A stretch of 58,554 nt of DNA, taken from assembly GCF_009618275.1 (NCBI RefSeq), contig NZ_WIAD01000037.1, forward strand, positions 1-58,554, given 5' to 3'. The first letter of the stretch is position 1, and every line of letters starts with the position of its first letter. Both the position numbers and the translations under genes were made by a program. The notes under the pieces were generated by a model. It was given only the letters and a program-made list of their open reading frames with translations. It was not told the DNA's origin and ran no database searches. Source of the DNA: Roseimaritima sediminicola. Lineage in GTDB: Bacteria > Planctomycetota > Planctomycetia > Pirellulales > Pirellulaceae. Below, one piece after another: positions 1 to 58,554 of this stretch.

Positions 1-80
1 GTAGCTCGGCGACGGACTGTAGCTCGGCGACGGACTGTAGCTCGGCGACGGACTGTAGCTTGGCGACGGACTGTAGCTCG
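1..80. repeat. 18-bp tandem repeat, 4.4 copies
   Basis: The unit gtagctcggcgacggact is repeated head to tail, with one substitution in the fourth copy, and reaches the window edge. The period is a multiple of three and lies in frame in the minus-strand gene, where it encodes SYSPSP. Confidence 0.9.
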
Positions 81-519
81 ATGAGGCGGCCACTGACTCC
101 TGACTTGACTCCGACCCTACCCCGTCCCCCGAACCGCTGTAACTTTGCCCAGACACCACGGAATCGGCAAGCCGAGCGCGCGCGGCCGCGTCCAAGGCAG
201 CCATAACCGCACGCGCGTCCTCGCTGCTGACGAAACCATCAACATTCACGTCCAATGGATCCCCGGGCAAAAACTGAGCCCCCTGCGCCCGGTTGACCTC
301 ATTGATGATGGCCAGGACATCCAGCGGCGTAGTGCTGCCATCGCTGTTGACATCCCCAAACCTAACAGATGACTCGAGCGCACGATCCAGCCCTGTGTAC
401 TCAGCCGGGCCCGAATCCACGCCGTGCAGATCTCCTGCCAGCATCATCCGCGGCCGAAGACTTTGAAAACGAAGACGTCTCACAACTCCTCGTGTGGCAG
501 CGGACTCTCGACGTTGCAT
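1..519 (-). CDS. Secreted LEPR-type protein with dockerin-like domain and SYSPSP repeats (partial)
   Basis: The gene runs off the left edge, so only the N-terminal 173 residues are visible. An in-frame TAA lies upstream and the first ATG follows it. The N-terminus is basic and contains LRPRMMLAGD, a form of the planctomycete L-E-P-R-x-L-L-A-x-D motif found at the start of large secreted proteins. It is followed by two EF-hand-like dockerin half-repeats (GDVNSDGSTTPLDVLAIIN and DVNVDGFVSSEDARAVMAAL), each with a D-x-N-x-D-G calcium loop. A Ser/Gly-rich linker then leads into perfect hexapeptide SYSPSP repeats that continue past the edge. A cell-surface or extracellular role is likely, and the dockerin-like part may bind calcium. 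The full length and any other domains are unknown. Confidence 0.75.
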   Translation of the reverse strand, partial: MQRRESAATRGVVRRLRFQSLRPRMMLAGDLHGVDSGPAEYTGLDRALESSVRFGDVNSDGSTTPLDVLAIINEVNRAQGAQFLPGDPLDVNVDGFVSSEDARAVMAALDAAARARLADSVVSGQSYSGSGDGVGSESSQESVAASSSYSPSPSYSPSPSYSPSPSYSPSPSY

Positions 520-1509
520 TAGATGTCCGGCGAGACGCGCTTGCCAAGTTTTTTGTGCCCCATCAGCTGCCCTACGCTTTTAAATGCTATTACTGTCCTT
601 CGCAATGACCGGTAGCGGGAAAGTGTGGCAGCTTGGTTTCGTTTGTCAAGCCTTTCAGAAATCGCTTTTGCAGAATCTGTCCTTCCCATCTCGTCTGGGT
701 GGGGCGGGGCGCGCTACGACGAAGACTCGCAATTGCAGGCGCTGCGTTACTTACGACTGCCTGCACAACTGGAAAACGAAGTGATCGAGCAGCGGCTGCT
801 TGCCCTACGAACGAACTGCAGAGGCTGGTTGCGCCCAGCATCCCGGACGTGTCAATGCAAAAGACGTCCACAGAGCGTGACCATCCGCCCCAAGAAGTCG
901 TCCCGACGAAGAACCACCGACCAGGATTGGCTTAACGAGCTGCCTTGGGGGAGCCATCCCGCCTGCTTCGCCGCCACGGACCGGCCGCTACCGGACAGAT
1001 CGCCGGCCTATCAGGAATGCGGGCTGAAATCAAACTTGACTCGCCGACCCCACCTTGAGTGCCAGCCAGGCGCTTTAAAACGCAATCGAATGAGGAAACG
1101 GCGCAAACTGTTTAACAATCTGCTTTAGTCAACAGCCCTGAACCATGCAGCGAACGCTGCGACCGCAGTCAGCACGGGGACTATCCTGCACGACGAGTTC
1201 ACCGTAATGTCCGTATCGCATTCGTAAATGGTAGAGGAGCAAGCGGACGAGACGCTTCCCGGAGCCTATGAACGTGAACACAGACTGACGCAGGCAAACT
1301 AGCACACGACACCGAGCCAAGAATCCTTCAAGCCGGCTAACACGAGCGAATTTCCTCACCGAAAAGCCCACCCGAGGTGCACTCGGAATTTCCACAACTC
1401 CCACAACCGTTATGGGCCGTTCACGCCGCTTCCCCTAGGCTAGCAGGACAACCTGGAACCCCAAAACGCTAAGAAAGCCACGTTTCTAATTTTTCTCCGC
1501 AGACCCGGC
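520..1509. other. About 1 kb without a convincing gene
   Basis: Several overlapping open frames exist on both strands (for example a 91-codon minus frame at 1129-1404), but none shows a recognisable motif, a good ribosome site or a coding bias that sets it apart from its antisense frame. The part nearest 520 must hold the promoter of the minus-strand dockerin-like gene. Degraded gene remnants are possible, given the truncated tRNA and duplicated gene end next door. Confidence 0.5.
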
Positions 1510-1553
1510 AGGCATTATGAGTGCCCTGCTCTAACCAACTGAGCTACTGGCCC
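1510..1553 (-). pseudogene. Truncated tRNA-Met (CAT), 5' half only
   Basis: The minus strand reads GGGCCAG, TA, then a good D arm (GCTC..GAGC with AGTTGGTTA loop) and an anticodon arm GGGCA-CTCATAA-TGCCT with anticodon CAT. No T arm with a GTTC-like loop and no matching acceptor strand (CTGGCCC) follows in the next 100 bases. This looks like a tRNA cut just after the anticodon stem, a typical scar of recombination at a tRNA gene. It is not a group I intron case, because the break is outside the anticodon loop. Confidence 0.7.
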
Positions 1554-1589
1554 GCAAGGACTTGCCGGGCGCGATAACGGGGTCGATTC

Positions 1590-1691
1590 CGCTGCCGCGT
1601 CAGGCGTCCGAGACAAGCCGAATTCTAACGCTCCGCCCTGCCCTGGCAAACCGCACGCCGTGGCGTCAGCGGCGGAAAAACGCGTCGGTGA
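1590..1691 (-). repeat. Partial copy of the 3' end of the Uma2 gene
   Basis: This about 100-bp stretch closely matches 3511-3613, which covers the last codons and the downstream flank of the intact Uma2-family gene. On the minus strand it would encode TDAFFRR-stop, against TDAFFHR-stop in the intact gene. It is directly oriented with the intact copy, and the two copies flank the low-G+C gene at 1840-3423. Confidence 0.75.
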
Positions 1692-1760
1692 GCGTCGGTG
1701 AGCGTTTCCCCGGGCTCGCGCCCGGGGCTACCGCATGCCATCGCTCTGCGATTCCGACCG
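1692..1760. repeat. Dispersed hairpin repeat (cccgggctcgcgcccggg), copy 1
   Basis: The segment contains tttccccgggctcgcgcccg followed by gggctacc, the core of a strong hairpin, and then a ccatcgctctgcgattcc tail. The same order of elements recurs at 5846-5900 next to another gene end, so this is a dispersed intergenic element and not coding sequence. Confidence 0.7.
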
Positions 1761-1839
1761 AGGCCGTCTCCACACATGGCATCCGTCCAGGACACAGTAT
1801 TTCCATTCGTAGCGGTCTATCACTAGTCGCCCGGTTTCG

Positions 1840-3423
1840 CTATCGCTTCTCGTTGCCCGTGAGCTCGAGTTGCAGGTCGGATTCGAGGCGGTCGCATTCC
1901 TCTTTTGTCCAGAACCGGTAGTCCTCGGATTCTCGAACATGTGTCAATTCGTTGGCAAAGAGGTCCCGGATCGGTTCGCGCAGCGGGGCATCGTCAGGCA
2001 GGGCAAGGAACTTATCCGCCAAATATCGCCGACCTGCTGCGTTCTGCATCAGAAGGTTGAGCGGGCGGCGAATCTTGTCCGGACCTCCTTTGATTTCGGC
2101 AAACCACCGCTGGAGCAGATCGGCTGGAACAAGGTCGAGCTCGTCCATCAATATTAATGTCTCGACACAGTTCAGTTTGTCGGTAATGTGCTTGGCAGTC
2201 TTAATAAATTCTACCGTGGTATCGACATGCCGCTGTTCTGTTGGCCAGCGCCAACGAGCAAGAATTGCTGCAGCGTCGCGAGTCGCGAACGCTTGACCTT
2301 GTGCAGATTGCATAAACATCGCGTGACTGGTTTCGTTCGGCGCAAAGCCTAGATCTGCATAAGCGCAAAACAGGGAGTAGGACAAGGACGAATCACCACT
2401 GCTCGATTCCAAATCCCGCAAAACACGCGACAGCAAGTGCGTCACGGTCGCAGGACTGCGGTCTGGACGCCATAACGCTTGTTCAAGAACCATGCCTCGA
2501 ACGAACGGGTCTAGGAACAACGATGTCCCATCATTTAAATGACGGTCAACCTGATCCCGAATACGTCGCATCAACTGATAGAAGACTCGCTCCCTTGCAT
2601 GCGACTCTTCAGCAGAGAGCGTCTTTGCACTGATTTTTTCGGTGCTTGCAACCGTGCGATAGACGAGGTCACTATAAGTGCCCGACCATTGCTTATACTG
2701 ATTGTCCACGTAAAGCCGTCGGCAGGTATCTTTCGTGACTTGCTTTGCGTCGGGCAGCACCGGATCGAAATCCTTGCCAGGATGCTGTACGCGTGCGTGC
2801 TTCAAACCCGAACCATTGATGCATGTATACCACTGTCGCGGACCAGAATCCGAAAAAGCGAAACAAGCTCGAATCGGGTAGCCAAATGCAGCTGATTCGG
2901 CCGGCATACGATACGACACAAAGAAGCCACCGGTCTCGCACACCAGTAACTCCTGCATATAACTGCGATTAATCTGCAGGTCCGTTTTAGCAACTCCCTG
3001 AATTACCCTCGGTAGCGGCAAGCTATAGTCGTTGACTTCTTCCGGTCGGCCTTTCTGAGCCCAATAAACATGCCCCACAATTGGGCCGTGTGCTTCAAAC
3101 GTGAACGACACGGGAACCGGATCGGTCTCTGACCTGTTCATATCGAAAGCGTGCCCGAACGCAACACAGCTTTTGGGACTCTGGCTTTTGTTTACAGAAA
3201 GCAGAAAAACGTCCTTTGTGGTCCAGTCGACAAATGTCGTGTGCAGGTCGACACCATCGTCCGTGCCACTCAAGGTAGCCACTGTATACGCACCGCTCGA
3301 GGTTACCTCCGGAGATAACGCAGGCACATTAGAACCCAGCCCAGGGTCCTGCGCATCCAGAACTGAACTGACAAGAACCACAGAGACCAAAAGGCTGCAT
3401 AGAGCCGATCGAGCATTATCCAT
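1840..3423 (-). CDS. Secreted protein of unknown function, low G+C
   Basis: The protein has 527 residues. I place the start at the ATG giving MDNARSALCSLLVSVVLVSS; the frame is open five codons further to a TTG, but the ATG puts the signal peptide at the N-terminus. After a cleavable signal (about residues 1-25) comes a probable beta-rich half with several Cys, then an alpha-helical C-terminal half (from about residue 270) that could be a helical-repeat scaffold. I recognise no family. Its G+C is visibly lower than that of its neighbours, and it sits between two directly repeated copies of a Uma2 gene end, so it may have been acquired. It has no operon partner. Confidence 0.75.
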   Translation of the reverse strand: MDNARSALCSLLVSVVLVSSVLDAQDPGLGSNVPALSPEVTSSGAYTVATLSGTDDGVDLHTTFVDWTTKDVFLLSVNKSQSPKSCVAFGHAFDMNRSETDPVPVSFTFEAHGPIVGHVYWAQKGRPEEVNDYSLPLPRVIQGVAKTDLQINRSYMQELLVCETGGFFVSYRMPAESAAFGYPIRACFAFSDSGPRQWYTCINGSGLKHARVQHPGKDFDPVLPDAKQVTKDTCRRLYVDNQYKQWSGTYSDLVYRTVASTEKISAKTLSAEESHARERVFYQLMRRIRDQVDRHLNDGTSLFLDPFVRGMVLEQALWRPDRSPATVTHLLSRVLRDLESSSGDSSLSYSLFCAYADLGFAPNETSHAMFMQSAQGQAFATRDAAAILARWRWPTEQRHVDTTVEFIKTAKHITDKLNCVETLILMDELDLVPADLLQRWFAEIKGGPDKIRRPLNLLMQNAAGRRYLADKFLALPDDAPLREPIRDLFANELTHVRESEDYRFWTKEECDRLESDLQLELTGNEKR

Positions 3424-3510
3424 TCGAGCTACCGTCAATCGCGTTCAGGCTGCAAATCGTTCAAGCTATCGAGCGAACACTACGCACGAGCGGACGGAGA
3501 GAGACGCGAG

Positions 3511-3613
3511 TCCGTTGCCGCGTCAGGCGTCCAAGACACGTCGAATTCTAACGCTCTGCCCTGCCCTGGCAAACCGCGGGCCGAGGCGTCAGCGGTGGAA
3601 AAACGCGTCGGTG
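3511..3613 (-). repeat. Uma2 3'-end sequence duplicated at 1590-1691
   Basis: This is the second, probably original, copy of the about 100-bp direct repeat; part of it is the 3' end of the intact Uma2-family gene. Differences between the copies are scattered substitutions, so the duplication is not very recent. Confidence 0.7.
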
Positions 3614-4131
3614 GAGAGCTCGATCTCGCAGTCCTCGCATAACTGCAGGTCGAGCTTGCTGCCGGCAGTGTCGCTGCGGTAGCCACCGTCGCTCTGGCGA
3701 CGGTCGACTTGAATCGCTCGCGTCGCGGGGTCCACGATCAAGTACACGCCGACGCCCTGGCGCCGGTACAGCTGCCGCTTGTAGTGCAAATCATTCTGTC
3801 GGGTCGAATCAGACAAGACTTCGGCCACCAACGTCGGCGTCTGTTCCAAATGCCGCTCGGGCGGACGCCCGCACACCACCAGCACGTCGGGACGGACCAC
3901 CGTGTCGTTGCTGATGATCCAATCCAGCTCCACCAGTGGCTCCGCGTCACACGCTGCGGCTTCGATCGCGTTTCCCAACACGCGACTCAACCGAGTCACC
4001 ACGCCTTGATGAACGCCAAAGGGGCTCGGCGTCATCGCGATCGCGACACCTTCCCATAATTCCCAGTCGCCCTGCCACTGGGCATATTGGTCGATGGTGT
4101 AACGAGGCGTGAATTTTTCGACAGACGACAT
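3589..4131 (-). CDS. Uma2 family (DUF820) predicted PD-(D/E)XK nuclease-fold protein
   Basis: The protein has 180 residues, the normal length for the family. The N-terminal RYTIDQYAQWQGDWELWEGV matches the usual opening (x-Y-x-x-W-x-x-x-x-E-L-I-x-G). The core carries VVRPDVLVVCG (the D of the nuclease fold), then PTLVAEVLSDSTRQNDLHYK with the E-x-x-S-x-S-T-x-x-x-D-x-x-x-K signature, and VGVYLIVDP near the end. Uma2 proteins have a restriction-endonuclease-like fold. They are abundant in planctomycetes and cyanobacteria, and their biological role is not settled. The gene stands alone, and its 3' end is duplicated upstream of the neighbouring gene. Confidence 0.88.
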   Translation of the reverse strand: MSSVEKFTPRYTIDQYAQWQGDWELWEGVAIAMTPSPFGVHQGVVTRLSRVLGNAIEAAACDAEPLVELDWIISNDTVVRPDVLVVCGRPPERHLEQTPTLVAEVLSDSTRQNDLHYKRQLYRRQGVGVYLIVDPATRAIQVDRRQSDGGYRSDTAGSKLDLQLCEDCEIELSTDAFFHR

Positions 4132-4185
4132 GCTGGTTTCTAGACTCTGGCGTTTTTCGGCTACGGGGATTGTTTAGTGGCGTGT

Positions 4186-5736
4186 TCAGACGGGGACGTT
4201 CAAAAGTTCGCAGGCTTCGCGGTAGCCGGGGGCGGCGGTGCCGTATTCGCTGGCCGAAACGCGGGCCAGGGCCACGAGCTGTCGCCACCGTAGGCTCGGC
4301 CGCGTTTGAGCGAACTCTTCGGTCGCCGTGCGGTAGTACTTTTCTGCGTGCAGCGCGCCGTCTTCGCTGGTCGCGAACTTCAACAACACATCCGAAACGG
4401 CTCGCGGCGATCCGCCGAGATCGGCGTAGCGCTGGACCGCCGCTCCCGCCAACGCTTGGTCGCGATCGCGGACCGCTCGTTCGGTTTGCTGCAACAGTTT
4501 CTGCTTGTCGTCCACTCGCTCGACCGCGTCCATCTTCAGCGGCCACGGCTGGCGCCGCACGCGAGGACTCTGCCCGGCCGTGTGGTAGGCTCCCACCAAC
4601 AAGCTGGCGATCGTGTTTCGCGGGTTGCTGACCCGCGCGATGTTGCGCCAAGCGTTGGCGGCATCGGAAGCGTGGACGCCCACCGACGCGCCGTGAACCG
4701 AACCCTTAACCTTGTCGCCGTCGCCATCTTTGGCTCGTCCCGGATCGTGCAGCAGCAACAGGTTGGCCGCCACCGACATGGCTTCGCCGACTTGATCGGG
4801 CGCATAGCCCTCGGCCAGAGCCTGAGCCGCCGCATCGGCCGCCTGCTCGCGATCGCTCTGAAAGAACGTCCAAGCCAGTTCCTCGACCCAGGCATCGTCG
4901 CCGCGACGATTCCCCACGGGACGGCTGAGCAATTTATATTGGTCCAGCAATCGTGGCAGCAACGACCACAACCGAGGATCGGGCCGGCCGTCGCGGATCC
5001 GCCGCTGGGAGTCCCGCACGCAGTAGCGTACCGACTGCCGCAGCAGCGTCCCGGCGTGCTGCTCGCCGACAACGCCGATCGCCGCCCAGGCCCGCCACGC
5101 CAAGACCACGCGATGCACGTCGGCTTCGTCCTGCACGCTGTGCTGCACACGGTTGAAGACGTCTGCGGGCGGCGCTTCCTGCAGAGCAGCCATGATCCGC
5201 TCCGCCCCCTCCTGATCGGCCTGCCGCGTCATGGCCTGCAGAGCCTCCGCGCTGACGCGCTCGCCCTCGTGCTGGTGATCGTCGAGCTGCTTGAGCACTT
5301 CGCTGCCCGTGCCGCCGAACTGTTGAATCCGCGCGGTATTACGGTACAGCACTTTTAAGACCGGCAAGGGTCGGCGATCGGAAGGCAACTCGGCCGCCAT
5401 CTCCAGCGCCGGGGTCAGGGCCATGAAGGTGTGAAAGCCCACGTAGTCATGACCGCCAAAGGTCCGAGCGTTGGCCAACGAGCCGGCGGCCACCAGGGTT
5501 GCCAAATCGGTGCCGCCGTCGAGCTGGGCCAGCAGTGCGGGCTGCAATTTCTCTAGCGGTGTCTCCTGCATCAGCGCGACCAGGGGCTCGAGTTCGCCGA
5601 ACGTCAAGCGATCGTTCGTCTCCTCCGCCCAGGCCGTGTGGATGCCCAGATCGCCGGCCAAACCGGTGCCCAGGCTGCCTACCAACATGCCACTGCCGAC
5701 ATTCGCCAAGAACCGGCGACGACTACTGTGCGTCAT
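4186..5736 (-). CDS. Tat-exported alpha-helical protein, function unknown
   Basis: The protein has 516 residues. The frame is open further upstream into repeat sequence, but the ATG giving MTHSSRRRFLANVGSGMLVG is preceded by GGAGAG at a good distance and places a twin-arginine signal (SRRRFL plus hydrophobic stretch, A-W-A cleavage site) at the N-terminus, so I chose it. The mature part is almost wholly alpha-helical. It includes GGHDYVGFHTFMAL, a possible metal-binding His pair, and many Arg/Asp-rich helices. Use of the Tat route suggests folding or cofactor loading before export. I do not recognise a named family; similar Tat-signal proteins are common in planctomycetes. No close operon partner is present. 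Confidence 0.8.
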   Translation of the reverse strand: MTHSSRRRFLANVGSGMLVGSLGTGLAGDLGIHTAWAEETNDRLTFGELEPLVALMQETPLEKLQPALLAQLDGGTDLATLVAAGSLANARTFGGHDYVGFHTFMALTPALEMAAELPSDRRPLPVLKVLYRNTARIQQFGGTGSEVLKQLDDHQHEGERVSAEALQAMTRQADQEGAERIMAALQEAPPADVFNRVQHSVQDEADVHRVVLAWRAWAAIGVVGEQHAGTLLRQSVRYCVRDSQRRIRDGRPDPRLWSLLPRLLDQYKLLSRPVGNRRGDDAWVEELAWTFFQSDREQAADAAAQALAEGYAPDQVGEAMSVAANLLLLHDPGRAKDGDGDKVKGSVHGASVGVHASDAANAWRNIARVSNPRNTIASLLVGAYHTAGQSPRVRRQPWPLKMDAVERVDDKQKLLQQTERAVRDRDQALAGAAVQRYADLGGSPRAVSDVLLKFATSEDGALHAEKYYRTATEEFAQTRPSLRWRQLVALARVSASEYGTAAPGYREACELLNVPV

Positions 5737-6127
5737 TTGAATGCTCTCCAGGCGGGGACGATACGAACATCGCTCTCTCGCACTATACCACAGCCGGCAG
5801 GGAGGCATTCCCGTCGCCCTTCCAGGGCTTTTGCGGCGGTTTGGTTGCGTTTCCCCGGGCTCGCGCCCGGGGCTACCACATACCATCGCTCCGCGATTCC
5901 GGAAGTGCTACTCTCACAGGCTGGAAGCCTGTGCCACCCAGAGTAGCTCGGCTGTCCTCAGCCGAGGATTGCGCACCTCAACGGCCGGGACGGCCGTGCT
6001 GCTTTCACAGGCTGGAAGCCTATGCCACACAGAGTAGCTCGGCTGTCCTCAGCCGAGGATTGCGCACCTCGACGGCCGGGACGGCCGTGCTACTCTCACA
6101 GGCTGGAAGCCTATGCCACGGCGGATG
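5737..6127. repeat. Intergenic cluster of dispersed repeats, including a 91-bp tandem duplication
   Basis: There is no gene here. Three repeat types are stacked: the cccgggctcgcgcccggg hairpin element (about 5846-5900), the caggctggaagcctatgcca element (three copies), and a block reading agtagctcggctgtcctcag then ccgaggattgcgcacctc and ggccgggacggcc. The last two form a 91-bp unit present twice in tandem (5941-6031 and 6032-6122) with few differences. The cluster ends almost at the stop codon of the ceramidase gene. Confidence 0.85.
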
Positions 6128-8311
6128 CTACCGATTCAGCGCTTTGTTGAAGATGGCGACTTCGTCGATCCGGCCTTCGAAATTGAAACGGTTGTCGCTG
6201 CGGCCGCCGATGAACAGCTGCCCGGACTGCGGCGCGGGCCGGTCATCCAGCGTCACGCTGATCTCGGGTTCGTCACCGTCGTTCAAGTACACCCGCACGC
6301 TTTGTCCGTCGCGCACGAACACAACCCGATTCCAAGTCCAACGTTCCAGCGGCGTGCTGCCCACTTCGACCGCCGAATCGTCGTTGCCGTACTGGTAGAC
6401 CAGGCGGCCGGGCGTGGTCGCGGTGCCGCCGATGCCCAGATGGTCGCCGTGCGGGGAGACGGCGTCGGGATGGTCGCGGGAGAACAACCATCCGGTCGTC
6501 TCACGGCCCTCGTGGGGCATGCCGTTCCAGAACCACATCGCGACGCTGTAGGTATCGCCCAGATCATCAAACCGGGTGTGCAGCCGGCCACCGGCGAAGT
6601 GCGCCGCGCGGTTCCGCTCGCGGACCGACGTTTCAGCGGTCTCCGACAAGCCGGGTCCTTCCAGAAAGAAGACCACGCCGGGTTCGTAGATCGCGTCGCG
6701 GCGGTTGGCACTGGCGTCGACCGCCCGCGGCCCCTTGAACTCGTGCATCCGGTAATACGCCAGCGGCCGGTGCTCGAGCGTCTGCTGAACCTCGGGCGTC
6801 TCAGGCCACTGCGGCTTCTGGCGCGGCTGGCCGGTGACCTGTTCGATCAAGGCCAGAGCGGCGGCGGCAATTTTTGGTTCCGCCGTCACTTCCAAGCCGG
6901 CCGAACGCGCGGCCCAGGTGTTGTAGCCACCCAGCAGGTGTTGCTCGGGCGGCGGGATGTAGCCGTCGCCGCCGTTGGCCAATTCGATCACGATCGTGTG
7001 CTTGGCGGGGCTTTGCAATTTCAGCTTCCAACCGGTCAGCGCGTAGGTCTCGTTGGGCGTGGTGGCGATCGCGATGTCGCCGATCCGCAGGGCCTGGACG
7101 ACGACCTCGGTGTCCTGCAGCTGGTCGAGCAGCACCTGTTCGCGAGCGTACACCTCGGTGGTGTTTTCCGGGGCCCGGTCGCCCATCTCCTCGACGATTC
7201 CCTGGGCCCACTGCAAACGCTGCTTGTCCGGCACGCGGTACTTCAGCTGCAGACGTCGCTCGGCCATCTCCACGTCCGCATCGCCGTCGTAGTCGATCGT
7301 TTGATACGCGTCCCAGGCCAAGTCGACCATCCGATCGGCATACTCGTCGATGGTCCACTCGGGTCGCTGCTCCGGCGGCAGCGTGTAGTCGCGCCGCCAG
7401 ATGTCGCCGCTGCAGCCGTGGGACATGATGGCCACCGGCGCCGCTTCCTCTCCGGAGATCCCCGAGCCAATACCGCCGCCCGAGACCGCGTCGCTGCCGG
7501 AGTCCGCACCGGCCAGTCGCTGCTGCAGCCGTTCGCAGAACAAGCCGAAATAATCGGCGCTGATGCCGCTGTCACCGAAGTAGTGCATGGAAAAGTTCGC
7601 CAGCACGGCCAGGGGTCGACCCTCGGGGCTTTGGAAGGCGATCAACGACAGCTCGGGGTCCTCCGGTCCGGAGGGGCCCGTGACGTCGTCCCAGTTGTTG
7701 GCCGCGTGCATGTTGGCCCGCACCGTGGGGTTTCCGAACGGGTCATCGGCCACGCGGTCGCTGCGCCGCACCCAGCGGCGGATCGCGGTGTAGGCGGCGG
7801 CATCGGTCGAAGCGAAGCCGACGCGGGCGGGCTGCAAGCGAGCTTCGGCTGCGGCGATCGCGACCGCCAAGCGTTCCCGCAGGTAGGACACGTAAGCGGG
7901 ATCGGCGTCGGTACCGAGGGCGCCCATGCAGGAGGGCGCGGTGTGGGTGTGCGTGGCGCTGATCAGCATGTCTTCCGGTTTGATCTGCGTCCGCTTGGCC
8001 GCCAGATGTTTGGCGTCGTCGAGCAACGGCCGCGGCATCATGCAGCTGTCCACGACGACGATGGCCACGCGTCGGCCGTCATTTTCGACGACGATGGCTC
8101 GCGCGGACACAGGCGTTTTCACTTTATCGGAGCTGCGGCTGAGCATTCCGCCGTTGACCAAGACGGGCAACTCGGGCGGCGTCACATCGGTCACGGCCGC
8201 CCCCACGCGCAGTTCCGCTCGCGCCGGCGTGAGCCAAGGGGCCGGCGCGGCCAAGCCAAGCATCAAAGGAACCAAAAGCGTCCAAACGGACGGGATCAAT
8301 CGCAGCAACAT
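6128..8311 (-). CDS. Neutral/alkaline ceramidase-like hydrolase with C-terminal LamG domain
   Basis: The protein has 727 residues. The start is the ATG giving MLLRLIPSVWTLLVP, with GGAG upstream; the longer frame has no support. A signal peptide (about 1-32) is followed by a neutral/alkaline non-lysosomal ceramidase N-terminal domain: RVGAAVTDVTPPELPV, then SATHTHTAPS (120-126 region, matching the family's S-x-T-H-T-H metal site) and ANFSMHYFG. From about residue 520 a LamG/concanavalin-like lectin domain begins (TYSVAMWFWNG, IDEVAIFNKAL), a common planctomycete addition for glycan or surface binding. Such proteins are predicted to cleave amide-linked lipids or other amides outside the cytoplasm; the true substrate here is unknown. 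The gene is divergent from comEC with a very short shared promoter region. Confidence 0.85.
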   Translation of the reverse strand: MLLRLIPSVWTLLVPLMLGLAAPAPWLTPARAELRVGAAVTDVTPPELPVLVNGGMLSRSSDKVKTPVSARAIVVENDGRRVAIVVVDSCMMPRPLLDDAKHLAAKRTQIKPEDMLISATHTHTAPSCMGALGTDADPAYVSYLRERLAVAIAAAEARLQPARVGFASTDAAAYTAIRRWVRRSDRVADDPFGNPTVRANMHAANNWDDVTGPSGPEDPELSLIAFQSPEGRPLAVLANFSMHYFGDSGISADYFGLFCERLQQRLAGADSGSDAVSGGGIGSGISGEEAAPVAIMSHGCSGDIWRRDYTLPPEQRPEWTIDEYADRMVDLAWDAYQTIDYDGDADVEMAERRLQLKYRVPDKQRLQWAQGIVEEMGDRAPENTTEVYAREQVLLDQLQDTEVVVQALRIGDIAIATTPNETYALTGWKLKLQSPAKHTIVIELANGGDGYIPPPEQHLLGGYNTWAARSAGLEVTAEPKIAAAALALIEQVTGQPRQKPQWPETPEVQQTLEHRPLAYYRMHEFKGPRAVDASANRRDAIYEPGVVFFLEGPGLSETAETSVRERNRAAHFAGGRLHTRFDDLGDTYSVAMWFWNGMPHEGRETTGWLFSRDHPDAVSPHGDHLGIGGTATTPGRLVYQYGNDDSAVEVGSTPLERWTWNRVVFVRDGQSVRVYLNDGDEPEISVTLDDRPAPQSGQLFIGGRSDNRFNFEGRIDEVAIFNKALNR

Positions 8312-8334
8312 GGGCAGGACTCCGAGGGGCGAGA

Positions 8335-10893
8335 ATGCGATACCATACAGGCATGTGGGGCAACCAAACACAAACCAGCGGCCCGGTGAGACCCTCGCAG
8401 CGGTTGGCCGATTCCGATCGAGCCGATCGGCATCTGCTGCGGCGGCATCCCATGATCACACTGGCGATGGCGGCGGCGGCGGGGATCCAAGGTGGGTTAT
8501 GGTCACCGCGGTTCACCATTCTAGCCGCTTCCGCGGCCGCTTTGTTGTGGGTCCTGCATCGCCGAGCGGGGCACCCGCGCGTGGGATGGCTGGCGGCGAT
8601 GGGCTCTCTGGCGGCCGCCTTCTCCATCCACGCTGCGGCCCGTTATGAACAGCACGACCACGCGACGCTACCGACCTTTCTGCGGCCGGATCCCCAGCCG
8701 GTTGTCCTCCGGGCGACGGTAACCAGCATGGTCGAGCGGCGCCCCAATACGCTGGCTCGCCTGCAGGGCCGCGCGGAGGCGTGGCAGTCGATGTTCGATG
8801 CCCGCGTGACCGAGCTCCGCGCCGGAACCCGATGGGTGCCCGTCGAGGGCGGTGTGAAAGTAATCGTGGACGCCGAGACACCGTATATCCTGCCGGGCGA
8901 TCGCCTGCGAGTGATGGGCAAACTGCAACCGATTGAAGGCCCCCGTAACCCCGGCGAACCGGACCTACGGGCGCGGCAACTGGCTGCCGGTCGGCACGCC
9001 CACCTGCTGGTCGACTCGCCGTCTCAGGTGCATCGCCTGGAAACCGCTACCGACGTGCGTCGTCCGTTCGCGCGGCTGAGCAATCGTGGCGAGCAGATCC
9101 TTGCCCAACATCTGCCACCCTCGACCCGTACGCTGGCGGCCGCGTTGGTGCTGGGACGGCGCGAAGCGGTGGCGCGATCGACTCGGGAACTGCTGCTGGA
9201 AACGGGCACGGCCCACCTGTTGTCGGTCAGCGGCCTGCACCTGGGCATCGTGGCCCTGGCGGCGGCCTGGTTGCTTGCCGCCACCAATCTGTCCCAGAAC
9301 AAGCAGTACCTGGGCGTGTTCGTCATTTGTGTGGTGTATGCAGCGGTTACCGGAGGACGTCCGCCGGTGATGCGCGCGGCGTTGTTGGTCGGAGCGTTGC
9401 TGCTGGGGGCGTGGTCAGGCCGACTGGTGCATCCCCTGAACGCCCTGGCTCTGGCCGCTCTGGGGTTGTTGTGGTGGGACCCTGCCAACCTTTCGGCCGT
9501 CGGCGTGCACCTGTCGTTCCTGGCCGTAGGTACGTTGATTCTGGCCAGCCGCGGCGTGTCGGCCATGGCAGCGAGGGGACAAGCCGCCGACCCGCTGGAC
9601 CGACTGCTGGACGCGCGGCTGGGTTGGCTGCGACGCGGCGTCCTGACGGCACTGAGACGCATCCGCTTGGCCCTCTGGTTCAGCTTTTGGGTTTGGGCGA
9701 TCACCGCCCCGCTGGTCTGGTTTCATTTCCACATCCTCAGTCCGGTATCGATCCTGGCGAACGTCCTGCTCGGTCTGCCGCTGATGGTCGCGTTGATTTC
9801 TGGTTTGGCAACCGTGGCGTGCGGCTTGGCACTAGACCCGCTGGCCACCCTACCTGCGGCAGTCTGCCACGGCAGTTTGACGTGCATGCTGTGGATCATC
9901 GAAACGATCGCGACGGTGCCCGGCGGCCACCGCTGGCTGCCCTCGCCGCCGGGGCCGTGGGTGGCCGGCTTCTACGGCGTCCTGGCCGGGGGGCTGCTTT
10001 TGCCGCGCCGCTGGCCGCGCGTGGGCTTGCTGCTGTCGTGGCTGGGCGTCTGGATGTTGGTCGCTCTGCCGCTGGCGACCCTGTACTGCAGCGGCGTCCA
10101 GCATCCGGTCCCCACGGGCACTCTGGAAGCGACGTTCATCGACGTCGGTCACGGGACGAGCGTATTGATCCGCCAGGACGACGGCACAGTGTGGTTGTAC
10201 GACTGCGGACGGCTGGGCGATCCGGCGTTCAGCAGTCGGCCGATCCAGAGCGTGCTGTGGCACTACGGCATCTGGCGGCTGGACGCGGTGGTGCTGTCGC
10301 ACGCCGACGCGGATCATTACAACGCGCTGCCGGGATTACTGCGGCGCTTTGGCGTGCGACGCGTGATCACGCCGCCGGGGATGTTAGAAACCGATGAACC
10401 AGGGCTGCACCCTCTGCGCGTGGCGATCGCCGACGCAGGCGTGGAGGTGATCGTGCAGCACGCCGGCCAGACGCTGGCGCTGGCCAAGTCGCCCTCATCG
10501 ACAACGATCTACCATCCGCCGCCGCAGCGGATGGCCGGCAGCGACAATGCGAATAGCCTGGTCCTGGGACTGCAGCATGCCGGGCGAGTCTTGCTGTTGC
10601 CCGGCGACCTGGAATCGCCCGGCACCGAACGCCTACTCGAACATCCGCGGCCGCCGGGCGGAGGGATCCTGATGGCGCCACACCATGGCTCGCTGCAACA
10701 GGATCCGCGGCCGCTGCTGGACTGGGCTCGGCCGCGAACGGTGATCGTCAGCGGCAGCCGCCGAGCGGGCCAGCCGGCGGTGCTGGAGACGCTGGGCCGC
10801 AACGGCGCCGACGTACACGTGACGGCGCTGGAAGGAGCGCTGCGAACCCGCATCGATTCGGAGGGACGCGTGACGGTGTCGGCGGGGCCGTAG
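8335..10893 (+). CDS. comEC: ComEC/Rec2 family DNA-uptake channel with metallo-beta-lactamase domain
   Basis: The protein has 852 residues, typical of full ComEC. The start at MRYHTG has GAGGGG just upstream; an inner ATG at 8452 would begin directly at the first membrane segment. Order of parts: two N-terminal membrane segments, an OB-like DUF4131 region (about 90-215), the multi-pass Competence domain containing GTAHLLSVSGLHLGI (about 285-300), and a C-terminal metallo-beta-lactamase-like domain from about residue 595 (FIDVGHGTSVLI, then SHADADHYNALPG with H-x-D-x-D-H). In competent bacteria ComEC passes single-stranded DNA across the inner membrane, and the C-terminal domain is proposed to be the nuclease. 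No other competence genes are nearby. Confidence 0.93.
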   Translation: MRYHTGMWGNQTQTSGPVRPSQRLADSDRADRHLLRRHPMITLAMAAAAGIQGGLWSPRFTILAASAAALLWVLHRRAGHPRVGWLAAMGSLAAAFSIHAAARYEQHDHATLPTFLRPDPQPVVLRATVTSMVERRPNTLARLQGRAEAWQSMFDARVTELRAGTRWVPVEGGVKVIVDAETPYILPGDRLRVMGKLQPIEGPRNPGEPDLRARQLAAGRHAHLLVDSPSQVHRLETATDVRRPFARLSNRGEQILAQHLPPSTRTLAAALVLGRREAVARSTRELLLETGTAHLLSVSGLHLGIVALAAAWLLAATNLSQNKQYLGVFVICVVYAAVTGGRPPVMRAALLVGALLLGAWSGRLVHPLNALALAALGLLWWDPANLSAVGVHLSFLAVGTLILASRGVSAMAARGQAADPLDRLLDARLGWLRRGVLTALRRIRLALWFSFWVWAITAPLVWFHFHILSPVSILANVLLGLPLMVALISGLATVACGLALDPLATLPAAVCHGSLTCMLWIIETIATVPGGHRWLPSPPGPWVAGFYGVLAGGLLLPRRWPRVGLLLSWLGVWMLVALPLATLYCSGVQHPVPTGTLEATFIDVGHGTSVLIRQDDGTVWLYDCGRLGDPAFSSRPIQSVLWHYGIWRLDAVVLSHADADHYNALPGLLRRFGVRRVITPPGMLETDEPGLHPLRVAIADAGVEVIVQHAGQTLALAKSPSSTTIYHPPPQRMAGSDNANSLVLGLQHAGRVLLLPGDLESPGTERLLEHPRPPGGGILMAPHHGSLQQDPRPLLDWARPRTVIVSGSRRAGQPAVLETLGRNGADVHVTALEGALRTRIDSEGRVTVSAGP

Positions 10894-10894
10894 A

Positions 10895-11009
10895 GTAGTG
10901 GACGAGGCGACGAGTCCGTAGTGGACGAGGCGACGAGTCCCTGAACGCTGAGGACTCGTTGCTTCGTCCATTACGGTTGAGGTTCGGGACTCATTGCTTC
11001 GTCCACTAC
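10895..11009. repeat. 23-bp repeats in direct and inverted order; likely bidirectional hairpin terminator
   Basis: Two tandem copies of gtagtggacgaggcgacgag plus tcc (10895-10940) are followed by two inverted copies (10952-10974 and 10986-11009). The second and third can pair over 16 of 18 positions (ggacgaggcgacgagtcc with ggactcgttgcttcgtcc) around an 11-base loop. It lies between convergent comEC and the transporter gene, whose stop codon and last codons fall inside the repeat. Confidence 0.75.
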
Positions 11010-12317
11010 GGTTGATACCTCCTCGACCGGCGCCTCGGGGGCGGGTTTGGGCGCGGTCAGCTTCTGCACCGTTGCGGCGGCCAGCGCGAACGTGACCAGC
11101 ACGCCGACGATCGTTCCGGCGACCAGCCACTTGGGGGCGCGGCCGCCATCGATCAGCAACCACAGCAGAGCCAGGGCCATGACCGGCAAGCCCAGGGCGG
11201 TCAAGCCTTGTGCGATCACGATGAAGTTGACGTTGCTCTCGATGGCGAACACCGACCAGGAGGCGATGGCCGCGCCAAAGACCAAGGCCAACACCGTCAA
11301 GCGGCGGGGCCCCACGTGCGAAGCCCGGCTGCCCAAGCCCAGGCAGTCCGAGAATACGGTGCCGCCGATCAAGGCGTTACCGACAAAGGACGAAACGGCT
11401 CCGGCCAGAATCCCGGTGGCGAACACGCCGGTCGCGACGCGGCCGAAGGTCGGGCGCAGGCTGTCGGCCAGGGTGTCGATGCCGGTCACCATTTCCGGAG
11501 CGATCTTGCCGTGCAGAGCGGCCGCCGCGGTCCACATGATCAACATCGTCAACACACCCAGCGTGGCGATTCCCACACAGCTGTCGACCGACCGAAAACG
11601 CAGCTCACCGACCGTCCAGCGACGCTCCCGCACCAGATAACACTGGTAGAACGCGCCGGCCACCGAAAACGTCGTGGCCATCAGGGCACGAATGTCACCG
11701 GTCAACTGTTCCGACACCGCTCGAATCGACGACCCCGTCGGCACCAAACCCGACACCGCGGCGCCGGGGCGAACGCCGCCGGCAAAGGCGTTGACCAGAA
11801 AACACGCGATCATCAAACCGACCATGCTGAGCATCGCCGCTTCGATGATGCGGTACACGTCGCGGGCGGCCAAGAAGAATACGACGATGCCCAGATTGAA
11901 AGCCACCAGAAACCCGACCGAGGTCCACGGCGAATCTTTCAACGTCGGCGCAAAGTACTCTGCGGCCAACAGCAGGGCGCGGTTGTTACCGGACTGAAAC
12001 AACGCGACGATCAAAAACAGGACCACGCCGATCGCGACCGTGGGCCAATAACCGAATCGTTGCCGCAGTCGTCGCCCGGGCGTGCGGGGGTGGGACACGC
12101 CGGCGTACAGCGCGGCCACCGTCATCATTGCCATCAGGGCGGACGTGGTCAGCACCAACCAGCCAATGGTGTAGCCGTGTCGCACCCCGACACGTGAGGC
12201 GATGGTGATCGTACCGGGTCCCAGGACCACGGCGGCCACAACGACCGCAGGTCCAATGGACCGCAGCCAATCCCCGAGAGAGCGTTTCGTCGTCTGTGTG
12301 GTTGTTGCGTTCTGCAT
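10971..12317 (-). CDS. Divergent Nramp-fold (SLC11-like) transporter
   Basis: The protein has 448 residues from the ATG giving MQNATTTQTTKRSLGD; a start 20 codons earlier is open but would lie only 8 bases from the divergent nagB. About 11 membrane segments are visible. The N-terminus SIGPAVVVAAVVLGPGTITI aligns with the Nramp TM1 signature G-P-A-x5-DPGN, but the metal-binding D and N are replaced (GPGT). In TM6 the usual MPHN is replaced by SVAG in ATTFSVAGAFYQCYL. The fold is therefore Nramp-like, but the canonical Mn/Fe site is missing, so the substrate may be another ion or none of the usual ones. The C-terminal tail is Pro/Glu-rich and partly encoded by an intergenic repeat. Confidence 0.82.
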   Translation of the reverse strand: MQNATTTQTTKRSLGDWLRSIGPAVVVAAVVLGPGTITIASRVGVRHGYTIGWLVLTTSALMAMMTVAALYAGVSHPRTPGRRLRQRFGYWPTVAIGVVLFLIVALFQSGNNRALLLAAEYFAPTLKDSPWTSVGFLVAFNLGIVVFFLAARDVYRIIEAAMLSMVGLMIACFLVNAFAGGVRPGAAVSGLVPTGSSIRAVSEQLTGDIRALMATTFSVAGAFYQCYLVRERRWTVGELRFRSVDSCVGIATLGVLTMLIMWTAAAALHGKIAPEMVTGIDTLADSLRPTFGRVATGVFATGILAGAVSSFVGNALIGGTVFSDCLGLGSRASHVGPRRLTVLALVFGAAIASWSVFAIESNVNFIVIAQGLTALGLPVMALALLWLLIDGGRAPKWLVAGTIVGVLVTFALAAATVQKLTAPKPAPEAPVEEVSTVVDEAMSPEPQP

Positions 12318-12385
12318 CGGCCAATGCCAAACTCTGTAGCGTCGTAGTTTCCAAGCCCCGAAATCTATTTGCCACAAGGTACACT

Positions 12386-13141
12386 ATGCGGATCGAGATT
12401 GCTGCCGACATCGAAGAAATGGGGCGTCGCGCGGCCGAAAAAGCGGCACAAATCCTTCGCGACGCGATCAGCGACAACCGTCGTGCGCGGATGATCGTGG
12501 CCACGGGCGCCTCGCAGTTTACGGTCCTGGACCATCTGACCCAGCAACCCGACATCGATTGGCAGTTGGTCGACGGCTTTCATCTGGACGAATACATCGG
12601 AATCGACCGCTCGCACCCTGCGTCATTCTGTCGCTACCTGGACGAACGCCTGGTCCAGAAGGTGCCTCTGGGTTCGTTCCAATTCCTCGACGCCGGCGGC
12701 ACGCCGGAAGAGAACGTCCGCCGCATCGGCCAGGAATTATCCAGCCAACCGGTCGACGTCGCGCTGGTCGGGATCGGCGAGAATGCGCACCTGGCGTTCA
12801 ATGACCCTCCGGCCAACTTCGATGCCACCGATCCCTACATCATCGTCGAACTGGACCGGCTGTGCCGGCAACAGCAGGTCGGCGAAGGCTGGTTCGGATC
12901 GCTGGACGAAGTGCCCACGCACGCGATCAGCATGTCGGTGCAGCAGATCATGAAGAGCCGAGCGATCCTGTGCAGCGTGCCGGATACGCGTAAAGCCGAT
13001 GCGGTGCAGGCGGCGGTCGAAGGCCCGGTCACGCCCGACGTGCCCGCTTCGATCCTCCAGCAACACCCCAATTGCACGTTGCTGCTGGACCCGCCAGCCG
13101 CGTCGAAGCTGAGCGAGAGCACTCGGCAGGCGGCGTCGTGA
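12386..13141 (+). CDS. nagB: Glucosamine-6-phosphate deaminase (NagB-like)
   Basis: The protein has 251 residues. The start ATG (MRIEIAADIEEM) has AAGG close upstream. It belongs to the NagB/6-phosphogluconolactonase fold, with FHLDEY (65-70, D68 equals catalytic D72 of E. coli) and the active-site loop GIGENAHLAFNDPP (129-142). Relative to E. coli NagB, H135 equals the ring-opening His143, while D141 is Asn (133) and E148 is Asp (140). The expected reaction is GlcN-6-P to fructose-6-P plus ammonia. It overlaps the next gene nagA by four bases (GTGA), so the two are translationally coupled and together would degrade GlcNAc-6-P in the cytoplasm. The altered loop may be a subfamily trait. Confidence 0.85.
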   Translation: MRIEIAADIEEMGRRAAEKAAQILRDAISDNRRARMIVATGASQFTVLDHLTQQPDIDWQLVDGFHLDEYIGIDRSHPASFCRYLDERLVQKVPLGSFQFLDAGGTPEENVRRIGQELSSQPVDVALVGIGENAHLAFNDPPANFDATDPYIIVELDRLCRQQQVGEGWFGSLDEVPTHAISMSVQQIMKSRAILCSVPDTRKADAVQAAVEGPVTPDVPASILQQHPNCTLLLDPPAASKLSESTRQAAS

Positions 13142-14046
13142 GCGGCTTTGTCGATATCCAGGTTAACGGTTACGCCGGCGTGGATTTTAACGGCGACGAC
13201 CTGACCGCCGAATCGTTTCACGGGGCTTGCGAGAGCCTGCGCCGCGACGGCGTGGCGTCCTTTCTGCCGACCCTGATCACCGCTCCGGTCGATTGCCTGC
13301 AGCGACGGCTGGCGACCCTGGCGAGCATCGTCCGCGAGGACGCGCTGGCCACCGAAATGGTCGCCGGCGTGCACGTCGAGGGACCGTTCCTAAACCCGGC
13401 TCAGGGCTATATCGGGGCGCACAGCAGCGAAGCGACCGGCCCGGCCAAGGTCGACCTCGCCAAACGTCTGCTGGAGGCCGCCGAGGGCTTGGTCCGGATT
13501 TTCACGCTGGCCCCCGAATGCGACGAGGGGGCCGCGACGACGCGCTACCTGGCCGACCAGGGCGTGATCGTTTCGGCCGGCCACTGCGACCCGTCCCTCG
13601 ACGACCTAAAGCGGGGCATCGACTCCGGCCTGCGGATGTTTACGCACCTGGGCAACGGCTGTCCGGTGACCTTGCCCCGGCACGACAACATCGTCCAGCG
13701 CGTACTCTCGCTGGCCGACCACCTGCACATCGGTTTGATCGCCGACGGCCACCACATCCCGCTGTTTGCACTGCAAAACTATTTGCGGCTGATACCCCGC
13801 CAGCACGTGGTGATGACGACCGATGCGATCGCCGCGGCGGGCCTGGGACCGGGACGGTTCCCGTTGGCCGGACGAATCGTTTCGGTCGCGCCCAACGGCC
13901 CCCCGCGCTTCGACGACAGCGGCCAGTTGGCCGGTTCGGCCGCCACGATGCCGATGATGATCGAGAACCTGCAGAGTATGGGCACGGACCCGGCAACGAT
14001 CGATGCCTACTGCGGCGGAAACGCTCGCCGACTGCTGGAGTTGTGA
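13138..14046 (+). CDS. nagA: N-acetylglucosamine-6-phosphate deacetylase, compact form
   Basis: I take the GTG overlapping the nagB stop (GTGA) as the start, giving 302 residues beginning (V)SGFVDIQVNGYAG; the upstream open frame runs through nagB. Metal-site elements of the amidohydrolase barrel are present: HVEGPF (E81), SAGHC (H149), HLGNG (H170), and the catalytic Asp in MTTDAIAAAG. The enzyme removes acetate from GlcNAc-6-P and feeds NagB. Typical NagA is about 380-400 residues. This one starts at the first barrel strand and ends soon after the last helix, so both halves of the small beta-sandwich domain are absent. Key residues are intact, so it is probably a natural short subtype. Confidence 0.87.
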   Translation: MSGFVDIQVNGYAGVDFNGDDLTAESFHGACESLRRDGVASFLPTLITAPVDCLQRRLATLASIVREDALATEMVAGVHVEGPFLNPAQGYIGAHSSEATGPAKVDLAKRLLEAAEGLVRIFTLAPECDEGAATTRYLADQGVIVSAGHCDPSLDDLKRGIDSGLRMFTHLGNGCPVTLPRHDNIVQRVLSLADHLHIGLIADGHHIPLFALQNYLRLIPRQHVVMTTDAIAAAGLGPGRFPLAGRIVSVAPNGPPRFDDSGQLAGSAATMPMMIENLQSMGTDPATIDAYCGGNARRLLEL

Positions 14047-14053
14047 ACGGCAC

Positions 14054-14180
14054 CGTAGCTGATCGTCGCCAGAGTTTGGATCGACTTCAGCTACGAGCGC
14101 TGGAGTCGAGCCTTCAGGCGATTCAGACCTGTCACCGAAAGCGGCTAGAGCCTGGACTCCAGCACGCCCCAACGTCTGGC
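14054..14180. repeat. Dispersed intergenic repeat (gccagagtttgga / ctggagtc family)
   Basis: Short elements gtagctgatcgtcgccagag plus tttgga, ctggagtcgagccttcaggc, and agcctggactccagc are arranged as imperfect inverted repeats. The same family recurs near 23327, 26470, 44469 and 58488, always between genes. It may act as a hairpin terminator for nagA and the convergent NUDIX gene. Confidence 0.65.
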
Positions 14181-14184
14181 GACT

Positions 14185-14769
14185 TCATTTACGGGACTGG
14201 GTGAACGCCGTCTTCAGAATCACCAGACAACTTGGCGCGTGCGTGATCTCGCCTTCCATCACCCGCCGCACCGCTTCGTCCAGCGGCATCTTCACGCACT
14301 CGATCTGCTCGGTGCCTTCCGGGTCGGGCTGGCCAAACGTCAGGTCTTCGGCCAGAAACAACGCGGTCGGTGAAACCACGTTGGCGGTAAACGGATCGGT
14401 GGTTCCCAGCGCCGTCAACCGCCCGGCCGTGATACCCAGTTCTTCGCCCAGTTCACGGCGAGCGGTCGGTTCGGCGGCCTCGCCCGGTTCGACTCCGCCG
14501 CTGACCGCTTCCAGCGTTACTCGGCCGACGCCGTAATGAAACTCGCGAGTCAGGTAGACGTGACGGTCCGCATCCATCGCCAACACGCAGACGCCGGGCT
14601 TCAGATGCACGACCACGTAACTGCCGGGATGACCATCGGGACGGCGGACATCATCCTGCCGCAGTCGCACCCAGGGATCGCGATAGACCTCGCGCGAGTG
14701 GAGGATCCGCCACGGGCCGTGTTGTCGCGGCAGCCCTTCGCCGGCAGGCCCCTGATCCGCATCGGCCAT
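14185..14769 (-). CDS. NUDIX hydrolase, ADP-ribose pyrophosphatase-like
   Basis: The protein has 194 residues with a complete Nudix box at residues 91-113: GG-x4-GE (E97), then RRELGEELGI with E106, E109 and E110 as Mg2+ ligands (G-x5-E-x7-R-E-U-x-E-E-x-G-U). The preceding LTREFHYGVGRVTLEAVSGG and the following GITAGRLTALGTTDPF match the ADP-sugar pyrophosphatase subgroup (NudF-like). The likely reaction is hydrolysis of ADP-ribose or a related nucleoside diphosphate sugar in the cytoplasm. It starts two bases from the stop of the upstream secreted-protein gene, so the two are probably co-transcribed. Confidence 0.9.
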   Translation of the reverse strand: MADADQGPAGEGLPRQHGPWRILHSREVYRDPWVRLRQDDVRRPDGHPGSYVVVHLKPGVCVLAMDADRHVYLTREFHYGVGRVTLEAVSGGVEPGEAAEPTARRELGEELGITAGRLTALGTTDPFTANVVSPTALFLAEDLTFGQPDPEGTEQIECVKMPLDEAVRRVMEGEITHAPSCLVILKTAFTQSRK

Positions 14770-14771
14770 CG

Positions 14772-15497
14772 CTATCGACCCTCAAAGATAATCTGATCGG
14801 CCAACTGGCCTTGCAGGCGGACGTCGTCCCACATGCCCAGATCATCGAACGAGCCCAAGCCGATCTGTCCCCACTGAAAACGCTTGTCCTTGGCCACCAT
14901 GTGTGGCGTATCCATATCGTCGAAATAAATCTCGATGGTTCCGTCGGCGATGCGGCGGACGACTTTGACCGTATGCCAGGTGTCGTCTTTCCACGGGGTA
15001 CCCGGATTGGTCTTGTCGCTGATCTTGACGCGGGCGGCATCGTCGACGACGAAAACCTGATTGGCGTGATCGTCGGTCCGTTCCCCCAGATGCACGTAAT
15101 AGAACTGGCCTGGGTTCTGGTAACCAAAGAACAGACACATGTCCCGATGGGCTCGCGACGTTTGCAGGGTTTTCACGCGAGCGGTCAATTCAAAGTCGCC
15201 CACGATCACGCCTCTCAGCAGCGAGATGCTGTGCGGGCTGCGATGCGGCGGCGTGTAGTCGCTTTTGCCCAGCAGATGGTAAACGTGATTCACGCCGCCG
15301 TCGTCTGTTTCAATCTTGGTGATCTTCCACTTCTTCTCGTCGGTTGGCGACCAGCGTGAAGCACCCGATTCAAAGTCCTCCTCGATCTGAATCGGACCAC
15401 TGACCTGGAGGTTTAGTTGGCTGTCGTCGTCGGCGTGGGCGTTTGCGGTGACCATTACCGCGAAGGCCAGACAGCCCATAGCGAACAATCGAGACAT
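14772..15497 (-). CDS. Secreted DUF1080/LamG-like domain protein
   Basis: The protein has 241 residues. The ATG giving MSRLFAMGCLAFAVMVTANA is preceded by AAGGAT and puts a signal peptide (cleavage after A-N-A-H-A) at the N-terminus; the longer open frame upstream lacks support. The mature part is a single jelly-roll domain of the 3-keto-disaccharide hydrolase (DUF1080)/concanavalin type: FESGASRWSPTDEKKWKI at the first strand, then GDFELTARVKT, CLFFGYQNPGQFYYVHL, DTWHTVKVVRR, and IEIYFDDM near the end. Members of this class bind or act on carbohydrates outside the cell. It appears to be the first gene of a pair with the NUDIX gene. Confidence 0.8.
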   Translation of the reverse strand: MSRLFAMGCLAFAVMVTANAHADDDSQLNLQVSGPIQIEEDFESGASRWSPTDEKKWKITKIETDDGGVNHVYHLLGKSDYTPPHRSPHSISLLRGVIVGDFELTARVKTLQTSRAHRDMCLFFGYQNPGQFYYVHLGERTDDHANQVFVVDDAARVKISDKTNPGTPWKDDTWHTVKVVRRIADGTIEIYFDDMDTPHMVAKDKRFQWGQIGLGSFDDLGMWDDVRLQGQLADQIIFEGR

Positions 15498-15634
15498 CCG
15501 TCGATCCTTATGCGAAAGAAATGATGTGAGCGTAGTGAGTGGGGGGGCGTCAGCGGCGGAGCGAACAGAGTAGCAGTGTAATCGATTTGCGGCAGAGAGA
15601 TTCCGCGAACCCGGCGAGGCGTCCCGAATGCCGG

Positions 15635-16930
15635 CTACGTTTCGGGCGGGCAGGGGCGGGGGCGGGTATTCAACAGGAATCGATCGGCGGCGGCATCGAT
15701 CTGCATCGGCGTGCTGACCCGAGCGGTTTCCCGCTGCCCCGCCCAGCGGTCGGCCACGCCCTGAATCACGATCCGGCCACCACGGCCCAAACTGTGGCAG
15801 CGAAGGACTTGGCGCGCGACCGCAAACTGGAACCGCGACTGGGGATAATCCGGCACGCCCAACGCCTCGATGCTCCAGCGATCCAGATCCAGGTTCTGCC
15901 ACCCGTCCTCGCCGGGCGCAGTCAGAAAGGCCTGCAACCGTTCCGGCAGACGCTGCACGGCCGAAGCATGCACCTGCAGCGTCACGCGGCTATTGTGCGG
16001 GGAGTACAGCGCCCAGGACGGCCAGTGATCCCAGTATCCGGCACGTTCCAGCAACGGCAGCACAAGGGCCAGACACGTTACCATCAGGCCCAACGCCGCG
16101 GGCAGCAGCCGTCGCGAGCGGCGCGCCGAACCGGTTTCGTCATCGCCCTCGCGAGCGCGAGGGCGCGTTCGTGTGGGCGTGAACAATAGAACTAATTGAG
16201 CGATCATCGCCGCGTTCCAGACCAACACGCCACTCTGATGGGCCAATCCCCAGGGGCCGAGCAACCCGATGGTGGCCACATGCATCGCCACGCCCACTCC
16301 CACGGCCACCAGACGGGTGATGCGAAAGCACAACAAAATCGCCACCAGCAGCTCCACCGCCGGAAACACCGCCGCCGCCCACAACCGCTGGCCCTCGGAC
16401 CACTGGCCGACGGCCACCCCGCCAAGACCGCCAGCGGTCTGCAAGAACTGCTGCCCGACGGTGTGCAGGAATTGAAAATCGAACTTGCCCACGGCCGAAT
16501 AAAAATAAATCGCCACGGCCAGCAATCGCATCATCGCCAAACCTCGGCGCGAATCCGTGCTGGCCCACAGCACCGCCAGCAACAGAGCTTGATAGAACCA
16601 GGGTTGCAAGCGGTGTTGGTTCAGCAGCACCAGACCGATTCCTGCCGCCAAAAAGGCAATCCAACCAGCACTCTGCCAGCGAACGCGAGGGACCACAGCG
16701 GCCAGGGCGATCGCGGCGACGACGACGGCCAGCATCGTCCATTCGACCGCCGGCGGGACGCTGGAAACCGGCAGCAGGGGAACGGCCGGAAACCCGTCGG
16801 GCGGCAACCACAGCCGCCAAGTGACCGCCATCAGCACCAGCCAGAAGCCGATCCAGACCCGCTGTAGCAGACGATAACGGTCGTCCAAAGCGACCTCGCA
16901 GGCGTACAGAGTTAGCGTCGACTTGGGCAT
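15635..16930 (-). CDS. Polytopic membrane protein, HTTM/DoxX-like, function unknown
   Basis: The protein has 431 residues from the ATG giving MPKSTLTLYACEVALDDRYR; the longer frame is low-complexity and overlaps tandem repeats. About 8 hydrophobic segments occupy residues 25-310, including LLAVAIYFYSAVGKFDFQF, a pattern seen in HTTM and DoxX-type membrane proteins (Y-x-S-x-x-K-x-x). A charged loop (TRTRPRAREGDDE) precedes the last segments. The C-terminal 130 residues are soluble, with a beta-rich stretch (SRVTLQVHASAV). Exact function is not recognisable. No partner genes are in the same direction close by. Confidence 0.72.
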   Translation of the reverse strand: MPKSTLTLYACEVALDDRYRLLQRVWIGFWLVLMAVTWRLWLPPDGFPAVPLLPVSSVPPAVEWTMLAVVVAAIALAAVVPRVRWQSAGWIAFLAAGIGLVLLNQHRLQPWFYQALLLAVLWASTDSRRGLAMMRLLAVAIYFYSAVGKFDFQFLHTVGQQFLQTAGGLGGVAVGQWSEGQRLWAAAVFPAVELLVAILLCFRITRLVAVGVGVAMHVATIGLLGPWGLAHQSGVLVWNAAMIAQLVLLFTPTRTRPRAREGDDETGSARRSRRLLPAALGLMVTCLALVLPLLERAGYWDHWPSWALYSPHNSRVTLQVHASAVQRLPERLQAFLTAPGEDGWQNLDLDRWSIEALGVPDYPQSRFQFAVARQVLRCHSLGRGGRIVIQGVADRWAGQRETARVSTPMQIDAAADRFLLNTRPRPCPPET

Positions 16931-17118
16931 CGATGATTGGGACTGGCGGGAGGGGGCGAAGCTGTCGTCCAGCGAGCGGCGGAGGGGGCTGGGAGGGGAG
17001 GGCGAAAAAATCGCCCCCTTCATCCAGCCACCCCTGCACCCCCGCTCATTGTAGCCACTGCCCCTGCCGGCGACCCCCCTCGCCACTGACCGCAGCGTAG
17101 CCCAAAATCGTTCGCGTG

Positions 17119-17175
17119 CGTTTTCCCGCTCCGCCAACGTTTTCCCGCTCCCCCAACGTTTTCCCGCTCCGCCAA
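17119..17175. repeat. 19-bp tandem repeat, three copies
   Basis: The unit cgttttcccgctccgccaa occurs three times head to tail, with one substitution in the middle copy. It lies 27 bases upstream of the uup start, in the region that should hold its promoter. Confidence 0.9.
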
Positions 17176-17202
17176 CGGTCGCCCTAGCGCGCTCGGAACA
17201 CT

Positions 17203-19032
17203 ATGCCCCTGGTCACCCTCGAAGAATTATCGATCGGATTCCGCGGCCCACCGTTGCTGGACGAGGTCTCCGCGAAGATTGAATCCGGCCAACGCATCGG
17301 CCTGCTCGGACGCAACGGCGCCGGCAAGACGACCCTGATGAAGTTGTTGGCCGGCGAGCTCGAGCCCGACGGCGGCAAAATCCTTTTCGAAGCCGGAACC
17401 CGCGTGGCCCGCCTGGTTCAGGATGTACCGCGAGAATTAACCGGTTCGATCCATGATGTCGTCGCCGCCGGCTTGGACGAGGACGACACGAGCGAACCCT
17501 GGCAACAGGAGCATCGTTTGGAACGCGTGCTGGCCGAGATGGAACTGGATCCGGCGGGCAGCTTCGAAACGCTTTCCAGTGGCATGAAGCGTCGGGTACT
17601 GCTCGCTCAAGCCCTGGTGGCCCAGCCGCACCTGTTGCTGCTGGACGAGCCGACGAACCATCTCGACATCGCGTCGATCCTGTGGCTGGAAAACTTCCTC
17701 GATCGCTGGGACGGCACGCTGCTGTTCATCACCCACGACCGTTCTTTCCTGCAGCGGCTGGCCAACCGGATCTGGGAAATCGACCGCGGCAAACTGTTCG
17801 ATTGGTCCTGCGACTACCAGACGTTCCTACAGCGCAAAGAAGCCGCTTTGGCAGCCGAAGAAAAACAGAACGCCTTGTTCGATAAACGGCTGGCCGAAGA
17901 GGAAGCCTGGATTCGCCAGGGCATCAAGGCTCGGCGAACCCGCAACGAAGGACGCGTCCGCGCACTGAAAGCCATGCGTGTCGAGCGCAGCGAGCGGCGC
18001 AAGACCGAGGGCACGGCCAAACTACAGATCCAGGAAGCGATGCGCAGCGGCGCGTTGGTCGCCGAAGTCAAAAACATCTCCTTTGCGTACGGCGACCGAC
18101 GAATCGTCGAGGACTTTTCGACGACGCTGATGCGCGGCGACAAGGTCGGCATCATCGGTCCCAACGGAGTCGGCAAAACGACGCTGCTGAAATTAATTCT
18201 CGGCCAGCTCCAACCACAGTCCGGCTCGGTCCGCACCGGCTCCAACGTGCGGATCGCGTACTTTGATCAGTTGCGTGACCAATTGGACCCCGAACGCTCT
18301 GTCCAAGACAACGTCGCCGACGGCAGCGACCGCGTGCGGATCGGCGAAACCACCAAGCACGTGATCGGATACCTGCAGGATTTTCTGTTCACGCCCGAGC
18401 GAGCCCGAACGCCGGTGCGGTTTCTGAGCGGGGGCGAACGCAATCGCGTGCTGCTGGCCAAACTGATGACCAAACCGGCCAACGTGATCGTGCTGGACGA
18501 ACCGACCAACGACCTGGACAGCGAAACGCTCGAGATGCTCGAAGAACAGGTCTCGCAGTTCAACGGTACGGTCCTGTTGGTCAGCCACGACCGAACCTTT
18601 TTGAACAACGTCGTCACCAGCACGATCGTGTTTGAAGACGACGGCGTGAATGAGTACGTCGGCGGTTACGACGATTGGCAGCGGGTCGTCCGTCAGCGGC
18701 AGGCTGAAGCGGCGGACAAGGCCGCCGCCACACAGTCGAGCAAGCGGACCGCCAAACCGGCCGCCGGCGGGCAAACCGCAAAATCGTCGGCCGCGCCGGA
18801 TCAGCCGCGGCGGCTGAGTTTTAAAGAGAAGCACGAGCTGGAAAAACTGCCCGAGCAGATCGAACAGCTCGAGGCCGAGATCGCTCGCTTGCACGCCGCG
18901 ATGGCCGAGCCGGACTACTACAAACAACCCGGCGAGGTGCAAGCCGACAACCAACAACGCGTGTCGCAGCTGGAAGCGGAACTCGCCGCCGCCTACGCCC
19001 GCTGGGAAGAACTGGAAGCCTGCCAGCATTGA
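17203..19032 (+). CDS. uup: ABC-F family ATPase, Uup type
   Basis: The protein has 609 residues and two ABC ATPase domains with no membrane segment. Domain 1: Walker A GRNGAGKTT (36-44), signature LSSGMKRR, Walker B LLLLDEPTNHLD. Domain 2: Walker A GPNGVGKTT, signature LSGGERNR, Walker B VIVLDEPTNDLD. A charged linker with KARRTRNEGRVRALKAMRVE joins them, and the C-terminal 80 residues form the coiled coil typical of Uup (LEKLPEQIEQLEAEIARLHA). The 'TNxLD' boxes and linker are ABC-F hallmarks. ABC-F proteins act at the ribosome E site; Uup is implicated in ribosome function and in precise excision of transposons. The gene stands alone. Confidence 0.93.
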   Translation: MPLVTLEELSIGFRGPPLLDEVSAKIESGQRIGLLGRNGAGKTTLMKLLAGELEPDGGKILFEAGTRVARLVQDVPRELTGSIHDVVAAGLDEDDTSEPWQQEHRLERVLAEMELDPAGSFETLSSGMKRRVLLAQALVAQPHLLLLDEPTNHLDIASILWLENFLDRWDGTLLFITHDRSFLQRLANRIWEIDRGKLFDWSCDYQTFLQRKEAALAAEEKQNALFDKRLAEEEAWIRQGIKARRTRNEGRVRALKAMRVERSERRKTEGTAKLQIQEAMRSGALVAEVKNISFAYGDRRIVEDFSTTLMRGDKVGIIGPNGVGKTTLLKLILGQLQPQSGSVRTGSNVRIAYFDQLRDQLDPERSVQDNVADGSDRVRIGETTKHVIGYLQDFLFTPERARTPVRFLSGGERNRVLLAKLMTKPANVIVLDEPTNDLDSETLEMLEEQVSQFNGTVLLVSHDRTFLNNVVTSTIVFEDDGVNEYVGGYDDWQRVVRQRQAEAADKAAATQSSKRTAKPAAGGQTAKSSAAPDQPRRLSFKEKHELEKLPEQIEQLEAEIARLHAAMAEPDYYKQPGEVQADNQQRVSQLEAELAAAYARWEELEACQH

Positions 19033-19163
19033 TCGGCAAGTTTTCCTTGCACTTCCCGCTGCCAACTGCTCTACAATGAAGGGCCCCCTACCACCGACCG
19101 ATGTGGCCTTGCCTCCACATCCGCCGGGGCCTCCCTCCTTCTTACCAGTGGTTAGCAGCGACC

Positions 19164-21842
19164 ATGCGAACCTCGTTTTGGTGTTGGTATTCTTCGGCCG
19201 CGACGTTCTGTTTGCTTCTTTCGCTGGTGGCGAGCCCTGTTTCGCTGGCGGCGAACCCTCGAGCCGAAGCCCGGTCCGCCGGCGCCGCGGATTCGGTTCC
19301 CGCCGGCCTGCAGCTGCTGTACGATTTCCGCACCGCTTCCGGACCGGTGATCGCCAACGGGGCGCCGAACGGCGAGAAACTGGATCTCAAAGCGGCTCGG
19401 CCCCGTGACGTTCGCAGCGGGGATGCGGCGTGGCAACTGCAGGCCCCGACGCAGATTCGCTCCACGGCGCCGCCGCGGGCGTTTGTCCGCGCCGTCAAGA
19501 AGTCCGGCGAGTTGACAATCGAAGCCTGGCTGCGCACGGCCCGGCTCGATCAAACCGGTCCGGCCCGGATCGTCACGCTCTCGGGCGACACCAGCAACCG
19601 CAACCTCACCCTGGGCCAGGACGGCAAACGGTTCGACGTCCGAATGCGGACCAGCAAAACCGGCCGCAACGGCGTCCCCTCGCTGTCCTCACCGGACGGC
19701 ACGGTGCGACGGGACTGGACGCACGTCTTGTACACCCACGACCGCGGCGGCCGCTCGCGAATGTACCTCGACGGCGTGCAGGTCGCTTCCGCCGATGTCG
19801 GTCGCACGCTAGCCGGCTGGGACGAATCCTATCACCTGATGATCGGCGACGAAGCGGGCGGCGGACGAGCTTGGCAGGGCGCGATCCGCTTTCTGGCGCT
19901 TTACAACCGAGCCCTCCCGCCGGATGAAGTGGCCGGCCGATTCCAGGCGGGTCCCGACCTACCCTCGCCCGAGCAGCAAACCGAGAACCGATCCTTGCAA
20001 GCTTTCGATCGAACGGTCGCCAGAGTGCTGGCCAAAAATTGCTTGGAATGCCACGATCCGGCCAATCGACAAGGCGGGCTGGACCTATCGCAACAAATCG
20101 CCGCGGCGACGGGCGGAGACAGTGGGCCGGCCATCGTGCCCGGCAAACCCGAAGAGAGTTCGGTGTGGTTGGCCGTCGAAAGCGACGACATGCCTCACGA
20201 ACGCCCCCCGCTGTCGCCCGACGACAAACAGGCCCTGAAACAATGGATCGCCAGCGGTGCCCAGTGGTCGATCGATGTCATCGATCCCGCGTTGTACCTT
20301 CACGACGGACGCACCGACCAGTTGTGGGTCCAGCGTTTGACGGTCGATGAGTACATTCGCACGGTGGCCGATTCTGTGGGCGTGGACATCGCCCGCGAAG
20401 CCACCGCGATGTTGCCCCCGGACCTGCGTGCCGACGGCTTTGCCAATACGGCCTATAACCTGAACGTGGACCTCAAGCACGTCGAAGCCTACGCCACACT
20501 GGCCCAGCAGATCGTGGCCAAGATGGACGTCGATGCCTTTGCCAAACGGTTTACGAACAGCCGGAAACTGATCGACGACAATATGCGAAAATTGTCCGAG
20601 GACATGGGGCGCTGGGTCCTGCGAGGTCCGCTGGAGCCGCACGAGGTCGACCTGTACCGCGGCATTTCCACCACCGTGGCCAGCAGCGGCGGTGACTTCA
20701 CCGAAGCCGTGCGGTTCATGCTCGAAGCGATGCTCCAGTCGCCGCGTTTTATCTATCGCATCGAACATCAACCGGCCGAAGGATCGTGGACCGTCAGCGA
20801 TCACGAACTGGCCGTTCGGATCAGTTACATCCTGTGGGGCGGCCCGCCGGATGAGAAACTGTTTCGGGCCGCTCGCGATGGCAAGCTGAATCCCGAGCAA
20901 GTCGCCGCTCACGTCGACCGGATGTTGAAGGATCCGCGGGCGGCCCAGCGAGCAGAGCAGTTCGCCACGCAGTGGTTGAACCTGAACCGGTTGGGCAACC
21001 TGCAACCGAGCGCCGCCCGGTTTCCCAACTGGGATCCCGGTCTGGCCCAGGACATGCGTGAGGAAACGCTGGCCTTGTTTCATCGGGTGGCGTGGCAGGA
21101 GGACCGTCCCCTGGCCGAATTATTGAATGCCCAAGAAACCTATGTCACCGGCGCGTTGGCCGAGCACTACCGATTGCAAGGCCGCCGTGAAAAGATCGAA
21201 CCGCCGCCGGGCGCGGCACAGGATCGCCAGTGGTACCGCGTGGATCTGAGCGACGACCCGACGCGCGGCGGCCTGCTGACGCACGGCAGCGTATTGACCG
21301 TCGGCGGCGACGAAGCGTCGATGGTCTCGCGCGGATTGTTCTTGCTGCACGACTTGCTGCGCGGCGTGGTGAACGACCCGCCGCCCTGCGTCGACACCAC
21401 TCCGGTGCCCACCCAGAAAGGACTGACCCAGCGCAAAATCGCCATGCAGCGGGTCGCCAACACGGCCTGCGGTGGATGTCACAAACGCTTTGAACCGCTG
21501 GCCTATGGCTTGGAACGCTACGACGGCCTGGGCACCTTCCACACCGAAGACGAACACGGCAACCCGCTGCGCGAAGACGGCGCGGTTCAGATCCCCGGCA
21601 GCGGCCAGCCACAGGCCTACGAAACCACACAGCAGCTGGCCCAGTTGCTCGCGGCCAGTGACCGGGTGCAGGACACGCTGTGCTGGAAGCTGGCGCAGTT
21701 TGCCGTCGGCCGGCCGCTGACGGCCGCCGATGCCCCGGTGATGCAGCAGGTGTGTGAAAGTTCGCAAGCGGCCGGCGGCAGCTACCGCGATGTGATCCGT
21801 GCGATTGTGTTAAGTGATTTGGTTCGAAAAACCCGTCCCTAG
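19164..21842 (+). CDS. Planctomycete cytochrome c protein: LamG + PSD1-type haem + DUF1587/1595/1592/1588/1585
   Basis: The protein has 892 residues. The ATG giving MRTSFWCWYSSAATFCLLLS starts a signal peptide; a start 21 codons earlier lacks one. Order: LamG-like domain (about 50-260), planctomycete cytochrome c domain with haem motif CLECH, then the helical DUF1587/1595 region (LTVDEYIRTVADSVG), DUF1592 (FRFMLEAMLQSPRFIYRIEH-like), DUF1588 (containing a second CxxCH, CGGCH) and DUF1585 at the end. Such proteins are exported, bind c-type haem, and are always found with a DUF1552 partner; their substrate is unknown, and polysaccharide or sulfated-polymer use has been suggested. The DUF1552 gene follows after 11 bases, confirming the pair as one operon. 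Confidence 0.9.
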   Translation: MRTSFWCWYSSAATFCLLLSLVASPVSLAANPRAEARSAGAADSVPAGLQLLYDFRTASGPVIANGAPNGEKLDLKAARPRDVRSGDAAWQLQAPTQIRSTAPPRAFVRAVKKSGELTIEAWLRTARLDQTGPARIVTLSGDTSNRNLTLGQDGKRFDVRMRTSKTGRNGVPSLSSPDGTVRRDWTHVLYTHDRGGRSRMYLDGVQVASADVGRTLAGWDESYHLMIGDEAGGGRAWQGAIRFLALYNRALPPDEVAGRFQAGPDLPSPEQQTENRSLQAFDRTVARVLAKNCLECHDPANRQGGLDLSQQIAAATGGDSGPAIVPGKPEESSVWLAVESDDMPHERPPLSPDDKQALKQWIASGAQWSIDVIDPALYLHDGRTDQLWVQRLTVDEYIRTVADSVGVDIAREATAMLPPDLRADGFANTAYNLNVDLKHVEAYATLAQQIVAKMDVDAFAKRFTNSRKLIDDNMRKLSEDMGRWVLRGPLEPHEVDLYRGISTTVASSGGDFTEAVRFMLEAMLQSPRFIYRIEHQPAEGSWTVSDHELAVRISYILWGGPPDEKLFRAARDGKLNPEQVAAHVDRMLKDPRAAQRAEQFATQWLNLNRLGNLQPSAARFPNWDPGLAQDMREETLALFHRVAWQEDRPLAELLNAQETYVTGALAEHYRLQGRREKIEPPPGAAQDRQWYRVDLSDDPTRGGLLTHGSVLTVGGDEASMVSRGLFLLHDLLRGVVNDPPPCVDTTPVPTQKGLTQRKIAMQRVANTACGGCHKRFEPLAYGLERYDGLGTFHTEDEHGNPLREDGAVQIPGSGQPQAYETTQQLAQLLAASDRVQDTLCWKLAQFAVGRPLTAADAPVMQQVCESSQAAGGSYRDVIRAIVLSDLVRKTRP

Positions 21843-21853
21843 GAACTGTATTC

Positions 21854-23290
21854 ATGGCTCGCGTTCGTTTTCATCGTCGAACGATGCTGCGTGGCATCGG
21901 TGCCAGCGTTATCGGTTTGCCGCTGTTGGAGGAGATGCTGCTGTCGAGCGCCGTGGCGGCTCCGGCCAAGGCCGTGGCCAGCCAGCAGGTGCCGGTGCGA
22001 GCCTTCAACGTGTTCTTCGGCCTAGGCATTCCGGCGCCGCTACAGAGCGAAGGTTTTGATGGCGTGTTGGAACCGCTGAAGCCGCTGCGGGACAAGCTGC
22101 TGTTTTTGCAGAACGTCGACCAGGTTCGCTGCGACGAATCGGGGATCAACGCGCACTTTGATGGGGCCAGCGGAGCGTTCACCGCCGAACCGCCCAGTGG
22201 CGAAGCCAAAGCCGGCGGGCCGTCGATCGACCAGGTGGTCCGGCACGCGCACTACCCCCAGGGCCTCCCCGCCGGAATGGTTTCGACCCTCGTCGGTGGT
22301 ACCTTCTTTCGCCGCAGCCGCGTCAGCCGCTACGTGCATTCCTACAACGCCGACGGGACGGTCGCCGCGACCATGCAGGAGAAGCCGCGAGATCTGTTCG
22401 ACCGGGTGTTCGGCCAAGTGGCCGTGGAAGGGGCCGGCGGCGACGCCCGCGAACAACGCCTGCGGCGCAGCGTCCTGGACGCGGTGGTCGACCAGTACCG
22501 TTTCTACACCGGCGGCCGCTCGCCACTGGGACAAGCCTCGCGGTCGCGGGTGGCCGACCACCTGGACCGCATCCGCGAATTCGAACAGCGGGCCTTCGAG
22601 ATGCCCCACGTTCTCGAGGATGCTCCGCCCCTGCCGCCGCAGAGCACGGTCGCCCACGGTGGCATCGCCGACCCCGGCGGTGAAGGCATCGACATCACCC
22701 TGGAGCAACTGGTCACCGAATGGCGGTTGATGGCCGACCTGTACGCTCTGGCCATCCAGATGGATCGCGTGCGTTTCGGATCCCTGACCTTCCTGGCCGC
22801 GGGAGAACGCATCCGTCTGACCGGCGACTACCGCTACGACGATCGCTTGGTCTACCGGTTCGACGACGCCGCCCAGTTGAACGCCTCGGGCAGCGCGGGC
22901 TGCAGCCACGAGTGGTGGCATAAGTTCAACCCCAAGAAGAAGAACGAAGCTCTCCGCGCCCACGCCCACATGAAGATGCGCGAGGTCGCGTACTTCCTCC
23001 GGCGGCTGGACGAAACGATCGAAGCCAACGGCAAATCGATTCTGGAAAACTCGCTGATCACGATTTCCACCGAATCCGGCGACGGCCGCCACAACGACGT
23101 CAAACGAGAGCTTTCCGGTGTGTTCCACGCCGTGAGCGGTGCCGGCGGACGGCTGAAAACCGGCCGGACGCTGGACGTCAAAGCCGAAGGGATCGACGTG
23201 TACAACACGATGTTGGCGGCCCTGGACGTGCCCACGCGGCTGGGCCAGAAACCTCGAGACCACCAAATGGTCGACGCCATTCGAGCGTAG
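21854..23290 (+). CDS. DUF1552 domain protein with twin-arginine-like signal
   Basis: The protein has 478 residues, the usual DUF1552 length. The N-terminus HRRTMLRGIGASVIGLPLLE fits a Tat signal. Family landmarks follow: FFGLGIPAPLQ, LEPLKPLRDKLLFLQNVDQ, SIDQVVRHAH, and late SAGCSHEWWHK and ILENSLITISTESGDGRHN, resembling the sulfatase/alkaline-phosphatase-like fold suggested for DUF1552/DUF1501. It is transcribed with the preceding cytochrome c protein (GGAA ribosome site inside the 11-base gap). The pair probably works in the periplasm as a redox-linked hydrolytic unit. The biochemical role is unproven in any organism I know of. Confidence 0.9.
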   Translation: MARVRFHRRTMLRGIGASVIGLPLLEEMLLSSAVAAPAKAVASQQVPVRAFNVFFGLGIPAPLQSEGFDGVLEPLKPLRDKLLFLQNVDQVRCDESGINAHFDGASGAFTAEPPSGEAKAGGPSIDQVVRHAHYPQGLPAGMVSTLVGGTFFRRSRVSRYVHSYNADGTVAATMQEKPRDLFDRVFGQVAVEGAGGDAREQRLRRSVLDAVVDQYRFYTGGRSPLGQASRSRVADHLDRIREFEQRAFEMPHVLEDAPPLPPQSTVAHGGIADPGGEGIDITLEQLVTEWRLMADLYALAIQMDRVRFGSLTFLAAGERIRLTGDYRYDDRLVYRFDDAAQLNASGSAGCSHEWWHKFNPKKKNEALRAHAHMKMREVAYFLRRLDETIEANGKSILENSLITISTESGDGRHNDVKRELSGVFHAVSGAGGRLKTGRTLDVKAEGIDVYNTMLAALDVPTRLGQKPRDHQMVDAIRA

Positions 23291-23326
23291 AGGGTCGCGG
23301 ACCCCGTTCGCATCCATTGTCGTAGC

Positions 23327-23493
23327 TGAACTCGCCAGAGTTTGGACGGGGCGGAGGTTTGCGCTTGCGCACCGGCGCGCCCGGGCGGCTGAAGCCTGGA
23401 CTCCAGCGCTGGAGTCTAGCCTTTAGGCGATTTGCGGCCGGCACACCGGGCGGCTGAAGCCTGGACTCCAGCGCCCCCAAAGTCTGGCGACGT
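23327..23493. repeat. Dispersed intergenic repeat (ctggagtc family), two stacked copies
   Basis: Between the DUF1552 gene and the convergent phosphoesterase gene, the element gtcgtagctgaactcgccag plus agtttgg is followed by ggctgaagcctggactccag and its near-inverted copy gctggagtctagcctttagg, then a second ggctgaagcctggactccag. The pairing arms make it a plausible shared terminator. Confidence 0.65.
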
Positions 23494-23496
23494 CGG

Positions 23497-25518
23497 CTAC
23501 TCCGCTACCGGCACCAGCGTCGCTCCGCGGCCTAGCAAGCCGTGGTGGGCCGTGGAGCTGTGGTCCAGCACGAACGGTCCGATGCTGCGGTTCAGGTGCA
23601 ACAGCAAACGCGTATCCGACTGCGGCGCAAGTCGCCGGGCCGGTTCGAAGTCGCCGGAATAGACCGCCGCGGCCGACAGACGCACCTCGTCGATCGCTCC
23701 GGCAAAGCTCCGCGTCGGCTGGCCACCGCCGTCGGGATCGGCACCGACGTACAGCGGCAGGTCGTTGGTCCGGCGTTTGCCTTTGGCCGGCGTCGTCGCC
23801 ACCTGTTTGCCATCGACGTAGAACGCCACCTGCTGGCCGTCGAATACGCCCGCCAAATGCGTCCAGCGATCCTTGACCAGCGGCGCGCCGGCGGCCGCCG
23901 AAACGTACGAACCGCCCACGTGAATATCAAACTTGGGTACCCCTTCGTTCATAAAGATCGCGAACTCCGACTGCTGCGTCTTAGCGACGATGGCTCGATT
24001 GCCGGTCAAATCGCTCGGCCGTACCCAGGCCTCCAGCGTCAGCGGACCGGTGGGGATCTTCAAGCCTTTCGAAGGCACACGAACGGCCGAGGCGTCTCCG
24101 TCGACTCGCAGACACTGATTCACCTCGGCGGAAAAATAATCTGCCGGGACGCCAGCCAATTGCAGGCCCAGCGGGGTTTCGGTTTCGGGCAACCGGATCC
24201 GCGCCGATTGACCGACGTATTCCAGGTCGACCCGCACGCGCGGCAGGGACACATCGCGGCTGTCGATCGCTTGCCGCCGCACCTGCACCGGCACCGTGAT
24301 CGCTTGGCCCGGTTCGATTTCAAAGTGGTAGTGATCCAGCGATGAGGACCAATTGCGACCGGCCGCCAGCGACAACGTGCCCTCGACGCGACGCTCGCAG
24401 GGATTGTGAAGCTGCAGGATCGTCTGGCCGCTGACCGAACCATCCAGATTCAACATCAGATCGTTGGCCGTCTCGGTGGGCACGATCGAGCGAGCTTTGG
24501 CGATCTGTTCACGAAACTCGGGGGTGAACTCCTTGGGGTCGATCACGGCACCGATGGGCAGGGCCGACACGCTGTAACTGTCCGGACGCACGGTGACCAG
24601 ATTCAAATGATGCAGGTAGCCCGCGTCGGGAATCTCGGCCGAAAGGTGCCCCCCGGTGGTCGCCAGGGTGTAGTAGGCGATCCCGTCCTTGGCGCCGTCG
24701 AAGCGCATCCGGTGGATGTGTCCGGCAAACACGGCACTGACATTGCCGGCGGCTTTCAATTTTTCATGCACCACATCCCAGTTGCCACCGGCATAGCCGC
24801 GACCGATCCAGCGGGGATGATGCAGGAACACGAACACGTGTTGTTGGTCGGCCAATTGCTCGAGAGCCTGCTGCAGGAACTCCAGCTGTTCGTCGCTCAT
24901 CGTTTGCAGCTTGCCGCTGTTGAATCCTTTCTGGTTGGTCGCCGGGTCGCCTTCGTCGCTGTACAGGACGATGAAGCCGGCGTTCTTGTGCCGAAACGAG
25001 TACCACAGCGGCCCGAAGTGCTTTTCGTAATTGCTCTCGTGCTGGCCTTCGGGAGCCGGTCCCGGGCCGCGCCAATACACGTCGTGGTTTCCGGCTACGG
25101 GGAACCAACGCATGTTCAAACCGTTCATGACCGCTTTGTAAGCTTTCATTTGCGGCAGCCATTCTTCGCTGGTGTTGTAGCCCTGAATCAAGTCGCCCAC
25201 GGTCATCACCAGATCGGGATCCAGCAGGTTCGTATCGCGAACGGCTTGCTCCAGAACGCGCAAGCCTTCGGGAGGGCCGCCGGTGCGGTCGCCGTAGACG
25301 ACGAAATGAAAGACGTCTTCCTGCTTGGCCAACGGCAGAACGCGCGCCTGCACGCGGGTAGTAAAGGGCGCCTCGCCCGGCGGGTGAGGATGATCGTGAC
25401 CGTGGTCGTGATCGTGGTCGGCGGAAGCGTTGTCAGCGGCGGTAGGCGGATGGGCGGTGGCCACCGAACCAACACCCAGCAGACAGAGCGGGACCAGAAA
25501 AACGGCTAGATATCGCAT
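23497..25518 (-). CDS. Secreted metallophosphoesterase with C-terminal LamG domain
   Basis: The protein has 673 residues from the ATG giving MRYLAVFLVPLCLLGVG, which starts a signal peptide. A His/Asp-rich stretch (DHDHDHGHDHPHP) follows immediately. The calcineurin-like phosphoesterase domain (about 65-310) shows VVYGDRTGG, VGDLIQGYN, GNHD, FLHHPRW and GHIHRM, all five metal-ligand boxes. A middle beta-rich region leads to a LamG domain (about 465-640) with LTLEAWVRPSDL and IDEVRLSAAAVY. It is predicted to be an extracellular or periplasmic phosphatase or phosphodiesterase with a binding module. The His-rich linker could load or scavenge metal for the site. It stands alone. Confidence 0.87.
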   Translation of the reverse strand: MRYLAVFLVPLCLLGVGSVATAHPPTAADNASADHDHDHGHDHPHPPGEAPFTTRVQARVLPLAKQEDVFHFVVYGDRTGGPPEGLRVLEQAVRDTNLLDPDLVMTVGDLIQGYNTSEEWLPQMKAYKAVMNGLNMRWFPVAGNHDVYWRGPGPAPEGQHESNYEKHFGPLWYSFRHKNAGFIVLYSDEGDPATNQKGFNSGKLQTMSDEQLEFLQQALEQLADQQHVFVFLHHPRWIGRGYAGGNWDVVHEKLKAAGNVSAVFAGHIHRMRFDGAKDGIAYYTLATTGGHLSAEIPDAGYLHHLNLVTVRPDSYSVSALPIGAVIDPKEFTPEFREQIAKARSIVPTETANDLMLNLDGSVSGQTILQLHNPCERRVEGTLSLAAGRNWSSSLDHYHFEIEPGQAITVPVQVRRQAIDSRDVSLPRVRVDLEYVGQSARIRLPETETPLGLQLAGVPADYFSAEVNQCLRVDGDASAVRVPSKGLKIPTGPLTLEAWVRPSDLTGNRAIVAKTQQSEFAIFMNEGVPKFDIHVGGSYVSAAAGAPLVKDRWTHLAGVFDGQQVAFYVDGKQVATTPAKGKRRTNDLPLYVGADPDGGGQPTRSFAGAIDEVRLSAAAVYSGDFEPARRLAPQSDTRLLLHLNRSIGPFVLDHSSTAHHGLLGRGATLVPVAE

Positions 25519-25678
25519 GCAGAACCAACGCAGGAGGGTGGGAGGGAGGGAGGGCGGAGAAATCGTCGCCTTCAAGTTTATACCGACGGCTCGCCGGATG
25601 TTTAAGTGCTGGCCTACAATCAACGAGCTTTAAACCGCGGAACTTCATCCGCCCTTCATCGTGGCTTTGTCCAGTGGC

Positions 25679-26314
25679 ATGATCGAACTTCGCGACGTCA
25701 GTATCCGCTCAGGTAGTTTTCGGCTGGCCGACCTCCGGCTGAGGGTCGCCGGTGGCCAATACGTGGCCTTGATGGGCAAGAGCGGAGCGGGCAAGACGAC
25801 GATTCTGGAAGCGATCTGCGGCCTGCGGCGCATCGAACGCGGCAGGATTTACGTGGACGAAACCGACGTTACGGATTGGCAGCCGGGCGACCGCCGGCTC
25901 GGTTACGTGCCGCAGGACCGAGCCTTGTTTCCGGCGATGACCGTTCGCGAACATCTGCACTTTGCCCTCCGGCTGCGCCGTGTCGACCGCCATCACCGCG
26001 AGGCTCGGACGGCCGAACTGGCGCGGTTGTTGGGCCTCGAGGAACTGCTGGACCGGACTCCGGGAGGGCTCAGCGGCGGCGAAGCTCAACGCGTGGCGCT
26101 CGGCCGGGCCCTCTCCTTCAAACCCCGCGTGTTGCTGATGGATGAACCGCTCAGCGGCCTGGACGAAACCGCCCGCCGGGACCTGCAAGCGGTGCTGGTC
26201 CAGTTAAAGCAAGAAACCGAAATCACCGTCATACACGTGACGCATCACGCCCCGGAAGCCCTCGCCCTGGCCGACCGGATCGTGCGACTGGAACAGGGAC
26301 AGCTGGAAAAATAG
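25679..26314 (+). CDS. ABC transporter ATP-binding protein, ModC/CysA-like, without permease
   Basis: The protein has 211 residues from the ATG giving MIELRDVSIRSGSF. A single ABC ATPase domain holds Walker A GKSGAGKTT, Q-loop GYVPQDRALFPAMTV, signature LSGGEAQRVALGRAL, Walker B VLLMDEPLSGLD and switch VTHH. The Q-loop and signature resemble molybdate, sulfate and spermidine importer ATPases, but the regulatory C-terminal domain of those is absent. No permease or binding-protein gene adjoins it. The only possible partner is a 36-codon membrane peptide 35 bases downstream. It may serve a permease encoded elsewhere. Confidence 0.85.
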   Translation: MIELRDVSIRSGSFRLADLRLRVAGGQYVALMGKSGAGKTTILEAICGLRRIERGRIYVDETDVTDWQPGDRRLGYVPQDRALFPAMTVREHLHFALRLRRVDRHHREARTAELARLLGLEELLDRTPGGLSGGEAQRVALGRALSFKPRVLLMDEPLSGLDETARRDLQAVLVQLKQETEITVIHVTHHAPEALALADRIVRLEQGQLEK

Positions 26315-26349
26315 AATACGGTCAACACTGCGGTGCAAAGTACAACGGC

Positions 26350-26460
26350 ATGACGGGCCGCTCCAACACCGGCGCGATCGTGCTGTACGTGCTGGGTTCG
26401 ACCCTGATCGGTCTGATCGCCGCCGTGGCTCTGGCCGTGATGCTGTTCACCCTGGGGTAG
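26350..26460 (+). CDS. Putative 36-residue single-span membrane peptide
   Basis: A small frame (MTGRSNTGAIVLYVLGSTLI and on to GLIAAVALAVMLFTLG-stop) has a short polar N-terminus and one hydrophobic span of about 24 residues. It lies in the same direction just downstream of the ABC ATPase gene, as small membrane subunits often do. There is no clear ribosome site, so the call rests on composition and position only. Confidence 0.45.
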   Translation: MTGRSNTGAIVLYVLGSTLIGLIAAVALAVMLFTLG

Positions 26461-26469
26461 GTGCGAGTC

Positions 26470-26568
26470 CGGCGATGGCGCTGGAGTCTAGCCTTTAGGC
26501 GATTGCAGTCGGCACTTTTGGATGCAGTACCTCGGAGCGGCTAAAGCCTGGACTCCAGCGATCAAACG
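26470..26568. repeat. Dispersed intergenic repeat (ctggagtc family)
   Basis: The element gctggagtctagcctttagg plus cgatt and the near-inverted ggctaaagcctggactccag can pair. The same family is found at 14054, 23327, 44469 and 58488. Confidence 0.65.
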
Positions 26569-26570
26569 GT

Positions 26571-26700
26571 GGCGACTCTGTTACTTTCGGCGGAGCGAAA
26601 GGCGACACTACTACTTTCGGCGGAGCGAAAGGCGACTCTGTTACTTTCGGCGGAGCGAAAGGCGACTCTGCTACTTTCGGCGGAGCGAAAGGCGACACTA
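26571..26700. repeat. Hairpin repeat array, 30-bp period, 4.3 copies
   Basis: The unit ggcgactctgttactttcgg plus cggagcgaaa is repeated in tandem with few changes. Its core actttcggcggagcgaaagg is the reverse complement of the core in the arrays at 34315 and 36847. The last partial copy supplies the stop codon of the FHA-EAL gene. Confidence 0.9.
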
Positions 26701-27813
26701 GGCCGGCGCGGGGCGGCCGTAATAGAAACCTTGGGCGAGGTCGAAGCCGATGTCGAGGCAGGCCTCCGCCTCCTCGGCCGTTTCAATCCCTTCGGCCAGG
26801 GCCAGGATGTCCAGGTCACGCACCATCCGCACCAACGTCTTGAGCATCTGATAACGATGCGGGTCGGCTTGATCGATCCCGCGGACCAGCGAGATGTCGA
26901 ACTTGAGGCAGTCGGGTCGCGCTTCGATTAATTCCGACAGCCGCGCTTGCCCGGCACCGAAGTCGTCGTAGGCCAGTTGGATATTCAAATCCTGCAAGCG
27001 GCTGTGCAGGTGCTTTATCATCGCCGGTTCGGTCACGGCCGCTTCGTGGATCTCCAGCACCAGCGGCGTGTTGCCGGCCATCTCGCGGAGCTTGCCCAGC
27101 GACTCGACCAAACCCTCGCCGATCATTTCTTTGGGGTGTGTATTGACGAACAGGGTGGGTCTTTCGGGAAGGTCGCGTCCCACGCGCACCCCCTCCCAGC
27201 GCAGCAACCGGCTCAGTTCCACTTCCAGGCTCAGCTGTTCGGCCGCTTGAAACATCGCCCCGACCGATTCCAGTCCGAACACCCGTCCGCGTCCCAGGAC
27301 TTCGAACCCGACCTGCTTATGGCTGCGGGGGTCGAGAATCAATTGAAAATGCGGCACGACCAATCGCTGACTCATCAGCCGATCGAACTGAACCAGCGCC
27401 AGCGCCTGGTCGCATACGTTCTCGGCGATCGTGCCGGAATTCAATCCCGTCGCGCTTTGGCGACGGACGCGAAACGGCGCTTCGGCAAAATGGACGAGAT
27501 CCTCTTCACAAACCGGGGTCGGCCGATCGATGCGGGTTCCGTTGACGTACGTGCCGTTGGTGCTGTCCAAATCCTTGACGAACAATTCGCCATTCTCCAC
27601 CCACAGCGACGCATGATGCCCGCTGACCGTTTGGAAGTGCAGCGACAGCGTCACGCCCGGTTTACGACCGACCACAAAGGGATTTTCGTCGACGGGAATA
27701 TGACGAACATCCTCTTCGCTGCGGGTGGCACCAGAGAGAAACCACACGTCTTGACTGGCCACGGTGCTACAGCGGATCGAGTCGGTGGCTGATGGGGAGG
27801 AAGACCAGGTCAT
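26698..27813 (-). CDS. FHA domain fused to EAL domain (phosphothreonine reader / c-di-GMP-type)
   Basis: The protein has 371 residues. The FHA domain (about 30-118) shows GRKPG (R50), VSGHHA (S64, H66/67) and DLDSTNGTYVNG (N86), the residues that contact phosphothreonine. The EAL domain (about 150-371) has the catalytic Glu as GFEVLGRGR (E171, EVL instead of EAL), then LFVNTHP, LEIHE, AYDDFGAG, CLKFDISLV and LAEGIET, so the ligands for metal and cyclic di-GMP look complete. It may hydrolyse or only bind c-di-GMP. FHA modules read Ser/Thr kinase output, and this gene is divergent from an operon that encodes such a kinase, so a direct link is likely though inferred. Confidence 0.88.
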   Translation of the reverse strand: MTWSSSPSATDSIRCSTVASQDVWFLSGATRSEEDVRHIPVDENPFVVGRKPGVTLSLHFQTVSGHHASLWVENGELFVKDLDSTNGTYVNGTRIDRPTPVCEEDLVHFAEAPFRVRRQSATGLNSGTIAENVCDQALALVQFDRLMSQRLVVPHFQLILDPRSHKQVGFEVLGRGRVFGLESVGAMFQAAEQLSLEVELSRLLRWEGVRVGRDLPERPTLFVNTHPKEMIGEGLVESLGKLREMAGNTPLVLEIHEAAVTEPAMIKHLHSRLQDLNIQLAYDDFGAGQARLSELIEARPDCLKFDISLVRGIDQADPHRYQMLKTLVRMVRDLDILALAEGIETAEEAEACLDIGFDLAQGFYYGRPAPA

Positions 27814-28105
27814 GATTGGGGATCAACATAGCCGTTAAGCAAAAGGACCAAAGGATCTCGCCAGAACACGGATCACCCAAATCTAGGACACCGATAGCAA
27901 GTGTGGGGGGCAGGCTCCGCCAAAAGCGTCGCTTTTTTGCCCTCACGCCACCTTTTTCTTCGGACCTTCCCCCCCGAGACGATGGGCGGCGTGAACTGTG
28001 AGCTAGGGTTCAACGGAGTTTTTCCAGAAAGCGAGGATCTTATGGTGCGGCACGCAAGGTGTCGCACGGTCACCTTCGAAAAACCACAATCGGAACTGTC
28101 CAGTT
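27814..28105. promoter_or_regulatory. Shared promoter region of the FHA-EAL gene and the AAA-kinase operon
   Basis: This 292-bp divergent region holds no gene. A 9-bp imperfect inverted repeat, gtgcggcac-gcaag-gtgtcgcac (8 of 9 pairs, 28045-28067), ends 38 bases before the AAA start and could be an operator or leader hairpin. I see no convincing sigma-70 boxes. Confidence 0.45.
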
Positions 28106-29428
28106 ATGTCTGCCGCGCTGCGAGACACCCATACGATCGAATCCGGCCTCCTGCATGGCCTGCTGTCCGACGACACGTTCTGGCCGGTAACGCCTCGGGA
28201 CCTGAGCGAAACGGGATTGAGCGAATCGTTTATCGAGGCGCTGATCCTGAAAACCGTGTTGACCATCGGGACGCTGAGCGGTCGTACGATCAGCGAACGC
28301 ACGGGGCTGCCGTTTCGCGTGATCGAACCGCTGCTGGAACGACTGCGGACCCGCAAACTGGTCACGCACGTGCGTCCGGCCCCCTTCAACGACTACTACT
28401 ATTCGCTGACCGAAAACGGGCAACGCGCCGCTCAGGTCCATATGCAGCAGTGCTCCTACACCGGACCGGCACCGGTGCCGCTGGCCGATTACGTGCTCAG
28501 CGTCGAAGCGCAGGCCGCCGGCTTGGACCCGATCGATCGCGACCAACTGCAACATGCCCTGCAGCGCATTTCCTACCAGGACGAATTGCTGGATCAACTC
28601 GGCCCGGCCATCAACAGCAACTCCGGACTGTTTCTGTACGGACCACCGGGCAACGGCAAAACGACCATCGCCCGCTGCCTGACCCAGTGCCTGGGCCAGG
28701 AGATCTGGATCCCGCATGCGATCCTCGACGACGGCAACCTGATCAAACTGCAGGACGACGCCTTCCACCGCGAAGCTCCCGTGCCGGTCGACGAAGGCAC
28801 CGTGCTGGCTCAGGAGTGGGACCGTCGCTGGCTCCGCATCCAACGTCCGACGGTGGTTGTCGGAGGCGAGTTGGTGATGGACAACCTGGAGGTGCGGCAT
28901 GACAAACGCAGCAACGTCTGCGAAGCGCCGTTGCAGCTGAAAAGCAACTGTGGCTGTTTGTTGATCGACGACTTTGGCCGCCAGCGAATCCAGCCCGAGG
29001 AGCTGTTGAACCGCTGGATCGTGCCACTGGAAAGCCGTCACGATTTCCTGACGTTGCCCACCGGCAAGAAGATTCAAACGCCGTTCGAACAATTAATTAT
29101 TTTCTCGACAAACCTGAATCCCGATCAATTGGTCGACGAGGCGTTCCTGCGCCGCGTTCCCTACAAGATTTTTGTGGACGATCCGTCGGAAGAAGAATTT
29201 CGCGGTATCACCAAAGCCGTAGCTGAGTCGTTTGGATTCTCCCACGGCAGTCAAGCGGCCGAACATCTCCTCGCCCGCTACCGCCAGGAAGGTCGTCCGC
29301 TGCGGCGCTGCCACCCGCGGGATCTGCTGACGCAGGTCAACAATTTCTGCAAGTACCGCAAGCTGTCGCCACAGTTGCGTCCCGAATTTCTCGACAAAGC
29401 CTGCCTGAGTTACTTCAGCGAACTGTAG
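28106..29428 (+). CDS. Winged-helix AAA ATPase, first gene of kinase-tubulin operon
   Basis: The protein has 440 residues. The N-terminal part (about 40-110) looks like a winged helix, with ALILKTVLTIGTLSGRTIS and a beta-wing region KLVTHVRPAPFNDYYYSLTE. A single AAA domain follows: Walker A GPPGNGKTT (179-187), Walker B CLLIDDFG (283-291), sensor-1 Asn in IFSTNLNP (N336), and a possible arginine finger in FLRRVPYKI (R349/R350). The C-terminal helical lid contains CHPRDLLTQVNNFCKYR. The domain resembles ORC/MoxR-type switches rather than proteases. It precedes the kinase-tubulin gene by 12 bases, so the two are surely co-transcribed and likely cooperate in assembling or disassembling something. 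I know the family only as conserved planctomycete ATPases. Confidence 0.85.
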   Translation: MSAALRDTHTIESGLLHGLLSDDTFWPVTPRDLSETGLSESFIEALILKTVLTIGTLSGRTISERTGLPFRVIEPLLERLRTRKLVTHVRPAPFNDYYYSLTENGQRAAQVHMQQCSYTGPAPVPLADYVLSVEAQAAGLDPIDRDQLQHALQRISYQDELLDQLGPAINSNSGLFLYGPPGNGKTTIARCLTQCLGQEIWIPHAILDDGNLIKLQDDAFHREAPVPVDEGTVLAQEWDRRWLRIQRPTVVVGGELVMDNLEVRHDKRSNVCEAPLQLKSNCGCLLIDDFGRQRIQPEELLNRWIVPLESRHDFLTLPTGKKIQTPFEQLIIFSTNLNPDQLVDEAFLRRVPYKIFVDDPSEEEFRGITKAVAESFGFSHGSQAAEHLLARYRQEGRPLRRCHPRDLLTQVNNFCKYRKLSPQLRPEFLDKACLSYFSEL

Positions 29429-29440
29429 GGTTTCTCTTCC

Positions 29441-32400
29441 ATGACCACCCCCAATCGGCCACCGCTTAGTTCGCCGTCGCTGCCGTCGGCGGACGCCCCC
29501 GCTTCGCCTTTGCTACCCCCGCCGCGCGACGCCGACCGCAATTCGCCGGCCGCCCTGCCCCGCGTCGCTGCCGCCCCGCCCACGCAGCCCAAGGCCGGAC
29601 GCGTGAGAACGCCCGAAGCCTCTGGCCAGGGCATCCATACGTTGTGCGCCGGTTACGAACCGATCGCCGGCTATGTGCTGCAGGAGCCCATCGGCAAAGG
29701 AGGGTTCGGCGAAGTCTGGAGCGCGATTGCGCCGGGCGGGTTTCTGAAAGCCATCAAGTTCGTCTTCGGCGCCCGCGATGAAAAGCGTGCCGGCCGAGAA
29801 CTACGCTCGCTGGAGCATATGACGGGCGTCAATCATCCGTTTCTGCTGACCCTGGAACGGTACGAGTTCGTCGAGGATCGCTTGGTCATCGTGTCGGAGC
29901 TGGCCGATGGTTCGCTGGAGGACGTCTACAACCGGCAGATCGAACGCGGTTCCTGCGGCATTCCCCGGGCCGCCCTGCTGTCGTATCTGCGGGACACCGC
30001 CGATGCGCTGGATTACCTGCACGAAAAATTCCAGCTGCAACACCTGGATATCAAACCCGGCAACCTGCTGTTGGTGGGAGGCCACGTCAAAGTCGCCGAC
30101 TTCGGCTTATTGAAGGATCTCCGCGACGAAGCTTGTTCGATGATCGGCGGGCTGACGCCGGTCTATGCACCGCCAGAAGTTTTCGATGGGCGGCCCAGTC
30201 GGCACAGCGACCAGTATTCGTTGGCCGTGATGTACCAGGAACTGCTGACCGGCAAACGCCCCTTCAGCGGACGCACGATCGCGCAGCTCGCGACCCAGCA
30301 CATCCACAGCACGCCCGATCTGGATTCCCTGCCGCCCTGCGACCGACCGATCCTCGCGCGCGCTCTGGAGAAAGACCCCCAGCGACGTTACGCCGGCTGC
30401 CGCGAACTGGTCGAAGCCCTGGCCAGCGCCCGCGGCAAGGATGTTCGTGTACGCCCCTCCGGCCGTCCCCAACCGATCGGAAGCGATACGCAAACCGGGA
30501 TGTTCGAACCCGCCGGCGGACCGGCCAGCGCCCCGGTGGAGCACCTGCCGGGACTGTCCACCTCGGTCGTCAACGATACGTGTAGGGCGGGCGCGCTGGT
30601 GGTCGCCGTCGGTGGGCTGGGGGCCGACGTCTTGCTGGAGTTGCATCAGCGTATCCGCGGTTGCGAACGCGAACCGGCCGAGCGGATCGATTCGATCCTG
30701 ATCGACACCGACCAAGAGAAACTGCACCTGCTGCGTTCGCTGGAAGGACCCGATGGTCGTTCGCCGTGCCGCACCGTCTATGCACCCCTGCGCTCGCCCG
30801 CACAGTATCGCCAGGCCGGCACGGATCACCTTCGCAGTATCAGCCGTCGCTGGATCTACAACGTTCCGCGCAGCCGCAGCACCGAGGGCATGCGTCCCCT
30901 GGGCCGCCTGGCGATGGTCGATCATGGGCAAGCCATCCGAACCGCCCTGGCCGAAGCCATCGCTCAGACGGCGGCCGATTCGCCGGAACCGCCCACGGTG
31001 TACCTGACCGGATCACTGACCGGCGGCACCGGCAGCGGCATGTTGCTGGACATCGCCTACCTGCTGAGACACCTGCTGGATCAGTCCGGTTTGGAACAAA
31101 GCGAAGTGATTCCGTTGATGGCCGGCAGTACGACCGGACCGCCTTCCCGCAACGCCTTGGGCAACGCCGATGCCGCAGCAGCGCTGAACGAATTGGCCTT
31201 CTACCTGCGCCCCGAAAACGGCTATCCCGGTGACCAGGGGGCCGGTTGGCCCAGCGTTCCGGCGGCCCGCTCGCCGCTGCGAACCAGCTACGTTTTGGCG
31301 GGCGACGAACGCACCGACGGCAACGACTGGGCCGCAGCGACGATCGCCGAATACATCTGGTACAGCAGCCAGGGCATGCGAAACCTGTTGGCCGCCGCCC
31401 GCCACGAAAACCCGGAAAACTCCGAACCGGCCGAGCCGGCAAAACCGGCAAAACCGGCAAAACCCGCGACAATCGGCATCACACAACCGGCCATCCGCTC
31501 GCTGGGCATCGTGAAACTTTCGCCTCACGCCGGCCCGGACGACGCCGCACTCCGCCCGCTGGTGGTCACGGACCTGCTCCGCATGTGGACCGGCCGGATC
31601 CACGAAGCTCGGGCGTTGGTTCCTTCGATCCTGGAACGCCTGGTACCCACGTGCGGCTTCCTGACCGACTCCTTCGAACAACAGCAGTGGCAGCAGTGGC
31701 CGATCGACGCGGCCGCCCGTCGCGTGGCGCTGTTAAAGCTGCTGGCCCGGTGGCCGATCACAACGCTTTTAAGCGATGAAAAGTTACAGCTTCAACTGGC
31801 GCCGCATCTGGAAGAGTTGCGAGGCGGCCGTGCGCATCGCCAACAGGCCGACGCTCGCCTGATCGCTCTGCGTCAGGAGCTGGCCGTTCGCCTGCGAGAT
31901 CGCCGCATCGATCTGTGCACCGCCGCCGAAACCGTCCAGCGTCTGGCCCAGCGGATGCGGGCCGAAGCCGAGAATGTTCGCATCGTCGCGCCGCGGCCAG
32001 CCCCGCCGGCGGGCTTGCCCGAAGGCGAACCGCAAAGCACCGCGGAAATGGAAGTCCTGATGGAATACGCGGCCCGCCGGATGGACGCGATGCTGCACAA
32101 GGCCGCCCAACAAGGCATGGCGAACCGGATGGCCCTGGTGGCCGAAGGACTGAGCGAGTTTGCTCAGCAACTGGCCGCCCAGATGGAAACGCTCGAACAA
32201 GCGGCCCAGCGGCTGGGCTCGCCCGGGGGAGACGATCCGCTGACGCCATGCCCCTTGACTCCACGAACCGACGAGAAACGAGAACGGTTGCAGGCGGACG
32301 TCGACCAACTGCACGATACGCTCGCGGCAAACCTGCTGTGCTTGCCCCTGCTGGAAGTACAGCAAGCGCCGGATGCGCAGTCATTGCTGCGAACCGTCCA

Positions 32401-32788
32401 GAAGGCCAGCCGTCAGCACCGCGCCGCCGAGCCAGACGCGAGTCCACACGCCAGCGAATCCGTATCGGCCCAGAAAGACGAACCACTGGCCGCCGCCCTG
32501 CAGACCGCCCGGCCAGCGCTGTTGGACCTGGGAGGCAAACAGCGATTACTGTTGGTCGTCGGTTCGCAAGAGCAACAACGCGAGCTCAAACCGCGGCTGG
32601 AACGGATCAGCGGTGGCCCCGTGACAAGTGTCGTGCTTCCTGGTACACAACCGGCTCTGATTCATGAAGCCCAGGACATTCCCCTGCCGGACATGTTAAA
32701 GCGGCTCGGCGCTTCACTGGGCGGCAATCAAAAGATCGCCGCTCGTCTGCAAAGCCGCGTCGATGTGGACTGGCCCAACCAGCTGTAA
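29441..32788 (+). CDS. Ser/Thr protein kinase fused to tubulin/FtsZ-like GTPase domain
   Basis: The protein has 1115 residues. After a Pro-rich N-terminus, the kinase domain (about 72-330) shows the glycine loop IGKGGFGEV (84-92), Lys in AIK (K106), HLDIKPGN (D203, N208; the R of HRD is L) and DFG (220-222), so it should be active. From about residue 384 a tubulin-like domain begins: ALVVAVGGLGADVLLELHQR as the first nucleotide loop, then TGSLTGGTGSGMLLD (GGTGSG, 528-533), the tubulin/FtsZ signature for the GTP phosphates. A following NADAAAALNE (N575) is at the position of a T7-like loop but lacks the second acidic residue. The rest is helical, with a short EPAKPAKPAKPA spacer. It matches the Tubulin_2-like class. 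Tight spacing with the AAA gene upstream and fetA downstream indicates one operon. Confidence 0.85.
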   Translation: MTTPNRPPLSSPSLPSADAPASPLLPPPRDADRNSPAALPRVAAAPPTQPKAGRVRTPEASGQGIHTLCAGYEPIAGYVLQEPIGKGGFGEVWSAIAPGGFLKAIKFVFGARDEKRAGRELRSLEHMTGVNHPFLLTLERYEFVEDRLVIVSELADGSLEDVYNRQIERGSCGIPRAALLSYLRDTADALDYLHEKFQLQHLDIKPGNLLLVGGHVKVADFGLLKDLRDEACSMIGGLTPVYAPPEVFDGRPSRHSDQYSLAVMYQELLTGKRPFSGRTIAQLATQHIHSTPDLDSLPPCDRPILARALEKDPQRRYAGCRELVEALASARGKDVRVRPSGRPQPIGSDTQTGMFEPAGGPASAPVEHLPGLSTSVVNDTCRAGALVVAVGGLGADVLLELHQRIRGCEREPAERIDSILIDTDQEKLHLLRSLEGPDGRSPCRTVYAPLRSPAQYRQAGTDHLRSISRRWIYNVPRSRSTEGMRPLGRLAMVDHGQAIRTALAEAIAQTAADSPEPPTVYLTGSLTGGTGSGMLLDIAYLLRHLLDQSGLEQSEVIPLMAGSTTGPPSRNALGNADAAAALNELAFYLRPENGYPGDQGAGWPSVPAARSPLRTSYVLAGDERTDGNDWAAATIAEYIWYSSQGMRNLLAAARHENPENSEPAEPAKPAKPAKPATIGITQPAIRSLGIVKLSPHAGPDDAALRPLVVTDLLRMWTGRIHEARALVPSILERLVPTCGFLTDSFEQQQWQQWPIDAAARRVALLKLLARWPITTLLSDEKLQLQLAPHLEELRGGRAHRQQADARLIALRQELAVRLRDRRIDLCTAAETVQRLAQRMRAEAENVRIVAPRPAPPAGLPEGEPQSTAEMEVLMEYAARRMDAMLHKAAQQGMANRMALVAEGLSEFAQQLAAQMETLEQAAQRLGSPGGDDPLTPCPLTPRTDEKRERLQADVDQLHDTLAANLLCLPLLEVQQAPDAQSLLRTVQKASRQHRAAEPDASPHASESVSAQKDEPLAAALQTARPALLDLGGKQRLLLVVGSQEQQRELKPRLERISGGPVTSVVLPGTQPALIHEAQDIPLPDMLKRLGASLGGNQKIAARLQSRVDVDWPNQL

Positions 32789-32799
32789 CGGGCGTCACC

Positions 32800-33492
32800 A
32801 TGCCTGCTCCCACCGTTAGTGCCCCGCCGGTCGAACTGCGCGGTCATCGACTGCGGCGCGTGGCCGGATCGCCGCCGCGAGCCTTGCTCCGCGACGTCGA
32901 CCTGAGGTTGGGTGCCGGCCAGAGAGTGGCTCTATCGGGGCCCAGCGGAGCCGGCAAATCGGTGCTGCTTCGCGTGCTGGCCTGCCTCGACCCGCTCGAC
33001 GGTGGCCGCCTGACGTGGAACGGCCAACCGCTCGATGCGTCCGCGATCCCGGCCTACCGCGCGGCGGTGATCCTGTTGCTACAGCACCCGGTTATGGATT
33101 CCGGCACGGTTGAGGATCAATTGCGGCTGCCCTACGCGTGGCGACACCACCGGGCGGCGGGCCATCGTTTCTCACGCTCGCGAGCCCTGGAACACCTTCG
33201 CGTCTGCGGCCGTGGGAAAACCTTTCTGGATCAACCCGCTCGGCGGCTCAGCGGTGGCGAAAGGCAGCTGGTGGCACTGCTGCGGGCGCTGTTGCTGGAG
33301 CCTTGGGTGTTGTTGCTGGACGAACCCACTTCGGCCATGGACCGGGAGATGACCGAAGTGGCTCAGCGCTGGATCGCCGAGTGGCTTGCCGACCGCCCCG
33401 AGCGCAGTACCATCTGGGTGACCCACGACCGGGCCCAGCAACAGCGGATCGCCACCGTCCACTGGCGGCTGCAAGCCGGAAAGATCATCTAG
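32800..33492 (+). CDS. fetA: FetA-type (YbbL) ABC transporter ATPase
   Basis: The protein has 230 residues with a single ABC domain: Walker A GPSGAGKS, Q-loop LLLQHPVMDSGTVEDQLRLP, signature RLSGGERQLVALLRAL, Walker B VLLLDEPTSAMD and switch WVTHDRAQ. The short, stand-alone ATPase next to a UPF0014 permease identifies FetA. In E. coli, FetAB exports iron and improves oxidative-stress resistance. It begins 11 bases after the kinase-tubulin stop and ends 10 bases before the permease start, so it shares that operon. Confidence 0.88.
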   Translation: MPAPTVSAPPVELRGHRLRRVAGSPPRALLRDVDLRLGAGQRVALSGPSGAGKSVLLRVLACLDPLDGGRLTWNGQPLDASAIPAYRAAVILLLQHPVMDSGTVEDQLRLPYAWRHHRAAGHRFSRSRALEHLRVCGRGKTFLDQPARRLSGGERQLVALLRALLLEPWVLLLDEPTSAMDREMTEVAQRWIAEWLADRPERSTIWVTHDRAQQQRIATVHWRLQAGKII

Positions 33493-33502
33493 CAGGACGC
33501 GA

Positions 33503-34297
33503 ATGCAAACCGAATACATCTCGTTGGCGTGGTGGCAGGTCGCCGTGGCGGCCGCTTTGATCCTGATCAACGGCGCGATCTCGCTGGTCCTGCAACTGAG
33601 ACTGGGAAAACGCTTGCTGGTCGCGTCGCTGCGGATGACCGTCCAGTTGCTGCTGATCGGCTATCTGCTGAACACGATCTTTGCGATCGATTCCTGGCCC
33701 GCTGTCGCCGCGCTGATCCTGATCATGACCGTGATCGCCGGCCGCGCAGCCGCCAGCCGCACTCACATCGGTTTCCCAGGCAAACAAGGGGCGGCAATCG
33801 TTTCGGTCGCCTTCAGCGGATGGTTCGTGACCGTCCTCGCCCTGCAGCTGGTGATCACGCCGGAGCCCTGGTGGCATCCGCAGTATGCGATTCCCCTGCT
33901 GGGCATGATCCTGGGCAACGCCCTGACCGGGATCTCGCTGGGAATGGAACGGTTCGTCGTCGGCACCCAACAGCGGCGTAGCGAAATCGAGGGCCGTCTG
34001 GTCTTGGGCGCCAGCCGGTTCGAAGCCGTCGCCCCCATTACGGGCGACGCGATCCGAACCGGGATGATTCCGATTCTGAACACGATGACCGTCGCCGGCA
34101 TCGTCAGCCTGCCCGGAATGATGACCGGACAATTGCTGGCCGGCGCGGAGCCGCTGGACGCGGTCCGGTATCAAATCGTGATCATGTTCCTGATCGCCGC
34201 CGCCGTGGCCATGGGCACCGTCGGCGCGGTCCTGCTGAGTCTGCGGCGGGTGACGACCCGCGAGCACCAACTGCTGTGGCTGGAACAGGACGGATAA
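33503..34297 (+). CDS. fetB: FetB-type (YbbM, UPF0014) ABC transporter permease
   Basis: The protein has 264 residues and about 7 membrane segments. Family hallmarks are clear: SLRMTVQLLLIGYLLNTIF, IPLLGMILGNALTGISLGME, LVLGASRFEAV, SLPGMMTGQLLAGAEPLDAV and RYQIVIMFLIAAA. It forms the membrane half of FetAB, predicted to export iron across the inner membrane. It is the last gene of the AAA/kinase-tubulin/FetAB operon. A hairpin-repeat array begins 17 bases after the stop and may end transcription. Confidence 0.9.
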   Translation: MQTEYISLAWWQVAVAAALILINGAISLVLQLRLGKRLLVASLRMTVQLLLIGYLLNTIFAIDSWPAVAALILIMTVIAGRAAASRTHIGFPGKQGAAIVSVAFSGWFVTVLALQLVITPEPWWHPQYAIPLLGMILGNALTGISLGMERFVVGTQQRRSEIEGRLVLGASRFEAVAPITGDAIRTGMIPILNTMTVAGIVSLPGMMTGQLLAGAEPLDAVRYQIVIMFLIAAAVAMGTVGAVLLSLRRVTTREHQLLWLEQDG

Positions 34298-34314
34298 GTG
34301 TCGCCAGTGTCGCC

Positions 34315-34520
34315 AGTGTCGCCTTTCGCTCCGCGAAAGTCACTGCGGCCGGCGCCAGTGTCGCCTTTCGCTCCGCGAAAGTTGCTGCGGCCGGCGCCAG
34401 TGTCGCCTTTCGCGCCGCGAAAGTTGTTGCAGTCGGCGCCAGTGTCGCCTTTCGCTCCGCGAAAGTTGCTGCGGCCGGCGCCAGTGTCGCCTTTCGCTCC
34501 GCGAAAGTTGCTGTAGGCAT
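34315..34520. repeat. Hairpin repeat array, 42-bp period, about 5 copies
   Basis: Each unit has the hairpin core gtcgcctttcgctccgcgaa plus agt, followed by a 19-base spacer tgctgcggccggcgcc-like. The third copy carries a compensating-type change in the hairpin. The array starts immediately after fetB and is followed by an inverted copy (actttcgacggagcgaaagg) and one caggctggcagcct element up to about 34575. Confidence 0.9.
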
Positions 34521-34580
34521 CGCGGGCGACTTTCGACGGAGCGAAAGGCAACTCACAGGCTGGCAGCCTAAGCCACTGGT

Positions 34581-36755
34581 CTAACGCAGGTTGGCCAGCA
34601 GGAAGGCCCACATGTCGGCGTACTGCTCGATGAACTTGCTGACCGGCGTACCGGCACCGTGGCCGGCTCGGGTCTCGATTCGGATCAGCGCCGGTTGCTG
34701 ACAGGACTGCGCGGCCTGCAGGGCGGCGGCGAACTTAAAGCTGTGCCCCGGCACCACGCGGTCGTCGCGATCGGCGGTCGTCACCAGCGTGGCGGGATAA
34801 CACGTGCCGGGCCGAAGGTTGTGCAGCGGCGAATACTTCAGCAACGTCTGGAATTGCTCGGGGTCGTCGCTGCTGCCGAACTCGGTCACCCAAGCCCAAC
34901 CGATCGTGAACTTATGGAAGCGCAGCATGTCCATCACGCCCACCGCCGGCAGGCATGCACCGAACAGGTCCGGTCGCTGGGTCATCACGGCACCGACCAA
35001 TAATCCGCCGTTGCTGCGACCGTAGATCCCCAGACTCTCCGAGCGGGTAACTTTCTCGGCGATCAAGTACTCGGCGGCCGCAATAAAATCGTCAAAGACG
35101 TTCTGTTTCTTTTCCTGCATCCCGGCTTCATGCCACTGCCGGCCAAATTCTCCACCGCCCCGCAGCGTCGCCACCACGTACACACCGCCGGCGTCCAACC
35201 AACCCGCGACCGCCGGCGAAAACTGGGGCGTGATCGAAATATTAAAACCGCCGTAGGCGTACAACAACGTCTTGTTCGTGCCGTCGCGGCGGAGGCCTTT
35301 GCGAGCGGTGATCAACACCGGCACGCGCGTGCCATCGGCGCTCGTTGCAAAACCCTGCGTGGTCTCGTACTGGTCGCTGGGAAAGTCGACTTCGGGTTTG
35401 CGCCACAGCTCGATCGAATCGTCTTGCAAATCAAAACGATAGATCGAAGGCGGGGTGACGTAATTGGTAAAGGTAAAGAACGTTTGTTTCGCATCGCGAC
35501 GGCCGCCGAAACCGCCCACCGTTCCCAGGCCGGGCAGCGGCACGGGTTTGATCAGCGTGCCGTCGAGCGCGTGGATCTGCGCCACTCCGACCGCTCCGTC
35601 GAGCCCCACGGTGAAGAAACGCTTCCCCAACAGGTTCACCGATTCCAGCACGTGCTCCTGTTCGGGGATGACCTCCCGCCAATGCTCACGTTGGGGCTGC
35701 TGGGCATCGATCGCGATGACCCGCCGGCGTGGGGCCTCGTGATCGGTCAGAAAGTACAGGGTCGTGCCATCGCTGGCGATGAACGAGTACTCGGCATCAA
35801 ACCCCTCGATCAACGGTTCGACAGCCGCCTCCTCGCGCGAGAGGTCTTTCAAGAAGATCTGGTTCTGCGGTTCGCTGCCCTTCCAGTTATTGATCACCAA
35901 CCACCGGCCATCCTCGCTGACCTCCGGCTGGAATCCCCATTCCTTGTGGTCGGGCCGGCGGTAGACCATCACGTCTTCGTCTTGCGAAGTGCCGATTGCG
36001 TGGAAGTACAACGTCTGGTTGTAATTCGTACCGGTTAATTCCTCGCCTTCGGCCGGAGCCTCGTAGCGGCCGTAGAAGAACCCGCTGGCGTCTTCGTTCC
36101 AAGCCACCCCGCTGAACTTGACCCACTCGATCACGTCGGGCAGGTCTTCGCCGCTGGCGACATCGCGAACGCGGTAGGTCCGCCAATCGCTGCCGCCATC
36201 GGCCGTGGCGTAGGCAACCAGCCGCCCGTCATCGGTGGGACGCCAGGCGGCCAGCGCGACCGTGCCATCCTCACTCAACCGATTCGGGTTCAACAGCACC
36301 TGCCGATCCGCGTCCAAGGAATCCGCCTTGTACAGCACGCTCTGATCCTGCAACCCATCGTTGTGGGTATAGAAGAACGTGTCGCCGCGGTGCACCGGCA
36401 TGCCAAAGCGTTCGTAGTTCCACAGCTGCTCCAGCCGTTGCTCCAGCCCAGCCCGCTGCGGCAATTGTTCCAGGTAGGAATTGGTCAGCCGGTTCTGAGC
36501 CTCGACCCAGCGCGCGGTCGCCTCGCTTTCGGTGTCTTCCAGCCAGCGATAGGGATCGGCCACGTCGGTACCGTGGTAGTCGTCCGTGACGTCTTGGCGG
36601 AGCGATTCGGGATAGTCAAACGTTTTCATGGAGGGCGTCGAAGCAGGGGGTTCGGAAGACGGTTCTTGGGCGGCCAGCGGTAGGGAGGCACCCAACACAA
36701 AGGCGACCGCCACCCGCCGGACCGTCACGCTGCGAATCACACGTTTAAAATGCAC
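34581..36755 (-). CDS. Prolyl oligopeptidase family serine peptidase (S9A), secreted
   Basis: The protein has 724 residues, full length for the family. The start codon is GTG (MHFKRVIRSV), with GAGAGG six bases upstream; the next ATG would remove the signal peptide. After the signal (about 1-30) the N-terminal YPESLRQDVTDDYHGTDVAD and DPYRWLED match the oligopeptidase opening. A seven-bladed beta-propeller spans about 110-450. The alpha/beta-hydrolase domain has catalytic Ser in GRSNGG, Asp in DRDDRVVP and His in RAGHGAG. It would cleave Pro-containing oligopeptides in the periplasm or outside. It lies between two hairpin-repeat arrays with no operon partner. Confidence 0.93.
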   Translation of the reverse strand: MHFKRVIRSVTVRRVAVAFVLGASLPLAAQEPSSEPPASTPSMKTFDYPESLRQDVTDDYHGTDVADPYRWLEDTESEATARWVEAQNRLTNSYLEQLPQRAGLEQRLEQLWNYERFGMPVHRGDTFFYTHNDGLQDQSVLYKADSLDADRQVLLNPNRLSEDGTVALAAWRPTDDGRLVAYATADGGSDWRTYRVRDVASGEDLPDVIEWVKFSGVAWNEDASGFFYGRYEAPAEGEELTGTNYNQTLYFHAIGTSQDEDVMVYRRPDHKEWGFQPEVSEDGRWLVINNWKGSEPQNQIFLKDLSREEAAVEPLIEGFDAEYSFIASDGTTLYFLTDHEAPRRRVIAIDAQQPQREHWREVIPEQEHVLESVNLLGKRFFTVGLDGAVGVAQIHALDGTLIKPVPLPGLGTVGGFGGRRDAKQTFFTFTNYVTPPSIYRFDLQDDSIELWRKPEVDFPSDQYETTQGFATSADGTRVPVLITARKGLRRDGTNKTLLYAYGGFNISITPQFSPAVAGWLDAGGVYVVATLRGGGEFGRQWHEAGMQEKKQNVFDDFIAAAEYLIAEKVTRSESLGIYGRSNGGLLVGAVMTQRPDLFGACLPAVGVMDMLRFHKFTIGWAWVTEFGSSDDPEQFQTLLKYSPLHNLRPGTCYPATLVTTADRDDRVVPGHSFKFAAALQAAQSCQQPALIRIETRAGHGAGTPVSKFIEQYADMWAFLLANLR

Positions 36756-36846
36756 GCCAAACCTCTCTAAGGAAATCTCGTTATCAAAACTGGTCGAAGC
36801 CGTTCACCCGACCGGGACCATTGTCACCTTTCCCGCCGCCGACCGG

Positions 36847-37045
36847 TAGTGTCGCCTTTCGCTCCGCGAAAGTTATCGAGTGTCGCCTTTCGCTCCGCGA
36901 AAGTATTCGAGTGTCGCCTTTCGCTCCGCGAAAGTTATCGAGCGTCGCCTTTCGCTCCGCGAAAGTTATCGAGCGTCGCCTTTCGCTCCGCGAAAGTCGT
37001 CTCAACACCGCCCCGCAACTTTCGGCGGAGCGAAAGGCGACCCTG
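36847..37045. repeat. Hairpin repeat array, 31-bp period, 5 copies plus one inverted copy
   Basis: The unit gagtgtcgcctttcgctccg plus cgaaagttatc is repeated five times, followed by the inverted form aactttcggcggagcgaaag. The core hairpin cttt-cg/cg-aaag matches that of the 26571 and 34315 arrays, but the spacer differs. The array lies between divergent genes. Confidence 0.9.
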
Positions 37046-37223
37046 CTATTTTGCTAGCAACTCCGACTGTTTGAAAGCGTTGTTTTTTGACTAGCCAGCT
37101 CGCACAACTGTGGTAGATTCGCATTCCACAGGAAGGTTTGACGCTTTTTCTAGTTTTCTAGTTTTTAGTTCGTCGTTGGTGATTGGTTTCCTAGAAGCCG
37201 GCTGTGCAGCAAGGAGGTCCACG

Positions 37224-38567
37224 ATGAGGGGACATTCTGTCCGTCGCTCGAGTGCGCATCGATCTTTGGCCCACTTTCGTCCGCGACTGGAATCGTTGGA
37301 ACGTCGCGTTCTTTTGGCGGCGGATTGGGGTTCTGCGGACGTCACTTTGGTGCCCGTCCTGGCCGACCAACCGGCCGGTTCGATCGCCCCGGCCGACGAA
37401 GCGATTCTGACCGCGTTCGATTCCAGTTACCCCGATGACGTGACGGTCCAACATCGCCAGCGGCTGTTCGTGAACGATCGTCCGGTGGCGGAGTTGGCGG
37501 TGGTCACCCGTTGGGAGGCGGCACCCGGACAGTCGGCGGCGGAGTTCGTGATCACCAGCTTTGATCCAGGTCGGTTGACTCGCCACACGCAAGCGATCGA
37601 CAGTGTCAGCGACTTCGCCGACTTCAGCAGCTTCGCCGACATCGGCAGCTTCGGCAGCTTCAGCAGCTTCGGCGACCTCGCTGGCGAGCCCGCCGCGCCG
37701 GAGCATCCGACGATGGAGTCCGAACGGGTCGGCTCGGAGGTTCTGACCATCGGCAGCGGTTCACTGCAGGCGGTGCCGCTTACCCAGAGCGTGGCGACGC
37801 GCTATTCGCTCGCGCGCAACGAGGAATCCCTCGACTTTACCGTCCGCCAGTTGGCCGTAGCCGAATTACTGGAACCCGGAGCCGAAGCTGCGGCTGTCGT
37901 GGCGGCAGACCTGGACGACGGGGCCACCAAAGCCGCTGGCGTCTACGATGCCCTCGACGGGATCACCAGCGAGGACACGGAGGATCCTTGGTCCCAGACC
38001 GAACTGCCGCCGCGGGCCGGCGATCTACGGCCCATCGATGCACTGCCTCCGCTGTTTCCGTCCGCGGCCTGCCCCGTCCCCGCTCTGACTGTCGCCAGCG
38101 CGATCACCGCCCAGTCAGGCGATCGCTGCGAACTGCTGGATGCGGTTCAGGCGTACCGGTCATCTTCGCCCAATGGCGAAGCGGATGGACAGGCGGCCGG
38201 ATCGGAAACGGACCCGCCGCGTTGGCTCTCGCAGGTGATGGTTCAAGTAACCAAAGCGGGCCGCGCCAGCCAGCTGCCACTGAACGAATGGATCGATGTC
38301 TTCGTGGGTAACCCGGTCGACCGGCTGAGCATGCTGAACGGCTTTGACATCTTTCAGGAGTTGCAACTGGACCGGCAGAGCGACCAAGCGGATCGCGACC
38401 CCCACAACGGACTGCTCACCCGGCTGCTACCCTGGAGCGTGTTGGTGACGGGCTTGAGCCTGTCGGCCATGGCCGTGCTGCGCAGCCACCGGCCGCGCCG
38501 CCGCCGGGTCGCTCACGACCGAATTTTCGCTAACGAGACGCTGCTGGCCGAGACGCTGGGCCTGTAG
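37224..38567 (+). CDS. LEPR-type exported protein with C-terminal membrane anchor
   Basis: The protein has 447 residues. An ideal ribosome site AAGGAGGT (37211-37218) sets the ATG (MRGHSVRRSSAHRS). The N-terminus carries RLESLERRVLLAAD (21-34), the planctomycete L-E-x-R-x-L-L-A-x-D export motif, so it opens like giant surface proteins but is short. Residues 129-151 are a Phe/Ser-rich repeat (DFADFSSFADIGSFGSFSSF). A single hydrophobic span (PWSVLVTGLSLSAMAVL) followed by HRPRRRR near the C-terminus would stop transfer and anchor it facing outwards. No enzymatic domain is visible. Its 3' end overlaps the convergent kinase gene by 38 bases. Confidence 0.82.
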   Translation: MRGHSVRRSSAHRSLAHFRPRLESLERRVLLAADWGSADVTLVPVLADQPAGSIAPADEAILTAFDSSYPDDVTVQHRQRLFVNDRPVAELAVVTRWEAAPGQSAAEFVITSFDPGRLTRHTQAIDSVSDFADFSSFADIGSFGSFSSFGDLAGEPAAPEHPTMESERVGSEVLTIGSGSLQAVPLTQSVATRYSLARNEESLDFTVRQLAVAELLEPGAEAAAVVAADLDDGATKAAGVYDALDGITSEDTEDPWSQTELPPRAGDLRPIDALPPLFPSAACPVPALTVASAITAQSGDRCELLDAVQAYRSSSPNGEADGQAAGSETDPPRWLSQVMVQVTKAGRASQLPLNEWIDVFVGNPVDRLSMLNGFDIFQELQLDRQSDQADRDPHNGLLTRLLPWSVLVTGLSLSAMAVLRSHRPRRRRVAHDRIFANETLLAETLGL

Positions 38568-40944
38568 CGGCAGACCGTCGACTTTCGATGCGGCGGCGCA
38601 GTTCCAGCAGATCGGGGCTGTCCGGCGCAAAAGCATAAGCCTGGTCGTAGACCGCCGCAGCGGCGTCGTAGTCGCGCTCCTGAACCAGTATCCCGGCCAG
38701 GGCCAGATAAGCCGGTTCGAACCGCGGATCCAGTTCGATCGCGTGTCGCAGAAACTGTTTGGCCAAGGGTCGTTGGTCATGCTCCAAACAGACCAGCGAC
38801 AGGTTGTAGGCGGGCCAGGAGAAGTCCGGACGCAGCCCCACGCAGATGCCGTAGTGAATCAGCGCCTCGTCGGATAAGCCCAGTTGCTGGCAGGCCATGG
38901 CCGTCCAGTAGTGGGCCCAGAACCGCGGTGGCGTCCCCGGCGGCCGCAGCGACACCGCCCGATCGAACCACCAATACGCCGCCTCGTAGTCGTCCTGCAG
39001 CGTACAAACCACTCCCACCAGATACGCCTCGAACGGATCGCTTACCTCCTCCGCCACCGGCAGTTCGAACTGCTCCACGTCCCAGGCCCCGCTGGCCGCG
39101 GCCGTCTCGCGCGTGCGAATCGAAGAGAGCGAACGGACGATCGCCAGCGACCGGTGCTCGCGGGGAAAACGCTCCAAAACCGTTTCCAGCTGCCGCTCGC
39201 TGGGATGCCGGCGCGAGGCCGACTGCAGTACCGAGACCAACAGCAACTCGCTGATGTTCTCGGCGACGGCCCGGCGGTCAGTCTCGTCGAGCGAGGCGAA
39301 GGGCGGCCGATCCTGCCACTCGGGGTGCTCGAGCACGCCGTAGGTCCGCAGCGCGTTCTCGATCAAGCCCGACCCGTCGGTCGGGCCGGCGGAGCGCTGG
39401 GTCGCCAAGCGGATCTGCCCGAATTGCCCGCGGAACTGCTGCAGTTCCAGCTGGTGGATTTGGGTGGACACTTCGGCCAACCGGCTGGTCGCCCGCCGCT
39501 TGGCATCCTCGGACCAGTACGGCAGCCACACGACCTGGGACAGCAGCGACTCGGCGCGCCCCAGACGCTCGGCTGCCCGCGATGCGCGGCCCTCGTCCAG
39601 CTGGGCTTCGGCTTGATCGGCCAACACTTGGCACTGCTGCAGCCGTGCGGACTCGCGCCACAGCACGGTGGCTGAGAGCAGCAGGACGGCCACCACCGCC
39701 GCTCCGATCACCGCCAGCGTCCGGCGGCGACGTCGACCCAGCTGCAGCGCGCGCTCGGCGAGACTAGGGTTTGCGGCGTAGCGATTCGGGCGTCCCTCGA
39801 GCCACCGGTGAAGATCTGTCGCCAGGGCGTCGGCATCCTGGTAGCGGCGGTTCGGGTCCGGCTGAAGAGCTTTGTCGACGATGGCCGCCAGCGCCGGTGT
39901 GACCCCGGCAATGGCTTTCAGCGGCGGCGGCCCGGACAACTGCCGGTCGGCCAACAACTGGGCGACTTGCTGCGACGACGAACCGCGCCGGATGGGTTGC
40001 CAGTGAACTTGACCGCAAAGCAATTCATACAGGACCACGGCCAGAGAATACACGTCCGAGCGCACATCGATCGCATCGCCCCCAGGCCGCACAGACTCGG
40101 GCCTCGCAGACTCGGGCCGCGCAGACTCGCCCATGCAGGCCTGCAGCGTCAGCAGGTGCTCCGGCGCCATATAGGGAACCGTGCCTCCCACGCTCGTCCG
40201 CCGCACCTCATCGCTCAGCGAAGCCACATTGAAATCGGTCAACAGCGGATTGCCCGCGGTATCGATCATGATGTTGGCCGGCTTGATATCGTGATGCAGC
40301 ACGCCACGGCGATGCGCGTGATGCAGGGCCAGGGCCACAGTATGAATCAACCACACGGCGGTCCGAGCATGATCTCCAGCAGGCACCTGACGGGCCGCCG
40401 GTTCGTCGGCCACGCGAGCGTCGGCAAAGGGCTCGGGGATGCGAACATCGGCCGCCCACCGCTGGAACGCTTCGCTGGACCCCGACTCGCGGCCCTCGGC
40501 GGCCAACCAGCGGATCCAGCCCAGCAGGTTTTGGCCCGGCACGAACTGCATCGCCAACAGTTTGTCTTCGCCGAGAATCTGTTCGCGGTAGACGCGGACG
40601 ATGTGCGGATGATTCAGCCGCGCCAACACCTGCCCTTCTTTGCCGCGAGCCCGCGAGACCTTCAGAGCCACGAACCGCGCCAGCGAAAGATCTTCGGCCA
40701 AGTAAACGCTGCCCTGCGCCCCCTGCCCTACCTTGCACACCAAGCGGAACTCGCCCAGCGTGCGGCCCGAAGAACCCGCCGGTGGTTGCCCAGGAGAATC
40801 GCATGCAATCGATTCGCCAGAGGCGACATGAGGGCGAGCGGCGTCGGGCGTATTGTGCGGTGGCGAAGCCGCCGCATCGCTACCGATCGACCGCGTCGTC
40901 GCGTCGTGAATCGAGGGGTCCGTCGACATGGGGCCCATCGGCAT
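38530..40944 (-). CDS. Membrane Ser/Thr protein kinase with TPR tail (DFN variant)
   Basis: The protein has 804 residues. The kinase domain (about 66-365) has glycine loop VGQGAQGSV (72-80), Lys in ALK (K95), HHDIKPAN (D219, N224) and DFN (237-239) where DFG is normal. An about 50-residue insert (148-195) lies between the hinge and helix E. A short repeat (ESARPESARPES) sits in the activation or C-lobe region. A transmembrane helix (TLAVIGAAVVAVLLLSATVL, about 413-433) is followed by a coiled region and C-terminal TPR-like helices (AYWWFDRAVSLRP, LSDEALIHYGICVGLRPDF). It resembles the planctomycete kinase-TPR sensors that phosphorylate Ser/Thr in the cytoplasm. Asp of DFN keeps Mg binding, so activity is plausible. 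Confidence 0.88.
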   Translation of the reverse strand: MPMGPMSTDPSIHDATTRSIGSDAAASPPHNTPDAARPHVASGESIACDSPGQPPAGSSGRTLGEFRLVCKVGQGAQGSVYLAEDLSLARFVALKVSRARGKEGQVLARLNHPHIVRVYREQILGEDKLLAMQFVPGQNLLGWIRWLAAEGRESGSSEAFQRWAADVRIPEPFADARVADEPAARQVPAGDHARTAVWLIHTVALALHHAHRRGVLHHDIKPANIMIDTAGNPLLTDFNVASLSDEVRRTSVGGTVPYMAPEHLLTLQACMGESARPESARPESVRPGGDAIDVRSDVYSLAVVLYELLCGQVHWQPIRRGSSSQQVAQLLADRQLSGPPPLKAIAGVTPALAAIVDKALQPDPNRRYQDADALATDLHRWLEGRPNRYAANPSLAERALQLGRRRRRTLAVIGAAVVAVLLLSATVLWRESARLQQCQVLADQAEAQLDEGRASRAAERLGRAESLLSQVVWLPYWSEDAKRRATSRLAEVSTQIHQLELQQFRGQFGQIRLATQRSAGPTDGSGLIENALRTYGVLEHPEWQDRPPFASLDETDRRAVAENISELLLVSVLQSASRRHPSERQLETVLERFPREHRSLAIVRSLSSIRTRETAAASGAWDVEQFELPVAEEVSDPFEAYLVGVVCTLQDDYEAAYWWFDRAVSLRPPGTPPRFWAHYWTAMACQQLGLSDEALIHYGICVGLRPDFSWPAYNLSLVCLEHDQRPLAKQFLRHAIELDPRFEPAYLALAGILVQERDYDAAAAVYDQAYAFAPDSPDLLELRRRIESRRSAATGPASRPAASR

Positions 40945-41100
40945 GAGGGCAAAGGAAAAGGGGCGAAGCGCACAGCTCCGATTATACGGCCGAGCAACCG
41001 CCGGGCGAGCGATCGCTGCTTCGCTTTGCGTATTCCGACCCCGCCAGCATTACCTCTCCCAAAACCGCTGGCCTCTCCCAGAACCGCTGGACTTATCAGA

Positions 41101-41129
41101 TTGACACCCGTCCAAGCACACCCTAACAT
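41101..41129 (+). promoter_or_regulatory. Sigma-70-type promoter of the PEP-CTERM gene
   Basis: TTGACA (41101-41106) and TAACAT (41124-41129) are separated by exactly 17 bases, 115 bases before the PEP-CTERM start codon. The -35 box is perfect and the -10 box differs at two positions. The rest of the 300-bp gap holds no gene. Confidence 0.6.
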
Positions 41130-41243
41130 ACCCCCAAGGTTGGCCGGTAAGAACGGGGGTGAACAAAGACACCCTCCCCACCTAAAGCTTTCCGCAGCCA
41201 AATGAAATGAATTCAATTCTCAGTCTGGTAGAAAGGAATCGGT

Positions 41244-41960
41244 ATGCGACGCGCGCTCTACGTTCTGCTGTTCAGCCTCAGTTCCCTGGGGATCGCCCAA
41301 AACGCTTCGGCCGGCTTTGTGTTGTCCATGGAGCCGAACACTACCGAGTACACGCCGGGCACCCCGCTGTTGGTGGACATCCTCTTAACGTCCCCCACCG
41401 GTGGCGATCAACTCAGCGATTACTCGATCGACATCGTGCTTGGCTCGGACTTGGGAACCGCGGGCACGGACTTCTGGTTTGGTGAAGTAGACAATGCGTC
41501 GGATCTTGCGGTGAATAAGCAGGCGGCGTTGAACCCATTCTTCCTCACTTCGGGCTTGAGTAGTAAATCGGTGGAGGCCACCGCTCCCAATACCGAAGCT
41601 CTAAACATCAGTGCTGCGATGTTTTCAAAATTCGGTGAAACGGAACCGGCGAGTATTCCGACGAACGCTTCCGAAATCTTATTAGTGGGCCGGCTCGAAA
41701 TCTTCACGACGCTTGGCGCGGGAGACCTATCACTAGGATTTGGGGATACCCTCAGCGTTAGAGATCAACAAATGGCGGCGAATGAAAAGGATGCTTCGTT
41801 GATCAGCACTAAGCCTGCCCCGATTCACGTTGCGAGAGCAGGTAGCGCCACAGCGGTTCCCGAGCCGACGTCGATTGGCATCCTATCCTTCCTCGGCTTA
41901 TCGGGGCTCTTCCGGAACCCCCTACGGAAACTGCGGACACGCCGCCGGGCCGTCGCCTAA
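41244..41960 (+). CDS. PEP-CTERM sorting domain protein
   Basis: The protein has 238 residues. AAAGGAA lies 8 bases before the ATG. A signal peptide (MRRALYVLLFSLSSLGIAQN, cleaved near ASAG) is followed by a beta-sandwich cohesin-like domain (EPNTTEYTPGTPLLVDILL, YSIDIVLGSDLG, LLVGRLEIFTTLG, LSLGFGDTLSV) and a classical PEP-CTERM tail: VPEPTSIGILSFLGLSGLF plus RKLRTRRR. The tail directs processing by an exosortase, so the mature protein should reach the exterior or extracellular matrix. G+C is lower than in neighbours. No exosortase is in the window. Confidence 0.9.
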   Translation: MRRALYVLLFSLSSLGIAQNASAGFVLSMEPNTTEYTPGTPLLVDILLTSPTGGDQLSDYSIDIVLGSDLGTAGTDFWFGEVDNASDLAVNKQAALNPFFLTSGLSSKSVEATAPNTEALNISAAMFSKFGETEPASIPTNASEILLVGRLEIFTTLGAGDLSLGFGDTLSVRDQQMAANEKDASLISTKPAPIHVARAGSATAVPEPTSIGILSFLGLSGLFRNPLRKLRTRRRAVA

Positions 41961-42048
41961 GCGCCACACGGCTAGAAACCGGCGTCTTTTCAAACCGCGC
42001 ACGAGACGTTTGGACGGAAGCTTGTGCATCGCGTGGTAACCAAACGAA

Positions 42049-42111
42049 AACAGCCCGGCTGGTGAGAGCCGAGCTGTTCTGGATTTCGATGCGACTCTCG
42101 GCTGGGACAGC
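42049..42111. terminator. Bidirectional hairpin terminator between PEP-CTERM gene and clpX
   Basis: A 12-bp stem (aacagcccggct / agccgagctgtt, 11 pairs) with a 6-base loop is followed on the minus strand by TTTTCGTTT, fitting an intrinsic terminator for clpX. A second stem (ctcggct-gggac-agccgag) lies next to it at 42093-42111. It sits between convergent genes and may serve both. Confidence 0.6.
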
Positions 42112-42124
42112 CGAGCTACTTCGA

Positions 42125-43399
<1,275 letters not shown>

Positions 43400-44243
43400 G
43401 CACGGCTCCTTGCTGTATATGTCAAACGCGACGCGGACGCGGCCCTGAGCCAAGCTCGATCATTACGTCGTAAGTCGGATTCGACAACGGACTGGGAAGG
43501 TCCACAGCTCGAATGCTTCCCGCAGCGTCCACCCCGGTGGAGGCATCACCGCTGAGCCAGTCAGCAGGTGACAACCGGAGCCATCGGAAGTTGCGGGTTC
43601 GGGGCATCCTTGTCCTCGAAAATCGAGCCAATCGTGGGTTGTTCAAAAGGTCTTTCTCCGAACCGACCGGGGTGACCGGCCGCCGCGGAGTCTTCAAGTA
43701 TTCAAAACGGTGTCACCGACAAGCCGAAGCCTGTGCGATGAGCGGAACGCGGGATGCAGTGGTCGTCCTGACCACTATTGTAGGAACGATCGCGAAGGAC
43801 TGTGAAAACAATCAGGCAATAAGACATAAATCGATAACGCCACCACAGTCGTTCGAGACCCTTCGCTTTCGAGTCGCCGCCACCCTGCACAGGGCGAGAG
43901 CGACCCACAAACGTCCGTCACCGAAAGGGTATTTCGGAATTCCGGACGGCCGATGTCAGCCTGCTAGGTCATTTCTCGTGACTTTGCTAGCGATTTAAAC
44001 GCTCGTTCCCGGTCCTCGGCGGTGGAATCGCACCAGCTTGCCACACAAAAAAAGCTCCGCCGTCCGCGACACCTACGTCCGACAGCATGGCTGCAATCGA
44101 CACGCCCGGACTGGCCGGTACACTCCGCTTGCTCACTGCCGAATCATACGCAGTGTCCGGTGGGAGGGTCCAGCGACTAGGAGCGAAAAAAGCGAAATTC
44201 GCGCCGCCAAAGCCTTGACGAACCGGCCATCAGTCGCTTGAGC
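43400..44243. other. Gene-free interval upstream of clpX
   Basis: About 840 bases without a convincing gene. A 161-codon plus-strand frame at 43513-43998 has no motif, no ribosome site and odd composition, and I do not call it. The segment next to 43400 must hold the clpX promoter. I recognise no RNA gene here. Confidence 0.5.
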
Positions 44244-44459
44244 CAGTGGCATAGGCTTCCAGCCTGTGAACAGTGGCATAGGCTTCCAGCCTGTGAGCAG
44301 TGGCATAGGCTTCCAGCCTGTGAACAGTGGCATAGGCTTCCAGCCTGTGGACAGTGGCATAGGCTTCCAGCCTGTGGACAGTGGCATAGGCTTCCAGCCT
44401 GTGAACAGTGACATAGGCTTCCAGCCTGTGGACAGTGGCATAGGCTTCCAGCCTGTGAG
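44244..44459. repeat. 27-bp tandem hairpin repeat, 8 copies
   Basis: The unit cagtggcataggcttccagc plus ctgtgaa occurs eight times without a break; copies differ only in the last two bases and one internal base. Each contains aggct-tcc-agcct, a small hairpin. Single copies of the same element lie near 5920, 6010, 6100, 34555 and 57097. A minus-strand frame reading GWKPMPL repeats runs through it, but this is a by-product of the 27-bp period. Confidence 0.95.
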
Positions 44460-44464
44460 AGCCA

Positions 44465-44500
44465 CGCGCCGTAGCCGAACTCGCCAGAGTTTGGACCCCC
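44465..44500. repeat. Dispersed intergenic repeat (gccagagtttgga family)
   Basis: The sequence gtagccgaactcgccagagt plus ttggac directly follows the 27-bp array and precedes the stop of the convergent-side UbiA gene; it is the same element as at 14054 and 23327. Confidence 0.6.
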
Positions 44501-44539
44501 TGAGCCGTTTGGGCGAACGCCCCGGTTGCCGCGCGCCGT

Positions 44540-45523
44540 CTAGCTGACCCGCAGCCGAGCGCCCAGGATCATGGCCGGAACGACCAACAGAAAGATCGCC
44601 AGCGCCCAAGCCGGTCCGGCGGCCAGCAGCGCGATGGCGGCCGAAAAGGGGATCACCGTCAGCACGGCACTGCGGATCAACAGCGGCACGGACCAGGGCT
44701 GAGGATCAAAGATCGCCCGCACCCCGCGCGACAGCACCGACAGGGCGATCAATCCGATCAGCAGCGGAAAGCCGCGGTCGGGCGAGATGAACCACCGCGG
44801 ATCGCCCACCGCCTGCGTGGGTGCCAGCGCCAACAACACCGCTCCGCCCATCGCCACAACCAGCCCGACCGGCAGCGTCGCACCGCGGCGCTGCTCGTCG
44901 GTGTCGGCTTCGTGCCGCGCCATCGTCGTGACGCCCATGATGTACACGCCCATCCCGGCGGCAAACGCCCACACGTGCGGCGGGGCGAAACCAGCCAGGT
45001 CCACAACCGGTCCGGCAATGGCCGCGCTCGCTCCGAGCAGGAAGCTTAACACGCGGCAACCGCCCATCAACAGCGGCGCGACGACCGTGCGCTTCAGCGG
45101 TCCGTCGTAGGCCACGATCATCGCGGCCAAGACCACGGCCACCGCCGCCGGGCGCCAAGACGCCACATACCCTTCGGCCGGAATCAAGCCGCTGATCCCG
45201 GCCAGCACCACGCCGCCGAGCAGCAAGCCCCAGCCGGCCCGCGAGGCGGCAGCGACCGAAATATCGCCGGCCGGCAGCGGCCGCTTGGGCCGCTCCACCC
45301 GGTCCTTCTCCACGTCGAAGACGTCGTTCAAGACCATCCCGGCCGAATACAACAGGATCCCAGCCAACACCACGACGACAAAGCGCGGCCAGGGCTCGGC
45401 CGTGCCGGCGACCAACAAGAAAGCGGCCGAGACGTCCGCGATGATCGTAAACGTGGCCGGCAGGCGAATGAGTTGAGCCCAGCGAATCCAAGAAGAAGAC
45501 GACGACAAAGTCTGTGTTCCCAT
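44540..45523 (-). CDS. UbiA family prenyltransferase
   Basis: The protein has 327 residues and about 9 membrane segments. The first Asp-rich motif NDVFDVEKD (66-74) fits N-D-x-x-D-x-x-x-D, followed by RVERPKRPLPAG. The second conserved region is AYDGPLKR, and the later TMARHEADTDEQRRG provides the other acidic motif. UbiA enzymes attach prenyl chains to aromatic or other acceptors within the inner membrane. This one has the short-loop form often seen in uncharacterised planctomycete homologues (4-hydroxybenzoate-, homogentisate- or SCO-type cannot be told apart here). It lies just after tRNA-Leu on the same strand. Confidence 0.88.
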   Translation of the reverse strand: MGTQTLSSSSSWIRWAQLIRLPATFTIIADVSAAFLLVAGTAEPWPRFVVVVLAGILLYSAGMVLNDVFDVEKDRVERPKRPLPAGDISVAAASRAGWGLLLGGVVLAGISGLIPAEGYVASWRPAAVAVVLAAMIVAYDGPLKRTVVAPLLMGGCRVLSFLLGASAAIAGPVVDLAGFAPPHVWAFAAGMGVYIMGVTTMARHEADTDEQRRGATLPVGLVVAMGGAVLLALAPTQAVGDPRWFISPDRGFPLLIGLIALSVLSRGVRAIFDPQPWSVPLLIRSAVLTVIPFSAAIALLAAGPAWALAIFLLVVPAMILGARLRVS

Positions 45524-45579
45524 CGTGCGGTACCCAGCACGTCCAGGCAGGCAAGACGTCCGGTGGCTAGTGCATCCAG

Positions 45580-45665
45580 TACCCAGGGCGGGACTCGAAC
45601 CCGCAAGGACGTAATCGTCCGGGGGATTTTAAGTCCCCTGTGTCTGCCAATTCCACCACCTGGGC
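45580..45665 (-). tRNA. tRNA-Leu (TAA)
   Basis: An 86-base cloverleaf on the minus strand: acceptor GCCCAGG with CCTGGGT (first pair G-U), D arm with TTGGCAGACA, anticodon arm GGGGA-CTTAAAA-TCCCC (anticodon TAA), long variable arm CGGACGATTACGTCC that marks class II, and T arm GCGGG-TTCGAGT-CCCGC. The discriminator is A. CCA is not encoded. Confidence 0.95.
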
Positions 45666-46394
45666 CGGTGCCGCATAGACTAGCAAATCCAACACTCGGC
45701 GGGGAGCCGGCAACGCAGCCGCTGCGCAGCGGAAGGCGACAGCCCTCCGCCGAGAGACCCGGCGGTTGACACCGCCGCCAGGAGCTAAGCCGCCCGTCGG
45801 GCTGGTTCTGCGGCCCGAGTGATTGTTGCGGTGTGGTTTGTTTGGGTGCCGCTGCATGTCCACGCCCTGCTGTCCAGCAGACAGCCTACTCCTGGTTCCT
45901 AGTCCGCAGACCGGCGCAGCCACAGCACCCGACGTGCATTCGTTGCAGCCCACCGTCGCGATCTTCTTTCCCAGCTGATAGCGACTCGATGGACCTTTCG
46001 CATGGCCGCAAGGCCCGGGTGGCTCCGCTGGATCAAAGGGGTCGGCCTCTTTGATGGTCCATCCGGGATTCTCGTGGGTTCATCCCAACTGCGGGATTTT
46101 CTTAGGCATATCGGTGGTGTCCGAAGGGTGTGGTCTAACGGATCAAAAACGCTGGCGGCAGGTAATGCTTGCCGCCAGCCTGAGACACCACTGGGCGCAC
46201 CTCGACCGCGATATCCCTGGCCGTGCCCGCGTCCCCGCAGAGCTTGCTTCCGTTTCTCGCGGCAACTTCAACGTAATGGATGAAGACACCACAGGCAAAT
46301 CATTCGGACACCACCGCGGGTGCCTCCGAAAATCCACTATCCTTGGCTTTCCCACAACAAACCCGGAGGGCCTTTACTTTGTCGGGGATTTAGA
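45666..46394. other. Gene-free interval between tRNA-Leu and a low-G+C gene
   Basis: About 730 bases with no supported gene. The first part should hold the promoter of tRNA-Leu. From 46112 to 46316 there is a bounded element described separately. Open frames across the interval have no recognisable motif. Confidence 0.5.
46112..46316. repeat. 205-bp element with perfect 14-bp terminal inverted repeats and inner hairpin
   Basis: The ends are cggtggtgtccgaa (46112-46125) and its exact reverse complement ttcggacaccaccg (46303-46316). Inside is a perfect 10-bp stem, gctggcggca / tgccgccagc, with a 9-base loop (46151-46179). gacacca also occurs at 46184 and 46285, giving alternative pairings with the left end. 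It could be a MITE-like element or a structured RNA. I see no clear target-site duplication. Confidence 0.55.
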
Positions 46395-47030
46395 ATGACG
46401 AAAAAATTAATGACTGCCGCTGAGCTTATGGCCGAATTAGCGAACGATGCGGCGTACCAAAAAAAGCTGGACGAGAAGGAACGCGATAGGGCCAAAACGG
46501 AGTTGCAACTGCGAGAGGAAGAAGCGGAACTTTTGAGCGAGCTTCGCGAGACCGGAATGCAAGTGCGCTTGGATTGCATCCCGGGACAGAAGTATGTCGG
46601 ACCACCACGTTCCATTTCTGATCTCGTGAATACCGAGTCACGTTATCCACAGGCAATTCCCGTTTTAGTTAGGCACCTAAGCAAGAATTACAGCCGACCA
46701 ATCATGCAGTCAATTATCAGAGCGCTTACAACACCAGATTCAAAGGGTGTTGCGTTCGGTCAAATTGCCGACTTGTTTAGATCGACAGACGATAGTGAAT
46801 CCGAAATGAAGTGGCTACTCGGTGCCGCTTTAGTTGAGGCTAGCACAAGCGAGAACGTGGACAAGGTCATCGAACTCGCGAACGATCCTTGTCATGGTCG
46901 TGGGCGTGAATATCTCCCGCTTGGACTTGTGAACGCTTCGAAACAGAAAGCGTTGCCAATTCTTGAGAGTTGGCAAAACGATGCGATACTCGCCGAGAAT
47001 GCGAAGAAAGCAATTCCGCTACTACGGTAG
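46395..47030 (+). CDS. HEAT-like helical protein, low G+C
   Basis: The protein has 211 residues. The ATG (MTKKLMTAAELMAEL) has GGGGAT nearby; the longer frame reads through unrelated sequence. Residues 1-60 form a charged coiled coil (KKLDEKERDRAKTELQLREE). The rest is a series of helices with HEAT-like spacing (YPQAIPVLVRHLSKNYSRP, KWLLGAALVEASTSENVDKV, YLPLGLVNASKQKALPILES). It has no signal peptide and is probably cytoplasmic. Codon use and A+T content differ strongly from the neighbours, suggesting transfer. Function unknown. Confidence 0.75.
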   Translation: MTKKLMTAAELMAELANDAAYQKKLDEKERDRAKTELQLREEEAELLSELRETGMQVRLDCIPGQKYVGPPRSISDLVNTESRYPQAIPVLVRHLSKNYSRPIMQSIIRALTTPDSKGVAFGQIADLFRSTDDSESEMKWLLGAALVEASTSENVDKVIELANDPCHGRGREYLPLGLVNASKQKALPILESWQNDAILAENAKKAIPLLR

Positions 47031-47470
47031 AGGTCAGTATCACCGCGATTGGTGAATTCGAGATCGTGGAGATGCGAATCGAGGACTCTGAAACAAGCCG
47101 CGGCGGAGCGAGGTTCGGCGGTTCTAGAGGAAAGGGCTTCGCCGGGCATCGCGGTAGGGACGGCTGATTTTTGGCCTACGGAAGGTAGCGATCAACGAGC
47201 CGGCGCTTTGTTGCCTCGGTCCCGATCTCTTCAAGTCGGCGATGGGTTCGCCGCGGTGGGCAGAGAATCGAATCGCACGGACTTGGGTTCGGAGGGGACG
47301 CGAACCGGCGGTTGGCCGGACTGTCGGTTTTCTCAGCCACTCTGGGGACCATCCGCTAAGCCGCCCGTGGGACAATTCGCCGCACGTAACCGGGCCGACA
47401 AAACCTATACACCCAGGTATAGAGTTGCGGACCTGTCCAGGCTACCGGTTTCTTTCCGAGGACATCCCCC
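47031..47470. promoter_or_regulatory. Upstream region of the radical SAM gene, with palindrome
   Basis: There is no gene in this 440-bp interval. A perfect 6-bp inverted repeat, ctatac-acccag-gtatag (47405-47422), ends 48 bases before the radical SAM start and has the form of an operator. The gcgaaccggcggttg word near 47300 recurs near 51270. Confidence 0.45.
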
Positions 47471-48460
47471 ATGCTGGCTGACCCGCGTTCGCGTCCCGCA
47501 ACCCGCCCGTCGCACGTGCGCTCGCGGAAGTCCTTCGACCACAGCCCGATGCTGTTGTTTTACGAGCTGACCCGGGCGTGCGACCTGGTCTGTCAACATT
47601 GCCGGGCGTGCGCTCAGAAGCGTCCCGCACCGGGGGAGCTGAGCACCGCCGAATCCAAACGCTTGATCGACCAACTGGGTGCCTTTCCGGAGCCGCCGAT
47701 GTTGATTTTGACGGGCGGCGATCCCTTGAAGCGCGACGATATCTACGAACTGGTTCGGTACGCGGTCGTCGCGGGCAGTTTTGATCACAGCATTGCGGTG
47801 CTGAAAATCGCTCGAGAACTGGGCGTCGAAACGCAGATCAACACCACGCTTTCACCCGCCAACGTCGACCAGATCGAGCGGATGGGCGAGCGTTTCGGCG
47901 AACTGGGCATCGTGCTCTGGTCGGTGTTCTTTCTGATCCCCGTGGGCCGGGCGACCCGAATGGCGCGGCTGAACGCCGACGAGTGCGAGGCGGCCTTCGC
48001 GAGGTTGCACCGGCAAGCCGCTTCGCAGCCGTTCATGGTCAAGACGACCGAAGCGCCGCACTACCGGCGGCACGTGATCCAGAACACGCCCAAGCGTGCC
48101 GAAGCGGCGCCGCGGGGGTTCCTCCCGGCCGGTGTCAACGACGGCAAAGGCGTGATGTTCGTCAGTCACACCGGCGAGATCTTTCCGACGGGTTTCCTAC
48201 CGATTCACTGCGGAAAGTTTCCCGAACAAAGCGTCGTCGATGTTTACCAACATTCCGCCACCTTCAAAATGCTCCGCGACAGCGACCAACTGCAAGGCAA
48301 ATGAGGCGTGTGCCAATTCCGCAGCGTCTGCGGCGGTTCGCGGGCCCGAGCCTTCGGCGTGACCGGCAACCCGATGGCTGAAGAGCCCGACTGTCAATAC
48401 CTTCCTCCCGCGTTTCAGGGATCCCCACCATGTCCTCCTGCCACCACACTAGACGCGTAG
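47471..48460 (+). pseudogene. Radical SAM/SPASM protein with internal deletion and in-frame TGA
   Basis: The N-terminus has LLFYELTRACDLVCQHCRAC with the 4Fe-4S site C37-x3-C41-x2-C44, then LTGGDPLKRDDIYELVRYA. It matches a haem-associated radical SAM/SPASM family (TIGR04053-like, by memory). Homologues continue with a stretch containing TPSATPLLT and SLDG before the GSFD motif. Here YAVVAG runs straight into SFDHSIAVLK, so about 45-50 residues seem lost in frame. The open frame ends at TGA (48302-48304), but the family sequence continues beyond it (GVCQFRSVCGGSRARAFGV, EEPDCQYLPP) to a TAG at 48458. The TGA stands where the first Cys of the SPASM C-x2-C-x5-C is expected. It is either a nonsense mutation or a selenocysteine codon. 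The stop-free conceptual 5' part is 277 codons. Confidence 0.7.
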
Positions 48461-49648
48461 CCGTTATCGGCGGCGGCATCTCCGGCCTCGCCACCGCTCA
48501 TGAACTTCGCAAGCTCGACCCGAACCTCGATGTCCAATTGTTCGAATACGGCGACCGGCTGGGCGGGGTGATCAAAACGACCGAGCAGAACGGTTTTTTA
48601 ATCGAAGGGGCCGCCGACAACTTCATCACGACCTCGCCGACCGCTCTGGACCTGTGCCGGGATCTACACCGCCGATCCAACGCGGCTGAGCGTCGCGGCG
48701 ACGATGCCACGGTTCCTGGAAATGGAACGCAAGTACGGCAGCCTGATTCGCGGGATGCGAGCCTCTCGCCGAACCCAAGCCAGTGGCCCGCAGAAGCACG
48801 GCGGTGCCCGGTACAGCCAATTCATGACGCTCCGAGGCGGGATGTCGCGTTTGATCGACGCGCCCCGGGACAGCCTGCCGGCCGAGTCCGTCCACCTGAA
48901 TACGCCGATCACAAAGCTGACGAGGACCCATCGAGGGTGGTGCTTGGAAGACCGCGGTGGCCGCCGCCGGGTGGCCGATGCCGTGGTGATCGCCTCGCCG
49001 GCGCGTCATGCCGCCCCGATGCTGCGACGGCTGGACCCCCGCTTGGCGGACCAGCTGGCCAGCATCGAGTACGCCAGCTGTGCGGTCGTTTCGCTGGCTT
49101 TCCGGCGAGACCAAATCAAAGCTCCCTTGAACGCGTTTGGCTTTGTGGTCCCGCATGTGGAACGACGTTTTATCCTCTCCTGCAGTTTTTCCAGCGAAAA
49201 GTACGAAGGTCGCGCGCCCGGCGACACGGTGTTGATGCGCGTGTTCATCGGCGGCGCGATGCAGCAGAGCTTGCTTCGCATGCCCGACGAACAACTGCTG
49301 GAACTGGCGCACTGGGAAGTCGCCGACCTGCTGGACATCGACGGTGATCCGATCATGCGTCACTTGACCCGGCAGTTGCATGCGATGCCGCAATACCATG
49401 TCGGCCACACACGACGCATCGCCGAGATCACAGAACGGTTGGACGCGCATCCGACGCTGGCTCTGGCCGGCAGTTCCTTGACGGGAGTGGGCGTGCCAGG
49501 ATGCATTGCCAGCGGCAAACAGGCGGCCGCGAGAGTGCTTGCCGGCCTACATCAATCGACCCCGACACCGCCGACGACAATGTCTTCACGACCGCCGTCC
49601 CCACCATCCCTGTCCCCACCATCCAATGCACGGGTTGTCTCGCCATGA
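48430..49648 (+). pseudogene. hemY: Protoporphyrinogen oxidase (HemY/HemG-type) with internal frameshifting deletion
   Basis: The 5' frame encodes the FAD-binding start RRVAVIGGGISGLATAHELR, then GGVIKTTEQNGFLIEGAADN and SPTALDLCRDL. The frame then changes: from about 48660 the homologous protein continues in another frame as GIYTADPTRLSVAATMPRFL and runs to the C-terminal ALAGSSLTGVGVPGCIASGK. In known HemY proteins about 95-100 residues lie between these parts. The junction sits at gggatct (48659-48665), which would be present at both original ends (C-R-D-L and G-G-I-Y), consistent with deletion between 7-bp direct repeats. HemY oxidises protoporphyrinogen (or coproporphyrinogen) in haem synthesis, and this copy should be inactive. 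The stop overlaps the next gene by four bases. Confidence 0.85.
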
Positions 49649-50451
49649 GCTCCGCCACCGCCCACTCGCCAAACCTCGCCCACGTCGCAGCGAAGGTCAA
49701 GTTGCAACCGAAAGAACATGGGGCGTATGCGGTTGTCGGCATCCCTTTGATCACCGCCTTGATGATCGCAGGCCAAACACCGGCGGGACTCACGCTGGCG
49801 GGTCTGTCGATCGCCGTGGCGACGATCACCGGCTTCCTGGCCCACGAACCGCTGTTGGTGGCGTTCGGCCATCGGGGCTCGCGGGCCCAGCGGACGACAC
49901 CCGCTGCGCTGCGACAACTCGGCTGGATGCTCGGCGTCACGCTGACCAGCGGAGTCCTTGCGGTTGCGGCCAGCGACGCGCCGGTACGCTGGGCATTGGT
50001 CGGTTGCGGCGCCGCAGCGGTCGTCGGTTTTGTCCTCGCCGCGGCCGGGCACCACCGCACGCTGGGCGGACAGTTGTGGGGATTGCTGGCGTTATCGGCG
50101 CCCTTTGTCCCGATTCTGCTAGCCAGCTCGCTGCCGCTCGCGACCGTGTTGGAAGCCTGGGGCACTTGGTTGCTCGGATTCACCGCGACGAATCAAGCCG
50201 TTCGCGGCGTGATCGCGGCCCAAAAGCGGCACCGTCGCACGCTGCCCTGGACCGTCGTGACGCTGCTTTCCCTGTTGGTCGTGGGGTCAACACTGAGCGG
50301 CTTTGCAATCCCGATCGTCACGCTGCCGATGTTGTTGATAACCTGGTATCTACTGATCGACCCGCCCCACGCCAAGCATCTTAAACGCCTCGGCTGGGCG
50401 TTGGTCCTCGGCACTGTCGCTACGGCGATCTGGATGGTGTGGATGCTCTAA
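49645..50451 (+). CDS. YwiC-like membrane protein
   Basis: The protein has 268 residues. The ATG overlaps the hemY stop (ATGA), so it is translationally coupled. The N-terminal LQPKEHGAYAVVGIPLITAL and GFLAHEPLLVAFGHRGSRAQ are the hallmarks of the YwiC-like family. About 8 membrane segments follow, ending WYLLIDPPHAKHLKRLGWAL. Function is unknown in the family. Position after a radical SAM gene and hemY suggests a role tied to haem or tetrapyrrole metabolism. Unlike its two upstream neighbours it appears intact. Confidence 0.85.
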   Translation: MSSATAHSPNLAHVAAKVKLQPKEHGAYAVVGIPLITALMIAGQTPAGLTLAGLSIAVATITGFLAHEPLLVAFGHRGSRAQRTTPAALRQLGWMLGVTLTSGVLAVAASDAPVRWALVGCGAAAVVGFVLAAAGHHRTLGGQLWGLLALSAPFVPILLASSLPLATVLEAWGTWLLGFTATNQAVRGVIAAQKRHRRTLPWTVVTLLSLLVVGSTLSGFAIPIVTLPMLLITWYLLIDPPHAKHLKRLGWALVLGTVATAIWMVWML

Positions 50452-50480
50452 ACCGGCGCGCCTTCGTATCCTCTGGGGCC

Positions 50481-50546
50481 CGTTCGGCTCTGGGACTCGT
50501 TCGGCTCTGGGACTCGTTCGGCTCTGGGACTCGTTCGGCTCTGGGG
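50481..50546. repeat. 17-bp tandem repeat, about 4 copies
   Basis: The unit cgttcggctctgggact is repeated three times exactly and a fourth time with a changed end. It lies between the YwiC-like gene and the PH-like gene. Confidence 0.9.
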
Positions 50547-50654
50547 CTGCGAAATGTTTTGAAGGAGGCGGGCGATGTTGCTATGGGCGACGAAGCCAGG
50601 ACGGACAGGGCCGCGCGCCGCGCGGGTGTTTCGAATCCTTCGCGGCGGGAGAAG

Positions 50655-51200
50655 ATGCTATCATGGCACCCGCTGTTGGATCCTTCCTCACGAGCTGATG
50701 CTTCGATGCGCTTCCTTTATCGTTACGAAAGAAAACAGCGCCGGACCGCGCTCACGTTACTGTTCAACGTGGTCCTGCTGTTCGGGATGTATGCGGCCGC
50801 TCGTCTATTGCTCGAACCGACCGACGCGACCGAACAACTATTCTTCTGGATGAACCTCGCGGTGCCGGTCGTTGCGCTAGGCCTGTTGGGGATGGCCGCA
50901 CGCTTGTGGATTCAAAACGAGGCGTTTCGAATTTCCATTACCGCGGACCGCTTCGAGATCGTGGACCCGCTGTTCCCGAGCACTTCCTTCTCGGTGCCGG
51001 TGGACGAGATCCTCGAGATCCGCCAAACGCACTCCGCGCCCACCGGAATCAGCACCATCAAGATGCACATGCAGTCGGGCGAAAGCATTCAGCTTCTGAA
51101 GAACTACAACTACAGTCGCACCAAACTGTACGCCGCTTTGGCGGAGGCCAATCCTGACATCCGCTTGCCCCAAAGCGCGCATCGCTTCAAGTCGGTTTGA
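50655..51200 (+). CDS. Small membrane protein with PH-like domain
   Basis: The protein has 181 residues from the ATG giving MLSWHPLLDPSS, which has GGGAG close upstream; a start at 50706 (MRFLYRYERKQRR) is also possible. Two membrane helices (TLLFNVVLLFGMYAAARLLL and LAVPVVALGLLGMAARLW) are followed by a cytoplasmic beta-rich domain (ISITADRFEIVDPLFPS, FSVPVDEILEIRQTH, KMHMQSGESIQLLKNY) resembling bacterial PH domains. This layout is shared with many uncharacterised membrane proteins. Function unknown. Confidence 0.72.
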   Translation: MLSWHPLLDPSSRADASMRFLYRYERKQRRTALTLLFNVVLLFGMYAAARLLLEPTDATEQLFFWMNLAVPVVALGLLGMAARLWIQNEAFRISITADRFEIVDPLFPSTSFSVPVDEILEIRQTHSAPTGISTIKMHMQSGESIQLLKNYNYSRTKLYAALAEANPDIRLPQSAHRFKSV

Positions 51201-51326
51201 GGCAAGCCTGACAATAGAGGCTTCGCTCTCCTGCCGACCCTCCGGTGCTTTTGTTGGTTTGGGGAAACGCGAACCGGCGGTTGACCGCGTCGGTTGTTTC
51301 CGGCCGTACACCAGGCGGCGGCCGGT

Positions 51327-52709
51327 TCAGCCCAAACCGGGCACGCCCCAGCCCTCGCGGTAAGTGCGGCGGACCAGAGCGTTGGCTTCGGGGCTGCCCT
51401 CGAACCGCAACTGCTCGCGGTCCCAGTGCAGCCAGTCCGTGCCGACTCGATCGGCCATCGCCCCGACCAACACCGCCTCGGTCAAGGGGCCGCCGTGGGC
51501 GAACCCGCCACAGGGCTGCCGCCCCTGGAGGATCGCATCGACCCAGTCGTGGTAGTGGTCCTGCTTTGGCAAATGACTGGCGTCTGGGGTCACCGAGGGA
51601 TGCTCCGCACTGATCACCACGGGCGAACCGCCGCGATAGTTTTTGAAGATCGTGCCGCGTTCACCGATCCAGCACGTTCCCGATTCGGGCAACTGGTCGA
51701 CTCCGGCCGGCAACGGGATCCGGCTCGCATCGGGCCGCAGGTCGCCATCGTGCCAGGTCAGTTTGACCGTTTCGCCGGCCGTCATGTCGGTGCCGGGAAA
51801 GATCAGTTCGACCTTCCGCCGCTTGCCCCACAGCGGGCCGGTGGTAATCGGAGTCACCTGCCGGACGCGAAGCGGCGCGGTCAGCTTCAAGGCATCGAAA
51901 CTGGTGTCGAAATGGTGGCAGCCCATGTCGCCCATCTCGCCGACGCCGAACCCGTACCAGGCCCGCCAGGTTTGGGGATGGTAAGTGTTGGCAAAATAGG
52001 GCCGCGGCGTCTGCACGCCCAGCCACAGATCCCAGTCCAAGGATTTGGGCACGGGATCGCCCGCGCCGCGGATGTCCGTATTCTTCGGCCACCAGCTGAG
52101 CGGCTTGTTCTCCCACAGGATCACCTCTTTGATCTTGCCGATCACGCCGCTGCGGAGCAGTTCGACGGTGTGCCGGTTCTGCACGCTGGAGCGACCTTGA
52201 TTACCCAGCTGGGTGACGACGCCGGCCTTGGCCGCTTCCTCGGTGATCACCCGGCACTCGTGCAGCGTGGTCGCCATCGGCTTTTGCAAGTACACGTGCT
52301 TGTGGTCGCGGATCGCCGTAACGGCCGGGGCGGCGTGCATGTGATCGGGAGTCCCGATCGTGACCGCATCGAACTTGTCGGCGCGTTCGGCCAGCATTTC
52401 CCGCCAGTCGCGATGCTGGGAGGCGTCCGGATACTTCTTCGCCGCCGCACCGAGATAATTCGAATCGACGTCGCACAGGGCGGTGATCTGAACCTGCCCG
52501 TGGGACGCGACACTGTCCATCGTCCGGCCGCCCATCGCACCGACACCGATGCTGGCGACCTGCAAGCGACTGTTCAGCGAAGCGCCGCGGACAAACGCCG
52601 GGCAAGCGATCGCACCTACCGCAGCGGCTGCGGTGGTGCTCTTGAGCAATTGACGCCGAGAGAGCGACGTCTTGCCAGTGGCCTGAGGGCTTGGGGAATC
52701 GTTCTTCAT
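51327..52709 (-). CDS. Gfo/Idh/MocA family oxidoreductase with Tat signal
   Basis: The protein has 460 residues. The N-terminus has SLSRRQLLKSTTAAAAVGAI, a twin-arginine signal. The Rossmann domain begins VASIGVGAMGGRTMDSVA, then ITALCDVDSNYL, DAVTIGTPDHMHA and KHVYLQKPMATTLHECRVI (QKP in place of EKP, catalytic Lys kept). The C-terminal sheet domain contains GVGEMGDMGCHHFDT with the conserved Asp/His. Such exported Gfo/Idh proteins are very numerous in planctomycetes and act on sugars or sugar derivatives with tightly bound NAD(P). The substrate cannot be told. It stands alone. Confidence 0.92.
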   Translation of the reverse strand: MKNDSPSPQATGKTSLSRRQLLKSTTAAAAVGAIACPAFVRGASLNSRLQVASIGVGAMGGRTMDSVASHGQVQITALCDVDSNYLGAAAKKYPDASQHRDWREMLAERADKFDAVTIGTPDHMHAAPAVTAIRDHKHVYLQKPMATTLHECRVITEEAAKAGVVTQLGNQGRSSVQNRHTVELLRSGVIGKIKEVILWENKPLSWWPKNTDIRGAGDPVPKSLDWDLWLGVQTPRPYFANTYHPQTWRAWYGFGVGEMGDMGCHHFDTSFDALKLTAPLRVRQVTPITTGPLWGKRRKVELIFPGTDMTAGETVKLTWHDGDLRPDASRIPLPAGVDQLPESGTCWIGERGTIFKNYRGGSPVVISAEHPSVTPDASHLPKQDHYHDWVDAILQGRQPCGGFAHGGPLTEAVLVGAMADRVGTDWLHWDREQLRFEGSPEANALVRRTYREGWGVPGLG

Positions 52710-52824
52710 GCTTGGCTCCTGCGGAAAGTCGATGTTGATTCGGCAAGATTGTACTCTGCCACAGGCATCGCGACCGCGAGCACCTGCCAGATCCTGCCAG
52801 CTTGCCGTGCCTTCGCGCTCGCAA

Positions 52825-53358
52825 CTAGCGGGCGTCGAGGCTCAGGTCGATCTTGTTATCGCCTTCGGTAACGGTCGCCTTCAGCGGCGTCCGCTCGACA
52901 CTGTTGTAGATCTCCGGCAGGAGGTTCTTCGGTGCCGCCGGTTCGCGGCTCGCTCCCGGATCGGTGTAGTCGCTGGGCATCTCTTCCATCTCGTCATCAC
53001 CGACGGAACTGACGACCTCGGTCGCCACGAGTTCCTCAGTCGGTTCGAACTTGAAGACTCGCACCTTGTACTCGCCGGGGACCGCGCCGTCGTTGGATTC
53101 GAAAGTGGTCAGTTGGAAGTTGCCCGAGGCATCGGTTCTGCCGACCGAGCTTTGGTTCGTATCGAGCGAAACGAACGAGACGGTCGCATCGGCGACCGGT
53201 TTGCCATCCTGAGTAAGCGTCCCGATCACGGGATAGGTTGGCGGGTTGCCGGGGCCGCCACAACCGACCTGGGCCAGCAGCGCCAAGCCGAGCGTGGAAG
53301 CCGCACACAGGGACCGGAACGACAAAGGATGAAACGCCAAAGGATTTCGCGAGCGCAT
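52825..53358 (-). CDS. Lipoprotein with carboxypeptidase-regulatory-like domain
   Basis: The protein has 177 residues. A signal peptide ends in the lipobox LAQVGC, so it should be lipid-anchored. Next is a transthyretin-like beta-sandwich: YPVIGTLTQDGKPVADATVS, VGRTDASGNFQLTTF, GAVPGEYKVRVFK. The C-terminus is acidic and then has YNSVERTPLKATVTEGDNKI. Such lipoproteins are regularly encoded next to DUF1559 pseudopilin-like proteins in planctomycetes, as here. They probably share an operon with the upstream DUF1559 gene (147-base gap). Role unknown; surface structure is likely. Confidence 0.87.
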   Translation of the reverse strand: MRSRNPLAFHPLSFRSLCAASTLGLALLAQVGCGGPGNPPTYPVIGTLTQDGKPVADATVSFVSLDTNQSSVGRTDASGNFQLTTFESNDGAVPGEYKVRVFKFEPTEELVATEVVSSVGDDEMEEMPSDYTDPGASREPAAPKNLLPEIYNSVERTPLKATVTEGDNKIDLSLDAR

Positions 53359-53504
53359 GGTGAACCTATGAAAGATATGAGTTGGGGTAATTGTGGCGGA
53401 GCAAAAGCAGACTCAGACGCGACTACCCGTGGCAAGCGCGTCTGAGGTGTGAAATACCGAGAACCGGACTGCAACCGAAAACCGGACCGGAGGCAGCGGG
53501 TCGC

Positions 53505-54542
53505 CTACGGAGTCACTTCGCCGCCCGACTTGGACCCCATGGCTCCCCAGGCGCCGTAGACGCTGGGCCCTTGGTCGGGTTGACCGATGCCCAGGTTGCC
53601 GGTGTCGATCGTTTCGGTGATGAAGCGAACCGAGCCGTCGGCCATGACACCATTGACGCCGCCGGGGTGGCGACTGGATGGCGGTAGAATGATCTCGTCC
53701 TGGTCGCCCCAGGAGCCGTTCTCGGCACACGCCGGACCGTTGGGAGGCAGGACGGTGTTGATCCCGATGTAGGCCGGCTGGCCGTCCTGCCAGTAGCGTC
53801 CCCAGCGGCAGTTCACGGTGGTTCCGTCGGCGAAATAGTTTCCGGAAACCACGGTGTAACAAAGGTTCGGTGCGTCGGTGACCCCGGCGATCGGCGTCGC
53901 CAAGCCACGCTTGATTTCCACTTGGCGGGGACCGACGGCAATCGGGTTTTGACCACTTGGCATGCCTTCGTTGCACAGCCGTTCGCTCATCATCAACGTG
54001 TTGGACAAGCCGTCGGTGACCTCGCGGAAGCTGACGCCTTTGTTGCCGGCTTGGAACATCCCGCGAGCCGAACTGTCGTCACGAATGTTCTTCATCTGGT
54101 CACCCATGACGAAGCCGATGGAGTTGCGGCGGCCGCCGCTTTGAATTCCCGAATCGGAAGGACAGCGGACGAAATCCGGCGAGGTGTTCCAGGGGGCCCA
54201 TCCCTTCCAGCCTTCAGGACCTTCGGCAGGGGTGCCGTTGCGAACCTGTTGCCACTGGTTGTTCGCTTCCAGGAAAGGCAGCAAGGAGATGAAACCGCTG
54301 CGCCGGCCGCGATTCACCGAGGTGCCGCCCTTGCGATAGACCAACGACCCGTGCGTATCGTGGTAGTTGTGCAGGGCCAGCCCCATCTGCTTGAAGTTGT
54401 TCGAACATTGCATCCGCCGCGCCGCTTCACGGGCCGCTTGCACCGCCGGCAACAGCAGCCCCACAAGCACACCGATGATCGCGATCACGACCAACAATTC
54501 GACCAGCGTAAAGCCACGCCGGAACTCAGTTCTTCTGTACAT
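53505..54542 (-). CDS. DUF1559 domain protein with prepilin-type N-terminus
   Basis: The protein has 345 residues. The N-terminus [20 protein letters not shown] is a type IV prepilin/pseudopilin signal (G-F-T-L-V-E cleavage by prepilin peptidase). It continues [20 protein letters not shown] and [15 protein letters not shown], the start of DUF1559. The C-terminal region has [20 protein letters not shown], the diagnostic H-x-G-G-x-N-x-x-x-x-D-G-S-V block. Planctomycetes carry many such genes; a role in pseudopilus-like or crateriform surface structures is proposed. The lipoprotein gene follows. A 14-bp palindrome lies 106 bases upstream. Confidence 0.93.
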
Positions 54543-54647
54543 CGCTGAAAGCCCCTAAGTGAAGGTGGGAACGATTGAGGAGGAAAGTGGGCGAAAGAAA
54601 ATGCCCCGCCCGGAGGGACCGCATAACGGTTTTCAAGGCCCCATACT

Positions 54648-54661
54648 AGTCCCAACTGGGA
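54648..54661. promoter_or_regulatory. Palindrome upstream of DUF1559 gene
   Basis: gtccca-ac-tgggac is a perfect 6-bp inverted repeat in the 221-bp gap upstream of the DUF1559 gene. It could be an operator. The rest of the gap has no gene. Confidence 0.4.
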
Positions 54662-54763
54662 CGACTTCAACACCCTCAGCCAGTTCGGGGGGTAGGCGCG
54701 ACCTGCCCTGCGGATGAACGTGGCCCGGCCGTCGATGGCGTTGCAAGCGATGTGTAAACCCAA

Positions 54764-55858
54764 TCAATACCGCAATAGCGCTGCGACGTGACCCGCCTTC
54801 GACAGGGGCTCGATCGGGTCGACAAAGTCGAGCGCGGCGCTGGTCAGTTCCAAGTGCCGAGCCAAGGTGTCGATGTAGTCGACGTCGAACACGTCGCCGG
54901 AACCGCAACCAGGGCACTTGTCGACCGATTCTCCGGTAACGTCCTCGCATTGCCGACACTTGGTAGCTTGGGTTCGCAGGTCACGACTGGCGATGGCCGT
55001 TTCCACGCGGCCGATCTTCGCGGCGGCAAGCGTTTCTTTTGGCCCCAAGCAACCGCGTCCGTCGGACAGGGCGGCGCCCTGAATGCGTTTCCACAGATCC
55101 TTCTCGTCGCGTCGTTCTTGAGCGAAATAATCTTCGTAGGCGACTTCGACCAACTCATCTTCGGGTCGGTCGAGATCGAAGGCTTCTCGCCCCACGACCA
55201 ACTCTCCGATGCGCTCCGGGAGTTGGCTTTCGATCGCTTGCATGGTCTCTTCCGAACCGGCCAACACAATGCGGCGGATATCGAGTTCACGAATCAACGA
55301 CTCGAGCTCTCCGGCAACCTCGTCCCCGTAATGCTCCAGCTGGTTGTCACGCCGTCGTTCGTAGCGCTGCTGCGACCAGCCGCCTTTGCGAACGTGATTT
55401 TTGATGCCGCCTTTGATCGCCGACTCGGCTTCGGCGGCTTCGTTCGTGACGGTGAAAATGCGCGTTCGATCGTTGTCGCAGGCGAGCAACAAGAACGTCT
55501 CGTACTCGTCCTGCAGTTCGGCCAGCGGCCGGATGAAGGGCGCGGGCCCGAAGGTCAGACGATTGGGGACTTCCATCGCGATCGGATACATTCGGCAGAT
55601 GTCCAGCACGGCGCTGCTGATCGCGCAGACGCCGACCGCGTCGGAGACGTCGTTGTCTTCGAGCAGCGAGCGGAGGTTCGAGAGACTGGCTTCAAAGTTT
55701 TCCAGTTCCAGCGCGTCGTCGACCAGATCTCGAATCTGTTTCTCGCGGTGAGACAGCTGGGACAGTCCGTCGGCGCCGCGAAAGTAAGCGGTCAGGACAT
55801 CGCGACCGTTGCCCCGGATCTCGGACAATTCGCGAAGGTCGATTTGTTGTAGTGTCAC
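54764..55858 (-). CDS. Bacterial archaeo-eukaryotic release factor (eRF1/Vms1-like) family protein
   Basis: The protein has 364 residues. The start is GTG (MTLQQIDLRE), with AGGAAA six bases upstream. The N-terminal helical region is followed by an eRF1 domain-2-like core: FLLLACDNDRTRIFTVTN, then NHVRKGGWSQQRYERRRDNQ (a G-x-S-Q loop like that of Vms1/ANKZF1, which cleaves peptidyl-tRNA) and IRRIVLAGSEETMQAIESQL. The C-terminus carries a zinc ribbon (CRQC...CPGCGSG). By analogy it may act on peptidyl-tRNA in stalled ribosomes, but bacterial members are little studied. It lies on the same strand as the downstream-coded YihY gene, about 120 bases apart. Confidence 0.85.
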   Translation of the reverse strand: MTLQQIDLRELSEIRGNGRDVLTAYFRGADGLSQLSHREKQIRDLVDDALELENFEASLSNLRSLLEDNDVSDAVGVCAISSAVLDICRMYPIAMEVPNRLTFGPAPFIRPLAELQDEYETFLLLACDNDRTRIFTVTNEAAEAESAIKGGIKNHVRKGGWSQQRYERRRDNQLEHYGDEVAGELESLIRELDIRRIVLAGSEETMQAIESQLPERIGELVVGREAFDLDRPEDELVEVAYEDYFAQERRDEKDLWKRIQGAALSDGRGCLGPKETLAAAKIGRVETAIASRDLRTQATKCRQCEDVTGESVDKCPGCGSGDVFDVDYIDTLARHLELTSAALDFVDPIEPLSKAGHVAALLRY

Positions 55859-55980
55859 TTGGTGTTTCCTGGGGCCGTGGGGTGTTTCTATTCCTTAGCC
55901 GTTTGGGCGTTCGCCCCGGTTCAACACGGCAACCGTGGCTGCTGCCTCCACGGTTGCCATGCCGAAAAACTCCGGCCTGC

Positions 55981-56907
55981 TCAGCTGGTCGTCGCCGAGC
56001 CTTGACGATCGATCTTCTCTTCCACGCGAACCGCGTGGTCTTCGGGCTCGATGCCCGAGCCGTACATGGCCGCGTAGGTCTGCGTGGCTTCGGCCCCGAG
56101 CAACACGATCAGCGACGTGTAGTAGACCCAGACCAACAGCACGGCCAATGACGCGGCGGCCGAACCGAGCTGGGCACCGGGCTCGGCGAATTGAAAGTAC
56201 CACTGCATCGCGTAACGGCCGACCAGGAACAGCACCATCGTGATGGCCGCTCCCACGCCAACGTCCCGCCACTGGACCTTGGCGTCCGGCATGAATTTAA
56301 AAATCGCTGCGAAGACGACGAATACAACCAACGCCTGGACGACGAAATTAATTATCTTGGCGGTCACACCAGACATGCCGATCATCGAACCGATTTGATC
56401 GCCGACCCCGGTCAGAACGGTGGAGACAACCAGGGAGATGATCAGCAGGAACGCGAGTCCCAAGATCATCCCCAGGGAAAAAATCCGCTTCCAAATTACC
56501 GTCATGATGCCGGACTGTTCCGGGTCAGGTTTGACTTCCCACGCTTGGTTCAAGGACGCCTGCAGAGCCGCGACCACCCCGGTCGCACCGACGATCATCC
56601 CGGCCAGGCTGACCAGCGACTTCCACCATGCGCCGCCGGATTGCTGTTGATTGTCAAGGATACCGGCGATCTCGTCGCTGATCTCTTGGTTGCCGATCAT
56701 TGCGGCGGCCTGTTTTTCGATCGTCTGCTCAGCCCGCTCTTCGGCCTGCTTGCTGTCGTAGACGGTCGACATACCAAGGGTCAGCACCGTCAGCAGCAGA
56801 AACAGCAGCGGCGGCAGGGCAAAGGCCGTGTAGTAGGCAAGCGCCGCGGCAAGCGTGGTGCAGTTGTCCTCGGCAAAGTCACTGAAAGTCCGCTTTAAAA
56901 ACTGCAT
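55981..56907 (-). CDS. YihY/virulence factor BrkB family membrane protein
   Basis: The protein has 308 residues from the ATG giving MQFLKRTFSDFAEDNCTTLA. About 6 membrane segments: AAALAYYTAFALPPLLFLLL is the family's first-span hallmark (A-L-A-Y-Y-x-x-x-A-L-x-P). Residues 60-90 are a Glu/Gln-rich soluble loop, and late spans include GAAITMVLFLVGRYAMQWYF and VLLVWVYYTSLIVLLGAEAT (the W-x-Y-Y-x-x-x-I-x-L-x-G-A motif). The C-terminus is charged. Once annotated as ribonuclease BN, the family's true function is unclear; it may be a transporter. It is transcribed towards the release-factor-like gene's promoter side. Confidence 0.9.
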   Translation of the reverse strand: MQFLKRTFSDFAEDNCTTLAAALAYYTAFALPPLLFLLLTVLTLGMSTVYDSKQAEERAEQTIEKQAAAMIGNQEISDEIAGILDNQQQSGGAWWKSLVSLAGMIVGATGVVAALQASLNQAWEVKPDPEQSGIMTVIWKRIFSLGMILGLAFLLIISLVVSTVLTGVGDQIGSMIGMSGVTAKIINFVVQALVVFVVFAAIFKFMPDAKVQWRDVGVGAAITMVLFLVGRYAMQWYFQFAEPGAQLGSAAASLAVLLVWVYYTSLIVLLGAEATQTYAAMYGSGIEPEDHAVRVEEKIDRQGSATTS

Positions 56908-57089
56908 AGCTCTGCGATGGTAGTCTGGAAGGAAGATAGCTCGAGTCGTCGCAAGGGCTTGGCCAAGCCCTCGGGCCTGACAAAGCCCTCGAATGACCGT
57001 GATGCAAACTTCGTTCCAAAAACCGAATGGTTTCAGAACGCAGCAGAGCCTTTCTTCGGAGCGTCGCCTTCGTGGAGTCACGGGCGCCG

Positions 57090-57120
57090 GTCTTCACAGG
57101 CTGGAAGCCTATGCCACTGC
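57090..57120. repeat. Single copy of the caggctggaagcctatgcca element
   Basis: The sequence tcacaggctggaagcctatg plus ccac lies just 5 bases from the stop of the PQQ-propeller gene. It is the same element as the 8-copy array at 44244. Confidence 0.8.
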
Positions 57121-57124
57121 GAGG

Positions 57125-58432
57125 CTAGTCTTCTTGCAGCGAGGCGGCGATGAGTTGTTCGTCGTTGCGGGCGTAGATCACGCCGTCGGCGATCGCGGGG
57201 TGCGACCAGGTGACGCCGCCGCGGCGCGGCAGCTGGATCTTGGTCGGTGACAACAACTGCGTGCGAGCCACTTCGCTGTAACCGCTGGGCGAGACCCGCC
57301 CGAAGATCAGTTCGCCCTGGTCGTTCAGCATGATCAGCCGCGAACCGTCGTGGATCGTATGGACCGTCGCCCAGCGAGCTCGCGGTACCACGGCGTCGCT
57401 TTCCCAGACCCGATCTCCCGTGGCGATCTCCAAACACCGCAGCTCGCCGTAGCTGTCCGTGCCGTAGACGTAGTCGCCTTGCAGAAACGGCGAGCTGATC
57501 ATGCAGTGCAGCGCGTCGGTGTTCTGCTCGTCGCGACCGATGCGGTGCCACATCCTCGTCGCAGCCGGACGGTCGCTGTCCAGGCGAATCATCATGGCGC
57601 CATCGTAGAACGAGGACACGAACAGGTGCTCGCCATCGGTGACCGGCGTGGCCACGTTGATGGGCATGTTCCGCGGTTTCAGCGGAATGCTCCAGAACAC
57701 CTCGCCGGTTTGCGGATCCAGCCCACTGACGCTCGCACCGGTCCAGCATACGACGACGTCTTGGCCGCCTTGGCGGATCAGGATCGGTGCGGAATAACCC
57801 GCCGGCTCATCCAGCGACGACCAGACGGTCTCGCCGCTTTGCAGATCCATCGCGATCACACAAGCCGCCCCCTTGCCGCCGGCGATCTGAATCACTTTGT
57901 CTTGAACCACCAGCGGTGCTCCGGCGATGCCCCAGATCGGCATTTGGATGTCCAGCTCGCTGGCCAAATCTCGCCGCCAGAGCACCTCACCGGTTTCGAC
58001 GTCCAAGCAGTGAAAGTGCCCCATCGCCCCGACGGCCAGGGCTCGATCGTCGTGCACCGTCACCGAAGCTCGCGGGCCGGCTTTGTAGCCGATCGTATAG
58101 ACCGCTTCGTAAACCTGCGTCCACAACGTTTCGCCGGTGTCCGCATCGAAGCACAGGATGCGTTCGAATTGCTGCGCCCCGTCGGCTTGCCGGTCGGTCA
58201 GAAAAACACGCCCGTCGACGACGGCCGGACCGCTGTAGCCCGGCCCCACCGGCACCGTCCAACGACGTGGCAGCGCGTCGCCGGGCAACGTCTGCATCAG
58301 CCCCGGTTCGTGGATCACGCCGTCGCGATTCAGCCCCCGCCACTGCGGCCAATCGTCGGCATCGCAGACGGCGACCGAGGCAACCAGAACGCAGCAGGTG
58401 AGCAAGCGGCAAGCAAGGGTGCAGGTTCTCAT
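57125..58432 (-). CDS. Secreted PQQ-like beta-propeller repeat protein
   Basis: The protein has 435 residues. A signal peptide (MRTCTLACRLLTCCVLVASV) precedes DDWPQWRGLNRDGV, the typical start of planctomycete PQQ-like proteins. Repeated blades show the W motifs G-x-T-L-W (CFDADTGETLWTQVY, CLDVETGEVLWRRDL, AMDLQSGETVWSSL, GLDPQTGEVFWSIP, CLEIATGDRVWESD). Eight blades are likely. The Cys count is high. There are no catalytic PQQ ligands I can name, so it may be a structural or binding propeller rather than a dehydrogenase. It is periplasmic or surface located. Confidence 0.9.
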   Translation of the reverse strand: MRTCTLACRLLTCCVLVASVAVCDADDWPQWRGLNRDGVIHEPGLMQTLPGDALPRRWTVPVGPGYSGPAVVDGRVFLTDRQADGAQQFERILCFDADTGETLWTQVYEAVYTIGYKAGPRASVTVHDDRALAVGAMGHFHCLDVETGEVLWRRDLASELDIQMPIWGIAGAPLVVQDKVIQIAGGKGAACVIAMDLQSGETVWSSLDEPAGYSAPILIRQGGQDVVVCWTGASVSGLDPQTGEVFWSIPLKPRNMPINVATPVTDGEHLFVSSFYDGAMMIRLDSDRPAATRMWHRIGRDEQNTDALHCMISSPFLQGDYVYGTDSYGELRCLEIATGDRVWESDAVVPRARWATVHTIHDGSRLIMLNDQGELIFGRVSPSGYSEVARTQLLSPTKIQLPRRGGVTWSHPAIADGVIYARNDEQLIAASLQED

Positions 58433-58487
58433 CGATCGGGCTCGGCGGTTGGAGAGGCGGTCGGCGCAGCTGGATTATAGTGGCGCG

Positions 58488-58554
58488 GAAGCTGAAGTCG
58501 CCAGCGCTGCAGTCCAGGCTTCAGCCGTGCCGGTGTGCCGGTCGCGATCGCCTA
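58488..58554. repeat. Dispersed intergenic repeat (ctggagtc family) at right edge
   Basis: The sequence gctgaagtcgccagcgctgc plus agtccaggcttcagccg belongs to the same element seen at 14054, 23327 and 26470. It continues past the window edge. Confidence 0.6.

Follow-up and report, generated by a model that had tools for sequence, protein, structure and literature searches.

A kinase-FtsZl1 fusion gene of Roseimaritima sediminicola and its conserved FHA-EAL and AAA+ ATPase partner genes

Results

The fusion gene and its kinase half

The window, a stretch of 58,554 nucleotides from Roseimaritima sediminicola, holds a gene in which a Ser/Thr (Hanks-type) kinase is fused to a tubulin-like FtsZl1 region, together with genes for an FHA-EAL protein and a winged-helix AAA+ ATPase, the latter lying upstream with a gap of 12 bp to the fusion gene (Table 1). 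The reading frame of 1115 residues that an earlier note had proposed was recovered at exactly the coordinates claimed, on the forward strand. The fusion protein matched PF00069 at 112.1 bits against a cut-off of 31.7 and PF13809 at 81.6 bits against a cut-off of 27, so far beyond both cut-offs that a chance match is excluded. The profile of alignment A1, in which the window protein is itself one row, matched it with an E-value of 2.9e-185.

Table 1. Features of the locus and their coordinates in the window.
Feature	Position	Strand	Evidence
FHA-EAL protein, 371 aa	26698-27813	-	PF00498 E 5.8e-16, PF00563 E 1.4e-35
Winged-helix AAA+ ATPase, 440 aa	28106-29428	+	Pfam, AlphaFold2 and Foldseek
Kinase-FtsZl1 fusion gene	29441-32788	+	ATG start, 1115 aa
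Ser/Thr (Hanks-type) kinase domain, residues 78-318	29672-30394	+	PF00069 E 3.8e-32
Tubulin_2 / FtsZl1 nucleotide-binding domain, residues 386-587	30596-31201	+	PF13809 E 8.4e-23, AlphaFold2, Foldseek
Family signature SRRWIYNVPRSRSTEGMRPLGRLAMV, residues 468-493	30842-30919	+	near-invariant in 36 aligned proteins
In-frame 9-bp tandem repeat at expected T7 position	31425-31464	+	TRF, alignment
C-terminal alpha/beta unit, residues about 1032-1094	32534-32722	+	secondary structure of model

Judged from its residues the kinase, which is probably cytoplasmic, looks intact. All of its motifs were present (AIK with K106, HLD at 201-203 with D203, DFG at 220-222 and APPE), with K106, D203 and DFG at the very positions from which the earlier note had called the kinase apparently active. 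The HxDxKxxN motif was kept in 88 of 89 sequences, the window included. The sole copy among 36 to have lost the catalytic Asp (HLN for HLD, locus L070) has lost the activation-loop Thr as well, and its genome alone, among the 35 family genomes bearing the fusion, had no counted FHA-EAL. Compared with a same-genus copy, kinase residues 71-330 gave a dN of 0.059 and a dS of 0.97; dN was similarly low for the AAA and FHA-EAL genes (0.056 and 0.061, respectively), with the dS of all three genes near saturation (0.97-1.33).

In a kinase tree all 59 fusion kinases separated from 30 other kinases with a UFBoot value of 100. This supports one origin of the kinase fusion and falls short of proof because the comparison kinases, which were drawn from 313 matches in four genomes, are not the nearest relatives. 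A large published tree had no supported architecture clades in the part of that work compared here (PMC11032199), whereas the separation reported here comes from a much smaller sample.

The tubulin-like half

The claim of a tubulin/FtsZ-like region held up: a profile match (PF13809) and tubulin-superfamily Foldseek matches for the model were both found, the lack of any such profile match or a different fold having been set beforehand as the refuting outcome. PF13809 was matched by 36 of 36 aligned kinase-fused proteins (window included) and was far over its cut-off in all seven proteins scanned from families f107 and f110. PF00091 was matched at E <= 0.1 by 17 of the 36, at best with 9.1e-6, and gave 13.8 bits on the window protein, under its cut-off of 33. 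The R. sediminicola genome yielded a single PF13809 match and no match to PF00091.

The AlphaFold2 model of residues 360-1115 (pLDDT 83) has a tubulin/FtsZ fold that is followed by a long helical C-terminal region. Foldseek against the PDB returned 91 matches at E <= 0.001, and the 50 listed were all tubulin, gamma-tubulin, CetZ or FtsZ by entry title. The top match among those listed was CetZ (3zid; E 3.6e-5, probability 1.00, TMq 0.24, TMt 0.47), which differs from the fusion in having 360 residues against the 756 modelled here, 12% identity and no kinase in the chain. The modest TM-scores are probably due to the extra helical sequence in much of the model. A sequence search of solved structures with residues 381-1115 alone gave no match, and a profile search of solved structures gave mostly helical or coiled-coil chains, with no tubulin among the 60 listed of 121 matches; the fold assignment therefore rests on Pfam and the model. 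The C-terminal alpha/beta unit is set apart from the core by the long helical stretch and may represent the latter half of a tubulin intermediate domain that is split in two.

Both nucleotide loops that the earlier note had read as those of the tubulin/FtsZ fold, VVAVGGLGADVLLELHQR and GSLTGGTGSGMLLD, were found in the fusion protein, T4 as TGGTGSG (GGTGSG at 528-533) and the glycine-rich T1 as VGGLG (390-394). Of 89 sequences, the window protein among them, 35 had GGTGSG exactly and 81 fitted the relaxed form GG.[GA][SGA][GA]. Order and the pattern P-x-G-R-x-A suggest that the family signature SRRWIYNVPRSRSTEGMRPLGRLAMV occupies the T3-H3 position of FtsZ; its RRW part was missing from all 14 f107/f110 copies, the f107 group of this 89-sequence motif count taking in one f110 locus (L234). 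From the end of the H7-like helix to the strand that follows it, H7 and S7 being assigned by their order in the model, no column of the 36 aligned sequences was at least 50% acidic. The tandem repeat at the expected T7 position encodes a low-complexity E/P/A/K stretch with low pLDDT.

These results bear on the interpretation put forward in the earlier note, that a GTP-driven tubulin-like polymer clusters and activates the kinase and thereby acts as a self-assembling signalling scaffold. The kinase and the tubulin fold of that proposal proved real, T1 and T4 are intact in the window protein, and characterised tubulin-superfamily proteins form filaments, as the authors of PMC2875224 argue. However, the T7 position has no conserved acids, the exact T4 motif is confined to the minority of sequences given above, and T6-H7 elements of FtsZl1 were not confidently identified according to PMC2875224. 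The large helical stretch may also block end-to-end stacking. A GTP-driven polymer of this kind is therefore considered unlikely.

The partner genes and their linkage to the fusion

The FHA-EAL protein joins a phosphothreonine-reader domain to a c-di-GMP phosphodiesterase domain with canonical residues in both. Its FHA domain reads VGRKP, VSGHHA and STNGTYVNG, of which we take GR, SxxH and NG to be the phosphothreonine-binding residues, and its EAL domain reads EVL, FVNTHP, EIHE, YDDFG, LKFD, AEGIE and AQG, of which ExL, N, E, DD, K, E and Q presumably form the phosphodiesterase catalytic set. The FHA residues GR, SxxH, STNG and NG were retained in the window and in all 30 adjacent copies. In 10 of these 30 copies, which still retain the FHA residues, the EAL domain was eroded, and c-di-GMP hydrolysis thus cannot be a constant output.

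Sequence matches of the AAA protein (VCP/spastin/Msp1) were limited to a short stretch around the P-loop. Foldseek of its AlphaFold2 model, which is of middling quality (pLDDT 69.7), returned an uncharacterised Pyrococcus protein first, followed by i-AAA, p97, proteasomal, RuvB and spastin structures. At the level of the model the partner was confirmed as an AAA+ ATPase, with no closer class since these matches span many kinds of AAA+ ATPase. A pilus link of the AAA protein was not supported, as 10 AAA contexts away from the fusion had no neighbour common to more than 3 loci.

Of the 47 contexts fetched, 35 were kinase-fused; 30 of these 35 contained the FHA-EAL gene and 25 contained the AAA gene, compared with 9 of the 47 for the next most frequent neighbour families. 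The five fusion loci lacking an adjacent FHA-EAL gene include the two of the 35 that are cut by contig ends. Among the 80 named loci ranked best of 157, which partially overlap with the other genomes surveyed, 62 had an uncut gene preceded by at least 4.5 kb; of these, 46 had both partners, 10 FHA-EAL only and 6 AAA only. Completeness was judged upstream only, so that a downstream FHA-EAL may be missed at contig ends. In the named loci FHA-EAL was placed far upstream in the opposite orientation (35), as the next gene upstream on the same strand (17), downstream on the same strand (9) or far upstream on the same strand (5). Twenty loci were chosen by hand, and in nine hand-picked loci of other planctomycete families the set was found again, with FHA-EAL in 9/9 and AAA in 8/9.

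The fusion, the FHA-EAL protein and the winged-helix AAA ATPase hence form a conserved gene set of varying order. The partners are not obligatory, as families f107/f110 carry multiple copies of the fusion (14 genes at 11 loci) with neither partner in the fetched 16-20 kb. The FHA-EAL orthologue was also found at sites apart from the fusion, and 4 genomes have it without any fusion. Co-occurrence was 29/35 in fusion genomes versus 4/25 in those without (Fisher p 2.6e-7, phylogeny ignored), a fairer comparison than one using 34/35 because the latter counts degenerate local FHA-EAL in fusion genomes only.

Distribution and division

Strong matches to the fusion were missing from 25 of 60 family genomes, 12 of these being listed as >95% complete. 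That profile search scored at most 16 candidates per genome, and a fully scored PF13809 search agreed on the absences except for two kinase-free genes (G313, G341). PF13809 was matched in 14 of 294 phylum genomes, and the fusion was present in 139 of 297 class genomes (3 candidates per genome scored; matches may include fragments); the two figures are not comparable since the draws hold different genomes. PF00091 was over its cut-off in none of the 60 family genomes, the weak match of G341 (E 4.3e-4) lying inside its kinase-free FtsZl1 gene. The bearing on division raised in the earlier note is weak even so, as the absences make the fusion look dispensable and a division role unlikely.

Discussion

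The kinase fusion was already published in 2010, when Makarova & Koonin described the FtsZl1 family and its N-terminal kinase in Planctomycetes (PMC2875224), and papers of 2023 (PMC9871819) and 2024 (PMC11032199) repeat the kinase-tubulin-like combination; the conserved FHA-EAL and AAA gene set is new here. The 2010 proteins have the same kinase, FtsZ-like domain and long helical region, and in the same paper a reviewer noted that the gene of Pirellula staleyi has a diguanylate phosphodiesterase, Psta_0487, associated with it. The 'FtsZ-like' group of Santana-Molina et al. 2023 belongs to the same Pfam family and, in the part of PMC9871819 compared, is set aside as divergent, without neighbours or function. 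According to the corresponding part of PMC11032199, the tubulin-like domain is the one most often associated with Planctomycetota Ser/Thr kinases that are solely cytoplasmic, for which gene neighbours are not given there. Among the papers listed in literature searches, as judged by title and abstract, none was found to describe the FHA-EAL/AAA set with a kinase-FtsZl1 fusion.

From an operon analysis Makarova & Koonin propose that FtsZl1 proteins as a whole, of which the fusion is one by PF13809, act in membrane remodelling or as vesicle machinery. Their argument relies on vWA, OmpA and GTPase neighbours, and the portion of PMC2875224 considered makes no mention of the FHA-EAL and AAA set. In our contexts a vWA neighbour family accompanied 4 kinase-free FtsZl1 genes (L019, L022, L064, L069) and no kinase-fused one. 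One member each of the vWA and GGDEF neighbour clusters was scanned, the vWA member (1 of 4) being over cut-off for PF13519 and PF00092. Among the families listed for nine scanned window proteins none was of the vWA, OmpA or GTPase operon, that operon being a frequent FtsZl1 context and not a strict requirement. Membrane remodelling is accordingly rated as rather improbable for the fusion.

A role in biological conflict or phage defence, as in systems of the GTPase/tubulin type (Kaur et al. 2020), is suggested by weak similarity of the AAA protein to IetA, by kinase matches to PD-T4-6 and mad6, and by the tubulin-containing conflict systems proposed earlier, in part of PMC7159879. These kinase matches do not extend beyond the kinase domain and could be generic, those of the AAA protein are limited to a short segment at the Walker A motif, toxin and effector families were absent from the nine scanned window proteins, and occurrence in 139/297 class genomes with slow kinase and AAA change does not look like rapid turnover, all of which makes this explanation very unlikely. 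That the fusion is an FtsZ stand-in for planctomycete cell division has the right kind of model fold and the missing PF00091 matches in its favour and is highly improbable given its absence from 25 of the 60 family genomes, the 14/294 phylum figure and recurrent neighbours among which none was recognised as a division gene.

The best explanation, to which we give an even chance, is a phospho-signalling hub made of kinase-FtsZl1 and its two adjacent partners and linked to c-di-GMP. The FtsZl1 half, i.e. the C-terminal two thirds with the large helical stretch, would act in a nucleotide-dependent manner as a regulatory or oligomerising platform by which the activity or clustering of the kinase is set. 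The kinase would phosphorylate threonine in its own chain or in the AAA protein and, as the conserved FHA residues and gene linkage suggest, the FHA domain of FHA-EAL would dock on the resulting phosphothreonine and recruit or gate c-di-GMP hydrolysis. The AAA+ ATPase may remodel or reset the complex, or serve as a DNA-binding switch via its winged helix, and the output would probably be a c-di-GMP-controlled behaviour (attachment or motility) and not cytokinesis. Biochemistry on any kinase-fused member was not found in the literature. A precedent, yet a distant relative, is Synechocystis Sll0445, which shares the Tubulin_2 domain; interruption of sll0445 impairs phototaxis, and putative complexes with pilus assembly proteins are reported (PMC9880817). 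Its neighbours carry FtsA and DivIC domains, and no kinase is mentioned in the part of that paper compared.

A more specific version of the hub, which we regard as speculative and doubtful, is that in these bacteria without FtsZ a tubulin-fold scaffold clusters the kinase, autophosphorylation follows, FHA recruits the c-di-GMP phosphodiesterase and the AAA+ ATPase resets the system. If this were true, a cytoskeleton-type fold that senses nucleotide or assembly state would be coupled directly to a second messenger. The FHA-EAL and AAA partners make an orphan tubulin relative a module with concrete and cheap predictions, which concern the phosphorylation target, the binder of the mark and the change in c-di-GMP. 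Should the tubulin-like half assemble, a protein of cytoskeletal fold would act as a signalling switch and not as a division protein, and would do so in a group that lacks FtsZ.

Fold and nucleotide binding of the fusion protein

The earlier note had described a Ser/Thr kinase joined to a tubulin/FtsZ-like GTPase domain, and both its reading frame and its kinase catalytic residues were found in place (see table of features). The tubulin-like assignment was borne out by a match to PF13809 (Tubulin_2, the FtsZl1 family) and by the tubulin-type entries that Foldseek retrieved with a predicted structure. The fold was predicted for the window protein from residue 360, using an alignment with 35 homologues, and the model had a mean pLDDT of 83.2 and a pTM of 0.71. 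A search of the PDB returned 91 matches at E <= 0.001, and each of the 50 listed was a tubulin, gamma-tubulin, CetZ or FtsZ entry, the top one being CetZ (E 3.6e-5, probability 1.00, TMt 0.47). All 36 aligned proteins matched PF13809 while 17 of these weakly matched PF00091, the canonical FtsZ/tubulin family. Homology of this half to the tubulin superfamily is therefore solid. The most conserved stretch across the 36 proteins, RRWxYNxPRSxxTEGxRPLGRLA, probably sits at T3-H3, as judged from its order and the P-x-G-R-x-A pattern.

The window protein retains intact T1 and T4 nucleotide loops, and nucleotide binding is predicted as likely. Canonical GTPase-driven polymerisation is doubtful: between the H7-like helix and the following strand, no column of the 36-sequence alignment reaches 50% acidic residues. 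In the window protein this region is a repeat-coded E/P/A/K stretch. Exact GGTGSG was found in 35/89 sequences (window counted in, families f107 and f110 of the class left out) and a relaxed form in 81/89, compared to 88/89 for the kinase HxDxKxxN motif.

As an architecture the fusion is known. FtsZl1 was defined in 2010 with an N-terminal kinase on four planctomycete members (PMC2875224), the architecture is repeated in PMC9871819, and tubulin-like is reported as the commonest associated domain among solely cytoplasmic planctomycete kinases (PMC11032199). The sole phenotype we met for the Tubulin_2 domain family is impaired phototaxis of Synechocystis sll0445 mutants (PMC9880817). Overall, the observation in the earlier note was confirmed and its interpretation partly supported.

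Distribution of the fusion

PF13809 was found in 14/294 genomes drawn from the phylum and in 37/60 drawn from the window's family. A profile built on the aligned fusion proteins (A1) matched 139/297 genomes of the class and 37/60 of the family, 35 of the latter strongly. Among the named genomes, it is carried by Rhodopirellula baltica, Rubripirellula, Neorhodopirellula, Stieleria, Botrimarina and Lacipirellula, among others, and the window probably belongs to the Pirellulaceae. The suggested relevance to division looks weak: PF00091 exceeded its cut-off in 0/60 family genomes, yet 25 of these have no strong A1 match (12 of the 25 are listed as >95% complete). As these FtsZ-less relatives live without the fusion, a core division role is unlikely.

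A conserved gene neighbourhood

Features of the window and of the fusion protein
Feature	Position	Strand	Remark
GGCATAGGCTTCCAGCCTGTG array	5905-6119		palindrome-bearing motif; strand opposite to 44244-44458
Third tandem array	26571-26696		unit similar to CTTTCGCTCCGCGAAAG type
FHA-EAL gene	26698-27813	-	divergent from AAA and fusion genes
AAA ATPase gene	28106-29428	+	N-terminal winged-helix-like region; ends 12 bases before fusion gene
Kinase-FtsZl1 fusion gene	29441-32788	+	1115 aa
Protein kinase domain	residues 78-318		Pfam E 3.8e-32, above curated cut-off
Tubulin_2 domain	residues 386-587		Pfam E 8.4e-23, above curated cut-off
FetA-like gene	32800-33492		iron-efflux ABC pair; starts 11 bases past fusion
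FetB-like gene	33503-34297		iron-efflux ABC pair; 10 bases past FetA
CTTTCGCTCCGCGAAAG array	34311-34513		tandem, palindromic unit
CTTTCGCTCCGCGAAAG array	36848-36997		tandem, palindromic unit
GGCATAGGCTTCCAGCCTGTG array	44244-44458		palindrome-bearing motif

Among 47 fetched contexts, 35 with a fused kinase and 12 with kinase-free FtsZl1, the FHA-EAL gene was present in 30/35 and the AAA gene in 25/35 of the fused ones, the next commonest neighbour families reaching 9/47. Neither clustered with the kinase-free contexts (0/12, some being short). The five fused loci without an adjacent FHA-EAL gene are L066 and L068, which end at contig ends, L058 and L077, which lack it locally, and L070. Four kinase-free contexts (L019, L022, L064, L069) have a vWA-domain neighbour in common, an arrangement in the same phylum that resembles that of Makarova & Koonin; the one member scanned (L064) combines vWA and PKD. 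One genome (G301) carries both FtsZl1 types.

In named genomes 79 of the best-ranked 80 of 157 loci were fused, the remaining one being cut off. Of 62 with an uncut fusion gene and at least 4.5 kb upstream, 46 had both partners, 10 FHA-EAL only and 6 AAA only. Gene order differed among the named loci: FHA-EAL was far upstream in divergent orientation in 35, immediately upstream on the fusion's own strand in 17, downstream in 9, and far upstream but co-oriented with the fusion in 5. Nine hand-picked loci from other families of the class had FHA-EAL in 9/9 and AAA in 8/9. That linkage is kept despite rearranged gene order argues for joint function of the three genes. No description of this conserved signalling context was found in the literature searched, mostly by titles and abstracts.

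In f107 and f110 neither partner was found near 14 fusion genes in 11 loci (L225-L234, L244), and the RRW motif was found in 0/14, with PF13809 matched by 7/7 copies scanned. These families carry several copies per genome, in tandem in L225, L233 and L244; f107 genomes of the class draw have up to four A1 matches each, and three separate fusion genes were confirmed in one (G363).

A FetB match occurred only in the same-genus relative L056 among the fetched contexts, so the FetA/FetB pair looks like a recent operon neighbour. An exact 25-base form of the CTTTCGCTCCGCGAAAG-type unit occurs 67 times in the genome (reversed control 0), and these intergenic arrays resemble interspersed repeats of the REP type; the GGCATAGGCTTCCAGCCTGTG arrays are seemingly another family.

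Integrity, rates and proposed mechanism

Phosphothreonine-binding residues of the FHA domain are kept in 31/31 adjacent copies, window included, while the EAL catalytic residues are eroded in 10/31, in each case where the gene is the next one upstream of the fusion on its strand. The full EAL set is retained in the window and 19/20 other non-eroded copies, L067 lacking one glutamate. What stays constant in the partner is therefore the phospho-reader and not the hydrolase. Nine loci (L016, L017, L059, L061, L071, L072, L074, L079, L081) share an opposite-strand gene beside the eroded version; in L072, the only copy scanned, this gene matches response-regulator-like and GGDEF domains and, weakly, CBS, and its GGDEF motif, judged by eye, looks eroded, making it a second decayed c-di-GMP domain.

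The L070 fusion (8629-11982) is the single one of 36 to have lost the catalytic Asp (HLN for HLD), together with an altered Gly loop and loss of the activation-loop Thr, and is an apparent pseudokinase with its FtsZ-like half kept. Its genome is also the sole one of 35 fusion-bearing family genomes with zero FHA-EAL counted, a single case that points in the same direction as the phospho-reader. However, FHA-EAL orthologues are also found at sites apart from the fusion, as well as in 4 fusion-less genomes.

Compared to the same-genus copy, the kinase, AAA and FHA-EAL are held alike (dN 0.059, 0.056 and 0.061), the FtsZ core reaches 0.18, and the helical region drifts (residues 761-1015, 0.59); dS for the three genes is 0.97-1.33, near saturation. 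The split of 59 fusion kinases of several families from 30 other kinases (UFBoot 100) is consistent with a single ancient kinase-FtsZl1 fusion event.

From the observed parts, their integrity and their linkage we infer substrates, nucleotide, assembly and output. The FtsZl1 half would gate or gather a kinase hub, phosphothreonine made by the kinase would be read by the FHA domain of the partner, thereby tying the kinase to c-di-GMP turnover, and the AAA protein, whose model resembles AAA+ motors generally, may act as a remodeller. This is the best supported account, and we give it an even chance of describing how these planctomycetes use the fusion.
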